DNA of 64,000 nt from Pedobacter steynii (lineage in GTDB: Bacteria; Bacteroidota; Bacteroidia; Sphingobacteriales; Sphingobacteriaceae): assembly GCF_900103665.1 (NCBI RefSeq), contig NZ_FNGY01000001.1, positions 124,001-188,000 on the forward strand. The letters run 5' to 3'. Numbering within the stretch: the stretch's first letter is position 1; each line of letters opens with the position of its first letter. Of the stretch, positions 1-64,000 are shown piece after piece. Both the position numbers and the translations under genes were made by a program. The notes under the pieces are model-generated. The model was not told the DNA's origin, searched no databases, and saw nothing but the letters and a program-made list of their open reading frames with translations.

Positions 1-1
1 A

Positions 2-34
2 ACGAAACGTTTGATCAAGATCATGAATCCTTAA
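2..34 (+). CDS. C-terminal end of an upstream gene (partial)
   Basis: Frame 2 reads about ten codons (TKRLIKIMNP) to a TAA at 32-34, and a strong terminator hairpin follows 14 bases later. That arrangement suits the last codons of a gene that begins before the window. Nothing can be said about its function. The reading frame is a guess from the stop position and the terminator alone. Confidence 0.3.
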   Translation, partial: TKRLIKIMNP

Positions 35-48
35 ATAATTTTGTTTAT

Positions 49-83
49 AGCAGGCCATTATTCGGTTAATGGCCTGCTTTTTG
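49..83 (+). terminator. Rho-independent terminator
   Basis: Perfect 12-bp arms (AGCAGGCCATTA at 49-60, TAATGGCCTGCT at 67-78) enclose a 6-base loop and are followed by a run of T. It separates whatever lies upstream of the window from the copper operon. Confidence 0.85.
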
Positions 84-117
84 TGTGATTAAATTAGAGA
101 AAGGCGTTGTTTTCTCT

Positions 118-125
118 TACTTTTG
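118..125 (+). promoter_or_regulatory. Bacteroidota -7 box (TACTTTTG) before the copper operon
   Basis: TACTTTTG fits the Bacteroidota sigma-A -7 consensus TAnnTTTG and lies 15 bases before the chosen ATG at 141. No well-placed -33 TTG is evident, so the call rests on one box plus its position between a terminator and the first gene. Confidence 0.35.
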
Positions 126-140
126 AATAAAATAACTCGA

Positions 141-464
141 ATGAGGTTCGCGAATTGGTTTTTAAGTCTGGTCATCCTTGCATTGTGTATCACACCCTGT
201 GCTGATGTTTTGGGCAATAATTTACCATCAAATGCGACAAGTATCTCCAAAATTTCCAGCAATACAGACAATAGCGAGCATCAGGGTTTAGACAGCTGTT
301 CTCCTTTCTGCGTTTGTGCCTGCTGCAGTACCCCAACCTTCACCAAGGTTCAGGTAAACTTCTTATACCTCCCATTACCCGCGCAAAGAACGTATGCTGA
401 ATTTGTGGACGGGAATATCAAAACAGCGTCCATCTCCATCTGGCAACCGCCACAATTAGGTTAA
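141..464 (+). CDS. Small exported Cys-rich protein, DUF6660-like
   Basis: A 107-aa protein with an N-terminal hydrophobic signal segment (FLSLVILALCITPCADV) followed by a Ser/Asn-rich stretch and a cysteine cluster (CSPFCVCACC) near residues 53-62. The frame can be opened at a TTG at 123, but the ATG at 141 gives a cleaner signal peptide and is chosen here. Small proteins of this style (DUF6660) commonly precede CusA-type pumps in Bacteroidota. The cysteine cluster suggests metal or redox chemistry in the periplasm, possibly copper delivery to the pump; this is inference from content and position. It is probably the first gene of the copper operon. Confidence 0.7.
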   Translation: MRFANWFLSLVILALCITPCADVLGNNLPSNATSISKISSNTDNSEHQGLDSCSPFCVCACCSTPTFTKVQVNFLYLPLPAQRTYAEFVDGNIKTASISIWQPPQLG

Positions 465-559
465 TAAAAATCTTCAAAATTATGCGTTAAAGGCAATTCT
501 TTGGGAATAGCCTGCATCTGCAATTTTCATTTTTTATTCCAAACCTAATTTTAGATAAG

Positions 560-3500
560 ATGCTGAAAAAAATCATTCAGTTTTCTATAAATAACAAGTT
601 AGTTATCGGACTATTTACCCTGGCATTAATTGCCTGGGGTGTCTATTCCCTTAAACAGTTACCTATAGATGCCGTTCCTGATATTACCAATAATCAGGTT
701 CAAGTAATTACCCTTAGTCCATCCCTGGCTACACAGGAGGTGGAACGTTTAATCTCTTACCCTGTAGAGCAAACCATGGCCACTATTCCGGAAATTGAAC
801 AGGTACGTTCGATCTCCAGATTCGGTCTTTCTGTAGTCACGATTGTATTTCACGACGATGTCGATATTTACTGGGCACGTCAGCAGGTCAATGAAAAACT
901 GGCGGAAGCCAAAAATAACATCCCCGGAGAGCTGGGCAATCCGGAAATCTCGCCGATCTCAACCGGTTTAGGGGAAATCTATCAATACGTGATTCATGCC
1001 AAACCCGGCTTTGAAAGTAAATACGATGCCCGGGAACTGAGAAGTATTCAGGACTGGATTGTACGTAAACAATTGCTCGGAACACCGGGGATTGCAGAAG
1101 TAAACAGCTTTGGCGGTTTACTGAAACAATACGAAATTGCCCTTGATCCGGACAAGCTGAGAAGTTTTGGATTGAGCATCAGCGAGGTGTTCAATGCCCT
1201 CGAAAAGAACAATAAAAATACGGGCGGCGCCTATATTGATAAAAAACCGAATGCCTATTTCATCAGATCTGAAGGCTTGGTTGGTAGTTTGGACGACATC
1301 AGAAAGATTGTCGTAAAGAACAACAGCAATGGCATTCCGGTCTTGATCCGAGATATTGCAGAGGTGAATATTGGGAATGCGATCAGATATGGCGCCTTAA
1401 CACGGGCTTCAAAAGACAGTCAGCGGGAAGCCGTAGGTGGCATCGTGATGATGCTGAAAGGTGCAAATGCGAACAATGTCGTGAAGCAGGTAAAAACAAA
1501 AATCGACCGGATCAATAAAACCCTGCCGGAGGGAGTGGTGATTGAACCTTTCCTTGACCGGAGCTCCCTGGTAGACCGTGCCATTGGAACAGTGGCAAAA
1601 AACCTGATCGAAGGGGCTTTAATCGTCATCTTTGTGCTCGTGCTGTTCCTGGGGAATTTCAGGGCAGGACTGGTCGTGGCTTCCGTGATCCCTCTGGCAA
1701 TGTTGTTTGCGATTGCGCTGATGAATGTATTCGGGGTCTCCGGGAACCTGATGAGCCTTGGGGCGATTGATTTCGGCCTGATTGTCGACGGTGCAGTCAT
1801 TATTGTGGAAGCAACGATGCACATGCTTGGCGGAACTAAGCTGGGCCGGCCGTATACACAGGCAGAGATGGACCAGCAGGTAGAAAAATCGGCAGTCCGG
1901 ATGATGAGTGCTGCGGCTTTCGGTCAGATCATTATCCTGATTGTTTACCTGCCTATCCTGGCTTTGGTTGGAATTGAAGGGAAGATGTTTGGACCGATGG
2001 CACAGACCGTTTCCTTTGCCATTATTGGCGCATTTATCCTGTCGCTCACCTATGTGCCGATGGTTTCTTCCCTCATTCTGAGCAAAAAAGTATCTGATAA
2101 AAAGAACTTCTCCGATAAGATGATGGATTTCTTCCTTCGTTATTATACCCCTGTGATCCGTGGCGCATTAAAACGGAGAATGCTCGTGATTGTAAGTTCA
2201 GTAGTGCTGCTGCTGATCAGTATCGGGTTGTTTATGAGAATGGGAGGGGAGTTTATTCCAACCCTGGAAGAAGGTGATTTTGCAGTTGAAACGAGGCTGC
2301 TCACCGGAAGTTCATTAAGTCAGAGTATTGACAAAATCAATCAGGCTTCCGGTATTCTGGTGAACAAATTCCCGGAAGTAAAAGAGGTGATTGGAAAGAT
2401 TGGATCGGCAGAAATCCCCACTGATCCGATGCCCATGGAGGCCACCGATCTGACGGTCATCCTGAAAGATAAAAAAGAATGGACCAGTGCCAGCACCAGA
2501 GAAGAACTGGCGGAAAAGATGGGCGCGGCACTGGCGCAAATCCCGGGGGTAAGCTTCGGCTTTTCTCAGCCTATTCAGCTGAGGTCGAATGAGCTGATCT
2601 CCGGAGTGCGACAGGACATTGGCATCAAGATTTTTGGAGATGACCTGGAGGAGTTAACGGCCTTATCTCAAAAGGTAGGTAAAATAGTGTCTTCTGTGAG
2701 CGGTGCAAAAGATTTGTACCTGGAACAGGCGACAGGCTTACCTCAGATTGTCGTGAAGATCAACAGAGATCGCATTGCGCAGTATGGCATCAGTATTGAA
2801 ACCGTAAATCAGGCCTTAAATACGGCATTTGCGGGACAGTCTGCGGGTTTGGTATACGAAGGAGAGAAAAGGTATGACCTCGTGGTCCGCCTGGCTCAGG
2901 CCAACAGGCAGGACATCAACGATGTGAAAAATGTCTATGTAACTGCACCCAATGGAAATCAGGTCACCCTGGACCAGCTGGCAGATGTAGAATTTAAGAT
3001 TGGCCCTAACCAGATTCAAAGAGAAGATACCAAGCGCAGAATCATTGTAGGCCTGAATGTAAGGGGAAGAGATATTGCCAGTGTGGTGACAGAGATTGAG
3101 CAAAAGATCAATCAGCAGATCAAACTTCCGGCAGGATATTACATCACCTATGGTGGTCAGTTTGAGAACCTGAAAGAGGCACAGCAAAGGCTGTCTATTG
3201 CCGTTCCGGTGGCTTTGTTGCTGATCTTGTTATTGCTTTATTTCTCCTTTGGTTCTGTGAAACAATCGGTGCTGATCTTCTCTGCCATCCCTATGGCCGC
3301 TATCGGCGGTATTTTTGCGCTTTTGCTTCGTGGAATGCCTTTTAGTATTTCTGCCGGGGTAGGCTTCATTGCGCTGTTCGGTGTAGCGGTATTGAACGGA
3401 ATTGTGCTGATCACCGAGTTCAACAGGTTGAAGAAAAATGGACTGGAAGACCTGAATGAAATTGTGCTCCAAGGGACCGCAATCCGGTTAAGACCGGTAC

Positions 3501-4936
3501 TGATGACGGCTGCAGTCGCTTCATTGGGTTTCTTACCGATGGCAATTTCTGCTGCCGCAGGCGCGGAAGTTCAAAAGCCTTTAGCCACAGTGGTGATTGG
3601 CGGATTGATTACTTCTACGATCCTCACCTTGATTGTACTTCCTGTGCTGTACACTTATTTTGAGCGCTTCAAGTCTAAGAAGAAAGGCAATGTACCTGTG
3701 ACCGTGATTGCCATCATTGCTGCTTTACTGTTTTTTGCACCCGGAGCTCAAGCGCAATCAACAGGAAATCCGATAACGATGGATCAGGCAATCGCCATTG
3801 CGATACAGAACAACCAGTCGGTAAGGTCTTCTGCTTTACAAATTGATCAGCAAAAAGCCTTGAAAGGAAGCTCTTTTGATCCCGGAAAGACGAGTATTGG
3901 TTTCCAATACGGGCAGATCAGCTCGGTTAAAAGAGACAACAACATCAGCGTTCAGCAGGGGATTCCCTATCCTGGTCTCGTGAAGAATCAGAAAAAGGTC
4001 TATGATGCCCAAATTAAAGGCGCGGAGATTAATCTTTCGGTGACGCAGAATGAGCTAAAGTATCAGGTAAAAACAGCCTATACGCAGCTGGCCTATCTGC
4101 TTGCCCTCAGGAAATTATACCAGAGTCAGGATTCGGTATACAGCAATTTTAAGAAAGCATCTACTTTCCGTTATCAGGCCGGAGAAACGAATCTGTTAGA
4201 AAAAACAACTGCAGAGACGCAATACTTTGAGGTGCAAAACCAGATGACAAGGAACGAATCCAGTATTGAAGTTTATACCGCTGAATTGCAAAAATTGATG
4301 AATACTACTGAGCCGGTGGTTCTTCCGGTACAGTCGTTCCGAAAGGAAGACTGGAAAGAAGGGGGCAACGACAGTGCGATGCTGAAAAATCCGTTGTTAG
4401 CTTATCAGCTACAACAGGTAACTATTGCCGATAGGACCATCGGGCTGGAAAAAGCGAAAGCGGGTCCTGATTTTACAATCGGCTATTTCAACCAGTCGAT
4501 CATCGGAACGCAGAGCGTAAACGGACAGGACCGCTTCTATGATGCCGGAAAACGCTTTCAGGGCATCCAGGCAGGCATCGCCTTGCCGCTGTTTTTTAAA
4601 CCTTTCTCTGCGAGAATCAAGGCGGCTAAAATAGAAAAGGAAGTAGCCCAAAGTCAGTTTGATGGTTTTAAAACCGGACTTCAGGCACAATATAAACAGG
4701 CTGATCAGGATTTGCTGAAGAACGCAAAAAGCATTGCTTATTATGAAAAGAATGCTTTGCCAAATGTGAACCTGATTCTGAAACAAAGCCAGATTGCCTT
4801 TAAGAATGGGGAGATTGGCTATGTAGAGCATTTACAGGCTTTGCGTACCTATTCGGAGATTCAGTTTAGCTATCTCCAGGCGATTAATCAATACAATCAA
4901 TCTGTTTACACCTTACAATACCTTATAGGTTTATAA
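560..4936 (+). CDS. cusA: CusA/CzcA heavy-metal RND pump fused to a CusC/TolC outer-membrane factor
   Basis: This 1458-aa protein carries two normally separate parts. Residues 1 to about 1040 are a complete heavy-metal-efflux RND transporter: first TM helix near residues 12-30, porter loops, and the proton-relay helix DFGLIVDGAVIIVE starting at D404. From about residue 1065 it reads as a TolC-type outer-membrane efflux protein (MDQAIAIAIQNNQSVRSSAL onward), with the coiled periplasmic helices and a C-terminal motif ending in QYLIGL. Between them, at about residues 1052-1070, sits a hydrophobic stretch ending in GAQAQ that looks like a retained signal peptide. The protein should expel Cu(I)/Ag(I) or related cations, driven by protons. 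Metal specificity (Cu rather than Zn/Co) is inferred from the neighbouring Cys-rich genes. No frameshift is seen. Confidence 0.93.
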   Translation: MLKKIIQFSINNKLVIGLFTLALIAWGVYSLKQLPIDAVPDITNNQVQVITLSPSLATQEVERLISYPVEQTMATIPEIEQVRSISRFGLSVVTIVFHDDVDIYWARQQVNEKLAEAKNNIPGELGNPEISPISTGLGEIYQYVIHAKPGFESKYDARELRSIQDWIVRKQLLGTPGIAEVNSFGGLLKQYEIALDPDKLRSFGLSISEVFNALEKNNKNTGGAYIDKKPNAYFIRSEGLVGSLDDIRKIVVKNNSNGIPVLIRDIAEVNIGNAIRYGALTRASKDSQREAVGGIVMMLKGANANNVVKQVKTKIDRINKTLPEGVVIEPFLDRSSLVDRAIGTVAKNLIEGALIVIFVLVLFLGNFRAGLVVASVIPLAMLFAIALMNVFGVSGNLMSLGAIDFGLIVDGAVIIVEATMHMLGGTKLGRPYTQAEMDQQVEKSAVRMMSAAAFGQIIILIVYLPILALVGIEGKMFGPMAQTVSFAIIGAFILSLTYVPMVSSLILSKKVSDKKNFSDKMMDFFLRYYTPVIRGALKRRMLVIVSSVVLLLISIGLFMRMGGEFIPTLEEGDFAVETRLLTGSSLSQSIDKINQASGILVNKFPEVKEVIGKIGSAEIPTDPMPMEATDLTVILKDKKEWTSASTREELAEKMGAALAQIPGVSFGFSQPIQLRSNELISGVRQDIGIKIFGDDLEELTALSQKVGKIVSSVSGAKDLYLEQATGLPQIVVKINRDRIAQYGISIETVNQALNTAFAGQSAGLVYEGEKRYDLVVRLAQANRQDINDVKNVYVTAPNGNQVTLDQLADVEFKIGPNQIQREDTKRRIIVGLNVRGRDIASVVTEIEQKINQQIKLPAGYYITYGGQFENLKEAQQRLSIAVPVALLLILLLLYFSFGSVKQSVLIFSAIPMAAIGGIFALLLRGMPFSISAGVGFIALFGVAVLNGIVLITEFNRLKKNGLEDLNEIVLQGTAIRLRPVLMTAAVASLGFLPMAISAAAGAEVQKPLATVVIGGLITSTILTLIVLPVLYTYFERFKSKKKGNVPVTVIAIIAALLFFAPGAQAQSTGNPITMDQAIAIAIQNNQSVRSSALQIDQQKALKGSSFDPGKTSIGFQYGQISSVKRDNNISVQQGIPYPGLVKNQKKVYDAQIKGAEINLSVTQNELKYQVKTAYTQLAYLLALRKLYQSQDSVYSNFKKASTFRYQAGETNLLEKTTAETQYFEVQNQMTRNESSIEVYTAELQKLMNTTEPVVLPVQSFRKEDWKEGGNDSAMLKNPLLAYQLQQVTIADRTIGLEKAKAGPDFTIGYFNQSIIGTQSVNGQDRFYDAGKRFQGIQAGIALPLFFKPFSARIKAAKIEKEVAQSQFDGFKTGLQAQYKQADQDLLKNAKSIAYYEKNALPNVNLILKQSQIAFKNGEIGYVEHLQALRTYSEIQFSYLQAINQYNQSVYTLQYLIGL

Positions 4937-4994
4937 TCTCAATGGTGTATGAGGCTTGTCTTGCAGGCTTTGTACACCAATAAAAAGAAAGAAA

Positions 4995-6182
4995 ATGAAA
5001 ATACTAGTTAAAAATATCAGCAGCATGGCCATGGTTGTAGTACTGGCCCTATTCCTCTCTGCCTGCGGAAATAAGAAAGCAGCAGAAAGTACTGCGGCGG
5101 CGGCCACAGAAACGAAGCCGAAGGAGGAGGAAAATAATGTAGAAATCAGTCCTGAGCAATTTAAATCTGCAGGCATTGTTTTAGGATCTCCGGAAATGAA
5201 ATCCATGAGTGGTGTATTGAAAGTGAATGGTTTCATTGATGTCCCGCCACAAAATCTGGTGAGCATTACGACACAAATGGGCGGGATTGTCAGGTCTTCT
5301 CCATTATTGCCTGGAACTGCCGTTCGGAAAGGACAACTGGTTGCCATATTGGAAAACCAGGAATATGTTCAGCTGCAGCAGGATTACCTGGAAAGTAAAA
5401 GTCAGCTGGAGCTGACCGATTCGGAGTATAAGCGTCAGCAAACTTTGGCTTTGCAAAATGTGAATGCACAGAAAGTATTGCAACAGGCAAAATCTCAATA
5501 TCAGGTGGCACTGGCCCGTGAAAATGCTTTAAAGCAACGATTGAGACTGATCAATATTAATCCTGGAAATCTGACTGCAGGAAGTATCAGGAGTCAGGTG
5601 AGCATCTTTTCTCCGATTAACGGTTATGTCACGAAGGTGAATGTAAATACCGGAAAGTTTGTGAATCCAAATGATGTGATGTTCGAGATCGTCGACAATT
5701 CCAACCTGCATGTAGAGCTGAATGTCTTTGAGAAAGATGCGGCAAAAGTTCGGAAAGGTCAGAAAGTAAGGTTTACGCTGACCAATGATGATACGGAACG
5801 AACAGCGGTTGTTCAGTTGGTTGGAGGGGAAATCAATACCGATAAAACGGTGACGGTACATGCGATTGCAAAAGGGAGCACTGGCTTTATTCCCGGAACT
5901 TATCTGAAGGCTTTTATTGAAACCGGAAGCAATGAGGTAGTCGCGCTGCAGGAAAGTGCTGTGGTTGATTTCCAGGGAAAGAAATACATTTTTATAGCGG
6001 TTGCTGCGCCTAAAGAAACAGGTACTGGTAGGCACTATAAAATGATTCCGGTAGAAGCAGGGGTAAGTGATGCGGGGTATGTAGCGGTTAAAATCCCTGC
6101 AGATACAGATACTCGGGATAAAGTGGTGCTGAAAGGTGCATATGACCTGCTTTCAAAGATGAAAAATAGCGAAGAGGAGTAG
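4995..6182 (+). CDS. cusB: CusB-like RND periplasmic adaptor lipoprotein
   Basis: Predicted 395 aa. The frame extends upstream to a TTG at 4956, but ATG 4995 gives an obvious lipoprotein signal (MKILVKNISS..ALFLSACG) with lipobox Cys near residue 23, and a purine-rich AAGAAAG stretch sits just upstream. After an Ala/Glu-rich linker come the membrane-fusion-protein elements: the beta-barrel entry (GVLKVNGFIDVP), lipoyl half-motifs (GTAVRKGQLVAILE and FSPINGYVTKVNV), a short alpha-hairpin between them and the C-terminal barrel. It should bridge the RND and TolC parts of the preceding fusion protein. It begins 58 bases after that gene and ends 5 bases before the next, so the genes are cotranscribed. 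Confidence 0.9.
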   Translation: MKILVKNISSMAMVVVLALFLSACGNKKAAESTAAAATETKPKEEENNVEISPEQFKSAGIVLGSPEMKSMSGVLKVNGFIDVPPQNLVSITTQMGGIVRSSPLLPGTAVRKGQLVAILENQEYVQLQQDYLESKSQLELTDSEYKRQQTLALQNVNAQKVLQQAKSQYQVALARENALKQRLRLININPGNLTAGSIRSQVSIFSPINGYVTKVNVNTGKFVNPNDVMFEIVDNSNLHVELNVFEKDAAKVRKGQKVRFTLTNDDTERTAVVQLVGGEINTDKTVTVHAIAKGSTGFIPGTYLKAFIETGSNEVVALQESAVVDFQGKKYIFIAVAAPKETGTGRHYKMIPVEAGVSDAGYVAVKIPADTDTRDKVVLKGAYDLLSKMKNSEEE

Positions 6183-6187
6183 GGCCG

Positions 6188-6532
6188 ATGTTGGAAAAGC
6201 AGGAAATCATAGATTTAAAACAAACACTGGCCTTGTGCGCCAGTGTTTGTGAAGATTGTGCGGCGGTAGGTTTTTCCAGGATTCAATACGGAACGTTGAA
6301 GAAATGGTGGCCTACAGATAGAGATTATGCAGATGTATGTGCGCTTACTGCAAGTTTGTTGATGTTAAGTTCGGATATGGATTATGCGCGTCTTTTGAAT
6401 TGCGAAAAGGCCTGTAGAATGTGTGCGGAAGTCTGTTCCGGCTATGATCAGGAGCATTGCAGGATTTGCGCAAAAATTTGTCTGAAATGCGCAGATATCT
6501 GTCGCAGTTACTATCAGAGATTAAAGGTGTAA
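6188..6532 (+). CDS. Four-helix bundle copper-binding protein (DUF326/Csp-like)
   Basis: A 114-aa protein with 13 cysteines, many in CxxxC or CxxC spacing along amphipathic helices (LCASVCEDC near residues 16-24, then CEKACRMCAEVC, CRICAKICLKCADIC). This is the pattern of DUF326 and Csp copper-storage proteins, in which Cys residues line the inside of a four-helix bundle and bind many Cu(I) ions. There is no signal peptide, so a cytosolic copper buffer is likely. It sits 5 bases after the CusB-like gene, which supports a copper role for the whole operon. Confidence 0.85.
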   Translation: MLEKQEIIDLKQTLALCASVCEDCAAVGFSRIQYGTLKKWWPTDRDYADVCALTASLLMLSSDMDYARLLNCEKACRMCAEVCSGYDQEHCRICAKICLKCADICRSYYQRLKV

Positions 6533-6545
6533 AAAAGGGCAGGTG

Positions 6546-6674
6546 ATGAAAAGGCGTCTATTTTCTCATATCGGATGGATAAGAATGCTGTTCTTTTGGA
6601 TATTATGCGTTTTTATGCTGATCGCGGTAGTGATGAAATTATGGCATTATTGCGCGGCACATTGGTTCAAATAA
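6546..6674 (+). CDS. Tiny single-pass membrane protein (42 aa)
   Basis: ATG at 6546 opens 42 codons (MKRRLFSHIGWIRM...AAHWFK) with a basic N-terminus, one hydrophobic helix (about residues 14-32) and a His/Cys/Trp-rich tail (KLWHYCAAHW). It starts 13 bases after the Csp-like gene and its stop codon lies inside the outer stem of the operon terminator, as expected for a real last gene. Function unknown; the His/Cys tail could bind metal, but that is speculation. It may instead be a chance ORF. Confidence 0.5.
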   Translation: MKRRLFSHIGWIRMLFFWILCVFMLIAVVMKLWHYCAAHWFK

Positions 6675-6706
6675 TCAAGGCTGGAATATTCCAGCCTTGA
6701 TTATTT
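6669..6706 (+). terminator. Terminator: 38-bp perfect palindrome closing the copper operon
   Basis: The 38 bases form an uninterrupted palindrome (19-bp arms, core GGAATATTCC) with A-rich left and T-rich right ends. It can work as a bidirectional intrinsic terminator. It marks the boundary between the copper operon and the AT-rich ATPase island. Confidence 0.75.
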
Positions 6707-6790
6707 ACGTGATAGCAAAAGAGACTTTTTTAGTAGGTCATTAATTGCTAATTAATCAGGGTTATTTCTCGTAGTTTGCCTTTTATGAAT

Positions 6791-6798
6791 TATCTTTG
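6791..6798 (+). promoter_or_regulatory. -7 box TATCTTTG for the ATPase/Toprim pair
   Basis: TATCTTTG is an exact match to TAnnTTTG and ends only 8 bases before the ATG at 6807. Transcription would start at or just before the start codon, giving a nearly leaderless mRNA. No clear TTG box was found at the usual -33 distance. Confidence 0.5.
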
Positions 6799-6806
6799 AA
6801 TTACAC

Positions 6807-8078
6807 ATGGATACAACAACGACTAATAACTATTCTTTTTTGAAAGCAGGACATTTTATCGGATATAAATCGATAGAGGTTCTTGATGTAAATTTAAAAA
6901 GGGGAATGAATATGATCATTGGACCTAACGGATCTGGAAAATCAAATTTTTTAGAGGTGGTCGTTGAAACGTTGAAGTCGGTAGGACCGAATAGAAAGAT
7001 CAACTTTAAGCATGTGGATTTGGTCTTTTGTACAAAAGGAAGTAAGGATCTTGTCTACGAGGTGACACGAAATATTCCAAAGTCTAATCATGACATTGAT
7101 TATGAAGAAAGGGAGATCTTAATAACACAAAAATTGACCTTTGACAACGAACTTATTTTTGATACAGATAACGATGAACTTAACCGTAATTCATTCAAGC
7201 GTTATAGAGGACGTATGGCTGGTAAAAATCTCCGGAATCTAATCTCATGTTTCACAGAGTTTTCGCCAACTCCTTTATATTTAAAATTTTCTATCCCTGA
7301 ATCGATGCCAGGGATTGATCGAGCGGGTTCAATTACTATTCCTTTAGGTTCGGAGGATGATATTTGGGATACAGATTTAGATTCCCCTTTTCTTTGGAAA
7401 GCTGTTTATATGGTTGAACATAAGGTTATTAATGCTTACTATCGGGAATACGAGGAATCAATTAATCAGGAAGCACTTGGAGAAGAAGAAGATAGAATTA
7501 GGTTTGATCACTTTCTAATTGAAACTATACAAGCAGATAATCTTTATGATATGTTATCTATGGATGAGGAGATTGTCGATAACCTTCGCAAATTCAGTCC
7601 AATCCAGAACATTCGTTTTAACAAGAACATTAATGTATTTCGTGATGAACGAAAAATAGTCGTTGAAAATCTTAGGCTTGATTTTTTTGTAAATAATAGC
7701 TGGATACCTTGGTCTCAGATGTCTGATGGAACTAAACGAATGTTCTACATTATATCAGAGGTCACTGACAAAAAAGAAGGATTCATACTTATTGAAGAAC
7801 CTGAATTAGGTATCCATCCGCATCAGTTTAATTTGATTATGCAGTTTTTAAAGGAACAGTCTGCCTATAAACAGTTTCTAATTTCTACTCACTCGCCCAA
7901 AGCTCTTGATCATCTCGATCCGGAAGAACTTGATAAAATTTTAATTGCAAAATACGTTGGTGGGGTAGGAACGGTATTGAATAATCTTGATGAAGTTCAA
8001 ATTGAAAAGGCTAAAGCATATATGGATGAGGTTGGCTTTCTAAGTGATTATTGGCTAATGTCAGATCTTGAAGGATGA
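6807..8078 (+). CDS. AAA/ABC-type ATPase (OLD-like) of a putative two-gene defence module
   Basis: A 423-aa ATPase with Walker A GPNGSGKSN at residues 39-47, a long inserted middle region, an ABC-signature-like MSDGTKRMF near 307-315, Walker B with catalytic Glu (FILIEEPELGIHP, about 327-338) and an H-loop (LISTHSPKAL) near 357. This is the architecture of OLD/RecF-like ATPases (AAA_15/AAA_21) found in many anti-phage systems such as PARIS, Gabija, Septu and some retrons. It overlaps the next gene by ATGA, so the two are translationally coupled. Base composition is visibly more AT-rich than the flanking copper and GH18 genes, which suggests horizontal gain. The defence role is inference; a DNA-metabolism role is possible. 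Confidence 0.85.
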   Translation: MDTTTTNNYSFLKAGHFIGYKSIEVLDVNLKRGMNMIIGPNGSGKSNFLEVVVETLKSVGPNRKINFKHVDLVFCTKGSKDLVYEVTRNIPKSNHDIDYEEREILITQKLTFDNELIFDTDNDELNRNSFKRYRGRMAGKNLRNLISCFTEFSPTPLYLKFSIPESMPGIDRAGSITIPLGSEDDIWDTDLDSPFLWKAVYMVEHKVINAYYREYEESINQEALGEEEDRIRFDHFLIETIQADNLYDMLSMDEEIVDNLRKFSPIQNIRFNKNINVFRDERKIVVENLRLDFFVNNSWIPWSQMSDGTKRMFYIISEVTDKKEGFILIEEPELGIHPHQFNLIMQFLKEQSAYKQFLISTHSPKALDHLDPEELDKILIAKYVGGVGTVLNNLDEVQIEKAKAYMDEVGFLSDYWLMSDLEG

Positions 8079-8671
8079 TCAATGTAGGACTTGTGGGTGA
8101 GGATCCTAATGATACTTCATCAATAAATAATCTTTTATCAAAGCAGTATGGTAGTGGCATTAAGTTTTTGAATCTGGTACGCGGTATACGTGGAACGCAG
8201 CTGGAAACTATCAAATTTAGAAATGCGCTTAAGATTGAACTTGAAAAGAAACAGGGTGAATTTGTCCTATTTATTCGCGATTTAGACGCATTCTCTTCTC
8301 AGGGAAATGAAGTGGAGAAAAGAAAGGCATGGTTTAAACTTTCAAGTGAACATTGTGGAGGAAAACATCACCTTTTTCTCTTGAATATATGGGAGCTGGA
8401 AGCGTTGATCTTTGGTGACATTGATTGTTTTAACAGCGCATATGGAACCTCGATTAAACCTGGGAGAAATCCTATGCAGATTCGAAATCCAAAAGAGGAA
8501 CTTCAGAATGCAACTTTTAAATCAAAAAAGAGGTTTGAAGCATCTCACTGTCCTGATATTTTTAGTAAGCTTGATCTAAATGAAATTAAATCAAATTGTC
8601 AAAATTTTAAGGAATTTTTAAACCAATTTGATAACTTATTGTTGAAAGAATACAAACTGAAATTTTCTTAG
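8075..8671 (+). CDS. Toprim/DUF4276-like protein, partner of the ATPase
   Basis: 198 aa. A Toprim-like pattern is visible: an early strand-loop with Glu (VGLVGEDPND, E9), a later strand ending in a DxD pair (VLFIRDLDAF, D69 and D71) and, near 104-112, NIWELEALI, which matches the WELEAL signature of DUF4276-type proteins. Toprim domains next to OLD-type ATPases usually act as nucleases or ribonucleases released or activated by the ATPase. The start codon overlaps the ATPase stop (ATGA), so stoichiometric production is likely. The family call rests on motif recognition only; the alternative is a DUF4435-like or uncharacterised effector. Confidence 0.7.
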   Translation: MINVGLVGEDPNDTSSINNLLSKQYGSGIKFLNLVRGIRGTQLETIKFRNALKIELEKKQGEFVLFIRDLDAFSSQGNEVEKRKAWFKLSSEHCGGKHHLFLLNIWELEALIFGDIDCFNSAYGTSIKPGRNPMQIRNPKEELQNATFKSKKRFEASHCPDIFSKLDLNEIKSNCQNFKEFLNQFDNLLLKEYKLKFS

Positions 8672-8729
8672 TTTGGAGGCTGCATTAATGTTATTTGGGC
8701 TGTAATATTATTGTTTAAGGGGTTGATCA

Positions 8730-9782
8730 TCAGTTAACAGGATTCATAATTTGAATGCTTTCTCTGCTCACTTTGAAATGTGGCGTATGGTTATAATCCC
8801 TGCTCATCCGATAAGCACCGACACCCTGTGTATCGTTCTCTTTAGTCCATTTCGCAATATCCAGTAACCACTGCGTGGCTTTTGCATCCCCATTAGGCGG
8901 GCTATCCTGACCACCATTCTGATGCAACCATTCATCTCCATTGGTCATGACAATTAATTTATCCTTGCCGAAGGCAGAAAGCAAAGGAGTCAGTTCGGTT
9001 ACCTGAGATCCTTTCCAGCGACGCGCACCACCTACATAACATTGAAACAACGCATAATCATAATTGCTTTTGTAAGGTGTATAGATCCGGCCATAGCTCA
9101 ATGGTTCACTATCTTTCGTATCCACATCAGTGTCAAAAAGAAAAAGCGGTTTTACACCTGCATTTGTCAGGTTTCCAGCTTCCGCATTTGGCCCGAAATA
9201 TCTTGCTACGGCAGTTAATACCGCAACCGCATTTGTTGCCGGTGCATCGTTGCCGAAAGTGCCTCTTTCGATGTCTACATCTATTCCGTCCCAGCCCATT
9301 TGCTTAATGTATTTGTTGTACATCGCCTTTGCCCAATTGTTGTAGGTGCTGCTGGCATTGGCTTTGGTATTGTCAAAATTGGGAGGGGCAACATAACCTG
9401 GTTCCTTCGTTGCAGGATCTTTTACTGATCCGTCAAAATAAGCATCATTTTTAGGGAAAGAGCAATACACGATTTTTGTTCCTTTTGCCTGTAAAGCACG
9501 CCAGTGATCGGGGTTTTGATCATATCCGGCGAAACCTTCTATAATGTCCACACTGTCGGGAACATTGAGCATATTGTAGGATGGTTCAGGATCATTTCCA
9601 TCACCAACAAGGTAACCAATAAACAATTTATGTGGACTTTTTTTATAGGCCAATAAGTTTGCCAGTGCATCTTTTGAAAGCTTTTTCGGGCTTTGTCCAA
9701 TAACATTGGTTGTTTTGCAGAAAAGCAGGCAGACAAAGATGCATATAGCCGTAAAGAAGGGCCCGAACAGACGATTTTTCAT
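8730..9782 (-). CDS. Secreted glycoside hydrolase family 18 protein (EndoF-like)
   Basis: 350 aa with an N-terminal signal peptide (hydrophobic residues about 7-22, likely cut near VIGQ). The GH18 active-site signature DGIDVDIE occupies residues 165-172, with E172 as expected catalytic acid. Other TIM-barrel strands are recognisable (IIEGFAGYD, KIVYCSFP, YALFQCYVGG, LIVMTNGDEW). Length and style match the single-domain endo-beta-N-acetylglucosaminidase-like GH18 proteins of Bacteroidota, which cleave N-glycan chitobiose cores. No SusC/D pair is adjacent, so it seems a stand-alone exported enzyme. It is the last gene of a minus-strand group, 114 bases after the desaturase gene. Confidence 0.85.
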   Translation of the reverse strand: MKNRLFGPFFTAICIFVCLLFCKTTNVIGQSPKKLSKDALANLLAYKKSPHKLFIGYLVGDGNDPEPSYNMLNVPDSVDIIEGFAGYDQNPDHWRALQAKGTKIVYCSFPKNDAYFDGSVKDPATKEPGYVAPPNFDNTKANASSTYNNWAKAMYNKYIKQMGWDGIDVDIERGTFGNDAPATNAVAVLTAVARYFGPNAEAGNLTNAGVKPLFLFDTDVDTKDSEPLSYGRIYTPYKSNYDYALFQCYVGGARRWKGSQVTELTPLLSAFGKDKLIVMTNGDEWLHQNGGQDSPPNGDAKATQWLLDIAKWTKENDTQGVGAYRMSRDYNHTPHFKVSRESIQIMNPVN

Positions 9783-9896
9783 AAGCGTTTTTATTGGTGT
9801 TGTTGATTCCTGAAAATTACAGGTTTCTCTGTTTTAATCCAAAGGTTAACTGATTTAGCTTTGGTGGTTGAGGGAAAGATCAGCAGGAGGGGAAAC

Positions 9897-10610
9897 CTAG
9901 GCTTTATACGTGCCAAACAACCTGTCCCAGATGCTCGTATAAAAACCGAAATTATGGCTGATGTCCTGATGATGCTGGTGATGGAAACTGGATGTCCCCA
10001 GGTATTTAAAAAAACGTTTGTTGCGCAGAACGGCACTTAAAGGTTCCATACCCAGATGTCCAATCATACCAAACAGTACATTGATCATCAGGTAAATGAT
10101 GATCGCATAAATGTTAAACGTTGATAACAGTAACAACAGGAGCCAGAGCGCGCCAAAGCTGATGGTTTCCAATGGATGTAAAATAAAGAGGTCTATGGGT
10201 TTGGGGTTGACCGCTTCATGGTGCAATCCATGTATGGCTTTGTACAACCAGGTTTTATGGATGATATAATGAAAAACATACATCAGCAAGTCCATCGCCA
10301 GGAACAAGATCAGGAAATCAAATAAAATGAACCCCGAAACGTCAGCACTAATTCCGATAAAGCCATTTTTCCATAGCCAGTAGCCAATATACGTGACAAT
10401 GGTATTCAGGACATTGGTTAACCCGCAGATCAGCCATTCTTTGCGGCTATACAAATATGGAGCATCGGGCTGGGGAGAAAACTGTTGCTGGATTAACCGT
10501 CCTGACCATAACACCAGCACAGTAATCAAAACGTTTTCCAACAAAAATACCGGCCATAAATAAATGGCCGGTAATTCCAGTAAATAAGTTAATCCATCAT
10601 CTACACCCAT
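9897..10610 (-). CDS. Sterol desaturase / fatty acid hydroxylase family membrane enzyme
   Basis: 237 aa, strongly hydrophobic, with the di-iron histidine motifs of the fatty acid hydroxylase superfamily: HxxxH at 114-118, HxxHH at 127-131 and HHxHH at 210-214, plus H145, H185 and H219. The enzyme should hydroxylate or desaturate a lipid chain in the inner membrane using O2. Its substrate is unknown. It lies 18 bases downstream of the large AsmA-like gene on the same strand, so both are probably cotranscribed and may share a role in envelope lipid composition. Confidence 0.88.
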   Translation of the reverse strand: MGVDDGLTYLLELPAIYLWPVFLLENVLITVLVLWSGRLIQQQFSPQPDAPYLYSRKEWLICGLTNVLNTIVTYIGYWLWKNGFIGISADVSGFILFDFLILFLAMDLLMYVFHYIIHKTWLYKAIHGLHHEAVNPKPIDLFILHPLETISFGALWLLLLLLSTFNIYAIIIYLMINVLFGMIGHLGMEPLSAVLRNKRFFKYLGTSSFHHQHHQDISHNFGFYTSIWDRLFGTYKA

Positions 10611-10628
10611 ATCTGGAAGCGCTGATTT

Positions 10629-13600
10629 CTATTTGTCATCATCCTCGGTTTCTTCCAGTTTTCCTTCTTTATTCCTTTTCAGGGCAACTTTAGGATTATC
10701 CTGCGTTCCGGTAATGCTCAATGGGATTCCGATCAAACCAAATGGAGGCAGACCAAGTCTGCCGCTGATGTTCAGGCGGCCATCAAAACTCACCTGGCCT
10801 TCAAAACGCGGACGGAATCCTGCCACACGCATTTTAAACCTTTCAATGGTGATGATGTTATTTTTGATCGTACTCTTGATGTTGACTTCAGAAAGGTCCG
10901 GATTGCTTAAACTATCACGACGGGTAGCTTTACTTACCGCATTCATAAATTTAAAGCCCATCAGGCTGATCTTTTTTAGAGATAAGGTTCCGCCACCTTT
11001 TAACGTGGGGAAAACAGGGAACATATCTTTGTTCAGTTTACCTGAAAGCTGATAATCCAGACCTACCACACCTTTTACTTTGGATGCTGAAGTAGCCAGT
11101 TCACGGAAGAGCTTGATCTCTTTATAAGCCTTGGAAATGTCGAACTCCTTTGCAGAGATATGGTAATCGAAAACCGCAGACTTAGGACTTAAACTTTTAT
11201 AAGTGGCATCCATCGTCATTGGCGCATCCACCAGGTTAAAGCTCGTCTGACTCAGAGTCATCGTTCCGTTATTTAAGGCCAGTGTTCCTTTTGCCTCTTT
11301 AATTTTCAGTCCGTTGTAATATACTGCGGCAGCATCCGCCACTACCGATACATTTAAATTATTCGGGATAATGATCACACCGCTTCCTGCTGCTGCTTTT
11401 CCCGGTTGAGCAGGAGCTGCATTATAAACCATAAACTCATCCGCAAAAAGCTGTTTGGTTTGCAGGTTAAAGTTTCCGGTAAGCATGGCTTTATCCGACA
11501 ATACATAATTGATGATGTTGCCCAAATGCCCATTCATGGTAAAATCCGATTTGCCATAACTGGCAGTAAAACGTTCAAATTTCATCTTATCCTGAGCAAA
11601 AGAGAATATGCCGTTTTTGATGAAGAAAGATTTAGGAAACAGGTCGGATTCCAGCGTAAGTTCTTTAACGACTACACGTCCTTTGTTGTTTAGCTTTTGA
11701 TACCTGCCATTAAGCGCGTCGCTTTGCAAGCCTTTAAAGGAAACATCGCTAAATACAGAACCTTTAACGTTATACCCTTTGATGGCAAATAACTGGTACA
11801 TTTTTCCAATATCTATGGTGCCTTTAGAGGTAACATTGTAGCTCATGTTATCGAAGTTTTTAAGATCTGCTTTTAACATAAAAGGCTGACCCGCCATTTG
11901 AAAGGAGATGGGCTTGATGTTCAGTTGCGTCCCTCTCAGGCTTCCGTCTTTGTTCACCAGCGTTCCGTCTACCACAATCTGTTCCAGTGCCTGATCAAAA
12001 TGAGCAGTTTTAATCCTTCCGTTTGCCAGTTTAATTGTAGCAGAAGTGACCGGGAACAGCTTTTTAAGCTTATTGTAACCACCTTTACTTTGTACGTCCA
12101 GGTTCAGTTCTCCACTCAGTTCCAGGTCTTTCAGGGGGTAGAAGTTTTTGATCTCCGCAAAGTTGATCATGGATTTTAACTGAACATCTATAGGGTTGTT
12201 TTCTGCGGTCTGCATTTTCGCAAAACCACGGATATAATTGCTTAGCGCCTGAATATTAATGTCGGTGATTTCCAGTTTGGTGTTCTTGTAATTACCGTCC
12301 GGATTATGGCCATTCATGCTAAAATTGATCTTGTCGATCGCCGCAGGAAGGGAGGCATATTTAAAATAGCCGTTACTTACAGAAGATTTTAAACTGAATT
12401 TAGGAATCGTAGCAATCACGGTATCTACTTGTCTGATGCCACTGCGGACTACCTTTCTGGTGTACTTGCCATCCGCATTCAGGTCGAGGTTGTAATGACC
12501 TCTGATCTGGTCTACACCGAAGATCTTTCCCCATTTGCCAAGGTCGATTGCTGCGCGTGTTTTGATAAAGATTTCCGGTTCTTTGAGCCCGTTTAATTTC
12601 ACTACCGAGCTGACATAGTCTTTTCCCATATTGAAATACAAGCTATCCATATTGACCGATAAGCTGTCCATATTTAAACTGGGTAATTTCGTTTGCAGGT
12701 TCAGGTATAAGTGGCTGATGGACTCCGGAGCTTTAGGATTAGAAATCTGCCCTTCGCGGATCTTCATGTTAAAGGACAAAGTAGGCATGCTTTTACTTTT
12801 TGCAAGGTATTTTCCGATTAAAGAAGCGTCAATCTCTGCATATCCTTTAATATTGGTCTTTTCCATTCGGCTTGCAAGGGCAGGGGGCATGGCCGAGAAA
12901 ATATTGTGCAGGTCTGTTTCCTTTGCCCTGGTTTTAAAGTTGATGTCGTAACCGTCTTTTAGAAAAGAGAAACGGCCCACAAACTCGATGGGAAGGGAGT
13001 TGATCTTTAAATCATTTTCATCAAACATCAGATCCAGGGAGCTGGTATTGATTTTAGTAAGGAGCTTGGCATTCACCTTTTTGTTCAGCAGGTAAGGCGT
13101 TCCATTGTAATAAAGATTCAGGGTATCGATCGCCGCCTGGCTTTTCAGGTCGAAAATCGCTTTGCTTAAATCTCCCTGTCCGGAATAATTCAGCCCTTTG
13201 GCACTGACCAGCATCGGTACCGAGCGGTCGTTATACGTCAGGTTACTCTTGTTAATGAAGATGCCTTCGATCTTTATTCCTGTAGCGCTGCTGTCGGTTT
13301 TCTTCGTCGTATCTGTTTTACTTTCGTATACATTGTAATTGGCATTTCCTTTCTCATCTACTTCGATATTGATGTTGGCCTGGTCGATGAAGACCTGGTC
13401 AATCTTGATCTGATCGGAGAAAACAGTGCGTAAGTCTACCCGAAAGGACAATTCTTTGGTAAAGAGCAAGGTATCCTGCTGGAAAGGTGCCGCACCTTTT
13501 AAGGAGAAATTATGGAGGCTAAAAGTTAAGGATGGAAAATGCTTAAAAAAGGACAAACTGCTGCTGTCGAATTTAACTTCACCTTTAATGTTTCCATTCA

Positions 13601-13712
13601 CCCATTTTTCCACTTCTTTAGAAATGGTATTTGGCAGCAGGTAAGGCGTGATAAATAAGAGTAGTACAATAGATGCAATCGTTATTCCGGTAATTTTAAG
13701 AACTTTTTTCAA
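10629..13712 (-). CDS. AsmA-family envelope protein (putative lipid-transfer bridge)
   Basis: 1027 aa. One N-terminal TM helix (about residues 7-29) anchors a very long periplasmic region of repeating amphipathic beta-strands. The start (VLLLFITPYLLPNTISKEVEKWVNGNIKGEVKFDS) and the C-terminal part (SGKLNKDMFPVFPTLKGGG..., FRPRFEGQVSFDGRLNISGRLGLPP) are typical of the AsmA family, whose members form hydrophobic grooves and help lipids reach the outer membrane. It ends in an acidic/basic tail (KLEETEDDDK). Translation appears to start at TTG (13710-13712): the frame closes at a stop four codons upstream and no ATG gives the full signal anchor. Confidence 0.85.
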   Translation of the reverse strand: MKKVLKITGITIASIVLLLFITPYLLPNTISKEVEKWVNGNIKGEVKFDSSSLSFFKHFPSLTFSLHNFSLKGAAPFQQDTLLFTKELSFRVDLRTVFSDQIKIDQVFIDQANINIEVDEKGNANYNVYESKTDTTKKTDSSATGIKIEGIFINKSNLTYNDRSVPMLVSAKGLNYSGQGDLSKAIFDLKSQAAIDTLNLYYNGTPYLLNKKVNAKLLTKINTSSLDLMFDENDLKINSLPIEFVGRFSFLKDGYDINFKTRAKETDLHNIFSAMPPALASRMEKTNIKGYAEIDASLIGKYLAKSKSMPTLSFNMKIREGQISNPKAPESISHLYLNLQTKLPSLNMDSLSVNMDSLYFNMGKDYVSSVVKLNGLKEPEIFIKTRAAIDLGKWGKIFGVDQIRGHYNLDLNADGKYTRKVVRSGIRQVDTVIATIPKFSLKSSVSNGYFKYASLPAAIDKINFSMNGHNPDGNYKNTKLEITDINIQALSNYIRGFAKMQTAENNPIDVQLKSMINFAEIKNFYPLKDLELSGELNLDVQSKGGYNKLKKLFPVTSATIKLANGRIKTAHFDQALEQIVVDGTLVNKDGSLRGTQLNIKPISFQMAGQPFMLKADLKNFDNMSYNVTSKGTIDIGKMYQLFAIKGYNVKGSVFSDVSFKGLQSDALNGRYQKLNNKGRVVVKELTLESDLFPKSFFIKNGIFSFAQDKMKFERFTASYGKSDFTMNGHLGNIINYVLSDKAMLTGNFNLQTKQLFADEFMVYNAAPAQPGKAAAGSGVIIIPNNLNVSVVADAAAVYYNGLKIKEAKGTLALNNGTMTLSQTSFNLVDAPMTMDATYKSLSPKSAVFDYHISAKEFDISKAYKEIKLFRELATSASKVKGVVGLDYQLSGKLNKDMFPVFPTLKGGGTLSLKKISLMGFKFMNAVSKATRRDSLSNPDLSEVNIKSTIKNNIITIERFKMRVAGFRPRFEGQVSFDGRLNISGRLGLPPFGLIGIPLSITGTQDNPKVALKRNKEGKLEETEDDDK

Positions 13713-13838
13713 AAGACAGTGATATTAATATATATGGCAGCAAAGGTAATTCTTTAAAAGCTAAAAACGTATAGATATGAAAACGGGGCACTGCTTGTTT
13801 TACGTAAACTAAAACCCGATTATTGTAGTTATTAAAAT

Positions 13839-13855
13839 AGCATTCTCAGAATGCT
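13839..13855. repeat. Inverted repeat AGCATTCT-C-AGAATGCT upstream of the TPR gene
   Basis: Perfect 8-bp arms around one central base. The possible upstream ATG at 13851 falls inside the right arm, which favours the downstream start at 13878 and suggests an operator or leader structure. Confidence 0.5.
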
Positions 13856-13877
13856 GCGAGAACTTAAAGATCAGATC

Positions 13878-14348
13878 ATGAACGAAGATGAAATAAACGG
13901 AGCTTTCCCTGAGCTTTCCAATGAAGTGTTGGAAAAAATTGATGCGCTTTCAGAAAGCGGAAACGACTGTATGGATGAAGAAGATTTTGATGGTGCTGTA
14001 GCCAGCTGGGAAGAGGCATTGGTCATGATTCCTGAACCACAAAACCATTATATTCAAAGTGTTTGGCTGAACGCCTCTATAGGAGATGCCTATTTCCTGC
14101 AAGATGATTTTGAAACTGCATTAACGTACTTCCTGACTGCAAAAAGCAATGTAGAGGAAAACGTATACTCTAATCCTTTCATCATGTTGAGATTGGGAGA
14201 ATGTTTCCTGGAACAAGCCGACGAAGAGCGTGCAAAGGAGTTCCTTCTGAGGGCTTACCTGTTGGATCCTGATGAGATTTTTGAAGGGGAAGACGAGAAA
14301 TACCTGGGTTTTTTAAGTTCCAATGTAAACCTGAAAGAACAACCTTAA
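13878..14348 (+). CDS. Small acidic tetratricopeptide-repeat protein
   Basis: 156 aa from ATG 13878 (an in-frame ATG at 13851 would add 9 residues but lies within an inverted repeat). At least three TPR units are visible: GNDCMDEEDFDGAVASWEEAL, NASIGDAYFLQDDFETALTYF (split here by family convention) and LGECFLEQADEERAKEFLLRAYLLDP. It is strongly acidic, has no signal peptide and should be a cytosolic protein-interaction module. No partner is evident: the upstream AsmA gene is divergent and a pseudogene lies downstream. Confidence 0.8.
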   Translation: MNEDEINGAFPELSNEVLEKIDALSESGNDCMDEEDFDGAVASWEEALVMIPEPQNHYIQSVWLNASIGDAYFLQDDFETALTYFLTAKSNVEENVYSNPFIMLRLGECFLEQADEERAKEFLLRAYLLDPDEIFEGEDEKYLGFLSSNVNLKEQP

Positions 14349-14565
14349 ACAAATATTTTCTACACCCGGCATCACAAAACTGATCGATATGAAGTATCCT
14401 GTTGTTCATGGAGCGATGCCGGGTGTTTCTACTCCTGAAATGGTCGCTGCGGTTTCCAATGCCGGCGGCCCTGGCTCATTGCCTGCTGCTGGGATATCTC
14501 CCGGGCAGGTGTAGGTATCCATTAGGAATATCAACGAAACCGGGCACATTTTGTGTAAAGTCCTG
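14347..14565 (+). pseudogene. Decayed nitronate monooxygenase N-terminus
   Basis: In the frame of ATG 14389 the sequence reads MKYPVVHGAMPGVSTPEMVA then AVSNAGGPGSLPAAGISPGQ, closely resembling the FMN-binding N-terminus of nitronate monooxygenases (KYPIIQAPMAG.STPELVAAVSNAGGLGSLGAA). Family-like residues also occur upstream in frame (STPGITKLID) and continue past an in-frame TAG at 14512-14514 (SIRNINETGHIL). The rest of the roughly 300-residue enzyme is missing. The conserved Gln-Ala-Pro is altered to His-Gly-Ala. This is a relict, not a working enzyme. Confidence 0.8.
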
Positions 14566-14798
14566 TCCGGAATAAGCAAGCTAAAAACCAGATAAAATTC
14601 AGCTTCGGAACATCGAAATACCGTGTTTTACCTATACGCGCTCTAACCAGGCTCTATACTCGGTCTATACTCGGTGGAGACACGCTTGAAAGCGTGTTAA
14701 AGGCGGGTAAGCACCGACCATAAACCGGGTCATTTTCGGGCATTTCCCTAAGCTGTTCCCTACCTGTTATGGCGCATGGATTTAGCCGGTAAAACGGG
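14566..14798. repeat. Non-coding repeat-like spacer with tandem 11-mers and hairpin
   Basis: No gene is seen here. The stretch holds two tandem copies of CTATACTCGGT (14654-14664 and 14665-14675), preceded by a similar half-unit, and immediately after them a perfect hairpin ACACGCTT-GA-AAGCGTGT (14680-14697). The pyrimidine-rich tandem motif and hairpin suggest an interspersed repeat element that replaced the missing part of the nitronate monooxygenase gene. The element family and its exact ends cannot be set from one copy. Confidence 0.4.
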
Positions 14799-16139
14799 CT
14801 ATAAATAGATAATGAAACTGGAACCCAAACCTTCCACAGAATGGAACTGGATTTGCCCATGATGGAGCATTATAATTTGTTTACACAATGGAAGACCGAT
14901 CCCTCCACCAGATTTCTTTGTGCTGAAGAAAGGGACAAATATACTGTCGGTCATTTCCGGAGAAATCCCACAACCATTGTCGGTCACCTTGATGGCCACT
15001 TTACCCTTTTCATTGTTTTCGGCAGAAAGTATGATCTTTGGATTGGCCTTACCTTTTAAGGCATCTACTGCGTTTAACAAGAGGTTAATGAGTACCTGTT
15101 CCATTAAAGCATGATCTGCTTTGATCAGGAGTCTGGCATCTGCTAAAATCAACTCCAGTTCAATATTCTTCTGTAGCAGTGTGGGGTGCATCAGCTGGTA
15201 TATGTTTTCCAGCAAGGGTCTGACCTGGACCTGTTCCATCACCGGAGCGGTTGTTTTATTCAGATTTCTATACGTTTCTGCAAATCTCAATAAACCCTGA
15301 CTTCTTCTCTGTATCGTTTCGATTCCCATTTCCAGGTCCTCAAAAATTGCGGTATAAGGCGCAGTTCTTTCTAAAGCAGACAGCCGGCTTTTAAGCGTTC
15401 CGGCCAGGGAGGAGATGGGCGCAATAGAGTTCATGAGCTCATGGGTCAATACACCCAGTAATTTTTGCCATGCCTTTGCTTCTGTTTCATCCAGAACTTC
15501 GTTGATGTTCTGAAAGGCGATCACCTGAAATTTTAACGCTCCGGTTTGAAAGGCAGTCGCAGAAAGCAATACTTTCAACGTCTGATCCCCGTTTTGAATT
15601 CCGGCAATTTTAGATTCCCCGGATTTTAAAGAAATGATCTCCTGATGTAACTTTTCATCTCTCTGAGCAAGGGAAGCGATGGTTTTTAGATAAGGAATCT
15701 GCAGCATCTCTTTTAAAGATTCATTCATCCAGATCACTTCTCCGTTCGTTGTCTGATAGGATAATATACCAGTATCGATCAACTCCAGGATCTTCTTTAA
15801 ATACTGATATTGTGTTTCTTTTTCTCTCGAAATCTGTTTAAAAGCAGCGTTAATGTCATTAAATCCTTTTCTGAGCGCCTTCAGTTCCGTTGGCGCATGC
15901 TTCACCTCAAAATGAAGTGAGAAATCCTGATATCGGATCGATTCTACAAAATGTTCAAATTCCCGATACATTTTTAATTGTGACCTATAGCTTTCGATAG
16001 CGAGGTAAATGATCAGCATGGATAAAGGGATCAGCCAGGAGAACCATCCTTGTACGAGGCAATAAGATGCAGCTGTAAGGGGGATAAACAGGAGCACTAT
16101 TCTCCAGATTGTTCGCCAGATCAGGTGCTTAAATGTCAT
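14799..16139 (-). CDS. Membrane sensor histidine kinase (NtrY-like)
   Basis: 446 aa. Two N-terminal TM helices (about 10-30 and 34-49) are followed by a short HAMP-like/PAS region (about 60-215) and the kinase core. The phospho-acceptor motif LTHELMNSIAPIS places His at 233. ATP-binding boxes are intact: N box (NLLLNAVDAL), G1 (VTDNGCGIS), F box (FVPFFSTKK) and G2 (GGGIGLPLCK). It overlaps the upstream response-regulator gene by 11 bases, so they form one transcription unit. The signal is unknown. Position opposite an ABC exporter suggests the pair senses envelope stress or an exported compound. Confidence 0.88.
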   Translation of the reverse strand: MTFKHLIWRTIWRIVLLFIPLTAASYCLVQGWFSWLIPLSMLIIYLAIESYRSQLKMYREFEHFVESIRYQDFSLHFEVKHAPTELKALRKGFNDINAAFKQISREKETQYQYLKKILELIDTGILSYQTTNGEVIWMNESLKEMLQIPYLKTIASLAQRDEKLHQEIISLKSGESKIAGIQNGDQTLKVLLSATAFQTGALKFQVIAFQNINEVLDETEAKAWQKLLGVLTHELMNSIAPISSLAGTLKSRLSALERTAPYTAIFEDLEMGIETIQRRSQGLLRFAETYRNLNKTTAPVMEQVQVRPLLENIYQLMHPTLLQKNIELELILADARLLIKADHALMEQVLINLLLNAVDALKGKANPKIILSAENNEKGKVAIKVTDNGCGISPEMTDSIFVPFFSTKKSGGGIGLPLCKQIIMLHHGQIQFHSVEGLGSSFIIYL

Positions 16140-17472
16140 ATTTGCTCAGCCTGCGGTATAATGCGTTCCTGGTAATGCCGAGTTCTTTTGCTGCCCAGGT
16201 AATGTTTCCACGGTTTCTCTCAATCACCTGTAGAATGGCATTCTTCTCTAATGATTTTAAACTCAGGTCTTCGCTGAGGGGGATTACCGTTTCTATAGGA
16301 GAGAAAACGAGGTCAGTGTCCTTCAATATCGGGCCTTCCGCCATAATTACGGCGCGCTCTATGGTATATTGTAGTTCTCTTACATTTCCGGGGAAAGAAT
16401 ACTTTAAGAGCTTATCCATTGCGGACTCTTCAAAGTCCATCTGGGTTTTAAAGTATTTATCGGCATAAATTTTACTGAAATGCCTGGCCAGTAATAAGAT
16501 ATCTTTTCCACGTTTCCTTAGCGGAGGAACGATGATTTCTACTGTATTGATTCTATAGATCAGGTCTTTGCGGAATCGGTTTTCTGTTGCCAGTTCCCGG
16601 ATCTCTACATTGGTTGCGCAGATGAGCCTGATGTCTACAGGGACCGCATCGTTACTTCCAATCTTGATCACCTGCCTGTTTTGCAGCACGCTCAATAGTT
16701 TGGCCTGTTGTTGTAAACTGATGTTCCCGATCTCGTCCAGAAATAAGGTTCCGGTATCTGCTGCTTCAAAACGGCCTGTCCGGTCTTCTCTCGCATCGGT
16801 ATAGGCGCCCTTTTTATGTCCGAATAATTCGCTTTCAAAAAGGCCTTCCGTAAGGGAGCCGATATCCACTTTCACGAATGGTTTTTGTGCCCTTAAAGAA
16901 GCTTGATGGATGGCGTTTGCAATCAGGTCTTTACCGGTTCCGTTTTCTCCAAGAATGAGAATATTCGCGTCAGTAGGGGCCACACGGCTGATTTTATAAA
17001 AGATCTCCTGCATGACCTCTGATTTACCGATTAAATCGCTGCCGATACCCTGACTATGGTCTAAGCCTTTGGCCTTTGTTTTTTCTTTTTTATCCAGCGC
17101 TTCGGTGATGGTATTCAGTAATTTTTCATTGTACCATGGCTTAACGACAAAGTCGGCGGCCCCGTTTTTTAAAGATTGGATGGCCAGGTCAATGTCGCCA
17201 TAAGCGGTAATCATGATGACCTTGGTATCCGCCGCCATCGCCTTTATTTTATTCAGCCAGAAAAAACCTTCATTGCCATTGTTAATGGCACTCTTGAAAT
17301 TCATGTCCAAAAGGATGAGGTCAAAGTGCTTTGCAGAGAGTAAGGAAGGGAGCTGTTCAGGATTCTTTTCTGTGACTACTTCCCCGACCTCGGTATTCAA
17401 TAAAAGCCTTACCGCGGTGAGCACATCAGGATCATCATCAACGACTAAAATAGATCTGTTTTTCAGCTGCAT
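16129..17472 (-). CDS. Sigma-54-dependent response regulator (NtrC family)
   Basis: 447 aa: receiver domain (D12, D13, phospho-Asp D56 in ILLDMNF, conserved K near 106), AAA+ domain with Walker A GENGTGKD and Walker B LFLDEIG, arginine fingers and a C-terminal Fis-type HTH (NITWAAKELGITRNALYRRL). The sigma-54 contact loop reads GAYTDA in place of the classical GAFTGA; a similar GAFTDA form is common in Bacteroidota activators. It should activate sigma-54 promoters when phosphorylated by the overlapping kinase, most likely that of the divergent exporter operon. Confidence 0.9.
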   Translation of the reverse strand: MQLKNRSILVVDDDPDVLTAVRLLLNTEVGEVVTEKNPEQLPSLLSAKHFDLILLDMNFKSAINNGNEGFFWLNKIKAMAADTKVIMITAYGDIDLAIQSLKNGAADFVVKPWYNEKLLNTITEALDKKEKTKAKGLDHSQGIGSDLIGKSEVMQEIFYKISRVAPTDANILILGENGTGKDLIANAIHQASLRAQKPFVKVDIGSLTEGLFESELFGHKKGAYTDAREDRTGRFEAADTGTLFLDEIGNISLQQQAKLLSVLQNRQVIKIGSNDAVPVDIRLICATNVEIRELATENRFRKDLIYRINTVEIIVPPLRKRGKDILLLARHFSKIYADKYFKTQMDFEESAMDKLLKYSFPGNVRELQYTIERAVIMAEGPILKDTDLVFSPIETVIPLSEDLSLKSLEKNAILQVIERNRGNITWAAKELGITRNALYRRLSKYDI

Positions 17473-17506
17473 AAATAAAAATGAATTGTCTTAAAAAGGG
17501 CAATTA

Positions 17507-17537
17507 CAAGTATAGGGTTTAATGGCAGTCTTAGCAA
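17507..17537 (-). promoter_or_regulatory. Candidate promoter of the response regulator/kinase operon
   Basis: Read on the minus strand, TTG (17537-17535), a 20-base spacer and TATACTTG (17514-17507) fit the Bacteroidota -33/-7 pattern with one mismatch in the -7 box. It lies 34 bases before the regulator start codon. Confidence 0.4.
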
Positions 17538-17559
17538 TGTTATTTTTTGAAAAAACAAG

Positions 17560-17607
17560 CGGTACTACTGTACCGAAACCGAACGGTGATTGTTCGGATG
17601 CGAACGG
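17560..17607. promoter_or_regulatory. Cluster of inverted repeats between regulator and exporter operon (putative enhancer)
   Basis: CGGTAC-TACT-GTACCG (17560-17575) is followed by CCGAAC-N7-GTTCGG (17579-17597) and a further CGAACGG (17601-17607) that also pairs with the preceding GTTCG. Several alternating half-sites 110-160 bases before an exporter gene, next to an NtrC-type regulator, look like an upstream activator site. No convincing -24/-12 sigma-54 promoter (GG-N10-GC) was found by eye. Confidence 0.45.
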
Positions 17608-17719
17608 ACAGTTATTGTTGTGTTTTGTTTAATCTGTTGGTTTACAGTTTCTTGTTTTGTTGGTACGGCTTTTATGAAAGAAAACTGAATAGATTTTTCC
17701 TTTTTAAAATCATAAGATC

Positions 17720-18976
17720 TTGGATACAGTTTTACAAAAAAAGCGTTGGAGTTTTAAACGGATAGCCCTCCTGGGAGGAGCCGTTCTGATGGTCGGATTA
17801 ATGGCTTCAGGATACCTGTTGGGTTCAGGTAAAAGCCGGGTGAAAGTGGAGCTTTCGAACCTGGTCATTGCCGACATTAAGAAAGGCCCCTTTCAGGAGT
17901 TTATTCCGGTGAATGGGGTGGTGATGCCTATCACTTCCATTTACCTGGATGCTGCAGAAGGAGGGAGACTGGAAGAGAAGTTTGTCGAAGACGGCGCTTT
18001 TCTGAAAAAAGGAGATCCCATTTTAAAGCTGTCAAATACGGACCTCGAGTTGAGCCTCGCAAATCAGGAGACGGCAGTATTTAACCTGCTGACCCAAATG
18101 CAGATCTCCAGGAATGCAGCGCAACAGAATACCATCGGGAAATTAAACCAGATGGCCGATGTAGAGAGCAGCTGGGAGGAAGCGGAAAGGACCTACCTGA
18201 TGAATAAAAAGCTCTTCGATCAAAAGATGATTGCCACACAGGAATTTAAAAAAAGTCAGATTGCCTACAATTACCAGGTCAGAAAGAAAAAGCTGACCGC
18301 ACAGATTTTGAAACAGGATTCGACGCTGACAAAACAGGAACTGTATCAAAGTGCACAGTCTTTCCAGCGTACACAAAATGCCCTGGCCGTGATGCGTAAG
18401 AAAGTAGAAGACCTGACGGTACGGGCGCCGGTATCAGGACAGCTGACTTCCCTGGATGCAGAAATCGGTCAGAATAAAAACAAAGGAGAAAGACTTGGAC
18501 AGATCGACGTGATCAGCGGATTTAAAGTCCGTGCCGAAATTGATGAGCATTACATTTCCAGAATCTTCCCGGGCTTGCAGGCAGAGTTTAACTTCAACAA
18601 TAAAAAGACGTTGTTGAGGGTGAAGAAGATTTTTACACAGGTGCTCAAAGGGAAGTTTCAGGTAGACATGGAATTTGTTGGAGAAACACCGGAGGGTATC
18701 CGCAGAGGACAGACCCTGCAGGTACGCCTCGCATTGAGCGATGCGACGAACGCATTGTTGTTACCCCGGGGTGGCTTTTATCAGAAAACCGGAGGAAACT
18801 GGATTTTTAAACTGAGCAAGGATGGGAAAACCGCCCATCGTGCAGACCTGAGCATCGGCCGGCAGAACCCGGACTTCTATGAATTGAAACAAGGGCTTGT
18901 AGCCGGAGACCGGGTGATTATTTCCGGTTACGAAGCCTACGGTGAGATGCAGGAACTAGTCCTGAAAGGAGATTAA
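17720..18976 (+). CDS. HlyD/MacA-type periplasmic adaptor of an ABC exporter
   Basis: 418 aa starting at TTG (17720); later ATGs would remove the N-terminal membrane anchor (IALLGGAVLMVGLMASGYLL, about 14-33). The membrane-fusion-protein plan is clear: barrel and lipoyl halves (GGRLEEKFVEDGAFLKKGDPILKL; VRAPVSGQLTSLDAEIGQ), a long coiled-coil hairpin between them (about 105-215) and a C-terminal barrel (GGNWIFKLSKDGKTAHRADL). It should link the downstream ATPase/permease to an outer-membrane channel. It is the first gene of a three-gene operon divergent from the NtrC/NtrY pair. Confidence 0.85.
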   Translation: MDTVLQKKRWSFKRIALLGGAVLMVGLMASGYLLGSGKSRVKVELSNLVIADIKKGPFQEFIPVNGVVMPITSIYLDAAEGGRLEEKFVEDGAFLKKGDPILKLSNTDLELSLANQETAVFNLLTQMQISRNAAQQNTIGKLNQMADVESSWEEAERTYLMNKKLFDQKMIATQEFKKSQIAYNYQVRKKKLTAQILKQDSTLTKQELYQSAQSFQRTQNALAVMRKKVEDLTVRAPVSGQLTSLDAEIGQNKNKGERLGQIDVISGFKVRAEIDEHYISRIFPGLQAEFNFNNKKTLLRVKKIFTQVLKGKFQVDMEFVGETPEGIRRGQTLQVRLALSDATNALLLPRGGFYQKTGGNWIFKLSKDGKTAHRADLSIGRQNPDFYELKQGLVAGDRVIISGYEAYGEMQELVLKGD

Positions 18977-19053
18977 TAAAAGGAAATGAATAAACTGAGT
19001 TAAAATAATATAAAATTGCACAAGCAAATCAACCACACAAAGAAAGCTGAACC

Positions 19054-19731
19054 GTGATTAAAATAACCGAACTTAAAAAGATCTATCGCTCTGAAGAGCT
19101 GGAAACCACCGCTTTAAATGACCTGTCATTTGAAGTGAAGAAAGGGGAGTTTGTTGCCGTAATGGGACCATCCGGTTGCGGAAAATCCACTTTGTTGAAC
19201 ATTCTCGGACTGCTGGACGACCTGGATGGCGGAAGTTTCATCTTCAACGGCACAGAGGTGGCGAAATTTAACGACTATAAACGTTCGGACCTGCGGACAG
19301 AAAACATCGGTTTTGTATTCCAGAGTTTCAACCTGATCGATGAACTCACGGTATTTGAAAATGTGGAGCTGCCACTGATCTATACGAAATTGAAAGAGAA
19401 GGAAAGGAAAAAGAAAGTCGATGAGGTTTTAGAGCGGATGCAGCTGATGCACAGGAGAAACCATTTCCCTCAGCAATTGTCGGGCGGACAACAGCAAAGA
19501 GTGGCCGTAGCACGTGCCGTAGTGAATGACCCCAAGCTGATCCTTGCCGATGAGCCGACAGGAAATCTGGACTCGGTAAATGGCAATGAAGTGATGCAAC
19601 TGATGACTGACCTGAATGCGCAGGGGACGACCATTATTATGGTGACCCATTCTGAGCATGATGCGAAGTATAGCCATAGGATCATCAGAATGCTGGACGG
19701 ACAAGTGGTTACAGAAAACATATTGGCATAA
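19054..19731 (+). CDS. ABC transporter ATP-binding protein (MacB/LolD type)
   Basis: 225 aa, GTG start. Complete motifs: Walker [11 protein letters not shown]-loop (FVFQSFNLI), signature [14 protein letters not shown], Walker [14 protein letters not shown] and H-loop VTHSEHD. The LFDEL-like insert and length match the MacB/LolD group, which drive FtsX-type permeases. The stop is one base before the permease start at 19733. It powers extrusion of a substrate (peptide, lipid or macrolide-like compound) from the periplasm; the substrate is unknown. Confidence 0.92.
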
Positions 19732-19732
19732 G

Positions 19733-22159
19733 ATGGTAAAGCATTATATAAAAATTGCCCTCCGTAACCTGCGGAAGAACATGTTTTACACCCTGATCAG
19801 CCTGATTGGTCTGGTGATCTCTATGGGGGCCTTTGTGATCCTGATGAACTATGTGGATTTTGAAAGTCATTATGACGACTTCCATACGGACAGTGATCAG
19901 ATCTACCGGGCAGAATCTTATTTTACCCTGAATGGCACAGTAGCGGATTCCTGGGCAACGAGCTCCTTCGGTTATGCCGGAGCAATGAAAGCAGAATTTT
20001 CTGAGGTTAAAGCCATCACAAGGATCAATTTTAAAGACAATGAGCGGATCGTTCGCTATCAGGATAAGATCTACAGGGAGCGAATGGTGGTGTTTGCAGA
20101 TAGTAATTTCTTCTCTTTCTTTTCTTTCCCCTTATTAAAAGGAGATCCTCAAAAGGTATTGCGGGAACCTAATACGATTGCCATTTCCGCATCAGCAGCA
20201 AAAAAATACTTTGGCGATGCAGATCCCATAGGAAAGGTACTGGACATTACGACGCGAAAAGTAGTATTCCACTGTGCCGTTAGTGGTGTTTTTGAAGACT
20301 TTCCGCCTCAGTCTCACCTGAAGTTGGACATGATCATTTCTTATGCGAGTACCAGCCAGTTTGAAAGAGATTTTTGGTATATGCATTCCGCTTATACCTA
20401 TGTGAAGACAAACAGCGAAGCAGATGCCCGGACGATTGAAAAGAAATTTCCGGCCCTGGCAGAAAAGTTCAAGACAGAAGATGCGATGAGGGATAAAAGC
20501 TGGGAAATTCATATGGTACCGTTGTCAGACATTCACCTGAATCCGCTAAAACCTATGGAATTTGAAGTGAAAGGGAGCAAACAGAATGTTCGTTTTATCT
20601 TTGTATTTGCCCTCATTATCCTGATTGTAGGCTGGGTAAATTTCATCAATATCATGACTTCCAAATCCATTGAACGTGCCGGAGAGATCGGGCTGAGGAA
20701 ACTGGTGGGCAGTAAAATGAAACACATGATGATCCAGTTCTTTATCGAGTCCTTTATCATCAACTTCCTGGCGGTTTCGGTTTTTCTGATCCTGATGGTC
20801 ATCGCGCTTCCCTTTTTAACAGATTTATATTACTCCCCAATGTTCAATCAGTTCTGGCAGCGCCCAATGGTGTGGGGCCTGCTGGTTCTGATCTTTCTGC
20901 TGAGCACGCTGATTACAGGTGCAGTTCCGATCCTGGTACTGAGGAAGATAAAGATTGCAGTAGTTTTAAAGAACAGGATGTCTTTCCGTGTGGGAATGGG
21001 GAAAGGGCTACGCCATGGGCTGATCATTTTCCAGTTTACCGCGGCGATCGTACTGGTGGTCTCTACGGTAACCATCAGAAGACAAATGGATTATATGCAA
21101 GGGAAAGACCTGGGAGCGGATGTGACGCAAACCCTGGTTTTTAAAACCCCGGCTAAGACCGATGATTATGAAGGGAAACTGGAAATGATCACGGAGAAGA
21201 TGAAAACCATTGGCGGTGTAAAATCGGTCAGCAGATCGAGCGCTGTTCCTGGAGAAATGGTGGATTTCTTTATTGCAAATCAGCGGGACAATGATCCGGA
21301 AAAGGTGTCGGTGCTGACGGAAATGTTCAGGGTAGACTATGATTTTATCGATGCTTATCAATTGAAAATCGTCAAAGGCCGGAATTTCTCAAAAAGTTTT
21401 GGCGCGGATAAAGATAACTCCCTGATCCTGACGCAAAGTGCGATGAAACTTTTTGGATTTAAAAATGAAGAGGAGGCTGTAGGTGGTTTTATAAACCTGG
21501 AAGGGCAGGGGAACAAGAAGTATGAAGTGATTGGTGTGCTCAAAGATTATCACCATCTCTCTCTGAAAGAAAACTTCCGCCCGGTAGTATTCCTGATGTT
21601 TAGCCCATGGAATATGCTGGATTTCCAGTATGTTTCGGTAAAGATTCAGGGCGCCAATGCGAAGGCGATTGCAGGAATGCTGGAGAGGGAATATAAAAGT
21701 GTTTTTCCGGATTCTTCTTTTGATTCCTTTTTCCTGGATGAATTTTTCAACCGCCAGTATAAAGAAGATGTCACCTATGGGGTAATCATCATGATCTTTA
21801 CCTGGCTGACGATCTTTATTGTCTGCCTGGGAATTCTGGGAATAGCCAGTTTGATGCTGCTCCGGAGAACAAAAGAAATTGCCATCCGTAAGATATCAGG
21901 TGCAAAGCCATGGCAGATTCTGAAGCTGATCAATATGGAATTTATCCGTTGGGTCGGTCTGGCAATAGTCATCGGAACACCTTTATCCTGGTGGATCATG
22001 CACAACTGGCTGGAGAATTTCCCTTACCGTACTGAAATAGAATGGTGGATATTTGTGCTTGCCGGATTGCTGACGGTGCTCGTTACCGGAATTACCGTGA
22101 GCATTCAAACAGTGAAGAATGCTTTGGAGAACCCTGTGAAAAGCTTAAGGAATGAGTAA
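19733..22159 (+). CDS. FtsX-type ABC transporter permease (MacB-like, double MacB_PCD)
   Basis: 808 aa. Frame extends upstream to 19658, but ATG 19733 directly follows the ATPase stop and begins the usual [16 protein letters not shown]. Two repeats are seen, each with a periplasmic MacB_PCD domain and FtsX TM helices: TM near 20-40, then three TMs about 290-420 ([20 protein letters not shown]), then a second PCD, then three TMs about 690-800. RxGEIGLRK and RTKEIAIRK motifs mark the coupling helices. Together with the two upstream genes it forms a MacAB-like exporter controlled by the divergent two-component system. Confidence 0.9.
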
Positions 22160-22222
22160 CAGGAATTTAACGGCCGAATTTGTACCTTGTAGGATATAAT
22201 TCTCACCTATAAAAAAACAGTT

Positions 22223-22414
22223 ATGAATCAAAAAGAAGTAAACGATGAATACGTTAATGCGGTAAATAAAATTGAAACGATCTTAAAGTTTGATAAAAGC
22301 GTTTATCCCAATGCTACAGATTTTATCAGTCATTTGCTGGCACTGGCCAAAGAAAATCATTTTCAGGTCCTGACCAAGGATGGTTCCAGTCTGGAAGATG
22401 CGATCAAAGGATAA
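22223..22414 (+). CDS. Small hypothetical protein (63 aa)
   Basis: A hydrophilic protein with a predicted helix-rich fold (EYVNAVNKIETILKFDKSVYP and DFISHLLALAKENHFQVL as helices). No signal peptide, TM helix or recognised domain. It has a clean ATG and lies 63 bases after the exporter permease, so it may be read from that operon. Function unknown. Confidence 0.55.
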   Translation: MNQKEVNDEYVNAVNKIETILKFDKSVYPNATDFISHLLALAKENHFQVLTKDGSSLEDAIKG

Positions 22415-22447
22415 AAAGAAATTTTAAAATTTATTGTAAGGATTTCA

Positions 22448-22472
22448 GTTTACCTCCGACTAGGAGGTAAAC
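22448..22472. promoter_or_regulatory. Long inverted repeat (operator or leader hairpin) before the DUF417 gene
   Basis: GTTTACCTCC, loop GACTA, GGAGGTAAAC: perfect 10-bp arms ending 12 bases before the ATG at 22485. There is no T-run, so it is not a terminator. It may bind a dimeric regulator, or as RNA it would hide a GGAGG sequence 17 bases before the start codon. Confidence 0.6.
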
Positions 22473-22484
22473 AAATCTTTACAA

Positions 22485-22913
22485 ATGAAAAATTATTCAA
22501 AATTTGGCTATGGCCTTAGTGTCATCGGAACTGCCCTTGTCCTGCTCTGGATCGGGATCTTTAAATTTACCCATGCGGAAGCAAATGCCATTAAAGGACT
22601 CGTAGAACATAGTTTCCTGATGAGCTGGATGTTGAACATCGCTTCTCTTCAGGGCGTATCTAATTTTATTGGTGTCTTTGAAATCGCAACTGGATTATTG
22701 CTGATTGCTTCCTTCTGGAATAAAAACCTCGGGAAAATCGGAGGCATCTTGTCTGTCCTCATCTTCCTCAGCACCATTTCTTTCCTGTTTACTACGCCGG
22801 GAGTATGGCGTTCGGTGGAAGGAGTACCGATCACAGACTTCTTTATTCTGAAAGACCTAACCTTATTGGGCGTATCCTTACAGGTGCTGGATCGAAGTCT
22901 GAGTCCTACCTAA
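22485..22913 (+). CDS. DUF417 (YkgB/RclC-like) inner-membrane protein
   Basis: 142 aa with four TM helices (about 10-27, 46-66, 68-88, 93-112). The beginning (GYGLSVIGTALVLLWIGIFKFTHAEANAIKGLVEHSFLMSWM) and the GVFEIATGLLL segment are characteristic of DUF417, whose E. coli member RclC belongs to the reactive chlorine resistance regulon. Its biochemical role is unknown. It is monocistronic: an inverted repeat sits before it and a terminator after it, which suggests inducible expression. Confidence 0.82.
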   Translation: MKNYSKFGYGLSVIGTALVLLWIGIFKFTHAEANAIKGLVEHSFLMSWMLNIASLQGVSNFIGVFEIATGLLLIASFWNKNLGKIGGILSVLIFLSTISFLFTTPGVWRSVEGVPITDFFILKDLTLLGVSLQVLDRSLSPT

Positions 22914-22935
22914 ACCGTTCATCCGGAAGGAGAGG

Positions 22936-22963
22936 GCCAACGTGAACAACGTTGGCTTTTTTT
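22936..22963 (+). terminator. Rho-independent terminator after the DUF417 gene
   Basis: GCCAACGT (22936-22943), loop GAACA, ACGTTGGC (22949-22956), followed by seven T. Confidence 0.9.
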
Positions 22964-23000
22964 ATGCCGTTGAAAATATTTATTACAAATAAATTATAAG

Positions 23001-23024
23001 TAAATGAATATTCATTTATATTTG
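23001..23024 (+). promoter_or_regulatory. TetR operator palindrome overlapping the -7 box
   Basis: TAAATGAATATTCATTTA (23001-23018) is a perfect 18-bp palindrome. It runs directly into TATATTTG (23017-23024), an exact TAnnTTTG -7 box 19 bases before the TetR gene start. The palindrome lies between the -33 and -7 positions, the classical place for autorepression by a TetR dimer. Confidence 0.75.
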
Positions 23025-23043
23025 GACATTCAATTATAAAGCG

Positions 23044-23634
23044 ATGCGTATCAGAGATGTAAATAAAGTAGAGTTAGTGAAGGAAAAGGCGATCGAGTTG
23101 CTCGTTAAGGTCGGTTTCGAGGGTTTTACCATGGGTAAATTAGCCAAAGAATGTGGCATTTCGGTAGCTACACTTTACATTTATTACAAAGACAAGGACG
23201 ACCTGATTCTCCAGGTTGGGATGGAGGAAACGGAAAGAATGGGTGTCTTGATGCTGGAAGATTTCGATCCGGAAGCCACTTTTGCCGTTGGCTTGCGACA
23301 ACAATGGAAAAACAGGGCAAAATGTATGTTGGAAAATCCTTTATCCGTACAGATGATAGAACAACTGCGAACCTCCACTTATCAGGAAAAGATTTTTGAG
23401 CGCCTGATAGAAACCTTTAAATCCACTTTGGGCAGATTTATGCACAATGCCGTACAAAGAGGAGAGATAGAAGCAATGCCATTGGAAACCTACTGGTCTG
23501 TAGCTTTCGCCCCCTTGTATAACCTGATCCGGTTCCACAATGAAGGACGAAGCCTGGGCGGCAAACCATTCGTGTTAACCGATGAAGTCCTTTGGGGAAC
23601 CTTTGATCTCGTATTAAAAGCTTTAAAAAAATAA
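23044..23634 (+). CDS. TetR/AcrR-family transcriptional repressor
   Basis: 196 aa. The N-terminal HTH is clear (KEKAIELLVKVGFEGFTMGKLAKECGISVATLYIYYKDKDDLI, shown by its turn GISVATLYIYY near residues 39-49), followed by an all-helical ligand-binding domain. It should repress its own promoter through the palindrome at 23001-23018 and probably the small protein and MFS transporter genes that follow at 17 and 14 base spacing. The likely inducer is a substrate of that transporter. Confidence 0.9.
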   Translation: MRIRDVNKVELVKEKAIELLVKVGFEGFTMGKLAKECGISVATLYIYYKDKDDLILQVGMEETERMGVLMLEDFDPEATFAVGLRQQWKNRAKCMLENPLSVQMIEQLRTSTYQEKIFERLIETFKSTLGRFMHNAVQRGEIEAMPLETYWSVAFAPLYNLIRFHNEGRSLGGKPFVLTDEVLWGTFDLVLKALKK

Positions 23635-23651
23635 CCTAAAATCCAAAACCT

Positions 23652-23876
23652 ATGGAACTTAATATGAACGATATCCTGCTCTTTAAGACAGACATCCGTA
23701 CCGAAGGAGATAAGCGATTGATCGCTAAAGTGATGCAGGAATATAAAATTGCAAATTGGACAGTAGACCAGGATGATATCGACTGTGTCCTGAGGATCGT
23801 CTCCTCCCAGTTGAAACTACATGATGTCATCAATCTGGTGGTCCATAACGGATACCAGTGCGAAGAATTAACTTAA
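23652..23876 (+). CDS. Small ferredoxin-like-fold protein (HMA-like, no CxxC)
   Basis: 74 aa (an internal ATG at 23664 is an alternative start). The strand-helix-strand-strand-helix-strand order (ILLFKTDI, KRLIAKVMQEY, NWTVD, CVLRIVS, HDVINLVVHN, YQCEEL) looks like the heavy-metal-associated fold, but the metal-binding CxxC is absent. Such orphan HMA-like proteins are frequent in Bacteroidota; their role is unknown. It sits between the TetR gene and the MFS gene and should be cotranscribed with both. Confidence 0.6.
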   Translation: MELNMNDILLFKTDIRTEGDKRLIAKVMQEYKIANWTVDQDDIDCVLRIVSSQLKLHDVINLVVHNGYQCEELT

Positions 23877-23890
23877 TTTAAATTATTCTA

Positions 23891-25147
23891 ATGGAACAAA
23901 TACTCCCTAATCCAAATATCAATATTGCCGCCCCTTTTTCGGGCTACCAAAAGCTGGTGATCGCCCTGTTGGCCTTTCTTCAGTTTACCATTGTGCTCGA
24001 CTTTATGGTGCTGGCACCACTGGGCGATTTTCTAATGAAATCATTGTCCATCACGCCAAAAGGTTTCGGCCTGGTGGTTTCTGCTTATGCGTTTAGCGCC
24101 GGTGCATCGGGAATCCTTGCAGCGGGTTTTGCAGATAAATTTGACCGTAAACAGCTGCTATTGTTCTTTTATAGCGGATTCATTATCGGTACTTTATGCT
24201 GTGCCATGTCTACGACTTATGAAATGTTGCTTGGCGCAAGAATTGTAACGGGCTTATTCGGTGGCGTAATCGGAGCAATCTCCATGACCATCGTGACCGA
24301 TCTTTTTGCCGTTCATCAACGTGGCCGTGTAATGGGCTTTGTACAAATGGCTTTTGCGGCCAGTCAGATTCTGGGAATTCCGGTAGGACTTTACCTGGCC
24401 AATATCTGGGGTTGGCATGCCGCCTTCTTCATGATTGTCGGCCTGGCCATCCTGATCGGTCTGACGATTCTGATTAAGGTGAAACCAATCGACCAGCACC
24501 TTGCTGTGCAATCGGATAAAAATGCCTTTTTACATTTATGGCATGCCGTTTCTAACCGTTCTTATCAAACCGGTTTTTTGGCTACTGCTTTTTTAAGCGT
24601 CGGCGGATTTATGCTGATGCCCTTTGGAAGTGCTTACCTGATCAATAACATTAAAATTACCCAGACAGAATTGCCAATGGTATTCATGCTGACGGGAGTG
24701 GCCTCTATCATTATGATGCCCCTGATTGGTAAACTGAGTGATAAAGTAGATAAGTTTATGATCTTTTCCGCAGGATCGGTTCTTGCCGTGGTGCTGATCC
24801 TGATCTATACCAACCTGAGTCCCGTTCCACTTTGGGAAGTGGTGGTATTGAACATGATCCTTTTTATGGGCATCATGAGCAGGATGATTCCTGCAACAAC
24901 GTTAACGATGAGTATTCCGGATATGAAAGACAGAGGTGCTTTTATGAGTGTGAATGCTTCCCTACAACAGGTAGCAGGTGGAATAGCCGCTTTATGCGCT
25001 GGGTTGATCGTTACTCAGGAAACAAAAAGCAGTCCGCTGCAACATTATGATACCCTTGGCCTGGTCGTATCTGTCCTGGTTTTAATTTGTGGCATTTTCG
25101 TGTACAGGGTAAGTGTGCTGGTTAAAAAGAAAGAGCAGCAAGGCTAA
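23891..25147 (+). CDS. MFS transporter (DHA1-type, 12 TM)
   Basis: 418 aa with twelve predicted TM helices. The MFS loop 2-3 signature appears as GFADKFDRKQLLLF and motif C-like Gly-rich helices follow (GARIVTGLFGGVIGAISMTIV). It should export a small molecule by proton antiport. It is the third gene of the TetR unit and is followed by a strong terminator. A drug or metabolite efflux role is inferred from the family and the TetR context; the substrate is unknown. Confidence 0.87.
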   Translation: MEQILPNPNINIAAPFSGYQKLVIALLAFLQFTIVLDFMVLAPLGDFLMKSLSITPKGFGLVVSAYAFSAGASGILAAGFADKFDRKQLLLFFYSGFIIGTLCCAMSTTYEMLLGARIVTGLFGGVIGAISMTIVTDLFAVHQRGRVMGFVQMAFAASQILGIPVGLYLANIWGWHAAFFMIVGLAILIGLTILIKVKPIDQHLAVQSDKNAFLHLWHAVSNRSYQTGFLATAFLSVGGFMLMPFGSAYLINNIKITQTELPMVFMLTGVASIIMMPLIGKLSDKVDKFMIFSAGSVLAVVLILIYTNLSPVPLWEVVVLNMILFMGIMSRMIPATTLTMSIPDMKDRGAFMSVNASLQQVAGGIAALCAGLIVTQETKSSPLQHYDTLGLVVSVLVLICGIFVYRVSVLVKKKEQQG

Positions 25148-25151
25148 TTCG

Positions 25152-25199
25152 AAAGCGTTCAATATGGAACAATGAATGTTCGGTATTGAACGCTTTTTT
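25152..25199 (+). terminator. Rho-independent terminator after the MFS gene
   Basis: AAAGCGTTCAATA (25152-25164) pairs with TATTGAACGCTTT (25184-25196) around a 19-base loop and ends in a T-run. Confidence 0.85.
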
Positions 25200-25304
25200 C
25201 ATGGGATACCCACCTGATGATGGGTTTATGGACAGTTTAAGGATTTGGCATTGAAATGGTTTCTAAGTATTGCTGACTCGTTTTGCCCATAAATACTTCA
25301 CCTG

Positions 25305-27746
25305 ATGTTTAAACTCAACTTAAAGATAGCCTTCCGTAATATCTGGAAAAACAGAAGTGCTTCATTGATCAATATTGCCGGACTGTCTTTAGGACTTGCA
25401 GGTTTTATACTGATTTTATTGTACCTGAACTTTGAAACAGGTTATGATAAATGGTCTCCAAAATTGAAGAACGTTTATAAAGTAGGGGTGCATTTTCGTG
25501 TGGGTGCTGCAGATGAATGGTGGGAAACCATGCCTGCAAGCTTCATTTCATTGATCCGGGAGAAATCTCCTGATGTAGAGAGTGCAAGCATTACCGGCTG
25601 GGGCGATGAAGTCATCGAGCACAACAGACAGTTTTATTATGACTTGAATGTCAGACAGGCGGACAGCACCTTTTTCAGAACTTTTCCCTTTACTTACCTT
25701 CAGGGAGATATGAATACGGCACTTAACCAGCCTAAGCGTGCAGTGATCAACAAGAAAACCGCATTGCTTTTATTTGGAACTGATCAGGTACTGGGAAAGA
25801 CCATAAAGTTGGGTTTAAAGAAAGAAACGCATACGATTACCGGGGTTTGGGACAATGAAAAGAACCGGACCCATTTCTGGGCAGATGTAATTACGCCCAT
25901 GCCTATGCCTAAAGACGAGCATTGGGGCAATTTTAGCTATAACTCTTATATCAGGCTAAAAGAAGGGGTAGATCCGGATATAGCGCTTCCTAAACTTACC
26001 CGTTTATTTATGGATGCCAAGGCGCGCTGGTCTGCCAGGAATGCAAATAAGGTCATAAAGACCAAAGGATTGCTGACTATAGCTGAGGCACAGGTAATTA
26101 TGAATGAAGGAAGGAGCAGTAAAGTAGAACTGATCTATGAGCCGGTTGGCGGTGTTTACACCGGTTCTGTTTTCTATGGAAAAAGCAAAACGACAACCAT
26201 GTACGTTTTGTCGGCGCTAGCTATATTTCTGCTCGTCATCGCCTGTATCAATTTTACCAATCTGGCCATTGCACATGCGGGGAAACGTGCCCGTGAAATT
26301 GGCGTGAAGAAAGTATTAGGCGTAGAAAAAAATATGCTGGTGGTTCAGTTTCTGTTTGAGACTTTTTTACAGACCACCTGTGCTTTTTTATTGGGATTAA
26401 CACTCGTAGAGTTATTGCTTCCATATTTTAACAGTTTATTAGGTAGCCAGCTCAGTTTTTTTGGTGCCGGAAACATGTTGACCTTGTTATTCCAGGTGAG
26501 TCTTGTATTTATTCTGGTGACCCTTTGTGCCGGTTTATATCCGGCGGTTTATTTTTCCGGATTTTTACCGGCTAAGGTACTGAAGGGGAATTTCGACCGG
26601 AGTGCAAGGGGCATACTTATCAGAAAGGTTCTGGTGGTCAGCCAGTTTGTGATTACCTGCACTTTTATCATTTGTTTTGCGGTGATGTTTAGTCAGCTTA
26701 AGTTTATGCGGAATAAGGATGTCGGCCTGCAAAGGGCTCAGGTTTTGTCTGTCAGGCTGCAGACCGACCGGATTAAAGAGATGTCTGCTGATAAATTTGA
26801 ACAAATCGGACAAAGACTGAAGCGCATTGAAGGGGTAAAGCAGGTGACGCTTTCCAGCCGTTCTCCATGGGGTAATGGCGGAAGTTCCGGGGATCTGAAC
26901 TACCAGGGACAAAACCTTATGGTACAGGATTATTATGTTGGTCTGGATTATTTTGAAACACTGGGTATTCCTTTGAAGAGTGGCAGGGCATTTTCTAATG
27001 CAAATTTTCAGGCAGATACGGCAAAGGTAGCGGCAGTGGTCAATGAGTCGTTGGTAAAAGAACTTGGCATCAAAAATCCAATAGGCACTACTTATGAGCG
27101 GGGAGGGGAAAATTACCGGATTATTGGGGTGGTTAAAGATTTTAATGATCAGGGCTTTGAGGCCGCCGTAAAACCATCCCATTTTATTGTGAGCAAGCGT
27201 TGGTATCAATATGGAAATTTACTGCTCAGCATCCATGCAGAAAATCCGCAGGAGACTTTAAAAAAGATCACTGAAGAGTGGGCAAAGGTAGAACCTGGTT
27301 TCCCGCTAAGGTCAACCTGGCTTGATGAGTCTTTCGCTAAAAACATGAAAGACTACCAGCGGCAAGGTGTATTGATGCAGGTGTTTAGCATAGCCACGCT
27401 TTGTATTGCTTTGCTTGGTCTCTTTGCTTTAGCCACCTATAATGCCAAAGTCAGAACCCGGGAAATTGCGGTGAGAAGAGTCCTTGGCGCTTCTACTTCG
27501 GGCATCTTAAAGCTCCTGAACAAAGAGTTTGTAGGCTTGGTTCTGGTGGCAAATGTGATTGCCTTTGTGATCGCTTATATTCTGATGAACAAATGGCTGA
27601 ATGGTTTCGCTTATCGCATAGATGTACCTGTTCTGTTGTTTGTGCTCACCGGATTTTTCTCGCTCTCACTGACGATCCTTACCGTAAGCTGGCAGGCCTA
27701 TAAAGCGGCAATGACCAATCCGGTTGATGCGCTGAAATACGAATAA
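25305..27746 (+). CDS. Stand-alone FtsX-type ABC permease (double MacB_PCD)
   Basis: 813 aa with the same plan as the permease at 19733: a leading TM (about 19-41), MacB_PCD, three TMs around 285-420, then a second PCD and three C-terminal TMs. The coupling motifs RAREIGVKK and RTREIAVRR are present. No ATPase gene is adjacent, so it must use an ATPase encoded elsewhere, for example the MacB/LolD-type protein at 19054. Orphan permeases of this kind are abundant in Pedobacter-like genomes. The substrate is unknown. Confidence 0.87.
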   Translation: MFKLNLKIAFRNIWKNRSASLINIAGLSLGLAGFILILLYLNFETGYDKWSPKLKNVYKVGVHFRVGAADEWWETMPASFISLIREKSPDVESASITGWGDEVIEHNRQFYYDLNVRQADSTFFRTFPFTYLQGDMNTALNQPKRAVINKKTALLLFGTDQVLGKTIKLGLKKETHTITGVWDNEKNRTHFWADVITPMPMPKDEHWGNFSYNSYIRLKEGVDPDIALPKLTRLFMDAKARWSARNANKVIKTKGLLTIAEAQVIMNEGRSSKVELIYEPVGGVYTGSVFYGKSKTTTMYVLSALAIFLLVIACINFTNLAIAHAGKRAREIGVKKVLGVEKNMLVVQFLFETFLQTTCAFLLGLTLVELLLPYFNSLLGSQLSFFGAGNMLTLLFQVSLVFILVTLCAGLYPAVYFSGFLPAKVLKGNFDRSARGILIRKVLVVSQFVITCTFIICFAVMFSQLKFMRNKDVGLQRAQVLSVRLQTDRIKEMSADKFEQIGQRLKRIEGVKQVTLSSRSPWGNGGSSGDLNYQGQNLMVQDYYVGLDYFETLGIPLKSGRAFSNANFQADTAKVAAVVNESLVKELGIKNPIGTTYERGGENYRIIGVVKDFNDQGFEAAVKPSHFIVSKRWYQYGNLLLSIHAENPQETLKKITEEWAKVEPGFPLRSTWLDESFAKNMKDYQRQGVLMQVFSIATLCIALLGLFALATYNAKVRTREIAVRRVLGASTSGILKLLNKEFVGLVLVANVIAFVIAYILMNKWLNGFAYRIDVPVLLFVLTGFFSLSLTILTVSWQAYKAAMTNPVDALKYE

Positions 27747-27944
27747 AAAAGCGCGACATCTGTCTGGTTCTGTATACGTTATCTTTAGAGTCTTGAAAAT
27801 AAAATGTCTTTGTTTTAAAATTATATAAGTTAAACGGGCTTTGTGAAGCGTTTTTCGTTGTTTTAAAGTTATTTGCCTGATTATTATACGATAATGGCAG
27901 AATTTTTGTCAGTGTAGTGTATAATAAACCTAAAACCAAAAGTT

Positions 27945-28103
27945 ATGGCTTTCAAAGCAAGATTAGACTTTTCGGGCAAGGAGCACCATGTATTCCATGT
28001 TGCCTATTCCCTAAATCCTGACGTAGACGCAAAAGGAAGGCTTTCTTCCCGGAAGCTGAAGGTTGGCATTGCTAATCACATCAATGATTGGCCGAAAGCA
28101 TAA
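27945..28103 (+). pseudogene. tssD: Internally deleted TssD (Hcp-like T6SS tube protein) relict
   Basis: A 52-codon ORF whose first 35 residues (MAFKARLDFSGKEHHVFHVA, then YSLNPDVDAKGRLSS) match the N-terminus of Bacteroidota TssD, while its last 15 (KLKVGIANHINDWPKA region) match the very C-terminus (..IGNA.H.NDWP.). A full TssD has about 130 residues; the whole middle of the tube-forming barrel is missing and both ends remain in frame. It cannot form the Hcp-like ring. It sits 74 bases upstream of vgrG, as expected for a tssD-vgrG island, and may be retained for transcription or translation of the following genes. Confidence 0.75.
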
Positions 28104-28177
28104 ACAATATTAGATCTGTAAACCTGTCGGTCGCGAAACTGCTTCTGCCGGTATTTTAATGGCTCAAATTCTACGTT

Positions 28178-30043
28178 ATGGAAAATAAACTCATTGTAAA
28201 AATCAATATAGAGGATAAGGAAATTTTGCATTTTATTTCCTTTAATCTTCAACAGCAATTTAACCAGCATCATTATTTTGAATTAAGGATCAATCATGAT
28301 GAAATGGGGTTACCAGGTCTGATTAACCTGAATACCAGCAGGGATTATGTAGGGAAAGCTTTTACCATATCCTTTGGGCATGAAGCGAATAAATTACAGG
28401 ATTTTGCGGGGTTAATTACTAAAGTTGAACTCGCTCAAAGTCACGGTTACCATGGTGTTTTGGTGCTGAGTGGTTATAGCCCTACCATCCTCATAGACAG
28501 GGGCGAAGATTTAGGTTCTTACCTTGATAAAACCCTCGATGATATCGTAAATCTGGCCACCGTAGATACCCCGCAAAACGATTTGAGGTTTGTAGCCAAT
28601 TCCAGCAGAAAAGCCCCGATAGATTATGTGATCCAATATAAGGAAAGCGATTTTGAATTTTTAAACCGCTTGTCCGGCCAATACCATGAATGGTTTTACT
28701 ACGATGGCAGGCAACTCAACTTCGGTAAGCCGGAGGAGCTGAAAGAAGTAGCCTTGTTTTACGGCAGAGATGTGCAGAATTTCCAGTATGGAATGGAGGC
28801 CGCTCCTATAAAAAACAAACGGTTTATGTATAGCTCCAAACAAGACCAGATGTTGAACAGCGAAAGTGCAGGCAAGGTGGAAGGGGTGCCGGATCTTACT
28901 CATGCGATACAAGCTTCGAATTTAATGTATAGCAAAACTTATAATCAGCCTTCACTTATCCGCATAGACAATAGTAACGACATTAAAAATCATGTGGAGA
29001 ACGAGGAAAAGGCACGCATTTCTGAGCTGCTGAAGATCCATGCCAGCGGTGATCAGCCGCAATTAAGCATAGGTTCTATTGCAGAAATCAGCATGAGTAT
29101 CAGGCAGGACTTATCTTTTAAAACGGATAGTATCGGCAAATTTTTAATCACCAGCATCAACCATACTATAAACGGGACCGGCAAATACAACAACACTTTT
29201 GAAGGGGTAATGTCTACAACAGAGCGTTTGCTCGTTAAAAATTACGCCAATCCAAACCCTGATATGCAATTGGCGCAGGTGGTGGACAACAATGATCCGG
29301 ATGGACTGGGTCGCATTAAGGTTCTCTTTAAATGGGAGTGTTTAACGAACGACCATACGGAATGGCTGCGCATCGTGAGTCCAAGTGCCGGAACAGGGGA
29401 CAGGGGGAATAACCGGGGTTATTTTGCGATCCCGGAAATCGGCGATCAGGTGATGATCGGTTTTGAGGAAGGTAACATTGCGAGGCCTGTTGTGATGGGA
29501 AGTATTTATCACCGCAGTAATGTAGACAGTAGTCCGCAGATAAAGAACCACCTCAAAAGCCTGACCACCCGGAGCGGGCATTTAATTGAATTTGATGACA
29601 GTGAAGGCACGCAGGGGATAAAGATTACCGATATCCATGAAAACATCATCCATATAGATACTAAGGGAAACAACATCACCATTACTGCATTGGAGAACAT
29701 GACCTTGAACTGCAAGAATATGCAGATCAATGTGACTGAAAATATGAATACCAATGTGGGTAAAAACATTTCAGAAAGTGCAGGGGAAGATATCTCCATT
29801 GACGCGGGTCGAAACATGACACAATATGCAGGGCAGGACATCAGCATGACCGCCATAGGGGACTTTAAAGAGAATGCAAATAATAAAACTGAAATGGTAG
29901 AGAAAGCCTATACCAGAGGTTCTATGGAGTCCACCCAATATGCGGAGAAAGTCACCATTTTCAGTACTAAGGAAAACATGCTTCTGGAAAGCTCAGAGAA
30001 AACAGTGGAAATCAATAGTGCTGAAAAATCAAACCTTTTTTAA
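28178..30043 (+). CDS. vgrG: T6SS spike protein VgrG (Bacteroidota type)
   Basis: 621 aa. The N-terminal half resembles phage tail hub gp27 (QYKESDFEFLNRLSGQYHEWFYYDG), the middle has the gp5 OB-fold (AQVVDNNDPDGLGRIKVLFKWE..., GDRGNNRGYFAIPEIGDQVMIGFEEGN) and the C-terminus is a beta-helix rich in polar repeats (NMTLNCKNMQINVTENMNTNV..., EDISIDAGRNMTQYAGQDIS). It should form the trimeric tip that carries the downstream effectors. No sheath, baseplate or ClpV genes lie in this window, so this is an orphan vgrG island serving a T6SS(iii) encoded elsewhere. Confidence 0.92.
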   Translation: MENKLIVKINIEDKEILHFISFNLQQQFNQHHYFELRINHDEMGLPGLINLNTSRDYVGKAFTISFGHEANKLQDFAGLITKVELAQSHGYHGVLVLSGYSPTILIDRGEDLGSYLDKTLDDIVNLATVDTPQNDLRFVANSSRKAPIDYVIQYKESDFEFLNRLSGQYHEWFYYDGRQLNFGKPEELKEVALFYGRDVQNFQYGMEAAPIKNKRFMYSSKQDQMLNSESAGKVEGVPDLTHAIQASNLMYSKTYNQPSLIRIDNSNDIKNHVENEEKARISELLKIHASGDQPQLSIGSIAEISMSIRQDLSFKTDSIGKFLITSINHTINGTGKYNNTFEGVMSTTERLLVKNYANPNPDMQLAQVVDNNDPDGLGRIKVLFKWECLTNDHTEWLRIVSPSAGTGDRGNNRGYFAIPEIGDQVMIGFEEGNIARPVVMGSIYHRSNVDSSPQIKNHLKSLTTRSGHLIEFDDSEGTQGIKITDIHENIIHIDTKGNNITITALENMTLNCKNMQINVTENMNTNVGKNISESAGEDISIDAGRNMTQYAGQDISMTAIGDFKENANNKTEMVEKAYTRGSMESTQYAEKVTIFSTKENMLLESSEKTVEINSAEKSNLF

Positions 30044-30044
30044 T

Positions 30045-30209
30045 ATGGCGATTAACAAGACAGCGAAGAATTTATTGATCACCATAAAGACGAATTACAT
30101 TGCTTCTTCGAAAACATTTGCAGACACTGCAGAGAAGGTGGAAATAGTGGCAACGGGCCAGAATCTGGCTTTGGTTTCTAACAAGAAAGTTTGTATAACC
30201 TCTAAATAA
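30045..30209 (+). CDS. Small beta-rich protein continuing the VgrG spike pattern
   Basis: 54 aa (MAINKTAKNLLITIKTNY...VSNKKVCITSK) from an ATG one base after the vgrG stop. The sequence alternates short strands and polar turns (VEIVATGQNLALVSNKKV) like the VgrG beta-helix. It may cap or extend the spike, or act as an adaptor for the next gene product. Its frame stays open upstream within the vgrG 3' end, so it might also be a split-off VgrG tail. Function unknown. Confidence 0.5.
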   Translation: MAINKTAKNLLITIKTNYIASSKTFADTAEKVEIVATGQNLALVSNKKVCITSK

Positions 30210-30217
30210 ACAAACAG

Positions 30218-31798
30218 ATGGGAGATATAAAGTTCAAGGAGCCGAGGTTTGTAATACCTGAAGCTACAAGAGATAAAACGCTCATAGATGTAGTGATGTT
30301 TGTTGCCGGAACGACAGATCCGATTAATACGGAAGGGTTAAAGCATCAGGCAAACACCAAATACTGGCAGGGAAGCCCGGCAAATTTCTGGGCAGATATC
30401 AAAGAACTAAAGCTGCAATACCTCAACCTGCATATTGAGGGGAACTTCTTTAGCTGGTCCGGCGACAATAATACAGAAGAGCGAAACGCTGCAGCAGACC
30501 GGTTATTGGATTTACTGGGCAGAGTATATACAGGCTTTAAAAGAAAAGAAGTCCATCTACATTTAATTGGTCACTCTCATGGAGGAAACGTAATCAATCA
30601 GTTTACAAATCTGATTGAAACAGATAAACGGTTTCCGGCATTGTGGAAGGTAAAGAGCATTACGTATTTATCCACTCCGTTTTTTAGGAAAAAACACCAG
30701 CTGAATCATGCTAAACTGCATAAAAGTTGTCAGCTGATCAATGTGCGTAATCAATATGATTTAACACAGCAGCTGATTGCCGATTTTAGTTTAGTTAACC
30801 TGGAGGTTTTTCTTCAGGGCTTCCATCTTGATAATTTTGAAAAGGGGCTTAATATCTTTAAGACGGTAGATACTTCGGCATTTAAGCATTTGCTGAACGT
30901 ATGGATCAATGACGATACGGAGGGGCCCTTTTTATGGAGGGAAACGGCAAAAGCTTTACAGGCAATTAATGTGTTAACCAATGAGTTTATTAAGTACATC
31001 AAAGCGATTAACGTTGTTAAAGTTAATTTAGATAAAGAAAGGGAGCAGTTTGTGAGTTTGCTGAATAAGTTCTTACACTGGTCTTATGAGACGCATGGAA
31101 CTTTTGTCCGGAACAGCTCAAACAGGGCCGGTGGTTATGGACGTAAAGAGTTTTTGCAGGACATTAAATTAGCGAGTGCGATTGGCGTTTTTAATGAATT
31201 GTTTGCCATCAAGACCGGGGTGAAAGACAGTTATATATTGAACTTGCTGGCGAGGATATTCGCCGTCAATACCGGATTAACTGATAGCATTGAGTTGAAT
31301 TCCTGGACGCCAAAAGATCAGGCAAAGGGCTTGAGCATCATCCCTATAGACATCACAGATAAGGATCCTTATCATAGCCGTGGTAAAAAAGGGTTATGTG
31401 ATGGATTTATAAAAGGGGCGGTCGGCGCTTTACAACAGAACAACCTCGAGGAATTACTGATGCGGTTGATCAGTCAGTTTATAAAGCCGGTACACATGAC
31501 CATTTTATATTATGTTCTCGATGCAGCCGAGGTTTTTGTGACGGGTGATTTAGATGATGAGGTAACGAAACTAAGAAAAAGCATCTCGGTGTATTCCACG
31601 CTGGTGAAACAATTTCATGTGGAGCTGGTTACAAAAGCAGATGAAAAAGATTTTGAATTAAAGGTAAGACCAGGCGGAGTTCCATATTTAGCTACTGTAG
31701 CACATAGTTTAAGTCATACTAAGTTCTGGCCCGGGGTAGAAAGCGGGTTGCGGGGTGCATTTAGTTCAGGTAAAAATCCAGGTTATAAAAAGAAATAA
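30218..31798 (+). CDS. Putative T6SS alpha/beta-hydrolase (lipase-like) effector
   Basis: 526 aa, no signal peptide. A lipase-type nucleophile elbow GHSHG occurs at residues 118-122 (S120) after a strand (VHLHLI), with the opening strand VVMFVAGTTDP near 25-35 where an oxyanion-hole Gly would lie. The remaining 400 residues are helical and not recognised. Location directly behind vgrG and before LysM and PAAR-like genes points to a cargo effector that attacks lipids of rival cells. Acidic candidates for the catalytic triad cannot be fixed by eye. A housekeeping esterase is less likely in this context. Confidence 0.7.
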   Translation: MGDIKFKEPRFVIPEATRDKTLIDVVMFVAGTTDPINTEGLKHQANTKYWQGSPANFWADIKELKLQYLNLHIEGNFFSWSGDNNTEERNAAADRLLDLLGRVYTGFKRKEVHLHLIGHSHGGNVINQFTNLIETDKRFPALWKVKSITYLSTPFFRKKHQLNHAKLHKSCQLINVRNQYDLTQQLIADFSLVNLEVFLQGFHLDNFEKGLNIFKTVDTSAFKHLLNVWINDDTEGPFLWRETAKALQAINVLTNEFIKYIKAINVVKVNLDKEREQFVSLLNKFLHWSYETHGTFVRNSSNRAGGYGRKEFLQDIKLASAIGVFNELFAIKTGVKDSYILNLLARIFAVNTGLTDSIELNSWTPKDQAKGLSIIPIDITDKDPYHSRGKKGLCDGFIKGAVGALQQNNLEELLMRLISQFIKPVHMTILYYVLDAAEVFVTGDLDDEVTKLRKSISVYSTLVKQFHVELVTKADEKDFELKVRPGGVPYLATVAHSLSHTKFWPGVESGLRGAFSSGKNPGYKKK

Positions 31799-31800
31799 TT

Positions 31801-32139
31801 ATGAAAAAAGTGCCCAGCCTGATTTATAAGGTAATCCTTGTGTTTTTACTATCGGCTTTAATCATTACGCTTTGGTTTATCGTTGCATTCCATGATGCGG
31901 TTCCGGAGCTTACGTTTAATTCCATCGTACATATTTTCCTGCATTACGGCATCCCATTAAGCATTCCTCCTGTAGTCTCCTACTTAATCATTCATTTCCT
32001 GTCTGAGAAAGTTAAGACCAGCTGGATGCGTTATGCGTTCATCTTTATCATCCTGTGTTGTATGATGCTTTTGATGATTTACATGTTCGTATGGTACCTT
32101 GGCGTTGGGTTGATCACAGATGACCTTTTTTCACAATAA
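31801..32139 (+). CDS. Three-TM membrane protein, candidate immunity to the hydrolase
   Basis: 112 aa with three hydrophobic helices (about 8-29, 43-66, 78-104) and few loops. It begins 2 bases after the hydrolase stop and ends 2 bases before the LysM gene, so it is part of the same operon. Small membrane proteins directly after a membrane-active effector are often its immunity protein; that role is inferred from position only. Confidence 0.6.
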   Translation: MKKVPSLIYKVILVFLLSALIITLWFIVAFHDAVPELTFNSIVHIFLHYGIPLSIPPVVSYLIIHFLSEKVKTSWMRYAFIFIILCCMMLLMIYMFVWYLGVGLITDDLFSQ

Positions 32140-32141
32140 AT

Positions 32142-33317
32142 ATGAATAATTTCTCCACATATCAGATCAGGAAAGGTGATACTTTATTAAGTGTGGCTAT
32201 TGCCTTGGGCTATAGCGTGGAGGAAATGGTTACATTTCACAATGCACATTGTGAGCCTTTCGATTCAATTGAAGATTCCTTTTTTCCGGATTTAAAGGAG
32301 GTGATTATTCCTGTGAAAAAGTCCAGATATACGTTTTTTGAACAGGTGGAACCGGAAGAAAAACAGGTATTGCAAAAGCGCGTTCCGGAGAATAGCCCTT
32401 ATTTATATTTAAAAGAGAACCCGAATGCCATTCATTATGGGGTTGAAATCCATATTGATAAGTCAGGAGCCATAAATACCATCAAATATGAGATGAGTAT
32501 GAAGTTGCTGAGGTCCAACGAAAAGTACCACTTATTTGAGATGGATAAGACATCTGCAACCTATATCAATGATGCAGAGGCAGACAGTGTTGCCGAAGAA
32601 ATTGCGGTCATCACAGCAGGTGCACTTTACCCTTTACAATTGGTGATCAGTGCGTCCGGAGAATTGGTCGAGCTGAAGAATTTCGATGAAATCATCGGGA
32701 GATGGACAAGTGCACAGTTGAAACTACGTAAACAGTATACAGGTGAATGGATCGGGAAATACATTGAGCTGACCAGCAGGACCCTTTCAGATCAGGGGCT
32801 GTTGTTGAACAGTTTACGCAATGATTATGTTTTAAGGTCATATTTTAATGGCATTTATGGTGTTTACACTGCTGATTTTAGCCTTCATAAAGAAAGCACT
32901 TTCCCATTTGGACTGGATGCCGGTGAAATTGCTTTTTCTGTAACACATTATATGGAAAAACATTTGGATGAGTACCATTTAAAAAGAATAACAAGCGTTG
33001 CTGAGGTCATAGATCTCCGCAGTGGAAATGACATTGAAAATGGTTTCCAATTCCCTTCTAACGGAGCTGTGGATGTTGCAGACAAGTTATCCGGAAGTTA
33101 TACTGTGCAGTATTTTTTAGACCCTGCAAACAACTTTATCAGAACGTTATTGGCCGAGTACAGTCTGGACTTAGATCAGGTACCGAAAATTACGGTCATG
33201 ATTTCGGATCTGGAAAGCGGGGAGGAACAACACCAGCAATTGTCTGCTGACATAGAAGAACAGAACGCCGAAAAACAAAAGTCTTTTTGGACACGTGTAA
33301 AACAAATATTGGACTAA
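32142..33317 (+). CDS. LysM-domain protein of the VgrG island
   Basis: 391 aa. A single LysM module is at the N-terminus (YQIRKGDTLLSVAIALGYS...VTFHNAH, about residues 5-55); the rest is not recognised. There is no signal peptide. In Bacteroidota T6SS islands LysM proteins accompany PAAR-like and effector genes and are thought to aid effector loading or cell-wall contact. It follows the three-TM gene by 2 bases and precedes the PAAR-like gene by 34. Confidence 0.72.
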   Translation: MNNFSTYQIRKGDTLLSVAIALGYSVEEMVTFHNAHCEPFDSIEDSFFPDLKEVIIPVKKSRYTFFEQVEPEEKQVLQKRVPENSPYLYLKENPNAIHYGVEIHIDKSGAINTIKYEMSMKLLRSNEKYHLFEMDKTSATYINDAEADSVAEEIAVITAGALYPLQLVISASGELVELKNFDEIIGRWTSAQLKLRKQYTGEWIGKYIELTSRTLSDQGLLLNSLRNDYVLRSYFNGIYGVYTADFSLHKESTFPFGLDAGEIAFSVTHYMEKHLDEYHLKRITSVAEVIDLRSGNDIENGFQFPSNGAVDVADKLSGSYTVQYFLDPANNFIRTLLAEYSLDLDQVPKITVMISDLESGEEQHQQLSADIEEQNAEKQKSFWTRVKQILD

Positions 33318-33351
33318 TCATCTGGATGGTCCCCTTTTAAAGAATAGGATT

Positions 33352-33852
33352 ATGAGCGAAAAACACATCGTAGTGCAAGGTGCCACCGTAAAATGCATTT
33401 TTAGTGTAGAGCCAAAACTGGATAAGTTAAAAGTGAAAACACATAAAAAGCATTATGCGAATGATAAAGACGGTAGTGATAAACTTATTGGCACAAGCAA
33501 AGAACTTGGACAAACATTAGAAAAGAACACATTTGGTAAATGTAAAAAACAACCTGCGGGAGTTGATTTCCTCCCTTGCCTGGCAGTAATTACAAAATGG
33601 AGTGGTTTTTATGATACGGTAACGCTAAGTAACGACGGTAAGATTCTTACAGAAAAAAGCAAGGCTACCTGTCCGATGGGGGCGCCCGACTGTATTGAGT
33701 TTACCGACCACGGACAAATTACTGAGCCTTCTGAGCAAAACTTTAAAAACGTAGAGCCGGAGGTACATAACCAGATCAATCCGATGGTTGATGTCCGGGA
33801 TATGTATAAAAAAGAAGCTAAGCATGAGGGAATAACTGATACCAGCAGTTGA
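33352..33852 (+). CDS. PAAR-like protein (DUF4280)
   Basis: 166 aa with the DUF4280 layout: KHIVVQGATVKCIFSVEPKLDKL at the N-terminus, repeated Cys positions (CIFS, GKCKKQ, LPCLAV, ATCPMGAPDCIEF) and the characteristic ending of the domain before a short polar tail. DUF4280 proteins are PAAR-like tips that sharpen the VgrG spike. It directly precedes the large 893-aa gene, so it probably recruits that product as cargo. Confidence 0.83.
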   Translation: MSEKHIVVQGATVKCIFSVEPKLDKLKVKTHKKHYANDKDGSDKLIGTSKELGQTLEKNTFGKCKKQPAGVDFLPCLAVITKWSGFYDTVTLSNDGKILTEKSKATCPMGAPDCIEFTDHGQITEPSEQNFKNVEPEVHNQINPMVDVRDMYKKEAKHEGITDTSS

Positions 33853-33869
33853 TTTTAAATTGATTCAAA

Positions 33870-36551
33870 ATGGCAAAAGGCGTAAAAAAAATAAAATGGA
33901 CAGGGCAGGGGATTGTAAAAAATGAGCTATCAGTTCCGAATCAAAAGGTAGTCATTGCTCCTGACCAGGACGTGTTTTTTCAGGTGGGACAGTGGTATGA
34001 AAGTACTCCCGAGGCTGATAAGAAGAAGGCTGTAACCTGGATGTTCCAGGGCTGGAAAAAAAGAAATACTATTCTGGAAAAATCAGTGCCTGCGGGTTAT
34101 GCCTATGGCATTAAAATTCCGAAGAATCTTTGTGGTCCTTTTCAATATTACGTAGAAGCAAGCCTGTATCATAAAAAAGACCTGGCCAATCAGACCGGAT
34201 TGATTGTCAGCGGATATTGTCCTCCGAAAATAGTAACCAGTAAATGGTGTACCAGCAACGATGGGAAAGATGTACGCAAGGAACATGTTTTTTCTTATGG
34301 GGATGTCATATACCTCAATTTAACGACCGAAGGACTCAACGGACATGTAAATCTATCTGTGGATTTTTGCAGGCGCATTACCGGTACAGATGATCCTGTG
34401 ATATTTACACAAAAGAGTGTGGATGTGATTGATGGGGAGATCAACCTTGAATTGAGCAATACTTTTAAATGGTATGCCCAGGTGATCAGGCCAAACCCTG
34501 TCGATCAGTTTTATGTGAAGGTTTATGATCCTGCCAACAGAAAATACATCACCGATAGCAATAAGGATACGGAGCATGCACGGTTTTTACGGATTAAGAA
34601 TAAGGTTGCTTCTACAGTAACTAAAACCCCGTCAAATCTAACGCCTTTAAAAATCGGACAGGCAGACAAGAATCATCAGAGTTATGGTTTCTGCAAATAC
34701 ATTACGATCAAACAGAATCAAAAGCTTGTTTTTGATGAAGCTGATTTGCGCAATGGCAAAAAGAAGGAAAATGTAATACATCTGCATTATCTGGCTGGTG
34801 GAAGTGATAAGAACAAAACGATAAAGATAGAGTTAGGCGCTAAGGCGCCAGGTAAATGTGCAAACCATAAGGGGAAGGTATTTGACCTGGCGCCCTTGAA
34901 AAAGGCAGGGTTCATGAATGTTAAAAAGGACTCAGATGATGCGTTTTCATTTGATGTGAATTTTAAGTATAAGCATGAGAATGATTACATCGCCTTTTTC
35001 AAAGAATACTTTTTGCCCTCTCCTGCGATTGAGGCAAATTTACCATTGACTACCTGTGTCTATAGACATCTCCTGGATATTAATGTTCATCCTGATGTGG
35101 CCTGGGCAACTCATTTTAAATATGATCAACCTATAGGAGGTTTTTTTAGGGCCATTGATGTTAAAATCCAAAATGGCCTGGACGATGAGTTGAAATACCT
35201 GACCCCTTATCTTGTCGAAATTATAAAGTTTCAATATTCCGGTCTGCCAGATTTCATAACGAAGTTTATGGCGGATATGATCATGGATTATTTTATCAGC
35301 ACTGCTCAGAAGTTTGGATTCGGGATTCATGCTTATCATACTTTTGATGAAAGTGGAAATAAGCCTGCGGTAATTATGGATTATACCGCTAAATACCCCT
35401 GGATAGCAAAAGCAGTGATTATATATTGTGTTATTCTTTCCGTTTTAGTGGATGCGATCATCTTATACTTAACCCGTGGAAAAGGAGCGGCTACCAAAAT
35501 TGGAAAAGTCGCGTCGGCAGCCAGCAAATATGGTGGAAATGTAACCATTGCCATGAAGAGAAAAGGCTTTGAGTTTATTACCCCAAAGATCAGTGTGGTA
35601 AGAGCCAATTATTACGAGAAGCAAGCGGATGGAAGGATTGCCTTTGTACAGACAGAAAAAGTATTTGCACTGCCGTTGTTTGGGATACAATATGAAGACA
35701 AACATACACTGGGGAGCCTTGTGACTAGTGTTACTGGAATTGCGAAAGTCTTTGACTATGCACGGACAGCCATGACTATTTTTGGACACGTTAGTTTATT
35801 GAAGAAATTAGGTAAGAAATTCGGAGGTAGAAATTCTGCAGGTTCGTCTGGAACTGGATCCGGAGGTTCTTCCGGAGGTGCATCAGGTGATCAGGGGACT
35901 GGCGGAGAAAAAAAAGGGCCATCGATTATTAATACGAACGATATCAAAAGAGGGATCGACAATCTGGAAGAAGGTATTGAAAATAGTATCGATGGATTGT
36001 TTGAGAAGATAGGGCAAAAACTTAATTTCACGATCACGATAAAAGGAAAGTATGAAGCCAATTACGAAGTGATGATCAATCATTTGGTAGGTAGTGTCAG
36101 CATAAAAGACAGTCTTGAAAATTATGTAAATAATAGTAAGGGCATTATTGGTAGAAAAAAAGGAATAGATGCTGTTGCTTCATGTGAGCTTAAAGCAGGA
36201 TACCATGTGAAAACGGACTGGATTATGCGTTATGCTCCTGCGTTTATTAAAGGTGTAATGCCGGTAGTAGACAATGAAGCACGTGCTGATGGTAAGGCTG
36301 AAATACATGGCAGCCTGTTTTTTGAACGTAAATATACGTATGCGAAGCCCGAACCTTATTATGTGGATAATGTGATTTTTTCGGGTATTGCGGGGACTTT
36401 GTCGGGGAGTGTTAAAACTCGTGGGAAGGACCGTGAAGGCAAAAGTGTTACTATACCTGCGACACCATTTATATTGATGGAGCCCTATGTTGCGAAAGGA
36501 CAGAAAATATCTTTGTTGGATGATAAAATAATAAATGAGCCCAAATCATGA
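33870..36551 (+). CDS. Large putative T6SS cargo effector of unknown activity (893 aa)
   Basis: Not recognised. The N-terminal half (about 1-330) looks like consecutive beta-sandwich modules with scattered Cys (CGPFQYYVEASLYHK, GLNGHVNLSVDFCRR). A conserved-looking segment at 385-510 contains WATHFKYDQP and FGFGIHAYHTFDE. A hydrophobic, membrane-spanning stretch lies at about 512-534 (AKAVIIYCVILSVLVDAIIL). A Gly/Ser-rich linker spans about 654-690 and separates a C-terminal domain of roughly 200 residues ending in KIINEPKS. There is no signal peptide. It follows the PAAR-like gene and overlaps a putative immunity lipoprotein gene by ATGA. A pore-forming or membrane-inserting toxin would fit, but this is inference. 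Confidence 0.7.
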   Translation: MAKGVKKIKWTGQGIVKNELSVPNQKVVIAPDQDVFFQVGQWYESTPEADKKKAVTWMFQGWKKRNTILEKSVPAGYAYGIKIPKNLCGPFQYYVEASLYHKKDLANQTGLIVSGYCPPKIVTSKWCTSNDGKDVRKEHVFSYGDVIYLNLTTEGLNGHVNLSVDFCRRITGTDDPVIFTQKSVDVIDGEINLELSNTFKWYAQVIRPNPVDQFYVKVYDPANRKYITDSNKDTEHARFLRIKNKVASTVTKTPSNLTPLKIGQADKNHQSYGFCKYITIKQNQKLVFDEADLRNGKKKENVIHLHYLAGGSDKNKTIKIELGAKAPGKCANHKGKVFDLAPLKKAGFMNVKKDSDDAFSFDVNFKYKHENDYIAFFKEYFLPSPAIEANLPLTTCVYRHLLDINVHPDVAWATHFKYDQPIGGFFRAIDVKIQNGLDDELKYLTPYLVEIIKFQYSGLPDFITKFMADMIMDYFISTAQKFGFGIHAYHTFDESGNKPAVIMDYTAKYPWIAKAVIIYCVILSVLVDAIILYLTRGKGAATKIGKVASAASKYGGNVTIAMKRKGFEFITPKISVVRANYYEKQADGRIAFVQTEKVFALPLFGIQYEDKHTLGSLVTSVTGIAKVFDYARTAMTIFGHVSLLKKLGKKFGGRNSAGSSGTGSGGSSGGASGDQGTGGEKKGPSIINTNDIKRGIDNLEEGIENSIDGLFEKIGQKLNFTITIKGKYEANYEVMINHLVGSVSIKDSLENYVNNSKGIIGRKKGIDAVASCELKAGYHVKTDWIMRYAPAFIKGVMPVVDNEARADGKAEIHGSLFFERKYTYAKPEPYYVDNVIFSGIAGTLSGSVKTRGKDREGKSVTIPATPFILMEPYVAKGQKISLLDDKIINEPKS

Positions 36552-37579
36552 TTAAAAGAACATTAGTAATATTAACATTAGTCAACTTGTTTGTTGCCTG
36601 TGGACAAGAAAAAAAACAATCGACAAATACGAAAATTATGAACACACAATATCCTGAAATCAATGCAAATAATTTTGAGCAGAAAATATTCGAAAGTGTA
36701 AAACACTATCCGAAAGAACCTTTATATTATATGCGCATTAATAAAAGCAATTGTGTGCTTGAGGTATTGATTAACGATTATCCTGTTCATGATGATTATG
36801 AATTATCGAACTATGCAACACCATTGGAGATTAATGATGCAATATTAAAAAGTGGAGTGCAAAAACTGACATATCGTTTATACCCGGTGGGCAACTTAAT
36901 AAAGGAAGAATATGGAGAGGGGGATATCGTAACTACTTTAACAGATAATACCGCAATTTCGATATCGATCATAAGAATGGATAACAAAGGAGAAAAAACG
37001 ACCGAGCATGAGGAGGTTGTGATGAAACATACAAGTTTGGTTGACGATAAAGGCCGATTTGTTGCTGCTGGTAAACCATATTATGAATTTACTTTTGACT
37101 TTAATGCGGAAGTGCCATATACAAATGAAGGCTGGAGTAAAGGACAAGATTTAACGAAGTTAGATCAAAAAGTTCTCGAACAAAAAACAATAGAATTCTA
37201 TAAAGCGTATGCAAAGATTTATGAAAACAGAGGTACAGACTTACAAGCGAAATTAAAATTTGGTGAAGAAAGAAGGAATGCTGTTGCTTTTTATAAAAAA
37301 CAATCTGATATAGATGACTTATGGAAAGTCTATTTAAATCGTTTCGATTATAAGAATAAAAAAATCCAACCGATTGAAAATTATAAAATGGTATTTTTTG
37401 GTGAGGGAAAAATTGTATTTCTACTATCAAATTCTTTAGAATATCCTAACAGAGGAGCCGGTGCCTTAAGAGTTAATTATATAGATAAGGACGGTGATGA
37501 GGCCTTTTTTATACCAAATGTATCTCTCTATTTGCCGGAGGGTAGAAACATAGAAGATGGTTTATACATGGCTAATTAA
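36548..37579 (+). CDS. Lipoprotein, putative immunity protein (copy 1)
   Basis: 343 aa with a lipoprotein signal (MIKRTLVILTLVNLFVACG, lipobox Cys at 18). The mature part is not a known family. Its start overlaps the stop of the 893-aa gene (ATGA), so it is made together with that protein, the normal arrangement for toxin and immunity. It is clearly paralogous to the next gene over its whole length (for example YYMRINKSNCVLEVL and KPYYEFTF are shared). A periplasm-facing lipoprotein would neutralise an effector delivered to the periplasm. Strongly AT-rich compared with the vgrG end of the island. Confidence 0.7.
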   Translation: MIKRTLVILTLVNLFVACGQEKKQSTNTKIMNTQYPEINANNFEQKIFESVKHYPKEPLYYMRINKSNCVLEVLINDYPVHDDYELSNYATPLEINDAILKSGVQKLTYRLYPVGNLIKEEYGEGDIVTTLTDNTAISISIIRMDNKGEKTTEHEEVVMKHTSLVDDKGRFVAAGKPYYEFTFDFNAEVPYTNEGWSKGQDLTKLDQKVLEQKTIEFYKAYAKIYENRGTDLQAKLKFGEERRNAVAFYKKQSDIDDLWKVYLNRFDYKNKKIQPIENYKMVFFGEGKIVFLLSNSLEYPNRGAGALRVNYIDKDGDEAFFIPNVSLYLPEGRNIEDGLYMAN

Positions 37580-37582
37580 ATT

Positions 37583-38593
37583 GTGAAAGTAAGATTTGCT
37601 CTGTTTGGTGTTTTGATGTTGATTCTTGCTTGTGGGCCTGAAAGGAAATCGATTGATACTAAAATTGTAAACATACAATATCCGGAAATCAATGCTGCTA
37701 ATTTCGAGCAAAAATTAGTTGAAAGCGTTAAACATTATGCTAATGAGCCAATGTACTATATGCGTATCAATAAAAGTAATTGCGTATTAGAGGTATTGGT
37801 CAATGATTATCCTATGCATAAAGATTATAAGTTATCTAATTATGCGACTCCCTTGGACATAAACCGTGGCATTTTAAAGAGTGGAGAGCAAAAGCTAACC
37901 TATCGCTTATATCCCATAGGTGATTTGATAAAAGAAGAATATGGCGAGGGGGATAGCTCAATAACATTAACAGACAATACTTCAATATCCATATCTATCA
38001 TAAAAATGGATGGCAAAGGAGGTCAAACGCTGGAAGATGAACAAGTAGTGATGAAGCATAATAATTTGACAGATAGTAAAGGCCATTTCATTGCCTCTGG
38101 GAAACCCTATTATGAATTTACTTTTAATTTTAAAGCTGAAGTACCCTATGTAAACGAGGGTTGGAGTAAAGGACAGGATTTAACAAAATTAGATCAGGAG
38201 GTTCTTGAACAAAAAACACTGAAGTTTTATAAAGAATATGCAAGTGTATATGAAAGTAAGAATGCTGATTTGTTAGCGAAATTGAAATTTGGAACGGAAA
38301 GCAGAAATGCCGTTGCATTATATAAAAAAGAGCCGGATATAAAAGAGTTATGGAAAGAACTATTAGCAGATGTAAAGGCAAATAATACAAAAATACAACC
38401 TATAGAAAATTATAAAATGGTGTTTTTTGGTGATGGCAAGATCGTGTTCTTACTAACAAATTCTTTAAAGCCGGAATACAGGGGGCTCGGAGCTTTAGTG
38501 ATTGATAATGATGATTCAACATTAATGCCGGGTGTTTTTTTGTATCTACCAGAAGGAAAAAAGCTGGAAGATGGGCTATACATGGCTAATTAA
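37583..38593 (+). CDS. Lipoprotein, putative immunity protein (copy 2, tandem paralogue)
   Basis: 336 aa, GTG start, lipoprotein signal MKVRFALFGVLMLILACG with Cys 17. It shares most of its mature sequence with the gene upstream (NKSNCVLEVL, GEGD.., NEGWSKGQDLTKLDQ, IQPIENYKMVFFG.GKIVFLL), while signal peptides and the far C-terminal loops differ. The 3-base gap and identical junction sequence at its own 3' end show tandem duplication. The second copy may protect against a variant effector carried by relatives. Confidence 0.7.
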   Translation: MKVRFALFGVLMLILACGPERKSIDTKIVNIQYPEINAANFEQKLVESVKHYANEPMYYMRINKSNCVLEVLVNDYPMHKDYKLSNYATPLDINRGILKSGEQKLTYRLYPIGDLIKEEYGEGDSSITLTDNTSISISIIKMDGKGGQTLEDEQVVMKHNNLTDSKGHFIASGKPYYEFTFNFKAEVPYVNEGWSKGQDLTKLDQEVLEQKTLKFYKEYASVYESKNADLLAKLKFGTESRNAVALYKKEPDIKELWKELLADVKANNTKIQPIENYKMVFFGDGKIVFLLTNSLKPEYRGLGALVIDNDDSTLMPGVFLYLPEGKKLEDGLYMAN

Positions 38594-38620
38594 ATTGTGA
38601 AAGTAAGATTTGCTCTGTTT
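38577..38620 (+). repeat. Second copy of a 44-bp direct repeat: stub of a third lipoprotein gene
   Basis: 44 bases here are identical to 37563-37606, where they span the end of copy 1, the 3-base gap and the first 24 bases of copy 2. After 38620 the identity stops. The sequence therefore holds the GTG start and first eight codons of a third copy (from 38597) that is otherwise lost. It shows past expansion and contraction of the array by recombination. Confidence 0.85.
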
Positions 38621-38699
38621 TGTATCGATTTCTTGCTGGTGAAAAGAAAATACAACTTGAGTGCCTTTTTCCGGGTATTTAAGAAGAGCTATTATCCAA

Positions 38700-40613
38700 C
38701 TAAAACAGCTGTATCGTAGTGGCATTTTGTGCAGCTGCGGGCGTACTCATTTTCTTTTTCAGCAACTCATGTATCTTTTTCATCAGTAAATGTGGATCCT
38801 CCCAATTGCTGGCTTCTGCGGCAATTTCTGTAGCGGTACGCATTTTATACAGCTTATTTTCTGCTGCTAAACGATGCTGCTGGAATAAGTGAACCAGTTT
38901 CTGATCGGATTTACTTTTAGGTTTTCCGCGGATCTGTTTATTCAGGGGATTGATGACCTGCAGACTGATCTCTTTTGCAAAGTAATTGAAGGCCGCTTCA
39001 ATTCTCGCATGAATGGCTTTATGGTCCTTTAAGCCACTGTCTTTCTGTAATTGACGAAGCTGAGACTGGAAACGTAAAGAGAGGTCCTGAAGGGCTTCTT
39101 CAGACCTGTTGAGGCTCCCAATCATTGACCTTAGTTCGGCGTCATTAGACTTCATGATTTCATGGTCTGATGTCACTGTATTCAAAGACTCGATTACCTC
39201 CTGGAAAGAGAACACATTACTGAATAAATAAATGATATACCTTTCCTGTGATAAAGATAACAATTCGCTCAGTTCATCCTCATTACCGGTATTCATATAG
39301 TTCAGCACTTCTATATTTGAGCGCAGGCTTTCTTTATTGATTTTGGAACGGAGGATCAGCCCGTTTAAGGTACGTACCCTGCTTAAAGCCACATACACCT
39401 GTCCTGAAACAAAGGAGTTTCCGGCATCGATGATGGCACTGTCAAAGGTTAAACCCTGACTTTTATGGATCGTTACTGCCCAGGCGAGCTTAATCGGAAA
39501 CTGATAAAACTCTCCTACCTGCTGTTGAACGATGGCCTGATTTTCATTGGCTTTATATTCAAATGATTGCCAGGAAGCCCTTTCTAAAAGCAGGTCTTCC
39601 TCATCAGGAAAAGAAATATAGATCTCTTCTCCTGCGATAGACTTTACTTTTCCAATTTTACCGTTATAGAATTTTCTGTTTTCTCCGGTATCGTTCTTAA
39701 TGAACATCACCTGAGCACCTATTTTTAGTCGCAGGGACTGTTCTACCGGAAGGGTTTGGATATTGAGTGTCCCGTCTATCTGCCCTTCAAAAATATAATC
39801 GTCACCTTCCAGTTCATCGAGTTTCTCATTGTTCACCGCATTGGCCTCTGCATTATGAGAGGTAATGATAATGTGATTCGATCCTTCTGCCTGTTTAAAA
39901 TCAGGATCGAAGCGCTGGTTTAGAATGTCCAGTCTGGCATCACCAATCTGGTTGTTCCTGATGTCGTTCAGGATGTCTACAAATTCAGGTTCTGTTTGAC
40001 GGAATACCTTTTTGAGCTCAACCTGCAGTAAAGGGTGTTGTTTCACTACCGTGGCTTCAAAAAAATAGGGAGAAGGGTATATTTTGCTTAGCAACTCCCA
40101 GTCTTCCCTTTTGGTGACCGGGGGCAGTTGAAATAAATCGCCAATCAGCAGGAGTTGCACACCGCCAAAAGGCGCGTCATTTTTCCTGACCATCCTTAGT
40201 ATAGCATCTACTGCATCAATCACATCGCATCTCACCATGGAAACCTCGTCGATGATCATCAGTTCCAGTTCTGTGAGCAAGCTTTTTCTTTCTCTGGAAT
40301 AGTTAAGTTCTGTGAGCAGGGTTTTGATCGAGACCACACCGGCCCTTAAGCTGGCCAGGTTCACATCACCCGGAAAAAAGGAACCTGGAGGAAGCTGGAA
40401 CAGCGAGTTGATCGTTACTCCTTTTGCATTCATCGCTGCAACTCCTGTCGGGGCAACGATCACCGTCTTCTTTGCAGTCGTTTCTTTGATTTTTCTGAGT
40501 AAAGTGGTTTTCCCCGTTCCGGCTTTTCCGGTCAGAAAGATGCTTTGATTGGTATATTCAATAAACGATATGACTTTATCAAAAATTTCATTAGAAGGGT
40601 CCACAGTACTCAT
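38700..40613 (-). CDS. Pif1/RecD2-like superfamily 1 helicase
   Basis: 637 aa. Motif I (FLTGKAGTGKTTLL) is near residues 24-37, motif II is IIDEVSM, motif III GGVQLLLIGDLFQLPP, and the C-terminal UvrD-like fold carries AVTIHKSQGLTFD and YVALSRVRTLNGLILRS (motifs V/VI). The C-terminal 170 residues are helical and charged. Proteins of this type unwind DNA 5'-3', including G-quadruplex and R-loop structures. Not linked to the T6SS island: it lies on the opposite strand and converges on it. Confidence 0.88.
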   Translation of the reverse strand: MSTVDPSNEIFDKVISFIEYTNQSIFLTGKAGTGKTTLLRKIKETTAKKTVIVAPTGVAAMNAKGVTINSLFQLPPGSFFPGDVNLASLRAGVVSIKTLLTELNYSRERKSLLTELELMIIDEVSMVRCDVIDAVDAILRMVRKNDAPFGGVQLLLIGDLFQLPPVTKREDWELLSKIYPSPYFFEATVVKQHPLLQVELKKVFRQTEPEFVDILNDIRNNQIGDARLDILNQRFDPDFKQAEGSNHIIITSHNAEANAVNNEKLDELEGDDYIFEGQIDGTLNIQTLPVEQSLRLKIGAQVMFIKNDTGENRKFYNGKIGKVKSIAGEEIYISFPDEEDLLLERASWQSFEYKANENQAIVQQQVGEFYQFPIKLAWAVTIHKSQGLTFDSAIIDAGNSFVSGQVYVALSRVRTLNGLILRSKINKESLRSNIEVLNYMNTGNEDELSELLSLSQERYIIYLFSNVFSFQEVIESLNTVTSDHEIMKSNDAELRSMIGSLNRSEEALQDLSLRFQSQLRQLQKDSGLKDHKAIHARIEAAFNYFAKEISLQVINPLNKQIRGKPKSKSDQKLVHLFQQHRLAAENKLYKMRTATEIAAEASNWEDPHLLMKKIHELLKKKMSTPAAAQNATTIQLF

Positions 40614-40641
40614 ATCTGCAAATTTAGCCTAAATTTTCTAA

Positions 40642-41379
40642 TCAATAAGGAAGTTGTGGCAATGATTTCCCACATTCCGAAACAATTGTTTGACTGGCAG
40701 GGAATTCATAATGATGGTCGCCGGGAAGGAGCTTAATTTTGAAATTTTTAAGCTTCAGTTCATTCAGCGGTTTAGGGTTTTCCTCAAGCCCGTAATAACA
40801 AAAGACCGGAATATGGATCTTTTCCACTTCGGGGATCACCTTGTATGCCTTGTCATCTCCGGCCAGGTTGAGGAGGTCTGCGGTATGGACTTTAAAGGCA
40901 GTACTGGCAAAGGGAGAAAGTAATTGCAATGATATGACCCTTCTTTTTGCCCGAAAAGGAAGCCGGTTGTAAATAAAGGGGACTACATCCGCGCCGAAGG
41001 AATAGCCGCAGAGGTAGATTTCGGACGCCTTATATTTTCTTCTATAAGTCCTTAATAGCAGCAGGATGTCTTTACTCAGTTCCTGGGGCGTTCTTTGTGT
41101 CCAGAAGTAGTTCCTGGAATTGAATCCTACGGTATGAAAACCTTTTTCTGAAAATTGGCGGGCGAGCTCATCTTCAAAATCCAGCCAGCCTCCGTCGCCG
41201 GAAAGAATAAAGATTAGTTTTTTTGAAGCGGGTTCTGCGGAAGGGTAGAGGATGATGGGCAGATCGTAGTCGTATCGCTCGAGCCCGGCATGGTCTGTTT
41301 TTCTATTCCGGAGAAAAATTCCGCAACCGGAAAATAAAAAAACTATAACCATAGCGATACCAATTTTCCAGTGAGCCAT
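40642..41379 (-). CDS. AcvB/VirJ-family alpha/beta hydrolase lipoprotein
   Basis: 245 aa. A short lipoprotein-like signal (IAMVIVFLFSGCG) with Cys near 20 is followed by LIFILSGDGGWLDFE and the nucleophile elbow GYSFG (about residues 146-150), both signature features of VirJ/AcvB proteins. Bacterial members hydrolyse lysyl-phosphatidylglycerol in the periplasm and adjust membrane charge. It ends 28 bases before the helicase gene on the same strand. Substrate assignment here is by family only. Confidence 0.82.
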   Translation of the reverse strand: MAHWKIGIAMVIVFLFSGCGIFLRNRKTDHAGLERYDYDLPIILYPSAEPASKKLIFILSGDGGWLDFEDELARQFSEKGFHTVGFNSRNYFWTQRTPQELSKDILLLLRTYRRKYKASEIYLCGYSFGADVVPFIYNRLPFRAKRRVISLQLLSPFASTAFKVHTADLLNLAGDDKAYKVIPEVEKIHIPVFCYYGLEENPKPLNELKLKNFKIKLLPGDHHYEFPASQTIVSECGKSLPQLPY

Positions 41380-41484
41380 TCCCTTTTTATCGATTAATTT
41401 TTTGCTGCTGCAGATCTCAGATTAAAAATGTAAATTACGAAAAAAACGCCCGAACTCCCGCTGACGAATTCCACATTTTTTGAG

Positions 41485-41513
41485 TTATCCACAGCAAGCA
41501 AAAGTTATCCAGT
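41485..41513 (+). promoter_or_regulatory. DnaA box (TTATCCACA) and a second weaker site upstream of dnaA
   Basis: TTATCCACA at 41485-41493 is an exact DnaA box. TTATCCAGT at 41505-41513 matches seven of nine bases in the same orientation, 20 bases downstream. They lie about 150 bases before dnaA and probably serve autoregulation; two sites are too few to call the replication origin. Confidence 0.65.
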
Positions 41514-41659
41514 CCGTATGATTTTAGGAATGAGCGAGTTACGAAAAAGGTGAGATTTTCCATCCGAATGTTGGTAAATTTTATGATCTTCGCACTCCCA
41601 AAACGACGGGCCCATCCGCAGTTTTAGTTATTATAAACCGTAAAAATTAAAGAAGAACT

Positions 41660-43093
41660 ATGCAAAACACTTGTACTCAAGTATGGAATAACTGTCTCCA
41701 AATCATAAAGGATAATATCCCGGCCCAGAGTTACAAGACTTGGTTCGAACCGATATCTGCCCTTAAGCTGGATGGAAGCGTTTTAACCGTACAGGTACCT
41801 AGTTTATTCTTTTATGAATGGCTTGAGGAGCACTATGTAGCGTTATTGCGCAAAACCGTTAAGCAGCAGCTTGGCACAGAAGGAAGACTGGAGTATAATA
41901 TTGTGGTGGATAAATCTACCAATGGGGCTTTACCATACACCACTAATATGCCTTCAAACGGAAGCATGTCTTCCACGAACAGGAAACAATCAATGCCTGT
42001 TCCGGTAAATGTAAACAGAGATATTAAGAACCCATTTGTGATCCCGGGATTGAAGAAGATGAATGTAGACCCACAACTGAATTCGAACTATACCTTTGAT
42101 ACTTTTGTTGAGGGTGACTGTAACCGCCTTGCCCGTTCGGCAGGACATGCGGTAGCCGCAAAACCAGGAGCCACTTCCTTTAACCCGCTAATGATCTATG
42201 GAGCTTCAGGTCTTGGCAAAACTCACTTAGCACAGGCAATCGGAAATGAGATCCGACAGAACCTACCTGATAAGCTGGTGATCTACCTTTCCTGCGAGAA
42301 GTTCTGTCAGCAGTTCGTAGAATCATTGAAAAACAATACGATCAATGATTTCGTGAATTTCTATCAGGCCATGGACGTCATCATTATGGATGATATTCAC
42401 AACTTCGCCGGTAAAGAAAAAACACAGGATATTTTCTTCCACATCTTTAACCATTTACACCAGTCGGGCAAACAGATTATCATTACTTCAGATAAGTCGC
42501 CGAAAGACCTTACCGGTCTGGAAGAACGTTTGCTGAGCCGTTTCAAATGGGGCCTTTCTGCGGATCTTCAGATCCCTGAACTGGAAACAAGAATTGCGAT
42601 CCTTAGAAAGAAAATGTATGCTGATGGAATCGACCTTCCTGATGAGGTAGTAGAATACGTAGCAAACAACATTGACAACAACGTTCGTGAGCTGGAAGGT
42701 GCAATGGTTTCCCTGTTGGCACAATCTACAATGAACAAAAAAGAAATTGATTTGCAACTCGCTAAATCAATGCTGAAGAACTTCATTAAAAACACAAGTA
42801 AAGAAGTTTCCATGGATTATATCCAGAAACTGGTTTGTGATTACTTCGAGGTTCCGGTACATTTATTAAAAGCGCCTACCCGTAAAAGAGAAATTGTTCA
42901 GGCCCGCCAGATCTCGATGTATTTGTCTAAAGGGATGACCAAGTCTTCATTGAAAACTATCGGTGCATTCTTTGGGGGTAGAGATCACTCTACAGTGATT
43001 TATGCTTGTCAGACCGTAGAAGATCTGATCCAGACGGATAAGACGTTCAGAGCTTATGTAAATGACATTGAGAAGAAACTGAAAATGAGCTAG
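41660..43093 (+). CDS. dnaA: Chromosomal replication initiator protein DnaA
   Basis: 477 aa with all four domains: domain I (CTQVWNNCLQIIKDNIPAQSYKTWF), a polar linker (about 95-135), the AAA+ core with Walker A GASGLGKTH, Walker B VIIMDDIHNF and sensor segments (LLSRFKWGLSADLQIPELETRIAILRKK, given in part), and domain IV with the DNA-binding signature GGRDHSTVIYACQTVEDL. It binds TTATCCACA boxes, melts the origin and loads the helicase. A terminator follows, so it is monocistronic. Confidence 0.97.
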   Translation: MQNTCTQVWNNCLQIIKDNIPAQSYKTWFEPISALKLDGSVLTVQVPSLFFYEWLEEHYVALLRKTVKQQLGTEGRLEYNIVVDKSTNGALPYTTNMPSNGSMSSTNRKQSMPVPVNVNRDIKNPFVIPGLKKMNVDPQLNSNYTFDTFVEGDCNRLARSAGHAVAAKPGATSFNPLMIYGASGLGKTHLAQAIGNEIRQNLPDKLVIYLSCEKFCQQFVESLKNNTINDFVNFYQAMDVIIMDDIHNFAGKEKTQDIFFHIFNHLHQSGKQIIITSDKSPKDLTGLEERLLSRFKWGLSADLQIPELETRIAILRKKMYADGIDLPDEVVEYVANNIDNNVRELEGAMVSLLAQSTMNKKEIDLQLAKSMLKNFIKNTSKEVSMDYIQKLVCDYFEVPVHLLKAPTRKREIVQARQISMYLSKGMTKSSLKTIGAFFGGRDHSTVIYACQTVEDLIQTDKTFRAYVNDIEKKLKMS

Positions 43094-43121
43094 TCAGCTC
43101 ATACGCTAAAATATATCGAAG

Positions 43122-43176
43122 ACCCGGAATGGAGTTCCTGATTAAGTTCAGAGCGTCATTCCGGGTTTTTGTTTTT
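43122..43176 (+). terminator. Rho-independent terminator after dnaA
   Basis: ACCCGGAATG (43122-43131) pairs with CATTCCGGGT (43157-43166) around a 25-base loop, followed by a T-rich tract. Confidence 0.85.
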
Positions 43177-43434
43177 ATGGCATAAACTGTGTTTATTTTT
43201 TTAACAATTTTTTTTAATTGACTATTTTATTTGATTTTCAGTTTATTATATTTGGATTGATATTTTGTTTTTCCAATTATGAGCTTTATTTAAAACTATG
43301 ACTTAATATTAATGCAGAGAAAACATTAAATTTTTGATTTTACACGAATTATACCAGGTGCATGTTTTTATATGAAAATATCTTTACTGATAATTCTTCT
43401 ATAAAATACACCATAACCTCCCTATAAATTTTCA
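43177..43434. other. AT-rich non-coding stretch between dnaA and the Rhs locus
   Basis: No gene, tRNA or DnaA box is visible. The sequence is very AT-rich with T-runs near 43198-43215. It may hold the promoter for the truncated Rhs relict, but no exact TAnnTTTG box with proper spacing was found. An origin DNA-unwinding role cannot be excluded or supported. Confidence 0.4.
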
Positions 43435-43653
43435 ATGAAAATACGCTACCTCATCTTATTTGCACTCGCTATTTATGGTGCGAGTTGTCTAAGGCAAGTA
43501 CCTCAAACCAACAAAGAGCAGAAAAATGTGATTACACCTCCTCCTGACGCTTCTGTCTTTGGACAATATGGAAATGCAGAAATTGAGCTCGATACGGGGA
43601 TTCCAAAAATCGATATTTCACTTTACGAAGATAAAGAGAAGGATATAAGCTAA
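43435..43653 (+). pseudogene. Truncated N-terminus of a SpvB/Rhs-type lipoprotein
   Basis: 72 codons: lipoprotein signal (MKIRYLILFALAIYGASC, Cys 18), a polar linker, then ITPPPDASVFGQYGNAEIEL and DTGIPKIDISLYEDKEKDIS. That second part is the standard opening of Bacteroidota SpvB/Rhs N-terminal halves (PPSPNAASLGKYG..TG.P.ISIPLY.I...D..LPISLSYHASG) and aligns with residues 29-72 of the next gene (MPPSPVASKFTTYLGNEPN..IDLYNIELKDFS). The sequence ends exactly where LPI..SYHASG should follow. It could still produce a small lipoprotein, but it looks like the stub of a deleted paralogue. Confidence 0.7.
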
Positions 43654-43749
43654 ACATACAAGCATTCCACTTTGATTACATTTTCTCTCAAATTGTTATT
43701 CGAACTCAGGTTTAAGGATAACAAGAAAGGAAAGTATTAGATATTCCAT

Positions 43750-43759
43750 CCCCCCCCCC
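43750..43759 (+). repeat. Poly(C)10 tract in the leader of the Rhs N-terminal half
   Basis: Ten consecutive C, unique in the window, 10 bases before the ATG at 43770 (34 before the alternative ATG at 43794). It lies outside coding sequence: the frame upstream has no start after the TAA at 43719. Homopolymer tracts of this length change length easily during replication. Confidence 0.9.
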
Positions 43760-43769
43760 TGATTTTTTT

Positions 43770-46700
43770 ATGAACCAAATATCCACCTTATTTATGAAGT
43801 ATTTTATATTTCTTATTGTTTGCTTGTTAGGAACCGATGTGTTTGCTCAACACAATAATAAATTGCAGTTTAATGTGATGCCCCCATCACCTGTAGCGAG
43901 TAAGTTTACAACTTATTTAGGAAATGAACCAAATTTGAGTAGTGGCACAGTGAGTATTCCTATCGATCTATACAATATAGAGCTAAAGGATTTTTCTCTC
44001 CCGATAAAGATGACCTATTCTACTTCAGGCATTTCAATTACTGATACGCCGTTTCCCTATGGATACGGATGGGTGTCAAATATCAATCCCCGCATTACCA
44101 GGAAAGTATTAGGTAGAGCAGATGAACGATATCCTTTTAAGGATAACTATACGCTACAAAATGATTGGATCAATAGGAATAATGGTAAAGCAGCTATGGT
44201 TTCTACAAGTTATTACTATTCTTTGTTAAAAGGAATGGTTTCAGATAAAGGAGAGCTTGTTTCTTATCAGTTGTATAAAGAAGATCTTTATGATGGACAG
44301 AAAGATATTTTTACCATTAATCTTCCTCACAAATCAATCACGTTCCTGATAAAGAAGGAGCTAAATGGGTTCAAAGCATACACCTACGGGAATTATGTTA
44401 AAATAGATCTTGTTAATAGCGCACATGGTGTCTATGAGTTTATTGACCACATTACTGTGACGGATGAGGATGGAACCATCTATAGATTCGGAGCTCCCTT
44501 CGATGCCTTCCAAAGCAACTATGTTGAAGCTAATGGTGAAATAATTATCACATCCTGGCTCTTAAGGGAAATAGAAGCAAAAAACCATCAAAAGATAAAA
44601 TTTATCTGGGCGAATTTTGATACAAGTAATTCCGCCCCACTCGTGTCAGTGGCGACTACGGTAAATGATTTAAAAAGCAGACGTTTACCACATACACCCG
44701 CCGCTGGGGAGTCTCCAAACTCAAAGCCTCCGGAAAGCCGTCCTGAAGTATCAATTTCTGCGTTAAAAATAGATATGGATGAGTATACTAATCCAGACAG
44801 TAAAATGCTGACGAAAATTGAATTTCCTTTAGGAAGCGTTGACTTTTCTTATCTGAGTAGGACCTTACCTCTGGTCAACAATATAAAGATTAGTGACTTT
44901 GCAGGAAGTATAATTAAAAATGTAGATTTTGCCTATGGAGAGTGGAATGCCCAGCAAGATCAGTTCCTGTTAAAGCAGATTTCAGTAAATGATGATAAGT
45001 ACAAATTTGAATATAACACGAATAGATATGGCAAAGGAAGTACTTCAATCGATTTATGGGGTTTTTATAATGGGAAAGTGAATCAATCTCATGTCCCAAA
45101 AGTATTTTTAAAATACTATTGGGAGTATGCTTTTAAGAACCTTCCTCCTGTAAATAATGGTCTTTCCGTAGGGTTTGCTGACAAATCTGTCGACGAGTTG
45201 GCAATGAAGGCATTTATGCTCGAAAAAATAATTTACCCTACTGGCGGTTATAGTACTTATGATTATGAACCACACCAATTCAGTTTTAATGAGCAGTATT
45301 TAGGTTTTGACCCAAGTTCAAATTTTCCGAATACGCCTACAAAAGGAGGCGGACTAAGGGTGAAAACAGTGAAAAGTTACCATCACGATGGTTCATTACA
45401 ATTAGAGAAGTCATACAAATATGGTATCGGTGAAAATGGACTGGCTAGAATAAAATTAATACCCACTCTCAACTCTTTCATTGACGAGATTTATAACTTT
45501 ACCTATAACGCTTATGGTAGTGATTTCGCCCTTTATAACAGATTGTTAACAATTAAGGGACTGTCTGATTATTCAAGCTACGACTTTGGTAAATCTGGGT
45601 TCTGGTACGATGAAGTGACCGAGTACTCCTTAACAAATAAGAGGACCGTCAAATTTATATTTAAAGACGATGTGGTGGCGAAATTACAAGGTCCCAGATT
45701 TTTTCAGAAGAAGTTTACACAAATAACTTCCAGCCTGTTTCAAAACGGACCTCAAATTAAGGAAGAAATAAATTACCTGAAGACGAGCTCTGGTTATTCT
45801 CCGCTCTTGAGGAAAAATTATGATTATGAGTGGATTAGCGATCCAAACGGTCAAATTCAAAATATGTTGATCGACCGAAGAATTGGAACAAGTTTAGATG
45901 GAAACACATGGGTTGAAGGAACACATGCTATATACCCCGCATTCCCGGAATTTATTCCATGGGGTACTCAGGGCGGGGAATTCCAGCTGTTTCCGGAGCA
46001 TTTTAGTGCAAGTGATTTTACTTTCAATGAAGCAAAGTATTATATCGATCCAGGTATTTATCGCTTGAAAAGTGAACAGCAAATAACCTATGCATTATCC
46101 GATTCAATTATAAACATAAAAACATTTAGTTATAACCCGGATAAGATCACATATCCGAAAACTGTCGAATCAATTTCCAGTAAAGGTGGTACTCTTAATC
46201 GTAAAACTTCAAAATATCCATGGGAAAGCAGCTTAGATATTTATCAGCTTATGGTACAAAAGAATATGTTGGATAAGCCTATTGAAGAACTTTTTACCAC
46301 CAACCAGTCTACAACATTACTCAGTAATAACTACGCTGTAGATACAAATTTGTCAAATGAGCTGGTTTTTCTACAAAATCAAACGATTCACATTAACGCT
46401 GCATTAAGTAAGATAATTTCTTTCAAACGATATGATCTCTATGGTAATCCATTGGAGTTTAGTATACAAAAAGCTCCGTCAACTACCCTTTTATGGGGGT
46501 ACAAGGGGCAGTACCCCATTGCAGAGATTGTAAACGCCAGCTATAGTGATGTATTAACTAAACTTGGTGGAGAGGGGGTGATTGATCAGTTTAACAATGC
46601 TTCAGTGACTGAAGATTTTATTCGTCAGAAGATGGCCCAGTTGAGATCCGGACTTCCCAATGCACAGATTACGTCCTTTATATATAAACCCTTGGTGGGG

Positions 46701-46829
46701 ATAACTAGTAAGACCAATCCTAATGGTAGAATTGAATATTATGAGTATGATGGATATCAAAGATTGAAGAATGTGAAAGACCAAAAGGGAAACGTTCTGA
46801 AAAATACAACTTATCACTATAAGCCTTAA
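43770..46829 (+). CDS. Exported SpvB/Rhs-type protein, N-terminal half of a split Rhs toxin
   Basis: 1019 aa. The signal peptide (MKYFIFLIVCLLGTDVFAQ) begins at the second Met (43794), so that codon is an equally likely start. Then comes the SpvB-like opening (MPPSPVASKF..TYLGNEPNLSSG, LPIKMTYSTSGISI), a long beta-rich body, and at the end Rhs/YD repeats (YYEYDGYQRLKNVKDQKGNV). It stops 8 bases before the Rhs core gene. In Bacteroidota the two halves together form a large secreted shell around a C-terminal toxin. The export route is presumably Sec followed by surface anchoring; no partner gene is in the window. Confidence 0.82.
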   Translation: MNQISTLFMKYFIFLIVCLLGTDVFAQHNNKLQFNVMPPSPVASKFTTYLGNEPNLSSGTVSIPIDLYNIELKDFSLPIKMTYSTSGISITDTPFPYGYGWVSNINPRITRKVLGRADERYPFKDNYTLQNDWINRNNGKAAMVSTSYYYSLLKGMVSDKGELVSYQLYKEDLYDGQKDIFTINLPHKSITFLIKKELNGFKAYTYGNYVKIDLVNSAHGVYEFIDHITVTDEDGTIYRFGAPFDAFQSNYVEANGEIIITSWLLREIEAKNHQKIKFIWANFDTSNSAPLVSVATTVNDLKSRRLPHTPAAGESPNSKPPESRPEVSISALKIDMDEYTNPDSKMLTKIEFPLGSVDFSYLSRTLPLVNNIKISDFAGSIIKNVDFAYGEWNAQQDQFLLKQISVNDDKYKFEYNTNRYGKGSTSIDLWGFYNGKVNQSHVPKVFLKYYWEYAFKNLPPVNNGLSVGFADKSVDELAMKAFMLEKIIYPTGGYSTYDYEPHQFSFNEQYLGFDPSSNFPNTPTKGGGLRVKTVKSYHHDGSLQLEKSYKYGIGENGLARIKLIPTLNSFIDEIYNFTYNAYGSDFALYNRLLTIKGLSDYSSYDFGKSGFWYDEVTEYSLTNKRTVKFIFKDDVVAKLQGPRFFQKKFTQITSSLFQNGPQIKEEINYLKTSSGYSPLLRKNYDYEWISDPNGQIQNMLIDRRIGTSLDGNTWVEGTHAIYPAFPEFIPWGTQGGEFQLFPEHFSASDFTFNEAKYYIDPGIYRLKSEQQITYALSDSIINIKTFSYNPDKITYPKTVESISSKGGTLNRKTSKYPWESSLDIYQLMVQKNMLDKPIEELFTTNQSTTLLSNNYAVDTNLSNELVFLQNQTIHINAALSKIISFKRYDLYGNPLEFSIQKAPSTTLLWGYKGQYPIAEIVNASYSDVLTKLGGEGVIDQFNNASVTEDFIRQKMAQLRSGLPNAQITSFIYKPLVGITSKTNPNGRIEYYEYDGYQRLKNVKDQKGNVLKNTTYHYKP

Positions 46830-46837
46830 ATGCTCTG

Positions 46838-49800
46838 ATGATGGAAAATAGAAAGAATCAAATTACCACTTATTTTATAGGACTAATCTCCATGTTTACT
46901 TATGTAAATGTCAATGCTCAGGAAGAACAGGATAGGACTGTAAATATTTATAATAATGAAACTGAAATCACTGCCAAAGGCAGTATAACCTTAAAAGATG
47001 GCTTTTATATACCGGCAGGTAAAACAGTCAGGATCTATACTACCGGACTGAGTTTTGAAAAATATGTTCCTGTTCTAAATTCGGTAAGTGTGAATCAGAA
47101 TTACATCTTGACCAGGACCTTTAAACGTCCGGGTATCTTTACCGATACTGATATCGCGGCAGGAGGACGGAACACCTCAGAGGTGAATCAGACAGTCCAA
47201 TATTTTGACGGATTAGGCCGGTCTCTTCAAGCAATAACCATACAGGGAAGTCCAGGCTTCCGGGATATGGTACAGCCTGTGGTTTATGATGCTTTTGGCA
47301 GGGAGGCAGTGAAATACCAGTCATACGCTGAAGTGAGCAATGGTGGTGGTTACCGGGCAGATGCGTTAACACCGGGAGCGGGGCAGGCTAGTTTTTTTAG
47401 TGGTACAACGGGTATTAAAGCCACAACTAAACCTTTTTCGGTAATGGTATTTGAAGCCAGTCCTTTAAACCGGGTCTTAGAGCAAGGCGCTCCTGGTGAC
47501 GCCTGGCAGCCTGCGTCTAGCCGTACGGCTACTACTGGACGAACAGTTGTGAGTGAGTATGGAACAAATCTAGCTGAAGAGCCGGTCAAGTTGTGGACGG
47601 TGACTTCTTCGGGAGCTTCCTCTGCAGCCAACTATGCGACTGGAAGACTATATAAAACCAAGATCAAAGATGAGAATTGGGTAAGCGGAAACGCAGGTAC
47701 TGTTGATGAATATAAAGATTTTGATGATCATGTGGTGCTCAAAAGGGTGTGGGAAACTGACACCAAGAGCTTGTCTACATACTATGTGTATGATGACTTT
47801 GGTGATCTTCGCTATGTACTACCTCCGGGAGTAAATGAGAATGGTTCCGACACCAATAGCTTTATGGAAAGTGATACGGTATTTAAGAACTTTATTTATG
47901 GTTATCATTACGATGACCGAAGAAGGCTGATCGAAAAGCAAATTCCCGGAAAAGGTTGGGAGTATATGGTGTACAATGTCCTTGACCAAATCGTGCTGAG
48001 CCAGGATTCCGTTCAAAGAGGATCAGGCAAATGGAACTACAGTAAATATGACGCTTTTGCGAGGGTGGTGACTACGGGTTTGTATACCAGTAGCCTTGCC
48101 AGGTCAGCCATGCAAACCGAAGTCAGTACTGATGGAATAACCAATATCCTTTGGGAAAGCAGGCCGGATGCTGTTGGCTCGGACTATACCAATGTTGCTT
48201 TCCCAAGGGTTAGTACTGAAGCACAGGTGATCAGTTATTATGATAATTATAGTTTTGTTGGAAATACTTTTGGTGCACCTACCGGAGAACAAATGCCCGC
48301 TGACCGTACCAAAACCTTATTGACGGGAACAAAAGTAAATATCCTTGGAACGACGACCATGCTTTTAACGGTCAATTATTACGATGATGAAAGTAGGGTG
48401 GTTCAAAGTAAAAGCCAGAACCATTTAAATGGTACCGATGTAGTGGAAAATACCTATGATTTCATTGGACAGCTGAAAGCCAGTACGCGTACCCATGTAG
48501 GAAATGGTGCAACAACAACCATAGCCAGACGCTATGACCTGGATCATATGGGGCGGAAATTAGCCACCTGGGAATCTATCAATGGGGCTGCAGAGATTGC
48601 TCTGAATAGAATGTATTATAATGAACTTGGGCAGTTGTTTAAAAAATCTGTACATAGTGCAGACACGACAAACTTCCTCCAGTCGGGTACCTATGCCTAT
48701 AATGAAAAGGGCTGGACAAAGACCTATAGTTCTCCTCAGTTCAGCTATGATCTGAAATACCAGGATGGAACAACCCCTCAATTTAATGGAAATATTGCAA
48801 ATCAATTTTGGGGAAGTAATACGAGCTATCCGAACGTATTTACCTATGGTTATGATCATTTAAACAGATTATTGAGTGGAACCAGTACAGGCACTGTAAT
48901 GAGTGAACTGTTGACCTATGATGAGATAGGGAATATTGTCTCCTTAAATAGAGACGGGGCCTTGGGTAGCTATACTTACACCGGAAATAAGCTGAACCAA
49001 GTTACCGGCGGACTTGCAACAGGTGTTTACAGTTATGATGCCAATGGTAACGCTAAGGTAGATGGAAGGACTGGAGTGACCTTAACCTATAACCAGTTGA
49101 ATTTGCCGGCTGCAGTAAGTAAAATAGGTTTAACAATGGCCTATACTTATGATGCAACAGGTGCTAAACTCAGAAAGACAAGTAACGGTGCAACTAGGGA
49201 TTATGCTAAAGGAATAGAGTACGATGGTGCCAATATTGATATCATCCATAATGAGGAAGGCTTGGCCAGAAGAAATGGAAGTGTTTACAGCTACGAATAT
49301 AATCTGACAGATCACCTTGGAAATGTGAGGTTGAGTTTTTATAAGAACCCAAGCGCTGCTTTAGAAGTTTTACAGCAAACCAATTATTATCCATTTGGAA
49401 AGACCTTGGTTGCAAAGGATGGACCAAACAAGTATCTTTATAATGGTAAGGAGTTACAAGAAGAGCTGGGACAGCTTGATTACGGGGCAAGGTTCTATGA
49501 TCCGGTAGTTGGGAGATGGAACGTTGTAGATCCATTAGCTGAAAAAGGAAGAAGGTGGTCGCCATATACATATACTTTCAATAATCCTATAAGATTCACT
49601 GATCCTGATGGAATGTGGCCGGACGGACCAGGTGATGAGGATGACGATGGAATTCCAATTGGACTTCAAACAGGAATGGCAATCGGTGGAGCTATAAGGC
49701 AGGGCTGGAATTCTTTAAAGACCCTTGTTGCTAATGCTGGCGATGCTGTAGGAATAAATAAAACTGCTTCAGGTAAAAAGTGGCAAGCAGTCGATCAGTA

Positions 49801-50206
49801 TTCAAAGGAGAGTGATAGCTATAATTCTGTGATGGTTCAGGTCCCTAGGGAAGGTGCTGTAAAAGATGCTCTTGGTCATTTAGGTGATGGGGTAAACGCA
49901 GTGGCATTGTATGCATCTCTAACAAAGGGTACTACAAACACTTTGCTAGCTAAGACAGGAAAAGAAGCTTCTGCAGCGAGCTCAATGAATAAAGCGATTT
50001 CTTCTCTAAAACAAAATATCTCAGAGCATACACAAAAGTTAAAAGAATATAAAGCAGATCCAATGAAGTTTGACAACAAGGGAACGCTTAAGAATGCTCC
50101 AGAAGAATTACGCGCTAAAATTATAGCGGGTCGGGTTAAACATTTAGAAAAGGAGATTCAAACATTTAGAGAGAATATTGAAAAGATTCAAAATAAAAAG
50201 AAGTGA
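46838..50206 (+). CDS. Rhs core protein (DUF6443) with polymorphic toxin-like C-terminal tip
   Basis: 1122 aa. Signal-like N-terminus (TTYFIGLISMFTYVNVNAQ), DUF6443 opening (NYILTRTFKRPG..., VQYFDGLGRSLQAITIQGSP), many YD repeats (YTYDATGAKLRKTSNG) and the Rhs-associated core ending RFYDPVVGRWNVVDPLAEKG (from R885) to NPIRFTDPDGMWP near 921. The last 200 residues are the variable tip: a Gly/Ala-rich segment then a charged helical domain (KLKEYKADPMKFDNKGTLKN, APEELRAKIIAGRVKHLEKE). A similar DN.G.LKNAP..IR..II.GR..HL pattern recurs at the ends of other Rhs/CDI toxins as I remember it, but I cannot name its activity. The TGATG overlap with the next gene indicates an immunity partner. Confidence 0.85.
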   Translation: MMENRKNQITTYFIGLISMFTYVNVNAQEEQDRTVNIYNNETEITAKGSITLKDGFYIPAGKTVRIYTTGLSFEKYVPVLNSVSVNQNYILTRTFKRPGIFTDTDIAAGGRNTSEVNQTVQYFDGLGRSLQAITIQGSPGFRDMVQPVVYDAFGREAVKYQSYAEVSNGGGYRADALTPGAGQASFFSGTTGIKATTKPFSVMVFEASPLNRVLEQGAPGDAWQPASSRTATTGRTVVSEYGTNLAEEPVKLWTVTSSGASSAANYATGRLYKTKIKDENWVSGNAGTVDEYKDFDDHVVLKRVWETDTKSLSTYYVYDDFGDLRYVLPPGVNENGSDTNSFMESDTVFKNFIYGYHYDDRRRLIEKQIPGKGWEYMVYNVLDQIVLSQDSVQRGSGKWNYSKYDAFARVVTTGLYTSSLARSAMQTEVSTDGITNILWESRPDAVGSDYTNVAFPRVSTEAQVISYYDNYSFVGNTFGAPTGEQMPADRTKTLLTGTKVNILGTTTMLLTVNYYDDESRVVQSKSQNHLNGTDVVENTYDFIGQLKASTRTHVGNGATTTIARRYDLDHMGRKLATWESINGAAEIALNRMYYNELGQLFKKSVHSADTTNFLQSGTYAYNEKGWTKTYSSPQFSYDLKYQDGTTPQFNGNIANQFWGSNTSYPNVFTYGYDHLNRLLSGTSTGTVMSELLTYDEIGNIVSLNRDGALGSYTYTGNKLNQVTGGLATGVYSYDANGNAKVDGRTGVTLTYNQLNLPAAVSKIGLTMAYTYDATGAKLRKTSNGATRDYAKGIEYDGANIDIIHNEEGLARRNGSVYSYEYNLTDHLGNVRLSFYKNPSAALEVLQQTNYYPFGKTLVAKDGPNKYLYNGKELQEELGQLDYGARFYDPVVGRWNVVDPLAEKGRRWSPYTYTFNNPIRFTDPDGMWPDGPGDEDDDGIPIGLQTGMAIGGAIRQGWNSLKTLVANAGDAVGINKTASGKKWQAVDQYSKESDSYNSVMVQVPREGAVKDALGHLGDGVNAVALYASLTKGTTNTLLAKTGKEASAASSMNKAISSLKQNISEHTQKLKEYKADPMKFDNKGTLKNAPEELRAKIIAGRVKHLEKEIQTFRENIEKIQNKKK

Positions 50207-50496
50207 TGAAAATAAAATTGGAAGATATAGAGCAGATGATTTCTGTACTCTTATTAAGATATAAGGAGGCTAATGGAAATGAGATCGAGATAGAAAATGA
50301 TTTTTATTGGGATTTTGCATCAAATGAAATTTACAATCCTATGGAAGAGCCAAAGGACTTGTCATTAGGTCAGCTTACTGACGATTGGGATACACTTAGA
50401 CATTCTTTTCTTTCTGACAATCTAATTCCTTATGATTTGCAAAGGATCTCCAACATTCTTAAAGCTTTGAGTATTGAGAAGCCTATTTATACTTAA
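50206..50496 (+). CDS. Putative immunity protein for the Rhs tip toxin
   Basis: 96 aa from ATG 50206, which overlaps the Rhs stop by one base (TGATG); a GTG at 50203 is a weaker alternative. The protein is small, acidic and cytosolic (MKIKLEDIEQMISVLLLRYK...DFYWDF). Residues NEIEIENDFYWDF and DLSLGQLTDDWDTLRHSF resemble small Rhs/CDI immunity proteins of Bacteroidota in style. Immunity function is inferred from the overlap and size; the family is not recognised with certainty. Confidence 0.72.
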   Translation: MKIKLEDIEQMISVLLLRYKEANGNEIEIENDFYWDFASNEIYNPMEEPKDLSLGQLTDDWDTLRHSFLSDNLIPYDLQRISNILKALSIEKPIYT

Positions 50497-50511
50497 AGCC
50501 AAGCTGGTGAA

Positions 50512-51095
50512 GTGCTTTTATTTGCTTTAAATATAGAACTCAGAGCCCGGTTATCCGGGCTTTGTTGTTTATTGATTATACTCTTTTCTTGTATTGGCAT
50601 CCCGGATAAAAGCGTAAATAATGGCTATCAGGTGAGATTTGTCGTCATCAGAAAGCATCCGAAAAATGAAATTCCCTCCGGGAATTATGTGGAATTAAAC
50701 GATGATCTTAAAGGAATTGTGGCCAGATATATTAAATATCAGTCTTGTAGTGATTGTCTGTATGAGCTCTATTTTAATAAGATCGATCCTCATTATAGTC
50801 AGGTTATTCTCTATAAAGGGAATAAATCACTTACGGTTGATGAATATGAAAAGAATGGGAGATTTCCGGTTATATATACTAAGGTATCAGATAAAAAGAT
50901 CGGTGTGTATACCGGAAGTGAGGGGTATTTTAAAGCTCCAAAAAATCAACGGGGAGATGTAAAAGAAAAAAAAGCAATAAATCCTTTAATGTATGGGTGA
51001 TCTCAGACAGCTTAAATGTCCGAAAGATAGATACACTGAATGACGCCTATCCTTTTCTACCATTGCCGGTAAAACGTGGGTTTCCTCCGCTTTAG
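50512..51095 (+). pseudogene. Frameshifted lipoprotein gene behind the Rhs locus
   Basis: The frame 50512-51000 (GTG, no ATG) encodes a lipoprotein-like start (LSGLCCLLIILFSCIGIP) and about 130 further residues, but stops early. If one base is added in the A8 run at 50966-50973, the reading continues in good protein-like sequence (KSNKSFNVWVISDSLNVRKI, DTLNDAYPFLPLPVKRGFPP) to TAG at 51093-51095. The 5' end is also odd: the signal region overlaps the terminator hairpin of the Rhs operon and no normal start codon exists. I read it as a decayed or phase-shifted gene; family unknown, cysteine pair SCSDC near residue 78. Confidence 0.55.
50544..50567 (+). terminator. Terminator of the Rhs/immunity operon
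   Basis: AGCCCGG (50544-50550), loop TTAT, CCGGGCT (50555-50561), then TTGTTGTTT. It lies inside the apparent first 20 codons of the following lipoprotein frame, which argues that the start of that gene is disturbed. Confidence 0.7.
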
Positions 51096-51197
51096 TCGAT
51101 AAGATATTGGCATTTGGAAGTTGTGGGGTATGTCAATCATCATTGCTCATTCAGAAATGAACTATTGGTTTACCGCCAGAATTTCTATATTTAGGAT

Positions 51198-51890
51198 ATG
51201 TCTACATTTGCCGAAAGGATCATCTCATTTAATGAAAGCCTGGAGTTTACCGGGACCTTGCCCGAGGGAATCAGGATCATGAACCCCTTTAAAGAAAGCC
51301 CTGTTGCCTTACAATCTTCATCTACATTTTACCGGAAGTACTATGATGATGAGTTACCCAGGCATCTGATTCTGGGAATCAATCCCGGACGCTTTGGTTC
51401 AGGATTCACTGGTATTTCATTTACCGATCCCAAGCGCCTGGTGACCAATTGTCAGATTGACTTTCCAGGGCCCATGACACATGAGCCTTCTTCCGAATAC
51501 ATTTATGACATGATCAAAGCTTTCGGTGGGGTGGAGGAGTTCTATCAGCAGTTTTATATTCACTCCATCTGTCCTTTAGGCTTTACCATTATGGGAGAGA
51601 ATGGCAAGGAGACCAATTATAACTATTACGACAATAAGGCTTTGTTGAAAGCAGTCTATCCTTTTATCGTGAAGAACATCCGGACGCAAATTGCGATGGG
51701 CTTTGAAACGGATGTTTGTTTTTGTTTTGGAACAGGGAAGAACGAAGCCTTTTTTAGAAAACTAAATGAGGAGCATCATTTTTTTAAGAAAATTGTTGCG
51801 CTGGAACACCCGCGATATATTATGCAGTACAAATCTAAGCTGAAGCAGGAGTATATCGCTAAATATCTTCAGGCTTTCAGCGAAAAATAA
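51198..51890 (+). CDS. SMUG2-type uracil-DNA glycosylase family protein (DUF4918)
   Basis: 230 aa. The glycosylase signature LILGINPGRFGSGFTGISFT (about 52-71) matches motif I of the UDG superfamily, and EHPRYIMQY near 207 corresponds to the motif II region, where SMUG enzymes carry HPSP and DUF4918 proteins HPR. Length and start (FNESLEF.G.LPEGI.IMNPF) are typical of SMUG2/DUF4918. The expected role is removal of damaged bases (uracil, hypoxanthine or xanthine) from DNA. It appears monocistronic. Confidence 0.85.
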   Translation: MSTFAERIISFNESLEFTGTLPEGIRIMNPFKESPVALQSSSTFYRKYYDDELPRHLILGINPGRFGSGFTGISFTDPKRLVTNCQIDFPGPMTHEPSSEYIYDMIKAFGGVEEFYQQFYIHSICPLGFTIMGENGKETNYNYYDNKALLKAVYPFIVKNIRTQIAMGFETDVCFCFGTGKNEAFFRKLNEEHHFFKKIVALEHPRYIMQYKSKLKQEYIAKYLQAFSEK

Positions 51891-51923
51891 CCACTTGGTT
51901 CTGATTCTTGATATATTAGACTT

Positions 51924-52475
51924 ATGAGTCAACTAAAGAATGTGATCATTCCAGAGGAACTGATCGTTAGTAAAATATATCTGATCAGGGGACAAAAGGT
52001 GATGATCGATCGCGATCTTTCAGAAATGTATGGTGTAGAAACCAGGGTGTTGAATCAGGCGATAAAGCGAAATGCAAAGCGTTTTCCTCCGGATTTTATG
52101 TTCCAGCTAACCGTACAGGAATTGTCGGATTGGAAGTCACAAAATGTGATATCCAATAAGGAAAAAATGGGGCTAAGGAAATTACCTAAGGTCTTCACTG
52201 AACAGGGGGTAGCGATGTTATCAAGCGTTCTTAACAGCGAGACCGCCATAGCGGTAAACATCAGGATCATCAGAACATTTACACGCATCAGGCAAATGCT
52301 GACAGACCATACAGACCTTCGTCTGGAGGTGGAACAGATCAAAAAGAAGCTGGACCATCAGGACAAAAATATGGAAGCTGTATTTCAGTATCTGGATGAA
52401 TTGCTGGTGAGGAAAGAAGCGCCCGAACCTGATCGGAAAAGTATTGGTTATCAGTTTGGTTCCGGTAAATCTTAA
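51924..52475 (+). CDS. ORF6N-domain DNA-binding protein
   Basis: 183 aa. The ORF6N domain occupies about residues 8-95: YLIRGQKVMIDRDLSEMYGV, ETRVLNQAIKRNAKRFPPDF then MFQLT..E. and FTEQGVAMLSSVLNSETAIA. A helical coiled segment (LRLEVEQIKKKLDHQDKNME) and a basic tail follow. ORF6N/KilA-N-like proteins occur in phages and as chromosomal genes in Bacteroidota; the function is unknown, likely DNA binding. It lies 33 bases after the glycosylase gene and overlaps the 3' end of the convergent Crp/Fnr gene by 4 bases. Confidence 0.87.
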   Translation: MSQLKNVIIPEELIVSKIYLIRGQKVMIDRDLSEMYGVETRVLNQAIKRNAKRFPPDFMFQLTVQELSDWKSQNVISNKEKMGLRKLPKVFTEQGVAMLSSVLNSETAIAVNIRIIRTFTRIRQMLTDHTDLRLEVEQIKKKLDHQDKNMEAVFQYLDELLVRKEAPEPDRKSIGYQFGSGKS

Positions 52476-53194
52476 CGAAGTTTAAGGCTTTTATTGCTGT
52501 AACTCGAGATTTCAGCCAGCATTCTTATATCTGTAATCGTAATTTTGCGGCCCTCGGTATACAGGATGCCCAGTGTCTTAAATTCCTTTAAAATCCGGAC
52601 CAGGTTCTCCTTGGCGATGCCAGCCATATTGGACAGGTCACTTCTGGAGATGTTAATGGTATCTTCATTCGCTTCCTCATTCTTGTATTTTTCCCTCAGC
52701 ACGATCAGGGTGATGGCCACTCTTTCCCGGGCTGTTCTTTGTGTAAATACAGCAATATTGTTTGTTAAAACCGCATACTCATGGCTCATGTTCTTTAATA
52801 AACGTTGAGAAAGAATCACGGAATTGTGTAATACTTCCAGAAAATCTTCTTTCGGGATAAAGGCAATAATACAGTCTTCTATCGCAGTTGCAGAGTCCGG
52901 ATAGCGGTCTTCAGCCAGGATTGCGTGATATCCGATCAGTTCTGTACTACCGGCCACATAAATGATCTGTTCCCTGCCATCACGGTCTACCTTATACTTT
53001 TTTACGATCCCCTTTTGAATGTAATATATCCCCGAAGGAACAGCACCTTCTTTAAAGATCACATCTCCTTTATTATAACTTTCTACAGTCATATTGACAC
53101 AAAGGCGGTCATGGTCTTCGGAGGGAATACTTTTCAGGATAGATTGTGATTTGAAATTCCATTGATCAATTGGAAAAATTCCGGCTAGGCTCAT
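52472..53194 (-). CDS. Crp/Fnr-family transcriptional regulator
   Basis: 240 aa: cyclic-nucleotide-binding-like beta roll (about 30-140; YNKGDVIFKEGAVPSGIYYI, GRE.IIYVAGSTELIGYHAIL), dimer helix and winged HTH (SRSDLSNMAGIAKENLVRIL). No N-terminal FNR-type cysteine cluster, so it is not an iron-sulfur oxygen sensor. It is divergent from the YegP-type gene and may control it; the ligand is unknown. Its 3' end overlaps the ORF6N gene by 4 bases. Confidence 0.9.
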   Translation of the reverse strand: MSLAGIFPIDQWNFKSQSILKSIPSEDHDRLCVNMTVESYNKGDVIFKEGAVPSGIYYIQKGIVKKYKVDRDGREQIIYVAGSTELIGYHAILAEDRYPDSATAIEDCIIAFIPKEDFLEVLHNSVILSQRLLKNMSHEYAVLTNNIAVFTQRTARERVAITLIVLREKYKNEEANEDTINISRSDLSNMAGIAKENLVRILKEFKTLGILYTEGRKITITDIRMLAEISSYSNKSLKLR

Positions 53195-53341
53195 ATTCTC
53201 GTTCTCTCTGCAAAGTTACTTCTATTTTTTTTGCATTCTTCCACTATTAAAGGTCATGTTGCGGTAATAACTTTTTAAAATAATTGATATTTATCAGTTT
53301 TTCGATTGACACTGATGTGTGTTTTTTATTTCCGGCGATCT

Positions 53342-53349
53342 TAAATTTG
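53342..53349 (+). promoter_or_regulatory. -7 box TAAATTTG before the YegP-like gene
   Basis: Exact TAnnTTTG, 23 bases before the ATG at 53373. The -33 region is T-rich without a clear TTG. Confidence 0.45.
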
Positions 53350-53372
53350 CAGTCGTAAACTTTAAATGAGTT

Positions 53373-53744
53373 ATGGCAAAATTTCAGATTATAAAAGACT
53401 TTGACAACAAGTACCATTTTAACCTAAAGTTGAAATCGGGCGAGATCGTATTGCGGAGTTCGGATCGTACGACTGCAAAAATCGCTTGCGAAAAGCAAAT
53501 TGACCTGGTTAAGGCAAATTCAAAATTCGCACACCGTTTCAGCCGTCAGTCAGACGAACAGGGTTCTTATTTTATTTTGAAGGATGCGGATAACCAGGTG
53601 CTGGGGCGTAGCGGTTATTATACGTATTGGTTGGATATGGAACGTAGCATTGCTGCGATCAGAAGCTATACCCACGATGCAGAGCTGGAAGACTTAAGCA
53701 GCCTGACAGTAAAAGCGTCCGATCTGGACCTTGTAGCTGAATAA
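53373..53744 (+). CDS. YegP-family protein (tandem DUF1508)
   Basis: 123 aa with two DUF1508 repeats: FQIIKDFDNKYHFNLKLKSG (residues 4-23) and SYFILKDADNQVLGRSGYYT (about 66-85), each followed by a helix that packs on the strands (SSDRTTAKIACEKQID; WLDMERSIAAIRSY). These small cytosolic proteins are widespread and of unknown biochemical role, sometimes linked to stress. Divergent from the Crp/Fnr gene and followed by its own terminator. Confidence 0.85.
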   Translation: MAKFQIIKDFDNKYHFNLKLKSGEIVLRSSDRTTAKIACEKQIDLVKANSKFAHRFSRQSDEQGSYFILKDADNQVLGRSGYYTYWLDMERSIAAIRSYTHDAELEDLSSLTVKASDLDLVAE

Positions 53745-53780
53745 TCCCTCAGAACACGATTAAAAATCATCGCTATATTC

Positions 53781-53823
53781 AAAGCAATACCTGGGCTAAT
53801 CGCCGAAGTATTGCTTTTTTTTT
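53781..53823 (+). terminator. Rho-independent terminator after the YegP-like gene
   Basis: AAAGCAATAC (53781-53790) pairs with GTATTGCTTT (53808-53817) around a 17-base loop, followed by a T-run. Confidence 0.88.
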
Positions 53824-54115
53824 AAGCCTTCCCTTCTTTTTTGTAACTTCTTTGATGGCAATCAGCGCTCAATTGGATGCGTTGTGGTTATTATGATCCT
53901 GTTTGGCCTTATTTCGCGGCCGGGTATTACTTTTAATACAATGGGAATGCGTTCTGAACAAAAGAAAATCGTAATTTTTGCTTTTTTATGAGGCGGAGCA
54001 CATGCGAGGAGCACCTGTTGTAGATACATAAACCATGATTAGTGCAGGTGTGGAAAGATGCAGACCGGTTATATGATGAAGGAAATTAATGTCGCTGGCC
54101 TAAATTAGTATTGTT
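53824..54115. other. Intergenic region without a recognisable gene
   Basis: No ORF of convincing composition is present, and no tRNA or clear promoter was found. Short open stretches near 53940-54000 and 54040-54090 are interrupted by stops in all frames. It may include remnants of a lost gene, but none can be named. Confidence 0.4.
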
Positions 54116-57022
54116 ATGAAAAGAACCCATTTTTACTTGTCTTGTCTGCTTTGCCTGAATGTGAGCGGTCTTTCTGCACAAACCATCAATCCGGATAGCG
54201 CCGGACAAGCGTTAAAAGATCTGTCGGCTTTGAAAATCAAGGTCTTAAAGGAGTTTTCTTCTTCTCGGAAACCGGTGGAGGGGATTCAAAGGATGTTGCA
54301 GCTTGGGATGTGGAAAGAAGCTACCCGGGCGATTGCTGCACATCAGAAACCTTCAGCAAATTACAAACTGCTATCGGCAGATTATCTGATCCTCAGCAAC
54401 GAGTTGAAAAAAGCGGAAGTGCTGGTGAATGAAGTACATAAAGCGCAACCTAAGAACGAAAAGGCAATCCTTTTAAAAGCATTTTTGGAAATCCAGGCCT
54501 GGCGATTGCCACAGGCGGCAAGCTTATGTGAGCAGGCTTTGAAAAGTCAGCCTTCGGAGAAATTATGGCTGATGCTGGGGAGAACGAGGTTATTGCAAAA
54601 GAATTATAAAGAAGCGATGGAAATCGCGAAAAAAGTAATGGCTGATCATCCTAAAAGTGCAGGTGCCTATTTATTGGAGGCCGATGTATATTTCTGGGAT
54701 CAGCAACCTGATCTTGCGGTGGCTCCACTAAAAAAATCACTGGAAATCGACCCTTACAATGCGGACGCCCGCTTTAGCTATGGCTATGCGATCTGGAGAA
54801 GGGTAGATGCAAGGCAATTGAATGCCATGGCCGCCCAATGGGAACTGGCACTGGCCATCAATCCCCTGCATTTTCAAACACATTGGCATTGGGGCAATGG
54901 ACATACCAACCTGACCTATGCGGATTATGCGGAAAAAGACGATGATATCGTAAGGAAAGCATTGGAAAAAGCAGATGATCAGGTACGTCAAAATCAGGTA
55001 AAGGAAGCAATTGAAACCACCAGGATGGTAGGGAAACAATATCCGGGTTCGGTATTGCCATTGATGCACCGGGCTTCGATCTATTATATTGCTTTTGATA
55101 TGGACCGTAAAGTGAGGCTGGATTCTGCAGAGTCGATTTTCAGACGCATTCTGGCCATGAAAAAACACTATGGACCTGCTCATAATGGCTTATCCGCAGT
55201 GATCAAGTCTAAACGGATTCCATACCTCTCGGTCTATGATTCGATTTCTAATCAATTGAGTGCGACAAAGATTACGGATATGACGAATTTTCAAAAGGTA
55301 TTTCCTGATGTGAATTATTATCCCGGAGAAACGGTAAAAGCGATGGCCTGGAACCAGTTGTTTACCGCTGTGGTCTATTTTCCTTTTCTCTCTAAACAAG
55401 AGAATGCTTTTCGGATTCCACCATTACACAACGACCTGGCCATTACGATGAATTCTCCTTCTTTCCGTTACATGACCACTTTCGACAACCGTCAATGGAT
55501 GGACATCAGAGGGGTAGGAAGTGGTGCCGCGGCCATAGAATACGTGGAACGTGGGGCCTTTCTGGAAAGAAATGTGATTCTCCATGAATATGTCCACCTT
55601 TTTCATGGGCGGGTGCTGACAGATGCAGAAAATAGAAAGATCAGATCGTTGTATTATCAGGCAATGAAAGAAAAAAGGACCCTGGATTATTATTCTCAGA
55701 ACAATGAAAGTGAGTATTTTGCACAAACCTATCCTGCCTATTTTGAACCTGTAAAAGTGCATCCCCTGGATTTTAAATCCATGAATACCACTTCAGACCT
55801 CAAATCTAAAGACCCGGAAATGTATCGGTTTCTGGATGGATTGGTGAAGAAAGAGCGGGCATACCTGGCCGGTGATAAACAGGCAATGGCCAGCAACTGG
55901 TCTGAGGTATACCTGAACCTGAGTACTAAAGTGAAACAACGAAATCCGGCGCTGGCAGCTGCTTATATCGATACTGCATTGGTTTATGATCAGAAATATT
56001 TGCCTGCCTATCTGGATTATGCACAGCTCAGAATAGAACAAAAAGATTTTAAAGACGCAGAGGGATGGATAAAAAAAGCGGAACAGATTAATCCTGAATA
56101 TGCCCCGGTCTATTCTGCTTATGCAGACTTGATTGCGGCTAAGTTTGCTGCAAATGAAATAGCGCAGAAAACAGCGGTTCAGGAACAGGCAATGTATCTT
56201 AAAAAATCCTTCCGGCTGGAAGATGATTACCAGGAACTGGCAAGGGTGAATATGCAGTTGCGTGAAATGTATAAACGAAACGGAATGATTTCGGAAGCAA
56301 TAGCCACTGCTCAGGAATATGGAAAAAACGGAGCAACAGTCTCCACTTACCTGAGAGACAGGAGGGACGACGCATTGGCTTATGCAGCGGTACTCCAGTC
56401 GGGACTCGGCTACAAAGAGCCCGTAATGGTTTTGAGGGAACTGGTGGAACAAAAGCCTCAGAACTTTGAATACCGGAATTTATATGCAGATGCATTGGCG
56501 GTTAACAAACAATATGATGTGGCGATCCAGACGCTGAAAGAGGCACAGCGAATTCTTGCGGCTTCCGGAAATGCGAGGGCAGATTACAACCTCCGGATCT
56601 CCGCATTTTATGCTGCTCAGGGCAATAAACCGGCTGCCGAAGAATACCTTCAGCCTTTTTTAACAGGTAAGACTCCGGTTAGAGACGGGGATAAATTAAG
56701 GTACGTGACCCTACTCGTCCTTACCGGACATCAGCAGGAGGGGGAAGCCGTATTTAAGGAAATCTCTGCCAAGGGAGAACCTTTTTATATGGCCGGTTAT
56801 TTTTATACGAAAGGCAAACTGAATGCTGCCGGCGGACAGCAAGCGGAAGCCATCACTGCCTATGAGCAAGCGGTTTCGCTTAATCCTTATCTGTTTCTGG
56901 CTTATGCTGAACTGATTCCTGCATATGTTACGGGAGGTCAGCAGGCAAAGGCCGATGCATTAAAAACAAAGCTTTCCGGATTAGAGATCAAACCAGGTCC
57001 GGCTTTTGAAACCCCAAATTAA
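54116..57022 (+). CDS. Exported TPR protein with a central HExxH metallopeptidase-like domain
   Basis: 968 aa with a signal peptide (FYLSCLLCLNVSGLSAQ). TPR units fill about residues 45-260 (AILLKAFLEIQAWRLPQAAS; YKEAMEIAKKVMADHPKSAG) and 595-960. Between them a domain contains HEYVH at 490-494 with a likely third zinc ligand in NESEYFAQTYPAYF (about 530-543), a gluzincin-like layout similar to peptidase MA/ATLF-type domains. The product is probably periplasmic or surface-linked and may process proteins or scaffold a complex. Monocistronic and placed before the sigma/anti-sigma pair, on the same strand; no direct link is shown. Confidence 0.8.
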   Translation: MKRTHFYLSCLLCLNVSGLSAQTINPDSAGQALKDLSALKIKVLKEFSSSRKPVEGIQRMLQLGMWKEATRAIAAHQKPSANYKLLSADYLILSNELKKAEVLVNEVHKAQPKNEKAILLKAFLEIQAWRLPQAASLCEQALKSQPSEKLWLMLGRTRLLQKNYKEAMEIAKKVMADHPKSAGAYLLEADVYFWDQQPDLAVAPLKKSLEIDPYNADARFSYGYAIWRRVDARQLNAMAAQWELALAINPLHFQTHWHWGNGHTNLTYADYAEKDDDIVRKALEKADDQVRQNQVKEAIETTRMVGKQYPGSVLPLMHRASIYYIAFDMDRKVRLDSAESIFRRILAMKKHYGPAHNGLSAVIKSKRIPYLSVYDSISNQLSATKITDMTNFQKVFPDVNYYPGETVKAMAWNQLFTAVVYFPFLSKQENAFRIPPLHNDLAITMNSPSFRYMTTFDNRQWMDIRGVGSGAAAIEYVERGAFLERNVILHEYVHLFHGRVLTDAENRKIRSLYYQAMKEKRTLDYYSQNNESEYFAQTYPAYFEPVKVHPLDFKSMNTTSDLKSKDPEMYRFLDGLVKKERAYLAGDKQAMASNWSEVYLNLSTKVKQRNPALAAAYIDTALVYDQKYLPAYLDYAQLRIEQKDFKDAEGWIKKAEQINPEYAPVYSAYADLIAAKFAANEIAQKTAVQEQAMYLKKSFRLEDDYQELARVNMQLREMYKRNGMISEAIATAQEYGKNGATVSTYLRDRRDDALAYAAVLQSGLGYKEPVMVLRELVEQKPQNFEYRNLYADALAVNKQYDVAIQTLKEAQRILAASGNARADYNLRISAFYAAQGNKPAAEEYLQPFLTGKTPVRDGDKLRYVTLLVLTGHQQEGEAVFKEISAKGEPFYMAGYFYTKGKLNAAGGQQAEAITAYEQAVSLNPYLFLAYAELIPAYVTGGQQAKADALKTKLSGLEIKPGPAFETPN

Positions 57023-57175
57023 TGAGTGTAGAATAAAGGAAGATAGTAGGCGCCGATTCTAGTCGGCCGGGGGGATATGTACATTGATTTTAGTATCAGT
57101 ACTTCGATTTAGCATTGGTGTTTCCCATTTCCAGAACTTAACATCTTGTTTACATTGGTTCTCTACTTTTGGGGT

Positions 57176-57742
57176 ATGCTTCAAGGTAGTGGAAATAATG
57201 AGGAACTTGTCCGGCAGTTAAAACTGGGCAATGAGGTAGCTTATGACCTTTTATATGAGCAATATTGGAAAAAACTCTATATCCATGTCCTGAGCCGGGT
57301 TAAAGATGAGGATGCTGCAAAGGATATTGTTCAGAACGTTTTTATCAGCATCTGGGAGCGAAAAGATAGTCTGGAGATCAATACTTCGTTGGACCAGTTT
57401 TTATTCGGCGCGGTAAAATTAAAGGTGCTCAATTATTTCAGAACAGAGAAGATCGCAGAGCGGGTAATGGAATATACGCTTCAAAAGCTGGAAAGGGCTA
57501 CCGTTTCTATTCATGAAATGTCTGATTATTTAGCGCTGGAGAAGCTGATTGAAATTGAAATAGAAGAACTTCCTGAAAAAATGCGGCGTGCCTACCTGAT
57601 GCGGCACGCCCATTTGTCTACTGCAGAAATCGCAGAGAAGCTGAACCTGGCCGAACAAACAGTGTCCAATCATATTTCTGAAGCGATGCGGAGGCTCCGG
57701 AAAAAGCTGGGAGATAAATTTCCGGAACGTCTGATTAGTTAA
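57176..57742 (+). CDS. ECF RNA polymerase sigma factor (Bacteroidota SusCD-associated)
   Basis: 188 aa from ATG 57176 (a TTG at 57146 extends the frame but adds an unlikely hydrophobic leader). Region 2 is clear (YDLLYEQYWKKLYIHVLSRV, DEDAAKDIVQNVFISIWER) and region 4 carries the HTH (RRAYLMRHAHLSTAEIAEKL, NLAEQTVSNHISEAMRRLRK). It follows the pattern of ECF factors paired with FecR anti-sigma factors that switch on adjacent SusC/D genes when the substrate binds the transducer. Confidence 0.9.
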   Translation: MLQGSGNNEELVRQLKLGNEVAYDLLYEQYWKKLYIHVLSRVKDEDAAKDIVQNVFISIWERKDSLEINTSLDQFLFGAVKLKVLNYFRTEKIAERVMEYTLQKLERATVSIHEMSDYLALEKLIEIEIEELPEKMRRAYLMRHAHLSTAEIAEKLNLAEQTVSNHISEAMRRLRKKLGDKFPERLIS

Positions 57743-57811
57743 CATAAGCTTAACGATTTGTAAAAGTAGTTTCCGGGTCCTGTTGGTACTTATAATAAAG
57801 AAAGCAGCAAC

Positions 57812-58774
57812 TTGGAACCAGATCAGTTTAAAAAAATATTAACGCGTTATGCCGATGGCCTGGCAAATGAGGAGGAAAAGCAACTCATTGCCGCCTGGTA
57901 TGATTCCTATGACCAGGAAAATGAGGCGGCCGTATTTTCTGATTCGCTGGAAGAAGAACTGATCAGGAAAGAAATGCAGCAGGCGATTTTAAATCATAGA
58001 AATCCTCCTGAGATCAGAAAATTCTCCTTCCGGCAATATTATAAATATGCTGCGGTACTGGCCATTGCAATAGCTGCAGTTTTTCTGGGAAAGCCTTTTC
58101 TTAAAAAGCCGGTTAAGCCCAATTCAGAACAAGACTTCAGGGTGATCGAGACCTATGCCGGGGAATATAAAAAGGTGACACTGGAAGATTTAACGGTCAT
58201 TCAGATGAATCCGGGAACCCGTTTAAGGATTCCATTGCAATTTGCTAAACTAAAGGACAGGACGGTCTACATGGATCAGGGGCTTGCTTTTTTTGAAGTG
58301 GCAAAAGATCCGCATCATCCCTTTGTGGTCCATAGCGGACAAATCAAAACGCTGGTGCTGGGCACAAAATTCGCCCTGAGTACCGAAAAAGCTACACTTA
58401 CTGAAGTGAGTGTAAGCGAAGGGAAAGTTCGGGTGAGCAATGGAACTCAGGTTCTGGACGACCTGATACCGGGGAAGAAGCTCCGTTACAATTCAAAAAA
58501 TGAGCAATGGAAGGTCAGTAATTTTGCCATCAGGGAGCACAATGTCTGGTTTCAGAAAGTGATCAATCTGAACCATGCTTCATTTAATGAGCTCGCAAAA
58601 ATCATAGCCATCAATTACGGCGTAAAAATCAGAAGTGGCAATAAGCATACGGCAACTTATGTCTATAACCTGCAAATCAGGTCGACCCGTTCACTAACGG
58701 AAACATTGAAGATCATTTGTTCCGTACACCAGAATAAATATAGGAGGACAGGAAATGAAATAGTGATTTACTAG
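57812..58774 (+). CDS. FecR-type anti-sigma factor
   Basis: 320 aa, TTG start (the N-terminal sigma-binding domain begins here and no earlier ATG is in frame). N-terminal cytoplasmic part (FKKILTRYADGLANEEEKQL), a single TM helix near residues 73-92 (YAAVLAIAIAAVFLGKPF), the periplasmic FecR domain (FFEVAKDPHHPFVVHSGQIK, VLGTKFALST) and a C-terminal DUF4974 domain (LNHASFNELAKIIAINYGVK). It should hold the ECF factor until the STN domain of the SusC protein signals substrate uptake. Confidence 0.9.
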   Translation: MEPDQFKKILTRYADGLANEEEKQLIAAWYDSYDQENEAAVFSDSLEEELIRKEMQQAILNHRNPPEIRKFSFRQYYKYAAVLAIAIAAVFLGKPFLKKPVKPNSEQDFRVIETYAGEYKKVTLEDLTVIQMNPGTRLRIPLQFAKLKDRTVYMDQGLAFFEVAKDPHHPFVVHSGQIKTLVLGTKFALSTEKATLTEVSVSEGKVRVSNGTQVLDDLIPGKKLRYNSKNEQWKVSNFAIREHNVWFQKVINLNHASFNELAKIIAINYGVKIRSGNKHTATYVYNLQIRSTRSLTETLKIICSVHQNKYRRTGNEIVIY

Positions 58775-58785
58775 TCTATAAAAAA

Positions 58786-58806
58786 CCGGATCTGAAGCAG
58801 ATCCGG
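58786..58806 (-). terminator. Hairpin with its U-run on the minus strand, between fecR and susC
   Basis: CCGGATCT (58786-58793), GAAGC, AGATCCGG (58799-58806), preceded by six A. On the minus strand this is a stem followed by TTTTTT, a terminator for antisense transcription. On the plus strand it has no T-run, so sense transcripts should pass. Confidence 0.55.
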
Positions 58807-58892
58807 AGCGATAAATTCAACAGCATAAGCTTGAGACCCTCTGTCTGTTGGATCTTAAAAAGAATCTTATTTATCAATAATGTATCAAATAT

Positions 58893-61800
58893 ATGAAAAA
58901 ACATTTACTGCTATTGCGGAAAATTATGCGTCATACTCTTCTTGTTTACTGCGCTATTATCGCCTGTTCGCAACTGTTATTTGCGGAAAGTTCCAACGGA
59001 CAGGCCTTAGATAAAAGAATCAATATCTCTTTCAAAAGAGAGAACCTGCTGAACGTTATTGAGCAATTGAGGCTGAAAAGCGGAGTCGATTTTGCCTATG
59101 ACCCGGCTTACCTTAGCCTTCGGAAAATCAAAGTTGGGGAGATGGATTTTGATCAGAAAAGAATCTCTTCCATTCTGATGAGCATTTTCCAGGAAACGGA
59201 TATTGTTTTCAGAGAAGAAGTGCCGGGGATGATCACCCTGCTCCGCAATCAGGAGCCAGGTAAGATCAGCGGTAAAATTGTGGACGAAAAAGGAGAACCT
59301 TTGCCTGGAGCAACAATTAAAGTTATAGAGCTGAATGCAGTGGTACAGAGCAATACAAACGGTACTTATAGCATCAGTGCCGCTCCCGGGATTTATACAC
59401 TTGTGGTGAGTTATATTTCTTATGGCAGTGTGACCCAGACTAAAGTAAATGTAAAAGCCGGAGAGATTACCAGCTTAAATGTTTCTTTAACGGCAGAACC
59501 GGGTACCCTAAATGAAGTGATGGTGGTTGGATATGGTACTCAGAAAAGAGAAAACCTGACTGGTGCGGTTGATCAGGTGACTTCAAAAATGCTGGAGAAC
59601 CGTGCGGTTCCCAATCTTGCTCAGGGTTTGCAGGGAATGATCCCAAATCTGAACCTTAGCATTGGAGATGGAAAGCCGATCCAGTCGCCGGCCTATAATA
59701 TCAGAGGGACGACTTCCATTGGTCAGGGCGGTAATGCTTTGGTATTGATCGATGGTGTAGAGGGAGATCCTTCAAGAATCAATCCCAATGATATCGCCAG
59801 TGTTACAGTGTTAAAAGATGCGGCTTCTGCTTCGATTTACGGTGCCAGAGGTTCTTTTGGGGTGGTTTTAATCACGACTAAAAGCCCGGCAAAGGAAAGA
59901 ACGTCGATCAGTTATACGATTTCACAGTCGATTAAAAAGCCGACTACAGTTCCTGATTACGTAACCGATGGTTACACCTTTGCCCGTATGTTTAACGAGT
60001 CCTGGTCGGCCTGGAATGACTATTCCCAAACACCTCAGAATATCAATAAAACAGTGAAATTCTCTCCGGCCTATCTGGAAGAATTGAAACGGAGGTCGGA
60101 AGACCCGAGTTTACCGAAGTATGAAGTAAACAGTAACGGAGAATACGTGTATTATGGCAGTACCGACTGGTATGAACAATTGTATAAGGGCCACAATGCC
60201 GCTACAGATCAGAATGTTTCGCTATCCGGTGGAAGCGGAAAGACTGATTTTTACGTCTCAGGAAGGTCTTTTACCCAATCAGGACTGTTCCGTTATAATT
60301 CCGATGACTATCAGTCTTATAATCTTAGGGCCAAGGGGTCGATCGAGTTATATCCCTGGTTAAAGGTATACAACAACGCCGATTACTCTGCGATTAAATA
60401 CCACAACCCGGTTAACGTAGGAGAAGGTGGGGGAATCTGGAGAAATATTGCGGATGAAGGACATAATGTCGCCCCAATGTTTAATCCGGATGGAACCTTA
60501 ACTTATTCTGCTGCCTATGGTGTAGGAGATTTATACTATGGCAAGAATGGAATTGATATGGACAGGAAAGTATTCCGTAATACCACGGGATTCAGCAGTA
60601 ATTTCTTTGACAATAAATTCAGGGTAAAAGGTGACTTTACCATTCAGAATACCAATAACAATGAAAGCAGAAGACGTGTTCCCGTTCCTTATAGCAGAAA
60701 ACCAGGGGTAATTGAATATGTAGGAACCAATTTTAATGACCTGCAACAGCTGTACAGAACGACGCAATACCTGGCTACCAACGTTTATGGAGAATATGAG
60801 CCTAAAATTGGAAAGGATCACTATGTGAAAGTCCTTGCGGGGTATAATTATGAGCAGTCTACTTACAGGAAGCTGGAAACGGTTCGCAATGGTTTAATCT
60901 TTGAAGATGCCCAGGACATCAGCCTTGCACTCGGACAATCCATTACGACAGATGGAGGTTACGATCAATGGGCGATACTAGGCGGTTTTTACCGGTTGAA
61001 CTATGCATTTAAAGACCGCTACCTGGTAGAGATGAACGGGCGTTATGATGGTTCTTCTAAATTTCCATCCAATCAGCGTTATGCTTTCTTTCCTTCAGTT
61101 TCAGCGGGATGGAGATTGAGTAAGGAGCCTTTCTGGAAGGTAAACCCTAACGCCATTACTGATGTAAAGATCAGGGCCTCTTATGGTTCTTTGGGAAATG
61201 GAAACATCGGTTCTTATGCTTTTATGGAGAAATTTAGCATCTCGCAATCGGACAGGGTTTTAAATGGCGTGCGTCCTCAACAGACGAATCAGCCTGGGGT
61301 GATTCCTGATGGTTTGACCTGGGAAACTTCTACCACACAGAATCTTGGATTGGATATCGCTTTTCTGAACAACCGTTTAAACTTTAGCGGAGACGCTTAT
61401 ATCCGTAAAACCACGGATATGTTTACTGTAGGAATGACGTTGCCTGCAGTATTTGGAATAGAAGTTCCAAAGGGAAACTATGCGGATCTGAAGACTAAAG
61501 GATGGGAGGCAACCGTTTCCTGGAATGACAAATTTGAGGCTGGTGGTAAACCGCTCAATTATTCTGTTCGTTTAACGTTGTCAGACTATACGGCAAAAAT
61601 CCTCAAATTCAATAATCCGGAAAGAAGACTGGATAATTATTATGCAGGGCAGGCAGTAGGAGAGATCTGGGGATTTGTAACGGATGGTTATTATACCGCT
61701 GAGAACATTGCCAGTTCCCCTAACCAGGTGTTGTATAAATCTTCCAATACCGGAAAGATCCTTCCTGGTGACATCAGATTTGCTGACCTAAACGGCGACG

Positions 61801-62420
61801 GGGTTATCAATAACGGAGGCAATACGGTAGGAACTCCTGGGGATCGCAAGATCATCGGTAATTCTACCCCACGTTATACCTACGGAATTTCTCTTGGGGC
61901 CGATTGGAGTGGCTTTTTCTTCAGTACTTTTTTCCAGGGTGTAGGAAAGATGGACTGGTATCCGGGAGCTGAAAACGGAACTTTCTGGGGACAATACAAC
62001 CGTCCATATAATAAAGTTCCGAAATCTCAGCTCGGCAATATCTGGTCGCCTGAAAACCCGGATGCTTACTTCCCAAGATACAGAGGTTATATCGCGCAAA
62101 ATGGTTCTGCAACGCTGACACAGGTGCAAACAAAATACCTGCAGAATGCTGCTTATATCAGAATGAAGAACCTGCAGGTGGGTTATAATGTACCACCGGC
62201 CTTCATTAAAAGAATAGGCCTGAGCAATTTGAAAGTCTTCTTTACCGGGGAAAACCTCTGGTCATGGTCGCCTTTGTATAAAATTACCAGAGATCTTGAC
62301 GTGGAAAATATTGGAAAATCAGATCGGGTACTGGAAACAGACCCTACTAAAAGCTCTGGTAATGGCAACAATTATCCGATTCTGAAAAGCTTCAGTTTGG
62401 GTTTATCCGCAACATTTTAA
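58893..62420 (+). CDS. SusC/RagA-family TonB-linked outer-membrane transducer with STN domain
   Basis: 1175 aa. Signal peptide (about 1-38), then an STN domain (about 45-115; SFKRENLLNVIEQLRLKSGV, MSIFQETDIVFREE), a carboxypeptidase-regulatory-like domain (ISGKIVDEKGEPLPGATIKV), the TonB-box/SusC signature LNEVMVVGYGTQKRENLTGA, a plug (VLIDGVEGDPSRINPNDIAS VTVLKDAASASIYGARG read as two pieces) and a C-terminal 22-strand barrel ending in Phe. The STN domain marks it as a signal transducer that acts on the FecR protein upstream. The cargo is unknown; an oligosaccharide or a glycopeptide is likely. Confidence 0.93.
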   Translation: MKKHLLLLRKIMRHTLLVYCAIIACSQLLFAESSNGQALDKRINISFKRENLLNVIEQLRLKSGVDFAYDPAYLSLRKIKVGEMDFDQKRISSILMSIFQETDIVFREEVPGMITLLRNQEPGKISGKIVDEKGEPLPGATIKVIELNAVVQSNTNGTYSISAAPGIYTLVVSYISYGSVTQTKVNVKAGEITSLNVSLTAEPGTLNEVMVVGYGTQKRENLTGAVDQVTSKMLENRAVPNLAQGLQGMIPNLNLSIGDGKPIQSPAYNIRGTTSIGQGGNALVLIDGVEGDPSRINPNDIASVTVLKDAASASIYGARGSFGVVLITTKSPAKERTSISYTISQSIKKPTTVPDYVTDGYTFARMFNESWSAWNDYSQTPQNINKTVKFSPAYLEELKRRSEDPSLPKYEVNSNGEYVYYGSTDWYEQLYKGHNAATDQNVSLSGGSGKTDFYVSGRSFTQSGLFRYNSDDYQSYNLRAKGSIELYPWLKVYNNADYSAIKYHNPVNVGEGGGIWRNIADEGHNVAPMFNPDGTLTYSAAYGVGDLYYGKNGIDMDRKVFRNTTGFSSNFFDNKFRVKGDFTIQNTNNNESRRRVPVPYSRKPGVIEYVGTNFNDLQQLYRTTQYLATNVYGEYEPKIGKDHYVKVLAGYNYEQSTYRKLETVRNGLIFEDAQDISLALGQSITTDGGYDQWAILGGFYRLNYAFKDRYLVEMNGRYDGSSKFPSNQRYAFFPSVSAGWRLSKEPFWKVNPNAITDVKIRASYGSLGNGNIGSYAFMEKFSISQSDRVLNGVRPQQTNQPGVIPDGLTWETSTTQNLGLDIAFLNNRLNFSGDAYIRKTTDMFTVGMTLPAVFGIEVPKGNYADLKTKGWEATVSWNDKFEAGGKPLNYSVRLTLSDYTAKILKFNNPERRLDNYYAGQAVGEIWGFVTDGYYTAENIASSPNQVLYKSSNTGKILPGDIRFADLNGDGVINNGGNTVGTPGDRKIIGNSTPRYTYGISLGADWSGFFFSTFFQGVGKMDWYPGAENGTFWGQYNRPYNKVPKSQLGNIWSPENPDAYFPRYRGYIAQNGSATLTQVQTKYLQNAAYIRMKNLQVGYNVPPAFIKRIGLSNLKVFFTGENLWSWSPLYKITRDLDVENIGKSDRVLETDPTKSSGNGNNYPILKSFSLGLSATF

Positions 62421-62456
62421 TCAGGACAAATGAACAATATTTTTAAAGATATAGAT

Positions 62457-64000
62457 ATGAAAAAATTCTTATTGTGGTTTATAGCAACCGGAATTCTGTT
62501 CTCAGGTTGTAAGAAATTAGATCAAACACCACAGGATACGGCAACAAATGCAGCCGTATTTGGAAATGAAAAAGGACTGGAGTTGTATGCAAATTCATTT
62601 TATAAGCTATTGCCAAGGGCCTCGGACGCCCATAAAGGAGATGCAATGTCTGATTATGCCGCGCGCAGTCAGGCGCCTAATTTTTTACTGGAAGGGGCTT
62701 TTGGTTCCAGACAGAGTGATGGTTGGAAATGGGAGAACCTGAGGAACATTAATTATTTTCTGGAGAATAACAAGGATCCTAAAGTGCCTGTTGCCATCAG
62801 AACGCAATACAACGCACTGGCGAGATTTTTCAGGGCTTATTTTTATTATGATAAGGTGAGGAGGTTTGGCGATGTACCCTGGATCAACAAAACATTTAAA
62901 GTAGATGATCCGGACCTATATAAGGGTAGGGATACCCGTAGTTTAGTGATGGATTCTGTGCTGGCAGATTTGAATTACGCCTGCGATAACCTGACGAGAA
63001 TAACCGATAATTCCCGTTCATTGATTACTAAATATGTGGCCCTTGGTTTTAAATCAAGAATTTGTTTATATGAAGGAACTTACCGTAAATACCATACAGA
63101 AGCATCCCTAACAGGGACTGCGGATCAATGGTTAAAGGAAGCAGCCGATGCGGCAAAAAAGGTAATCAGCTCAGGCAGTTTCACGTTGAATACTGCTGGT
63201 GGTACGGATCTGGCTTATAGAAATCTTTTTATCAGCACTGCGCCGGTGGCGACAGAGGTGATGTTGGCTTCTGTGGCCGATGCGAACCTGGCGGTTTATA
63301 ATGACGCCAACTGGTGGTGGACAAGTGCAACTTATGGTTCGAGAATCAGCTTAACAAGAATGTTTGTCAACACTTACCTTAATATTGATGGTACACCTTT
63401 TACAGCGCGGGCAGGTTATCAGATCCTTCCATTTACAGAAGAGGTGAAGGGCAGGGATAAACGATTGCAGCAAACCATTAGAATGGGGAGTTACAAACGC
63501 TTAAACGGTGGTACACCTGAGGCAGCTCCGCCTATATTCTCTTACACTTATACCGGTTATCAGCCGATCAAGTGGGTGCTTGATGAGACCGGATATGATG
63601 GTGGTGAAAAGAACATCAATTCTATTTCTTTAATGCGCTACGCGGAAATATTGTTAAACTATGCCGAAGCAAAGGCGGAGTTAGGTGGATTTAATGATAC
63701 CGATTGGCTAACAACAATTGGTGCCTTACGCCAAAGGGCCGGCATCACCGGAGGCTTAACCTCAAAACCTGTCATTCCGGATGCTTATCTGAGAGAAAAC
63801 TATTTCCCTGATATTTTTGATGCAACGCTTTTAGAGATTCGCAGAGAGCGTGGTATTGAACTCTCCCTGGAAGGACTTCGCTTTGATGATATCGTGAGGT
63901 GGAAAAGAGGAGAACTGATGACTAAGGTTTGGAATGGTTTTTATGTTCCGGCATTGAATGTACCAATGGACCTCAACGAAGATGGGGTAATGGATGTTTG
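62457..64000 (+). CDS. SusD/RagB-family surface lipoprotein (partial, runs past the window)
   Basis: The frame from ATG 62457 is open to the window end (about 514 codons seen). Another in-frame ATG at 62430 is possible. Lipoprotein signal MKKFLLWFIATGILFSGCKK with Cys 18, then the SusD fold: FFRAYFYYDKVRRFGDVPW, LMRYAEILLNYAEAKAELG and the C-terminal ERGIELSLEGLRFDDIVRWK. It forms the lid of the SusC barrel and binds the substrate at the cell surface. It follows the SusC gene by 36 bases; the last residues are outside the window. Confidence 0.92.
   Translation, partial: MKKFLLWFIATGILFSGCKKLDQTPQDTATNAAVFGNEKGLELYANSFYKLLPRASDAHKGDAMSDYAARSQAPNFLLEGAFGSRQSDGWKWENLRNINYFLENNKDPKVPVAIRTQYNALARFFRAYFYYDKVRRFGDVPWINKTFKVDDPDLYKGRDTRSLVMDSVLADLNYACDNLTRITDNSRSLITKYVALGFKSRICLYEGTYRKYHTEASLTGTADQWLKEAADAAKKVISSGSFTLNTAGGTDLAYRNLFISTAPVATEVMLASVADANLAVYNDANWWWTSATYGSRISLTRMFVNTYLNIDGTPFTARAGYQILPFTEEVKGRDKRLQQTIRMGSYKRLNGGTPEAAPPIFSYTYTGYQPIKWVLDETGYDGGEKNINSISLMRYAEILLNYAEAKAELGGFNDTDWLTTIGALRQRAGITGGLTSKPVIPDAYLRENYFPDIFDATLLEIRRERGIELSLEGLRFDDIVRWKRGELMTKVWNGFYVPALNVPMDLNEDGVMDV

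Follow-up and report, generated by a model that had tools for sequence, protein, structure and literature searches.

The window analysed here, a stretch of 64,000 nucleotides from Pedobacter steynii, contains two genes lying head to tail on the + strand with an ATGA common to both. The ATPase gene (6807-8078) encodes an SMC/OLD/PtuA-type ABC ATPase (AAA_21, AAA_15) of 423 aa, and the effector gene (8075-8671) encodes a 198-aa protein of the DUF4276 family (PF14103), a predicted Toprim nuclease. Both the overlap and the residues E9, D69/D71 and WELEAL of the small protein are located where the first-pass annotation had placed them. Upstream, a perfect inverted repeat forming 17 pairs when folded occupies 6669-6706, with a folding energy of -25.5 kcal/mol (z = -8.0) that was equalled in none of 200 shuffles. 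It is likely the transcription terminator of the genes upstream of the pair, graded no higher because the terminator scan scored no classical terminator at this stable palindrome; of the palindromic terminator described earlier, the palindrome thus stands and its function is only likely. A -7 promoter box, TATCTTTG, is located at 6791-6798 (+), 8 nt ahead of the ATPase ATG, and was assigned to the class TAnnTTTG, which we take to be the Bacteroidota-type -7 consensus; a leader of only a few bases is predicted for the ATPase transcript. Among relatives, TAnnTTTG is found at most 60 nt upstream of the ATPase start in 24 of 40, compared with a mean of 2.9 and a maximum of 9 in 500 Markov resamplings, so that the box is no accident and the nearly leaderless promoter proposed for the pair is borne out. 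A second promoter element, TTTG, was sought 17-23 nt upstream of the -7 box and was not found.

The base composition of the pair also sets it apart. Its GC content is 34.6%, compared with 41.6% for the whole window, and is below that of both flanking genes, as had been claimed. In relatives, the GC of the pair is below the flanks in 38 of 39 loci, with a mean gap of 8.6 points. Of 249 segments of equal size within the window, just 5 reach the AT content of the pair, and all 5 lie at 36001-38865, the sole other stretch matching the pair in this respect; its ORFs at 36548-37579 and 37583-38593 displayed no Pfam match at 1e-3. The gene downstream of the pair encodes a GH18-type hydrolase on the opposite strand. 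At 560-4936 (+), a 1458-aa ORF presumably encodes an RND pump of the CusA/CzcA type to whose C-terminus a TolC-like part is fused, as read from its translation.

The ATPase matches Pfam AAA_21 at 3.2e-24 and AAA_15 at 2.8e-16, and its head is like the DNA-engaging heads of SMC/Rad50. Its motifs, all on the + strand, were followed through 41 aligned sequences, 6 of 46 loci (L017, L026, L027, L028, L036, L045) being omitted because their frames came out short or partial from the starts chosen. Walker A GPNGSGKS (residues 39-46, 6921-6944) retains G39, N41, G44 and K45 in 41/41, the ABC signature SDG (residues 306-308, 7722-7730) is present in 41/41, Walker B FILIEEPE (residues 326-333, 7782-7805) retains E330, E331 and E333 in 41/41, and the switch (H-loop) histidine H362 (7890-7892) is likewise invariant (41/41). 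The same holds for Y415, W416, L421 and E422 of the C-terminal tail LSDYWLMSDLE (residues 412-422, 8040-8072), in which W416 onward makes up the final 7-12 residues of each of the 41 sequences. Residues 421-423 have a pLDDT below 50 in the model of the lone protein. The effector is predicted to dock on this tail peptide.

The effector matches DUF4276 at E = 6.9e-12 (46.4 bits, above the gathering cut-off of 30.2), and DUF4276 is the sole Pfam family matched, in agreement with the DUF4276-style effector proposed at first; no match of the pair to a housekeeping family was seen. Conservation was assessed in 83 of 85 homologues, two short fragments being left out. The predicted metal ligands, all on the + strand, are E9 (82/83) and D13 (83/83) at 8099-8113, representing the Toprim glutamate and its +4 acidic partner, the DxD of D69-L-D71 at 8279-8287 (both 83/83), and E107-L-E109 in WELEAL at 8393-8401 (82/83 and 83/83), which would bind metal B. 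Regarding the OLD template residues, E9/D13 are equivalent to E400/E404 and E377/D381, D69/D71 to D455/D457, and E107/E109 to T506/E508 and S478/E480. Furthermore, K140 (8492-8494, 83/83) is a candidate counterpart of OLD K562, for which a catalytic role is described in an excerpt of PMC6755086. All six OLD Toprim metal-ligand positions together with K140 are therefore present in the effector, each in 82-83 of the 83 homologues. Direct comparison of the 83-member family with an OLD Toprim-domain alignment in hhalign failed (probability 1.1, score 17.9, shuffles up to 17.5), and for this reason the link to OLD was routed through canonical DUF4276, here the best-scoring 30 DUF4276 loci of the phylum from 56 matching genomes among 296. 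Canonical DUF4276 aligns with OLD Toprim over 21 columns around VEGxTE (probability 59, score 35, shuffles up to 11), and the window effector family aligns with canonical DUF4276 over 186 columns (probability 95, score 57, shuffles up to 16). Neither the single effector sequence nor its profile found a credible match in sequence searches of the PDB, AriB is absent among the 50 structural matches listed, and a viral fold library gave no match below 1e-3. The effector probably has a Toprim fold, and it is predicted from its residues to be a two-metal Toprim nuclease.

The ATPase and the effector form one unit, obligately paired and co-inherited. When GTDB genomes were scanned with 35 aligned homologues, 48 loci were obtained, 47 in Bacteroidota and 1 in Ignavibacteria. 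The ATPase gene is located directly upstream of the effector in 46 of the 48, the other two (L046, L047) being cut by contig ends at that point. Among 47 pairs, the window pair counted, the junction measures -14 to +12 nt in 46, and only L036, in which the effector frame is broken, departs from this range; the effector frames of L017 and L048 stop early, at 116 and 115 aa. Moreover, ATPase and effector distances (40 each) are correlated with r = 0.75, a value reached in none of 2000 permutations.

The pair is accessory, as reflected in its patchy presence, broken copies and empty sites. It occurs once in its own genome, in 4 of 59 congeners (own genome excluded) and in none of the 39 genomes from other families; when the search started from a Mucilaginibacter effector, 8 of the 201 genomes of the family gave a match, the own genome counted. 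It is thus carried by under 10% of the relatives examined. Window-type copies in two genomes (G193, G336) are interrupted, and the copy in G005 has one stop inside the matched stretch, with none when the Mucilaginibacter query is used. Among named relatives, Pedobacter sp. L105 is the nearest, with an effector of 78% and an ATPase of 62% identity, and the DNA it has in common with the window is confined to promoter and genes (blastn 6772-6955 and 7482-8632; tblastx to 8671); its flanks gave no match to the window by blastn or tblastx at 1e-3. In two Mucilaginibacter genomes the pair is inserted between pheT and radC, and in 16 of 30 related genomes (genus g76) the matched ends of these two genes are 230-1385 bp apart with neither gene of the pair matched, a count that omits 14 of the 30 radC loci without pheT within the stretch examined. 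The empty-site evidence stems from this other insertion site of the family: the flanks of the window pair (a DUF326 protein and GH18) were never both matched in any of 59 relatives, and since they match in different relatives, no shared empty site can be read at the window locus. The ATPase tree mostly tracks host families, with one supported exception grouping P. changchengzhani (L022) with Rufibacter (L023). Distribution, sites and tree together argue for gain, loss and relocation within families and not for rampant long-range transfer. No conserved synteny of the pair of the kind expected for core genes was seen, and no relative was found in IMG/VR, INPHARED (50,697 phage records) or PLSDB (72,556 plasmid records).

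The genomic neighbourhood was analysed through ORFs of at least 80 aa called mechanically, 171 of which, of at least 90 aa, fell within two genes of a pair; the scan took 148 of the 171, the 23 longest being omitted for size. The commonest Pfam families among the 148, with three members each, were IMPDH, SDR, adenylosuccinate lyase, ABC transporter, AAA_21, CBS and a secretion-sorting domain (25 of 174 families listed). With PADLOC at 1e-10, 30 families were matched (25 listed), none in more than three members: mad3 in three, PDC-S48 and DEDDh in two each, and PDC-S01, PDC-S22, PDC-M31A, SspA/DndA, QatD, HNH and, for L024, AbiLi/AbiLii singly. Some of these PADLOC models also match common enzymes. 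In L024 (3508-5187), an AbiLi/AbiLii pair is located directly upstream of the window-type pair, so that two ATPase-effector systems stand back to back. Among ten proteins of the window itself, PADLOC gave one match, 43 kb from the pair, to a 183-aa PDC-S05/ORF6N protein (51924-52475, +; PDC-S05 1.1e-62, Pfam ORF6N 1.3e-33). Elsewhere in the own genome, an OLD-like Toprim protein with a 661-aa frame was observed (G000:C35:6981-7172, L099). The pair is not located in defence islands: its near neighbours are mostly housekeeping genes, and defence-island support is therefore absent. The co-occurrence with defence genes raised in the first-pass annotation is largely lacking, given the few defence matches in these 148 of 171 neighbours; guilt by association is weakened accordingly, which was counted against a defence reading.

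Our preferred reading, held with moderate confidence, is that an accessory ABC ATPase and a predicted two-metal Toprim nuclease make up a PARIS-like split-OLD abortive-infection system. What is observed are the two genes, their pairing, co-inheritance and patchiness, an ATPase with all its motifs intact, active-site residues that do not vary, and an alignment with HEC-01B, the DUF4276 member of the pairs catalogued in PADLOC as HEC-01. The ATPase would serve as sensor and keeper, holding the nuclease silent, with its invariant C-terminal tail SDYWxxSDLE as the putative leash. A phage product would then be the trigger that releases the nuclease from the ATPase, and the freed effector may cut host tRNA or DNA, by which the infected cell would be arrested and the phage stopped. 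This model of keeper, tether and release was adopted because the pair shares, by sequence, the division of labour in PARIS. There, according to excerpts of PMC11455837 and PMC12409363, AriA sequesters the Toprim nuclease AriB, a phage protein frees AriB, and freed AriB cuts tRNA so that translation stops.

The active-site layout of the effector matches that of DNA-cutting OLD enzymes position by position, which, together with the SMC/Rad50-like DNA-engaging head of the ATPase, would also suit an OLD/Gabija-like complex whose subunits stay together and cut invading DNA directly, under the control of nucleotide level or DNA ends and without the effector being set free. We consider such a complex rather unlikely, as the two proteins are encoded by separate genes in the manner of PARIS, no helicase is an immediate neighbour, and the terminal tail of the ATPase resembles a docking peptide. 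Insertion between core genes, broken copies and the overlap of the two genes are features that a toxin-antitoxin module kept by addiction or plasmid competition, without an anti-phage role, might display as well; the absence of relatives from the plasmid and phage records given above, and the fact that the closest matches in PADLOC are to defence candidates and AriA, make this improbable. A function in chromosome maintenance or the cell cycle appears highly improbable for a pair that went undetected in 55 of the 59 congeners and in 193 of the 201 genomes of the family, although its SMC/Rad50-like ATPase and the precedent of the archaeal OLD protein Cran1, as given in an excerpt of PMC12796447, point in that direction.

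In Pfam, the function of DUF4276 is listed as unknown. The residue template developed here turns the family into a testable claim, namely that it is a nuclease working with two metals, for which six ligands, a candidate lysine and a docking peptide can be named. If true, a Bacteroidota family weakly matched by PADLOC models joins the split ATPase-Toprim systems, and the PARIS arrangement arose, or was kept, with a second effector family.

Among known systems, PARIS (AriA and AriB) belongs to OLD class 4, defined in excerpts of PMC12796447 and PMC10568477 by an ATPase and a Toprim protein on separate genes. The window pair is likewise split into neighbouring genes for an ATPase and a Toprim-type effector, and its ATPase matches the AriA model at 1.3e-24. 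The difference resides in the effector, which is DUF4276 and not DUF4435, presumably the effector family of PARIS represented by AriB. DUF4435 is missing from the own genome, and across 118 genomes of the phylum it was found at one locus only. The six metal-ligand positions and the order of Toprim elements are as in OLD classes 1-2, including GajA of Gabija, although OLD is one chain and the window pair two. Gabija was rejected on account of these two chains in place of a single GajA and of the lack of a UvrD/GajB-like helicase as immediate neighbour. Septu and retron PtuA-PtuB were rejected since the second protein matches DUF4276 only and not an HNH family; moreover, the portion after PtuA residue 476 has no counterpart in the window ATPase. 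Of the PARIS-, Gabija- or Septu-like architecture suggested initially, the PARIS-like split of genes is thus retained, with an effector outside the PARIS family, and the other two are dropped. The ATPase also matches AbiLi (2.2e-18) and mad3 (3.1e-17), but the second gene has no AbiLii or mad4 match at E up to 1, and MAD3 of MADS (NCBIfam NF047739) was rejected at 68.2 bits against a cut-off of 420.

The closest comparison is with HEC-01, which consists of an adjacent AAA ATPase (A) and DUF4276 protein (B) in the gene order and families of the window pair, the ATPase ending in an aromatic peptide as it does here. According to excerpts of PMC12988326, it was a guilt-by-embedding screen that yielded the HECs (Payne et al. 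2024 preprint, as cited there), several of which, including HEC-06, showed antiviral activity. Literature searches found no paper naming DUF4276 or PF14103; titles retrieved for HEC-01 show unrelated uses, those for MAD3 mainly concern the spindle checkpoint, and a joint search gave none. Canonical DUF4276 has an ATPase of the same kind just upstream in 30/30 loci, and its pairs match HEC-01B at 1.3e-17 to 3.3e-79 (five tested) and HEC-01A at 1.6e-126 to 1.8e-148 (three tested). The window pair, whose best PADLOC families these two are, scores far below that level (HEC-01A 4.5e-25, HEC-01B 1.1e-5), as do four further pairs of its clade (HEC-01B 5.8e-10 to 2.9e-4), whose ATPases match AriA about as well as HEC-01A; conversely, the window-family profile finds 5 of 30 canonical DUF4276 at 1e-3. 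The first proposal of a candidate new anti-phage system is partly supported: an accessory defence-type pair of ATPase and DUF4276 is backed by the DUF4276, HEC-01A and HEC-01B matches, pairing and patchiness, whereas "new system" is too strong because ATPase and DUF4276 pairs are already catalogued as HEC-01. At the positions of window E9, D13, D69 and D71, canonical members have E (26/30), E (24/30), D (27/30) and Y (25/30), and at those of E107, E109 and K140 they have E (29/30), E (29/30) and S (24/30). The DxD of the window family and OLD is thus DxY in 25 of the 30 canonical loci (L149-L178), which may use a different metal site, and PK of the window is replaced by PS. The ATPase tail differs as well, SDYWxxSDLE in the window clade compared with YSxGELW-like. 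Two pairs, L176 and L177, are intermediate between HEC-01 and the window clade, with the tail YSLGxLFKSGELE; L177 matches HEC-01B at 1.3e-17 and the window profile at 7.8e-8, and L176 the window profile at 4.5e-7. The weak HEC-01 scores, the alignment to canonical DUF4276 and the distinct residues place the window pair, at the level of sequence, as a sister clade with HEC-01 architecture, outside HEC-01 by model score and with a predicted active-site signature of its own. More tentatively, DUF4276 as a whole could be the Toprim nuclease dedicated to a second class of split OLD systems, alongside PARIS, in which the window pair would found a separate catalytic clade (DxD and PK, not DxY and PSK) and a partner-specific aromatic peptide at the ATPase C-terminus (SDYWxxSDLE in the window pair, YSxGELW in HEC-01) would be the leash restraining the nuclease until a phage trigger arrives.
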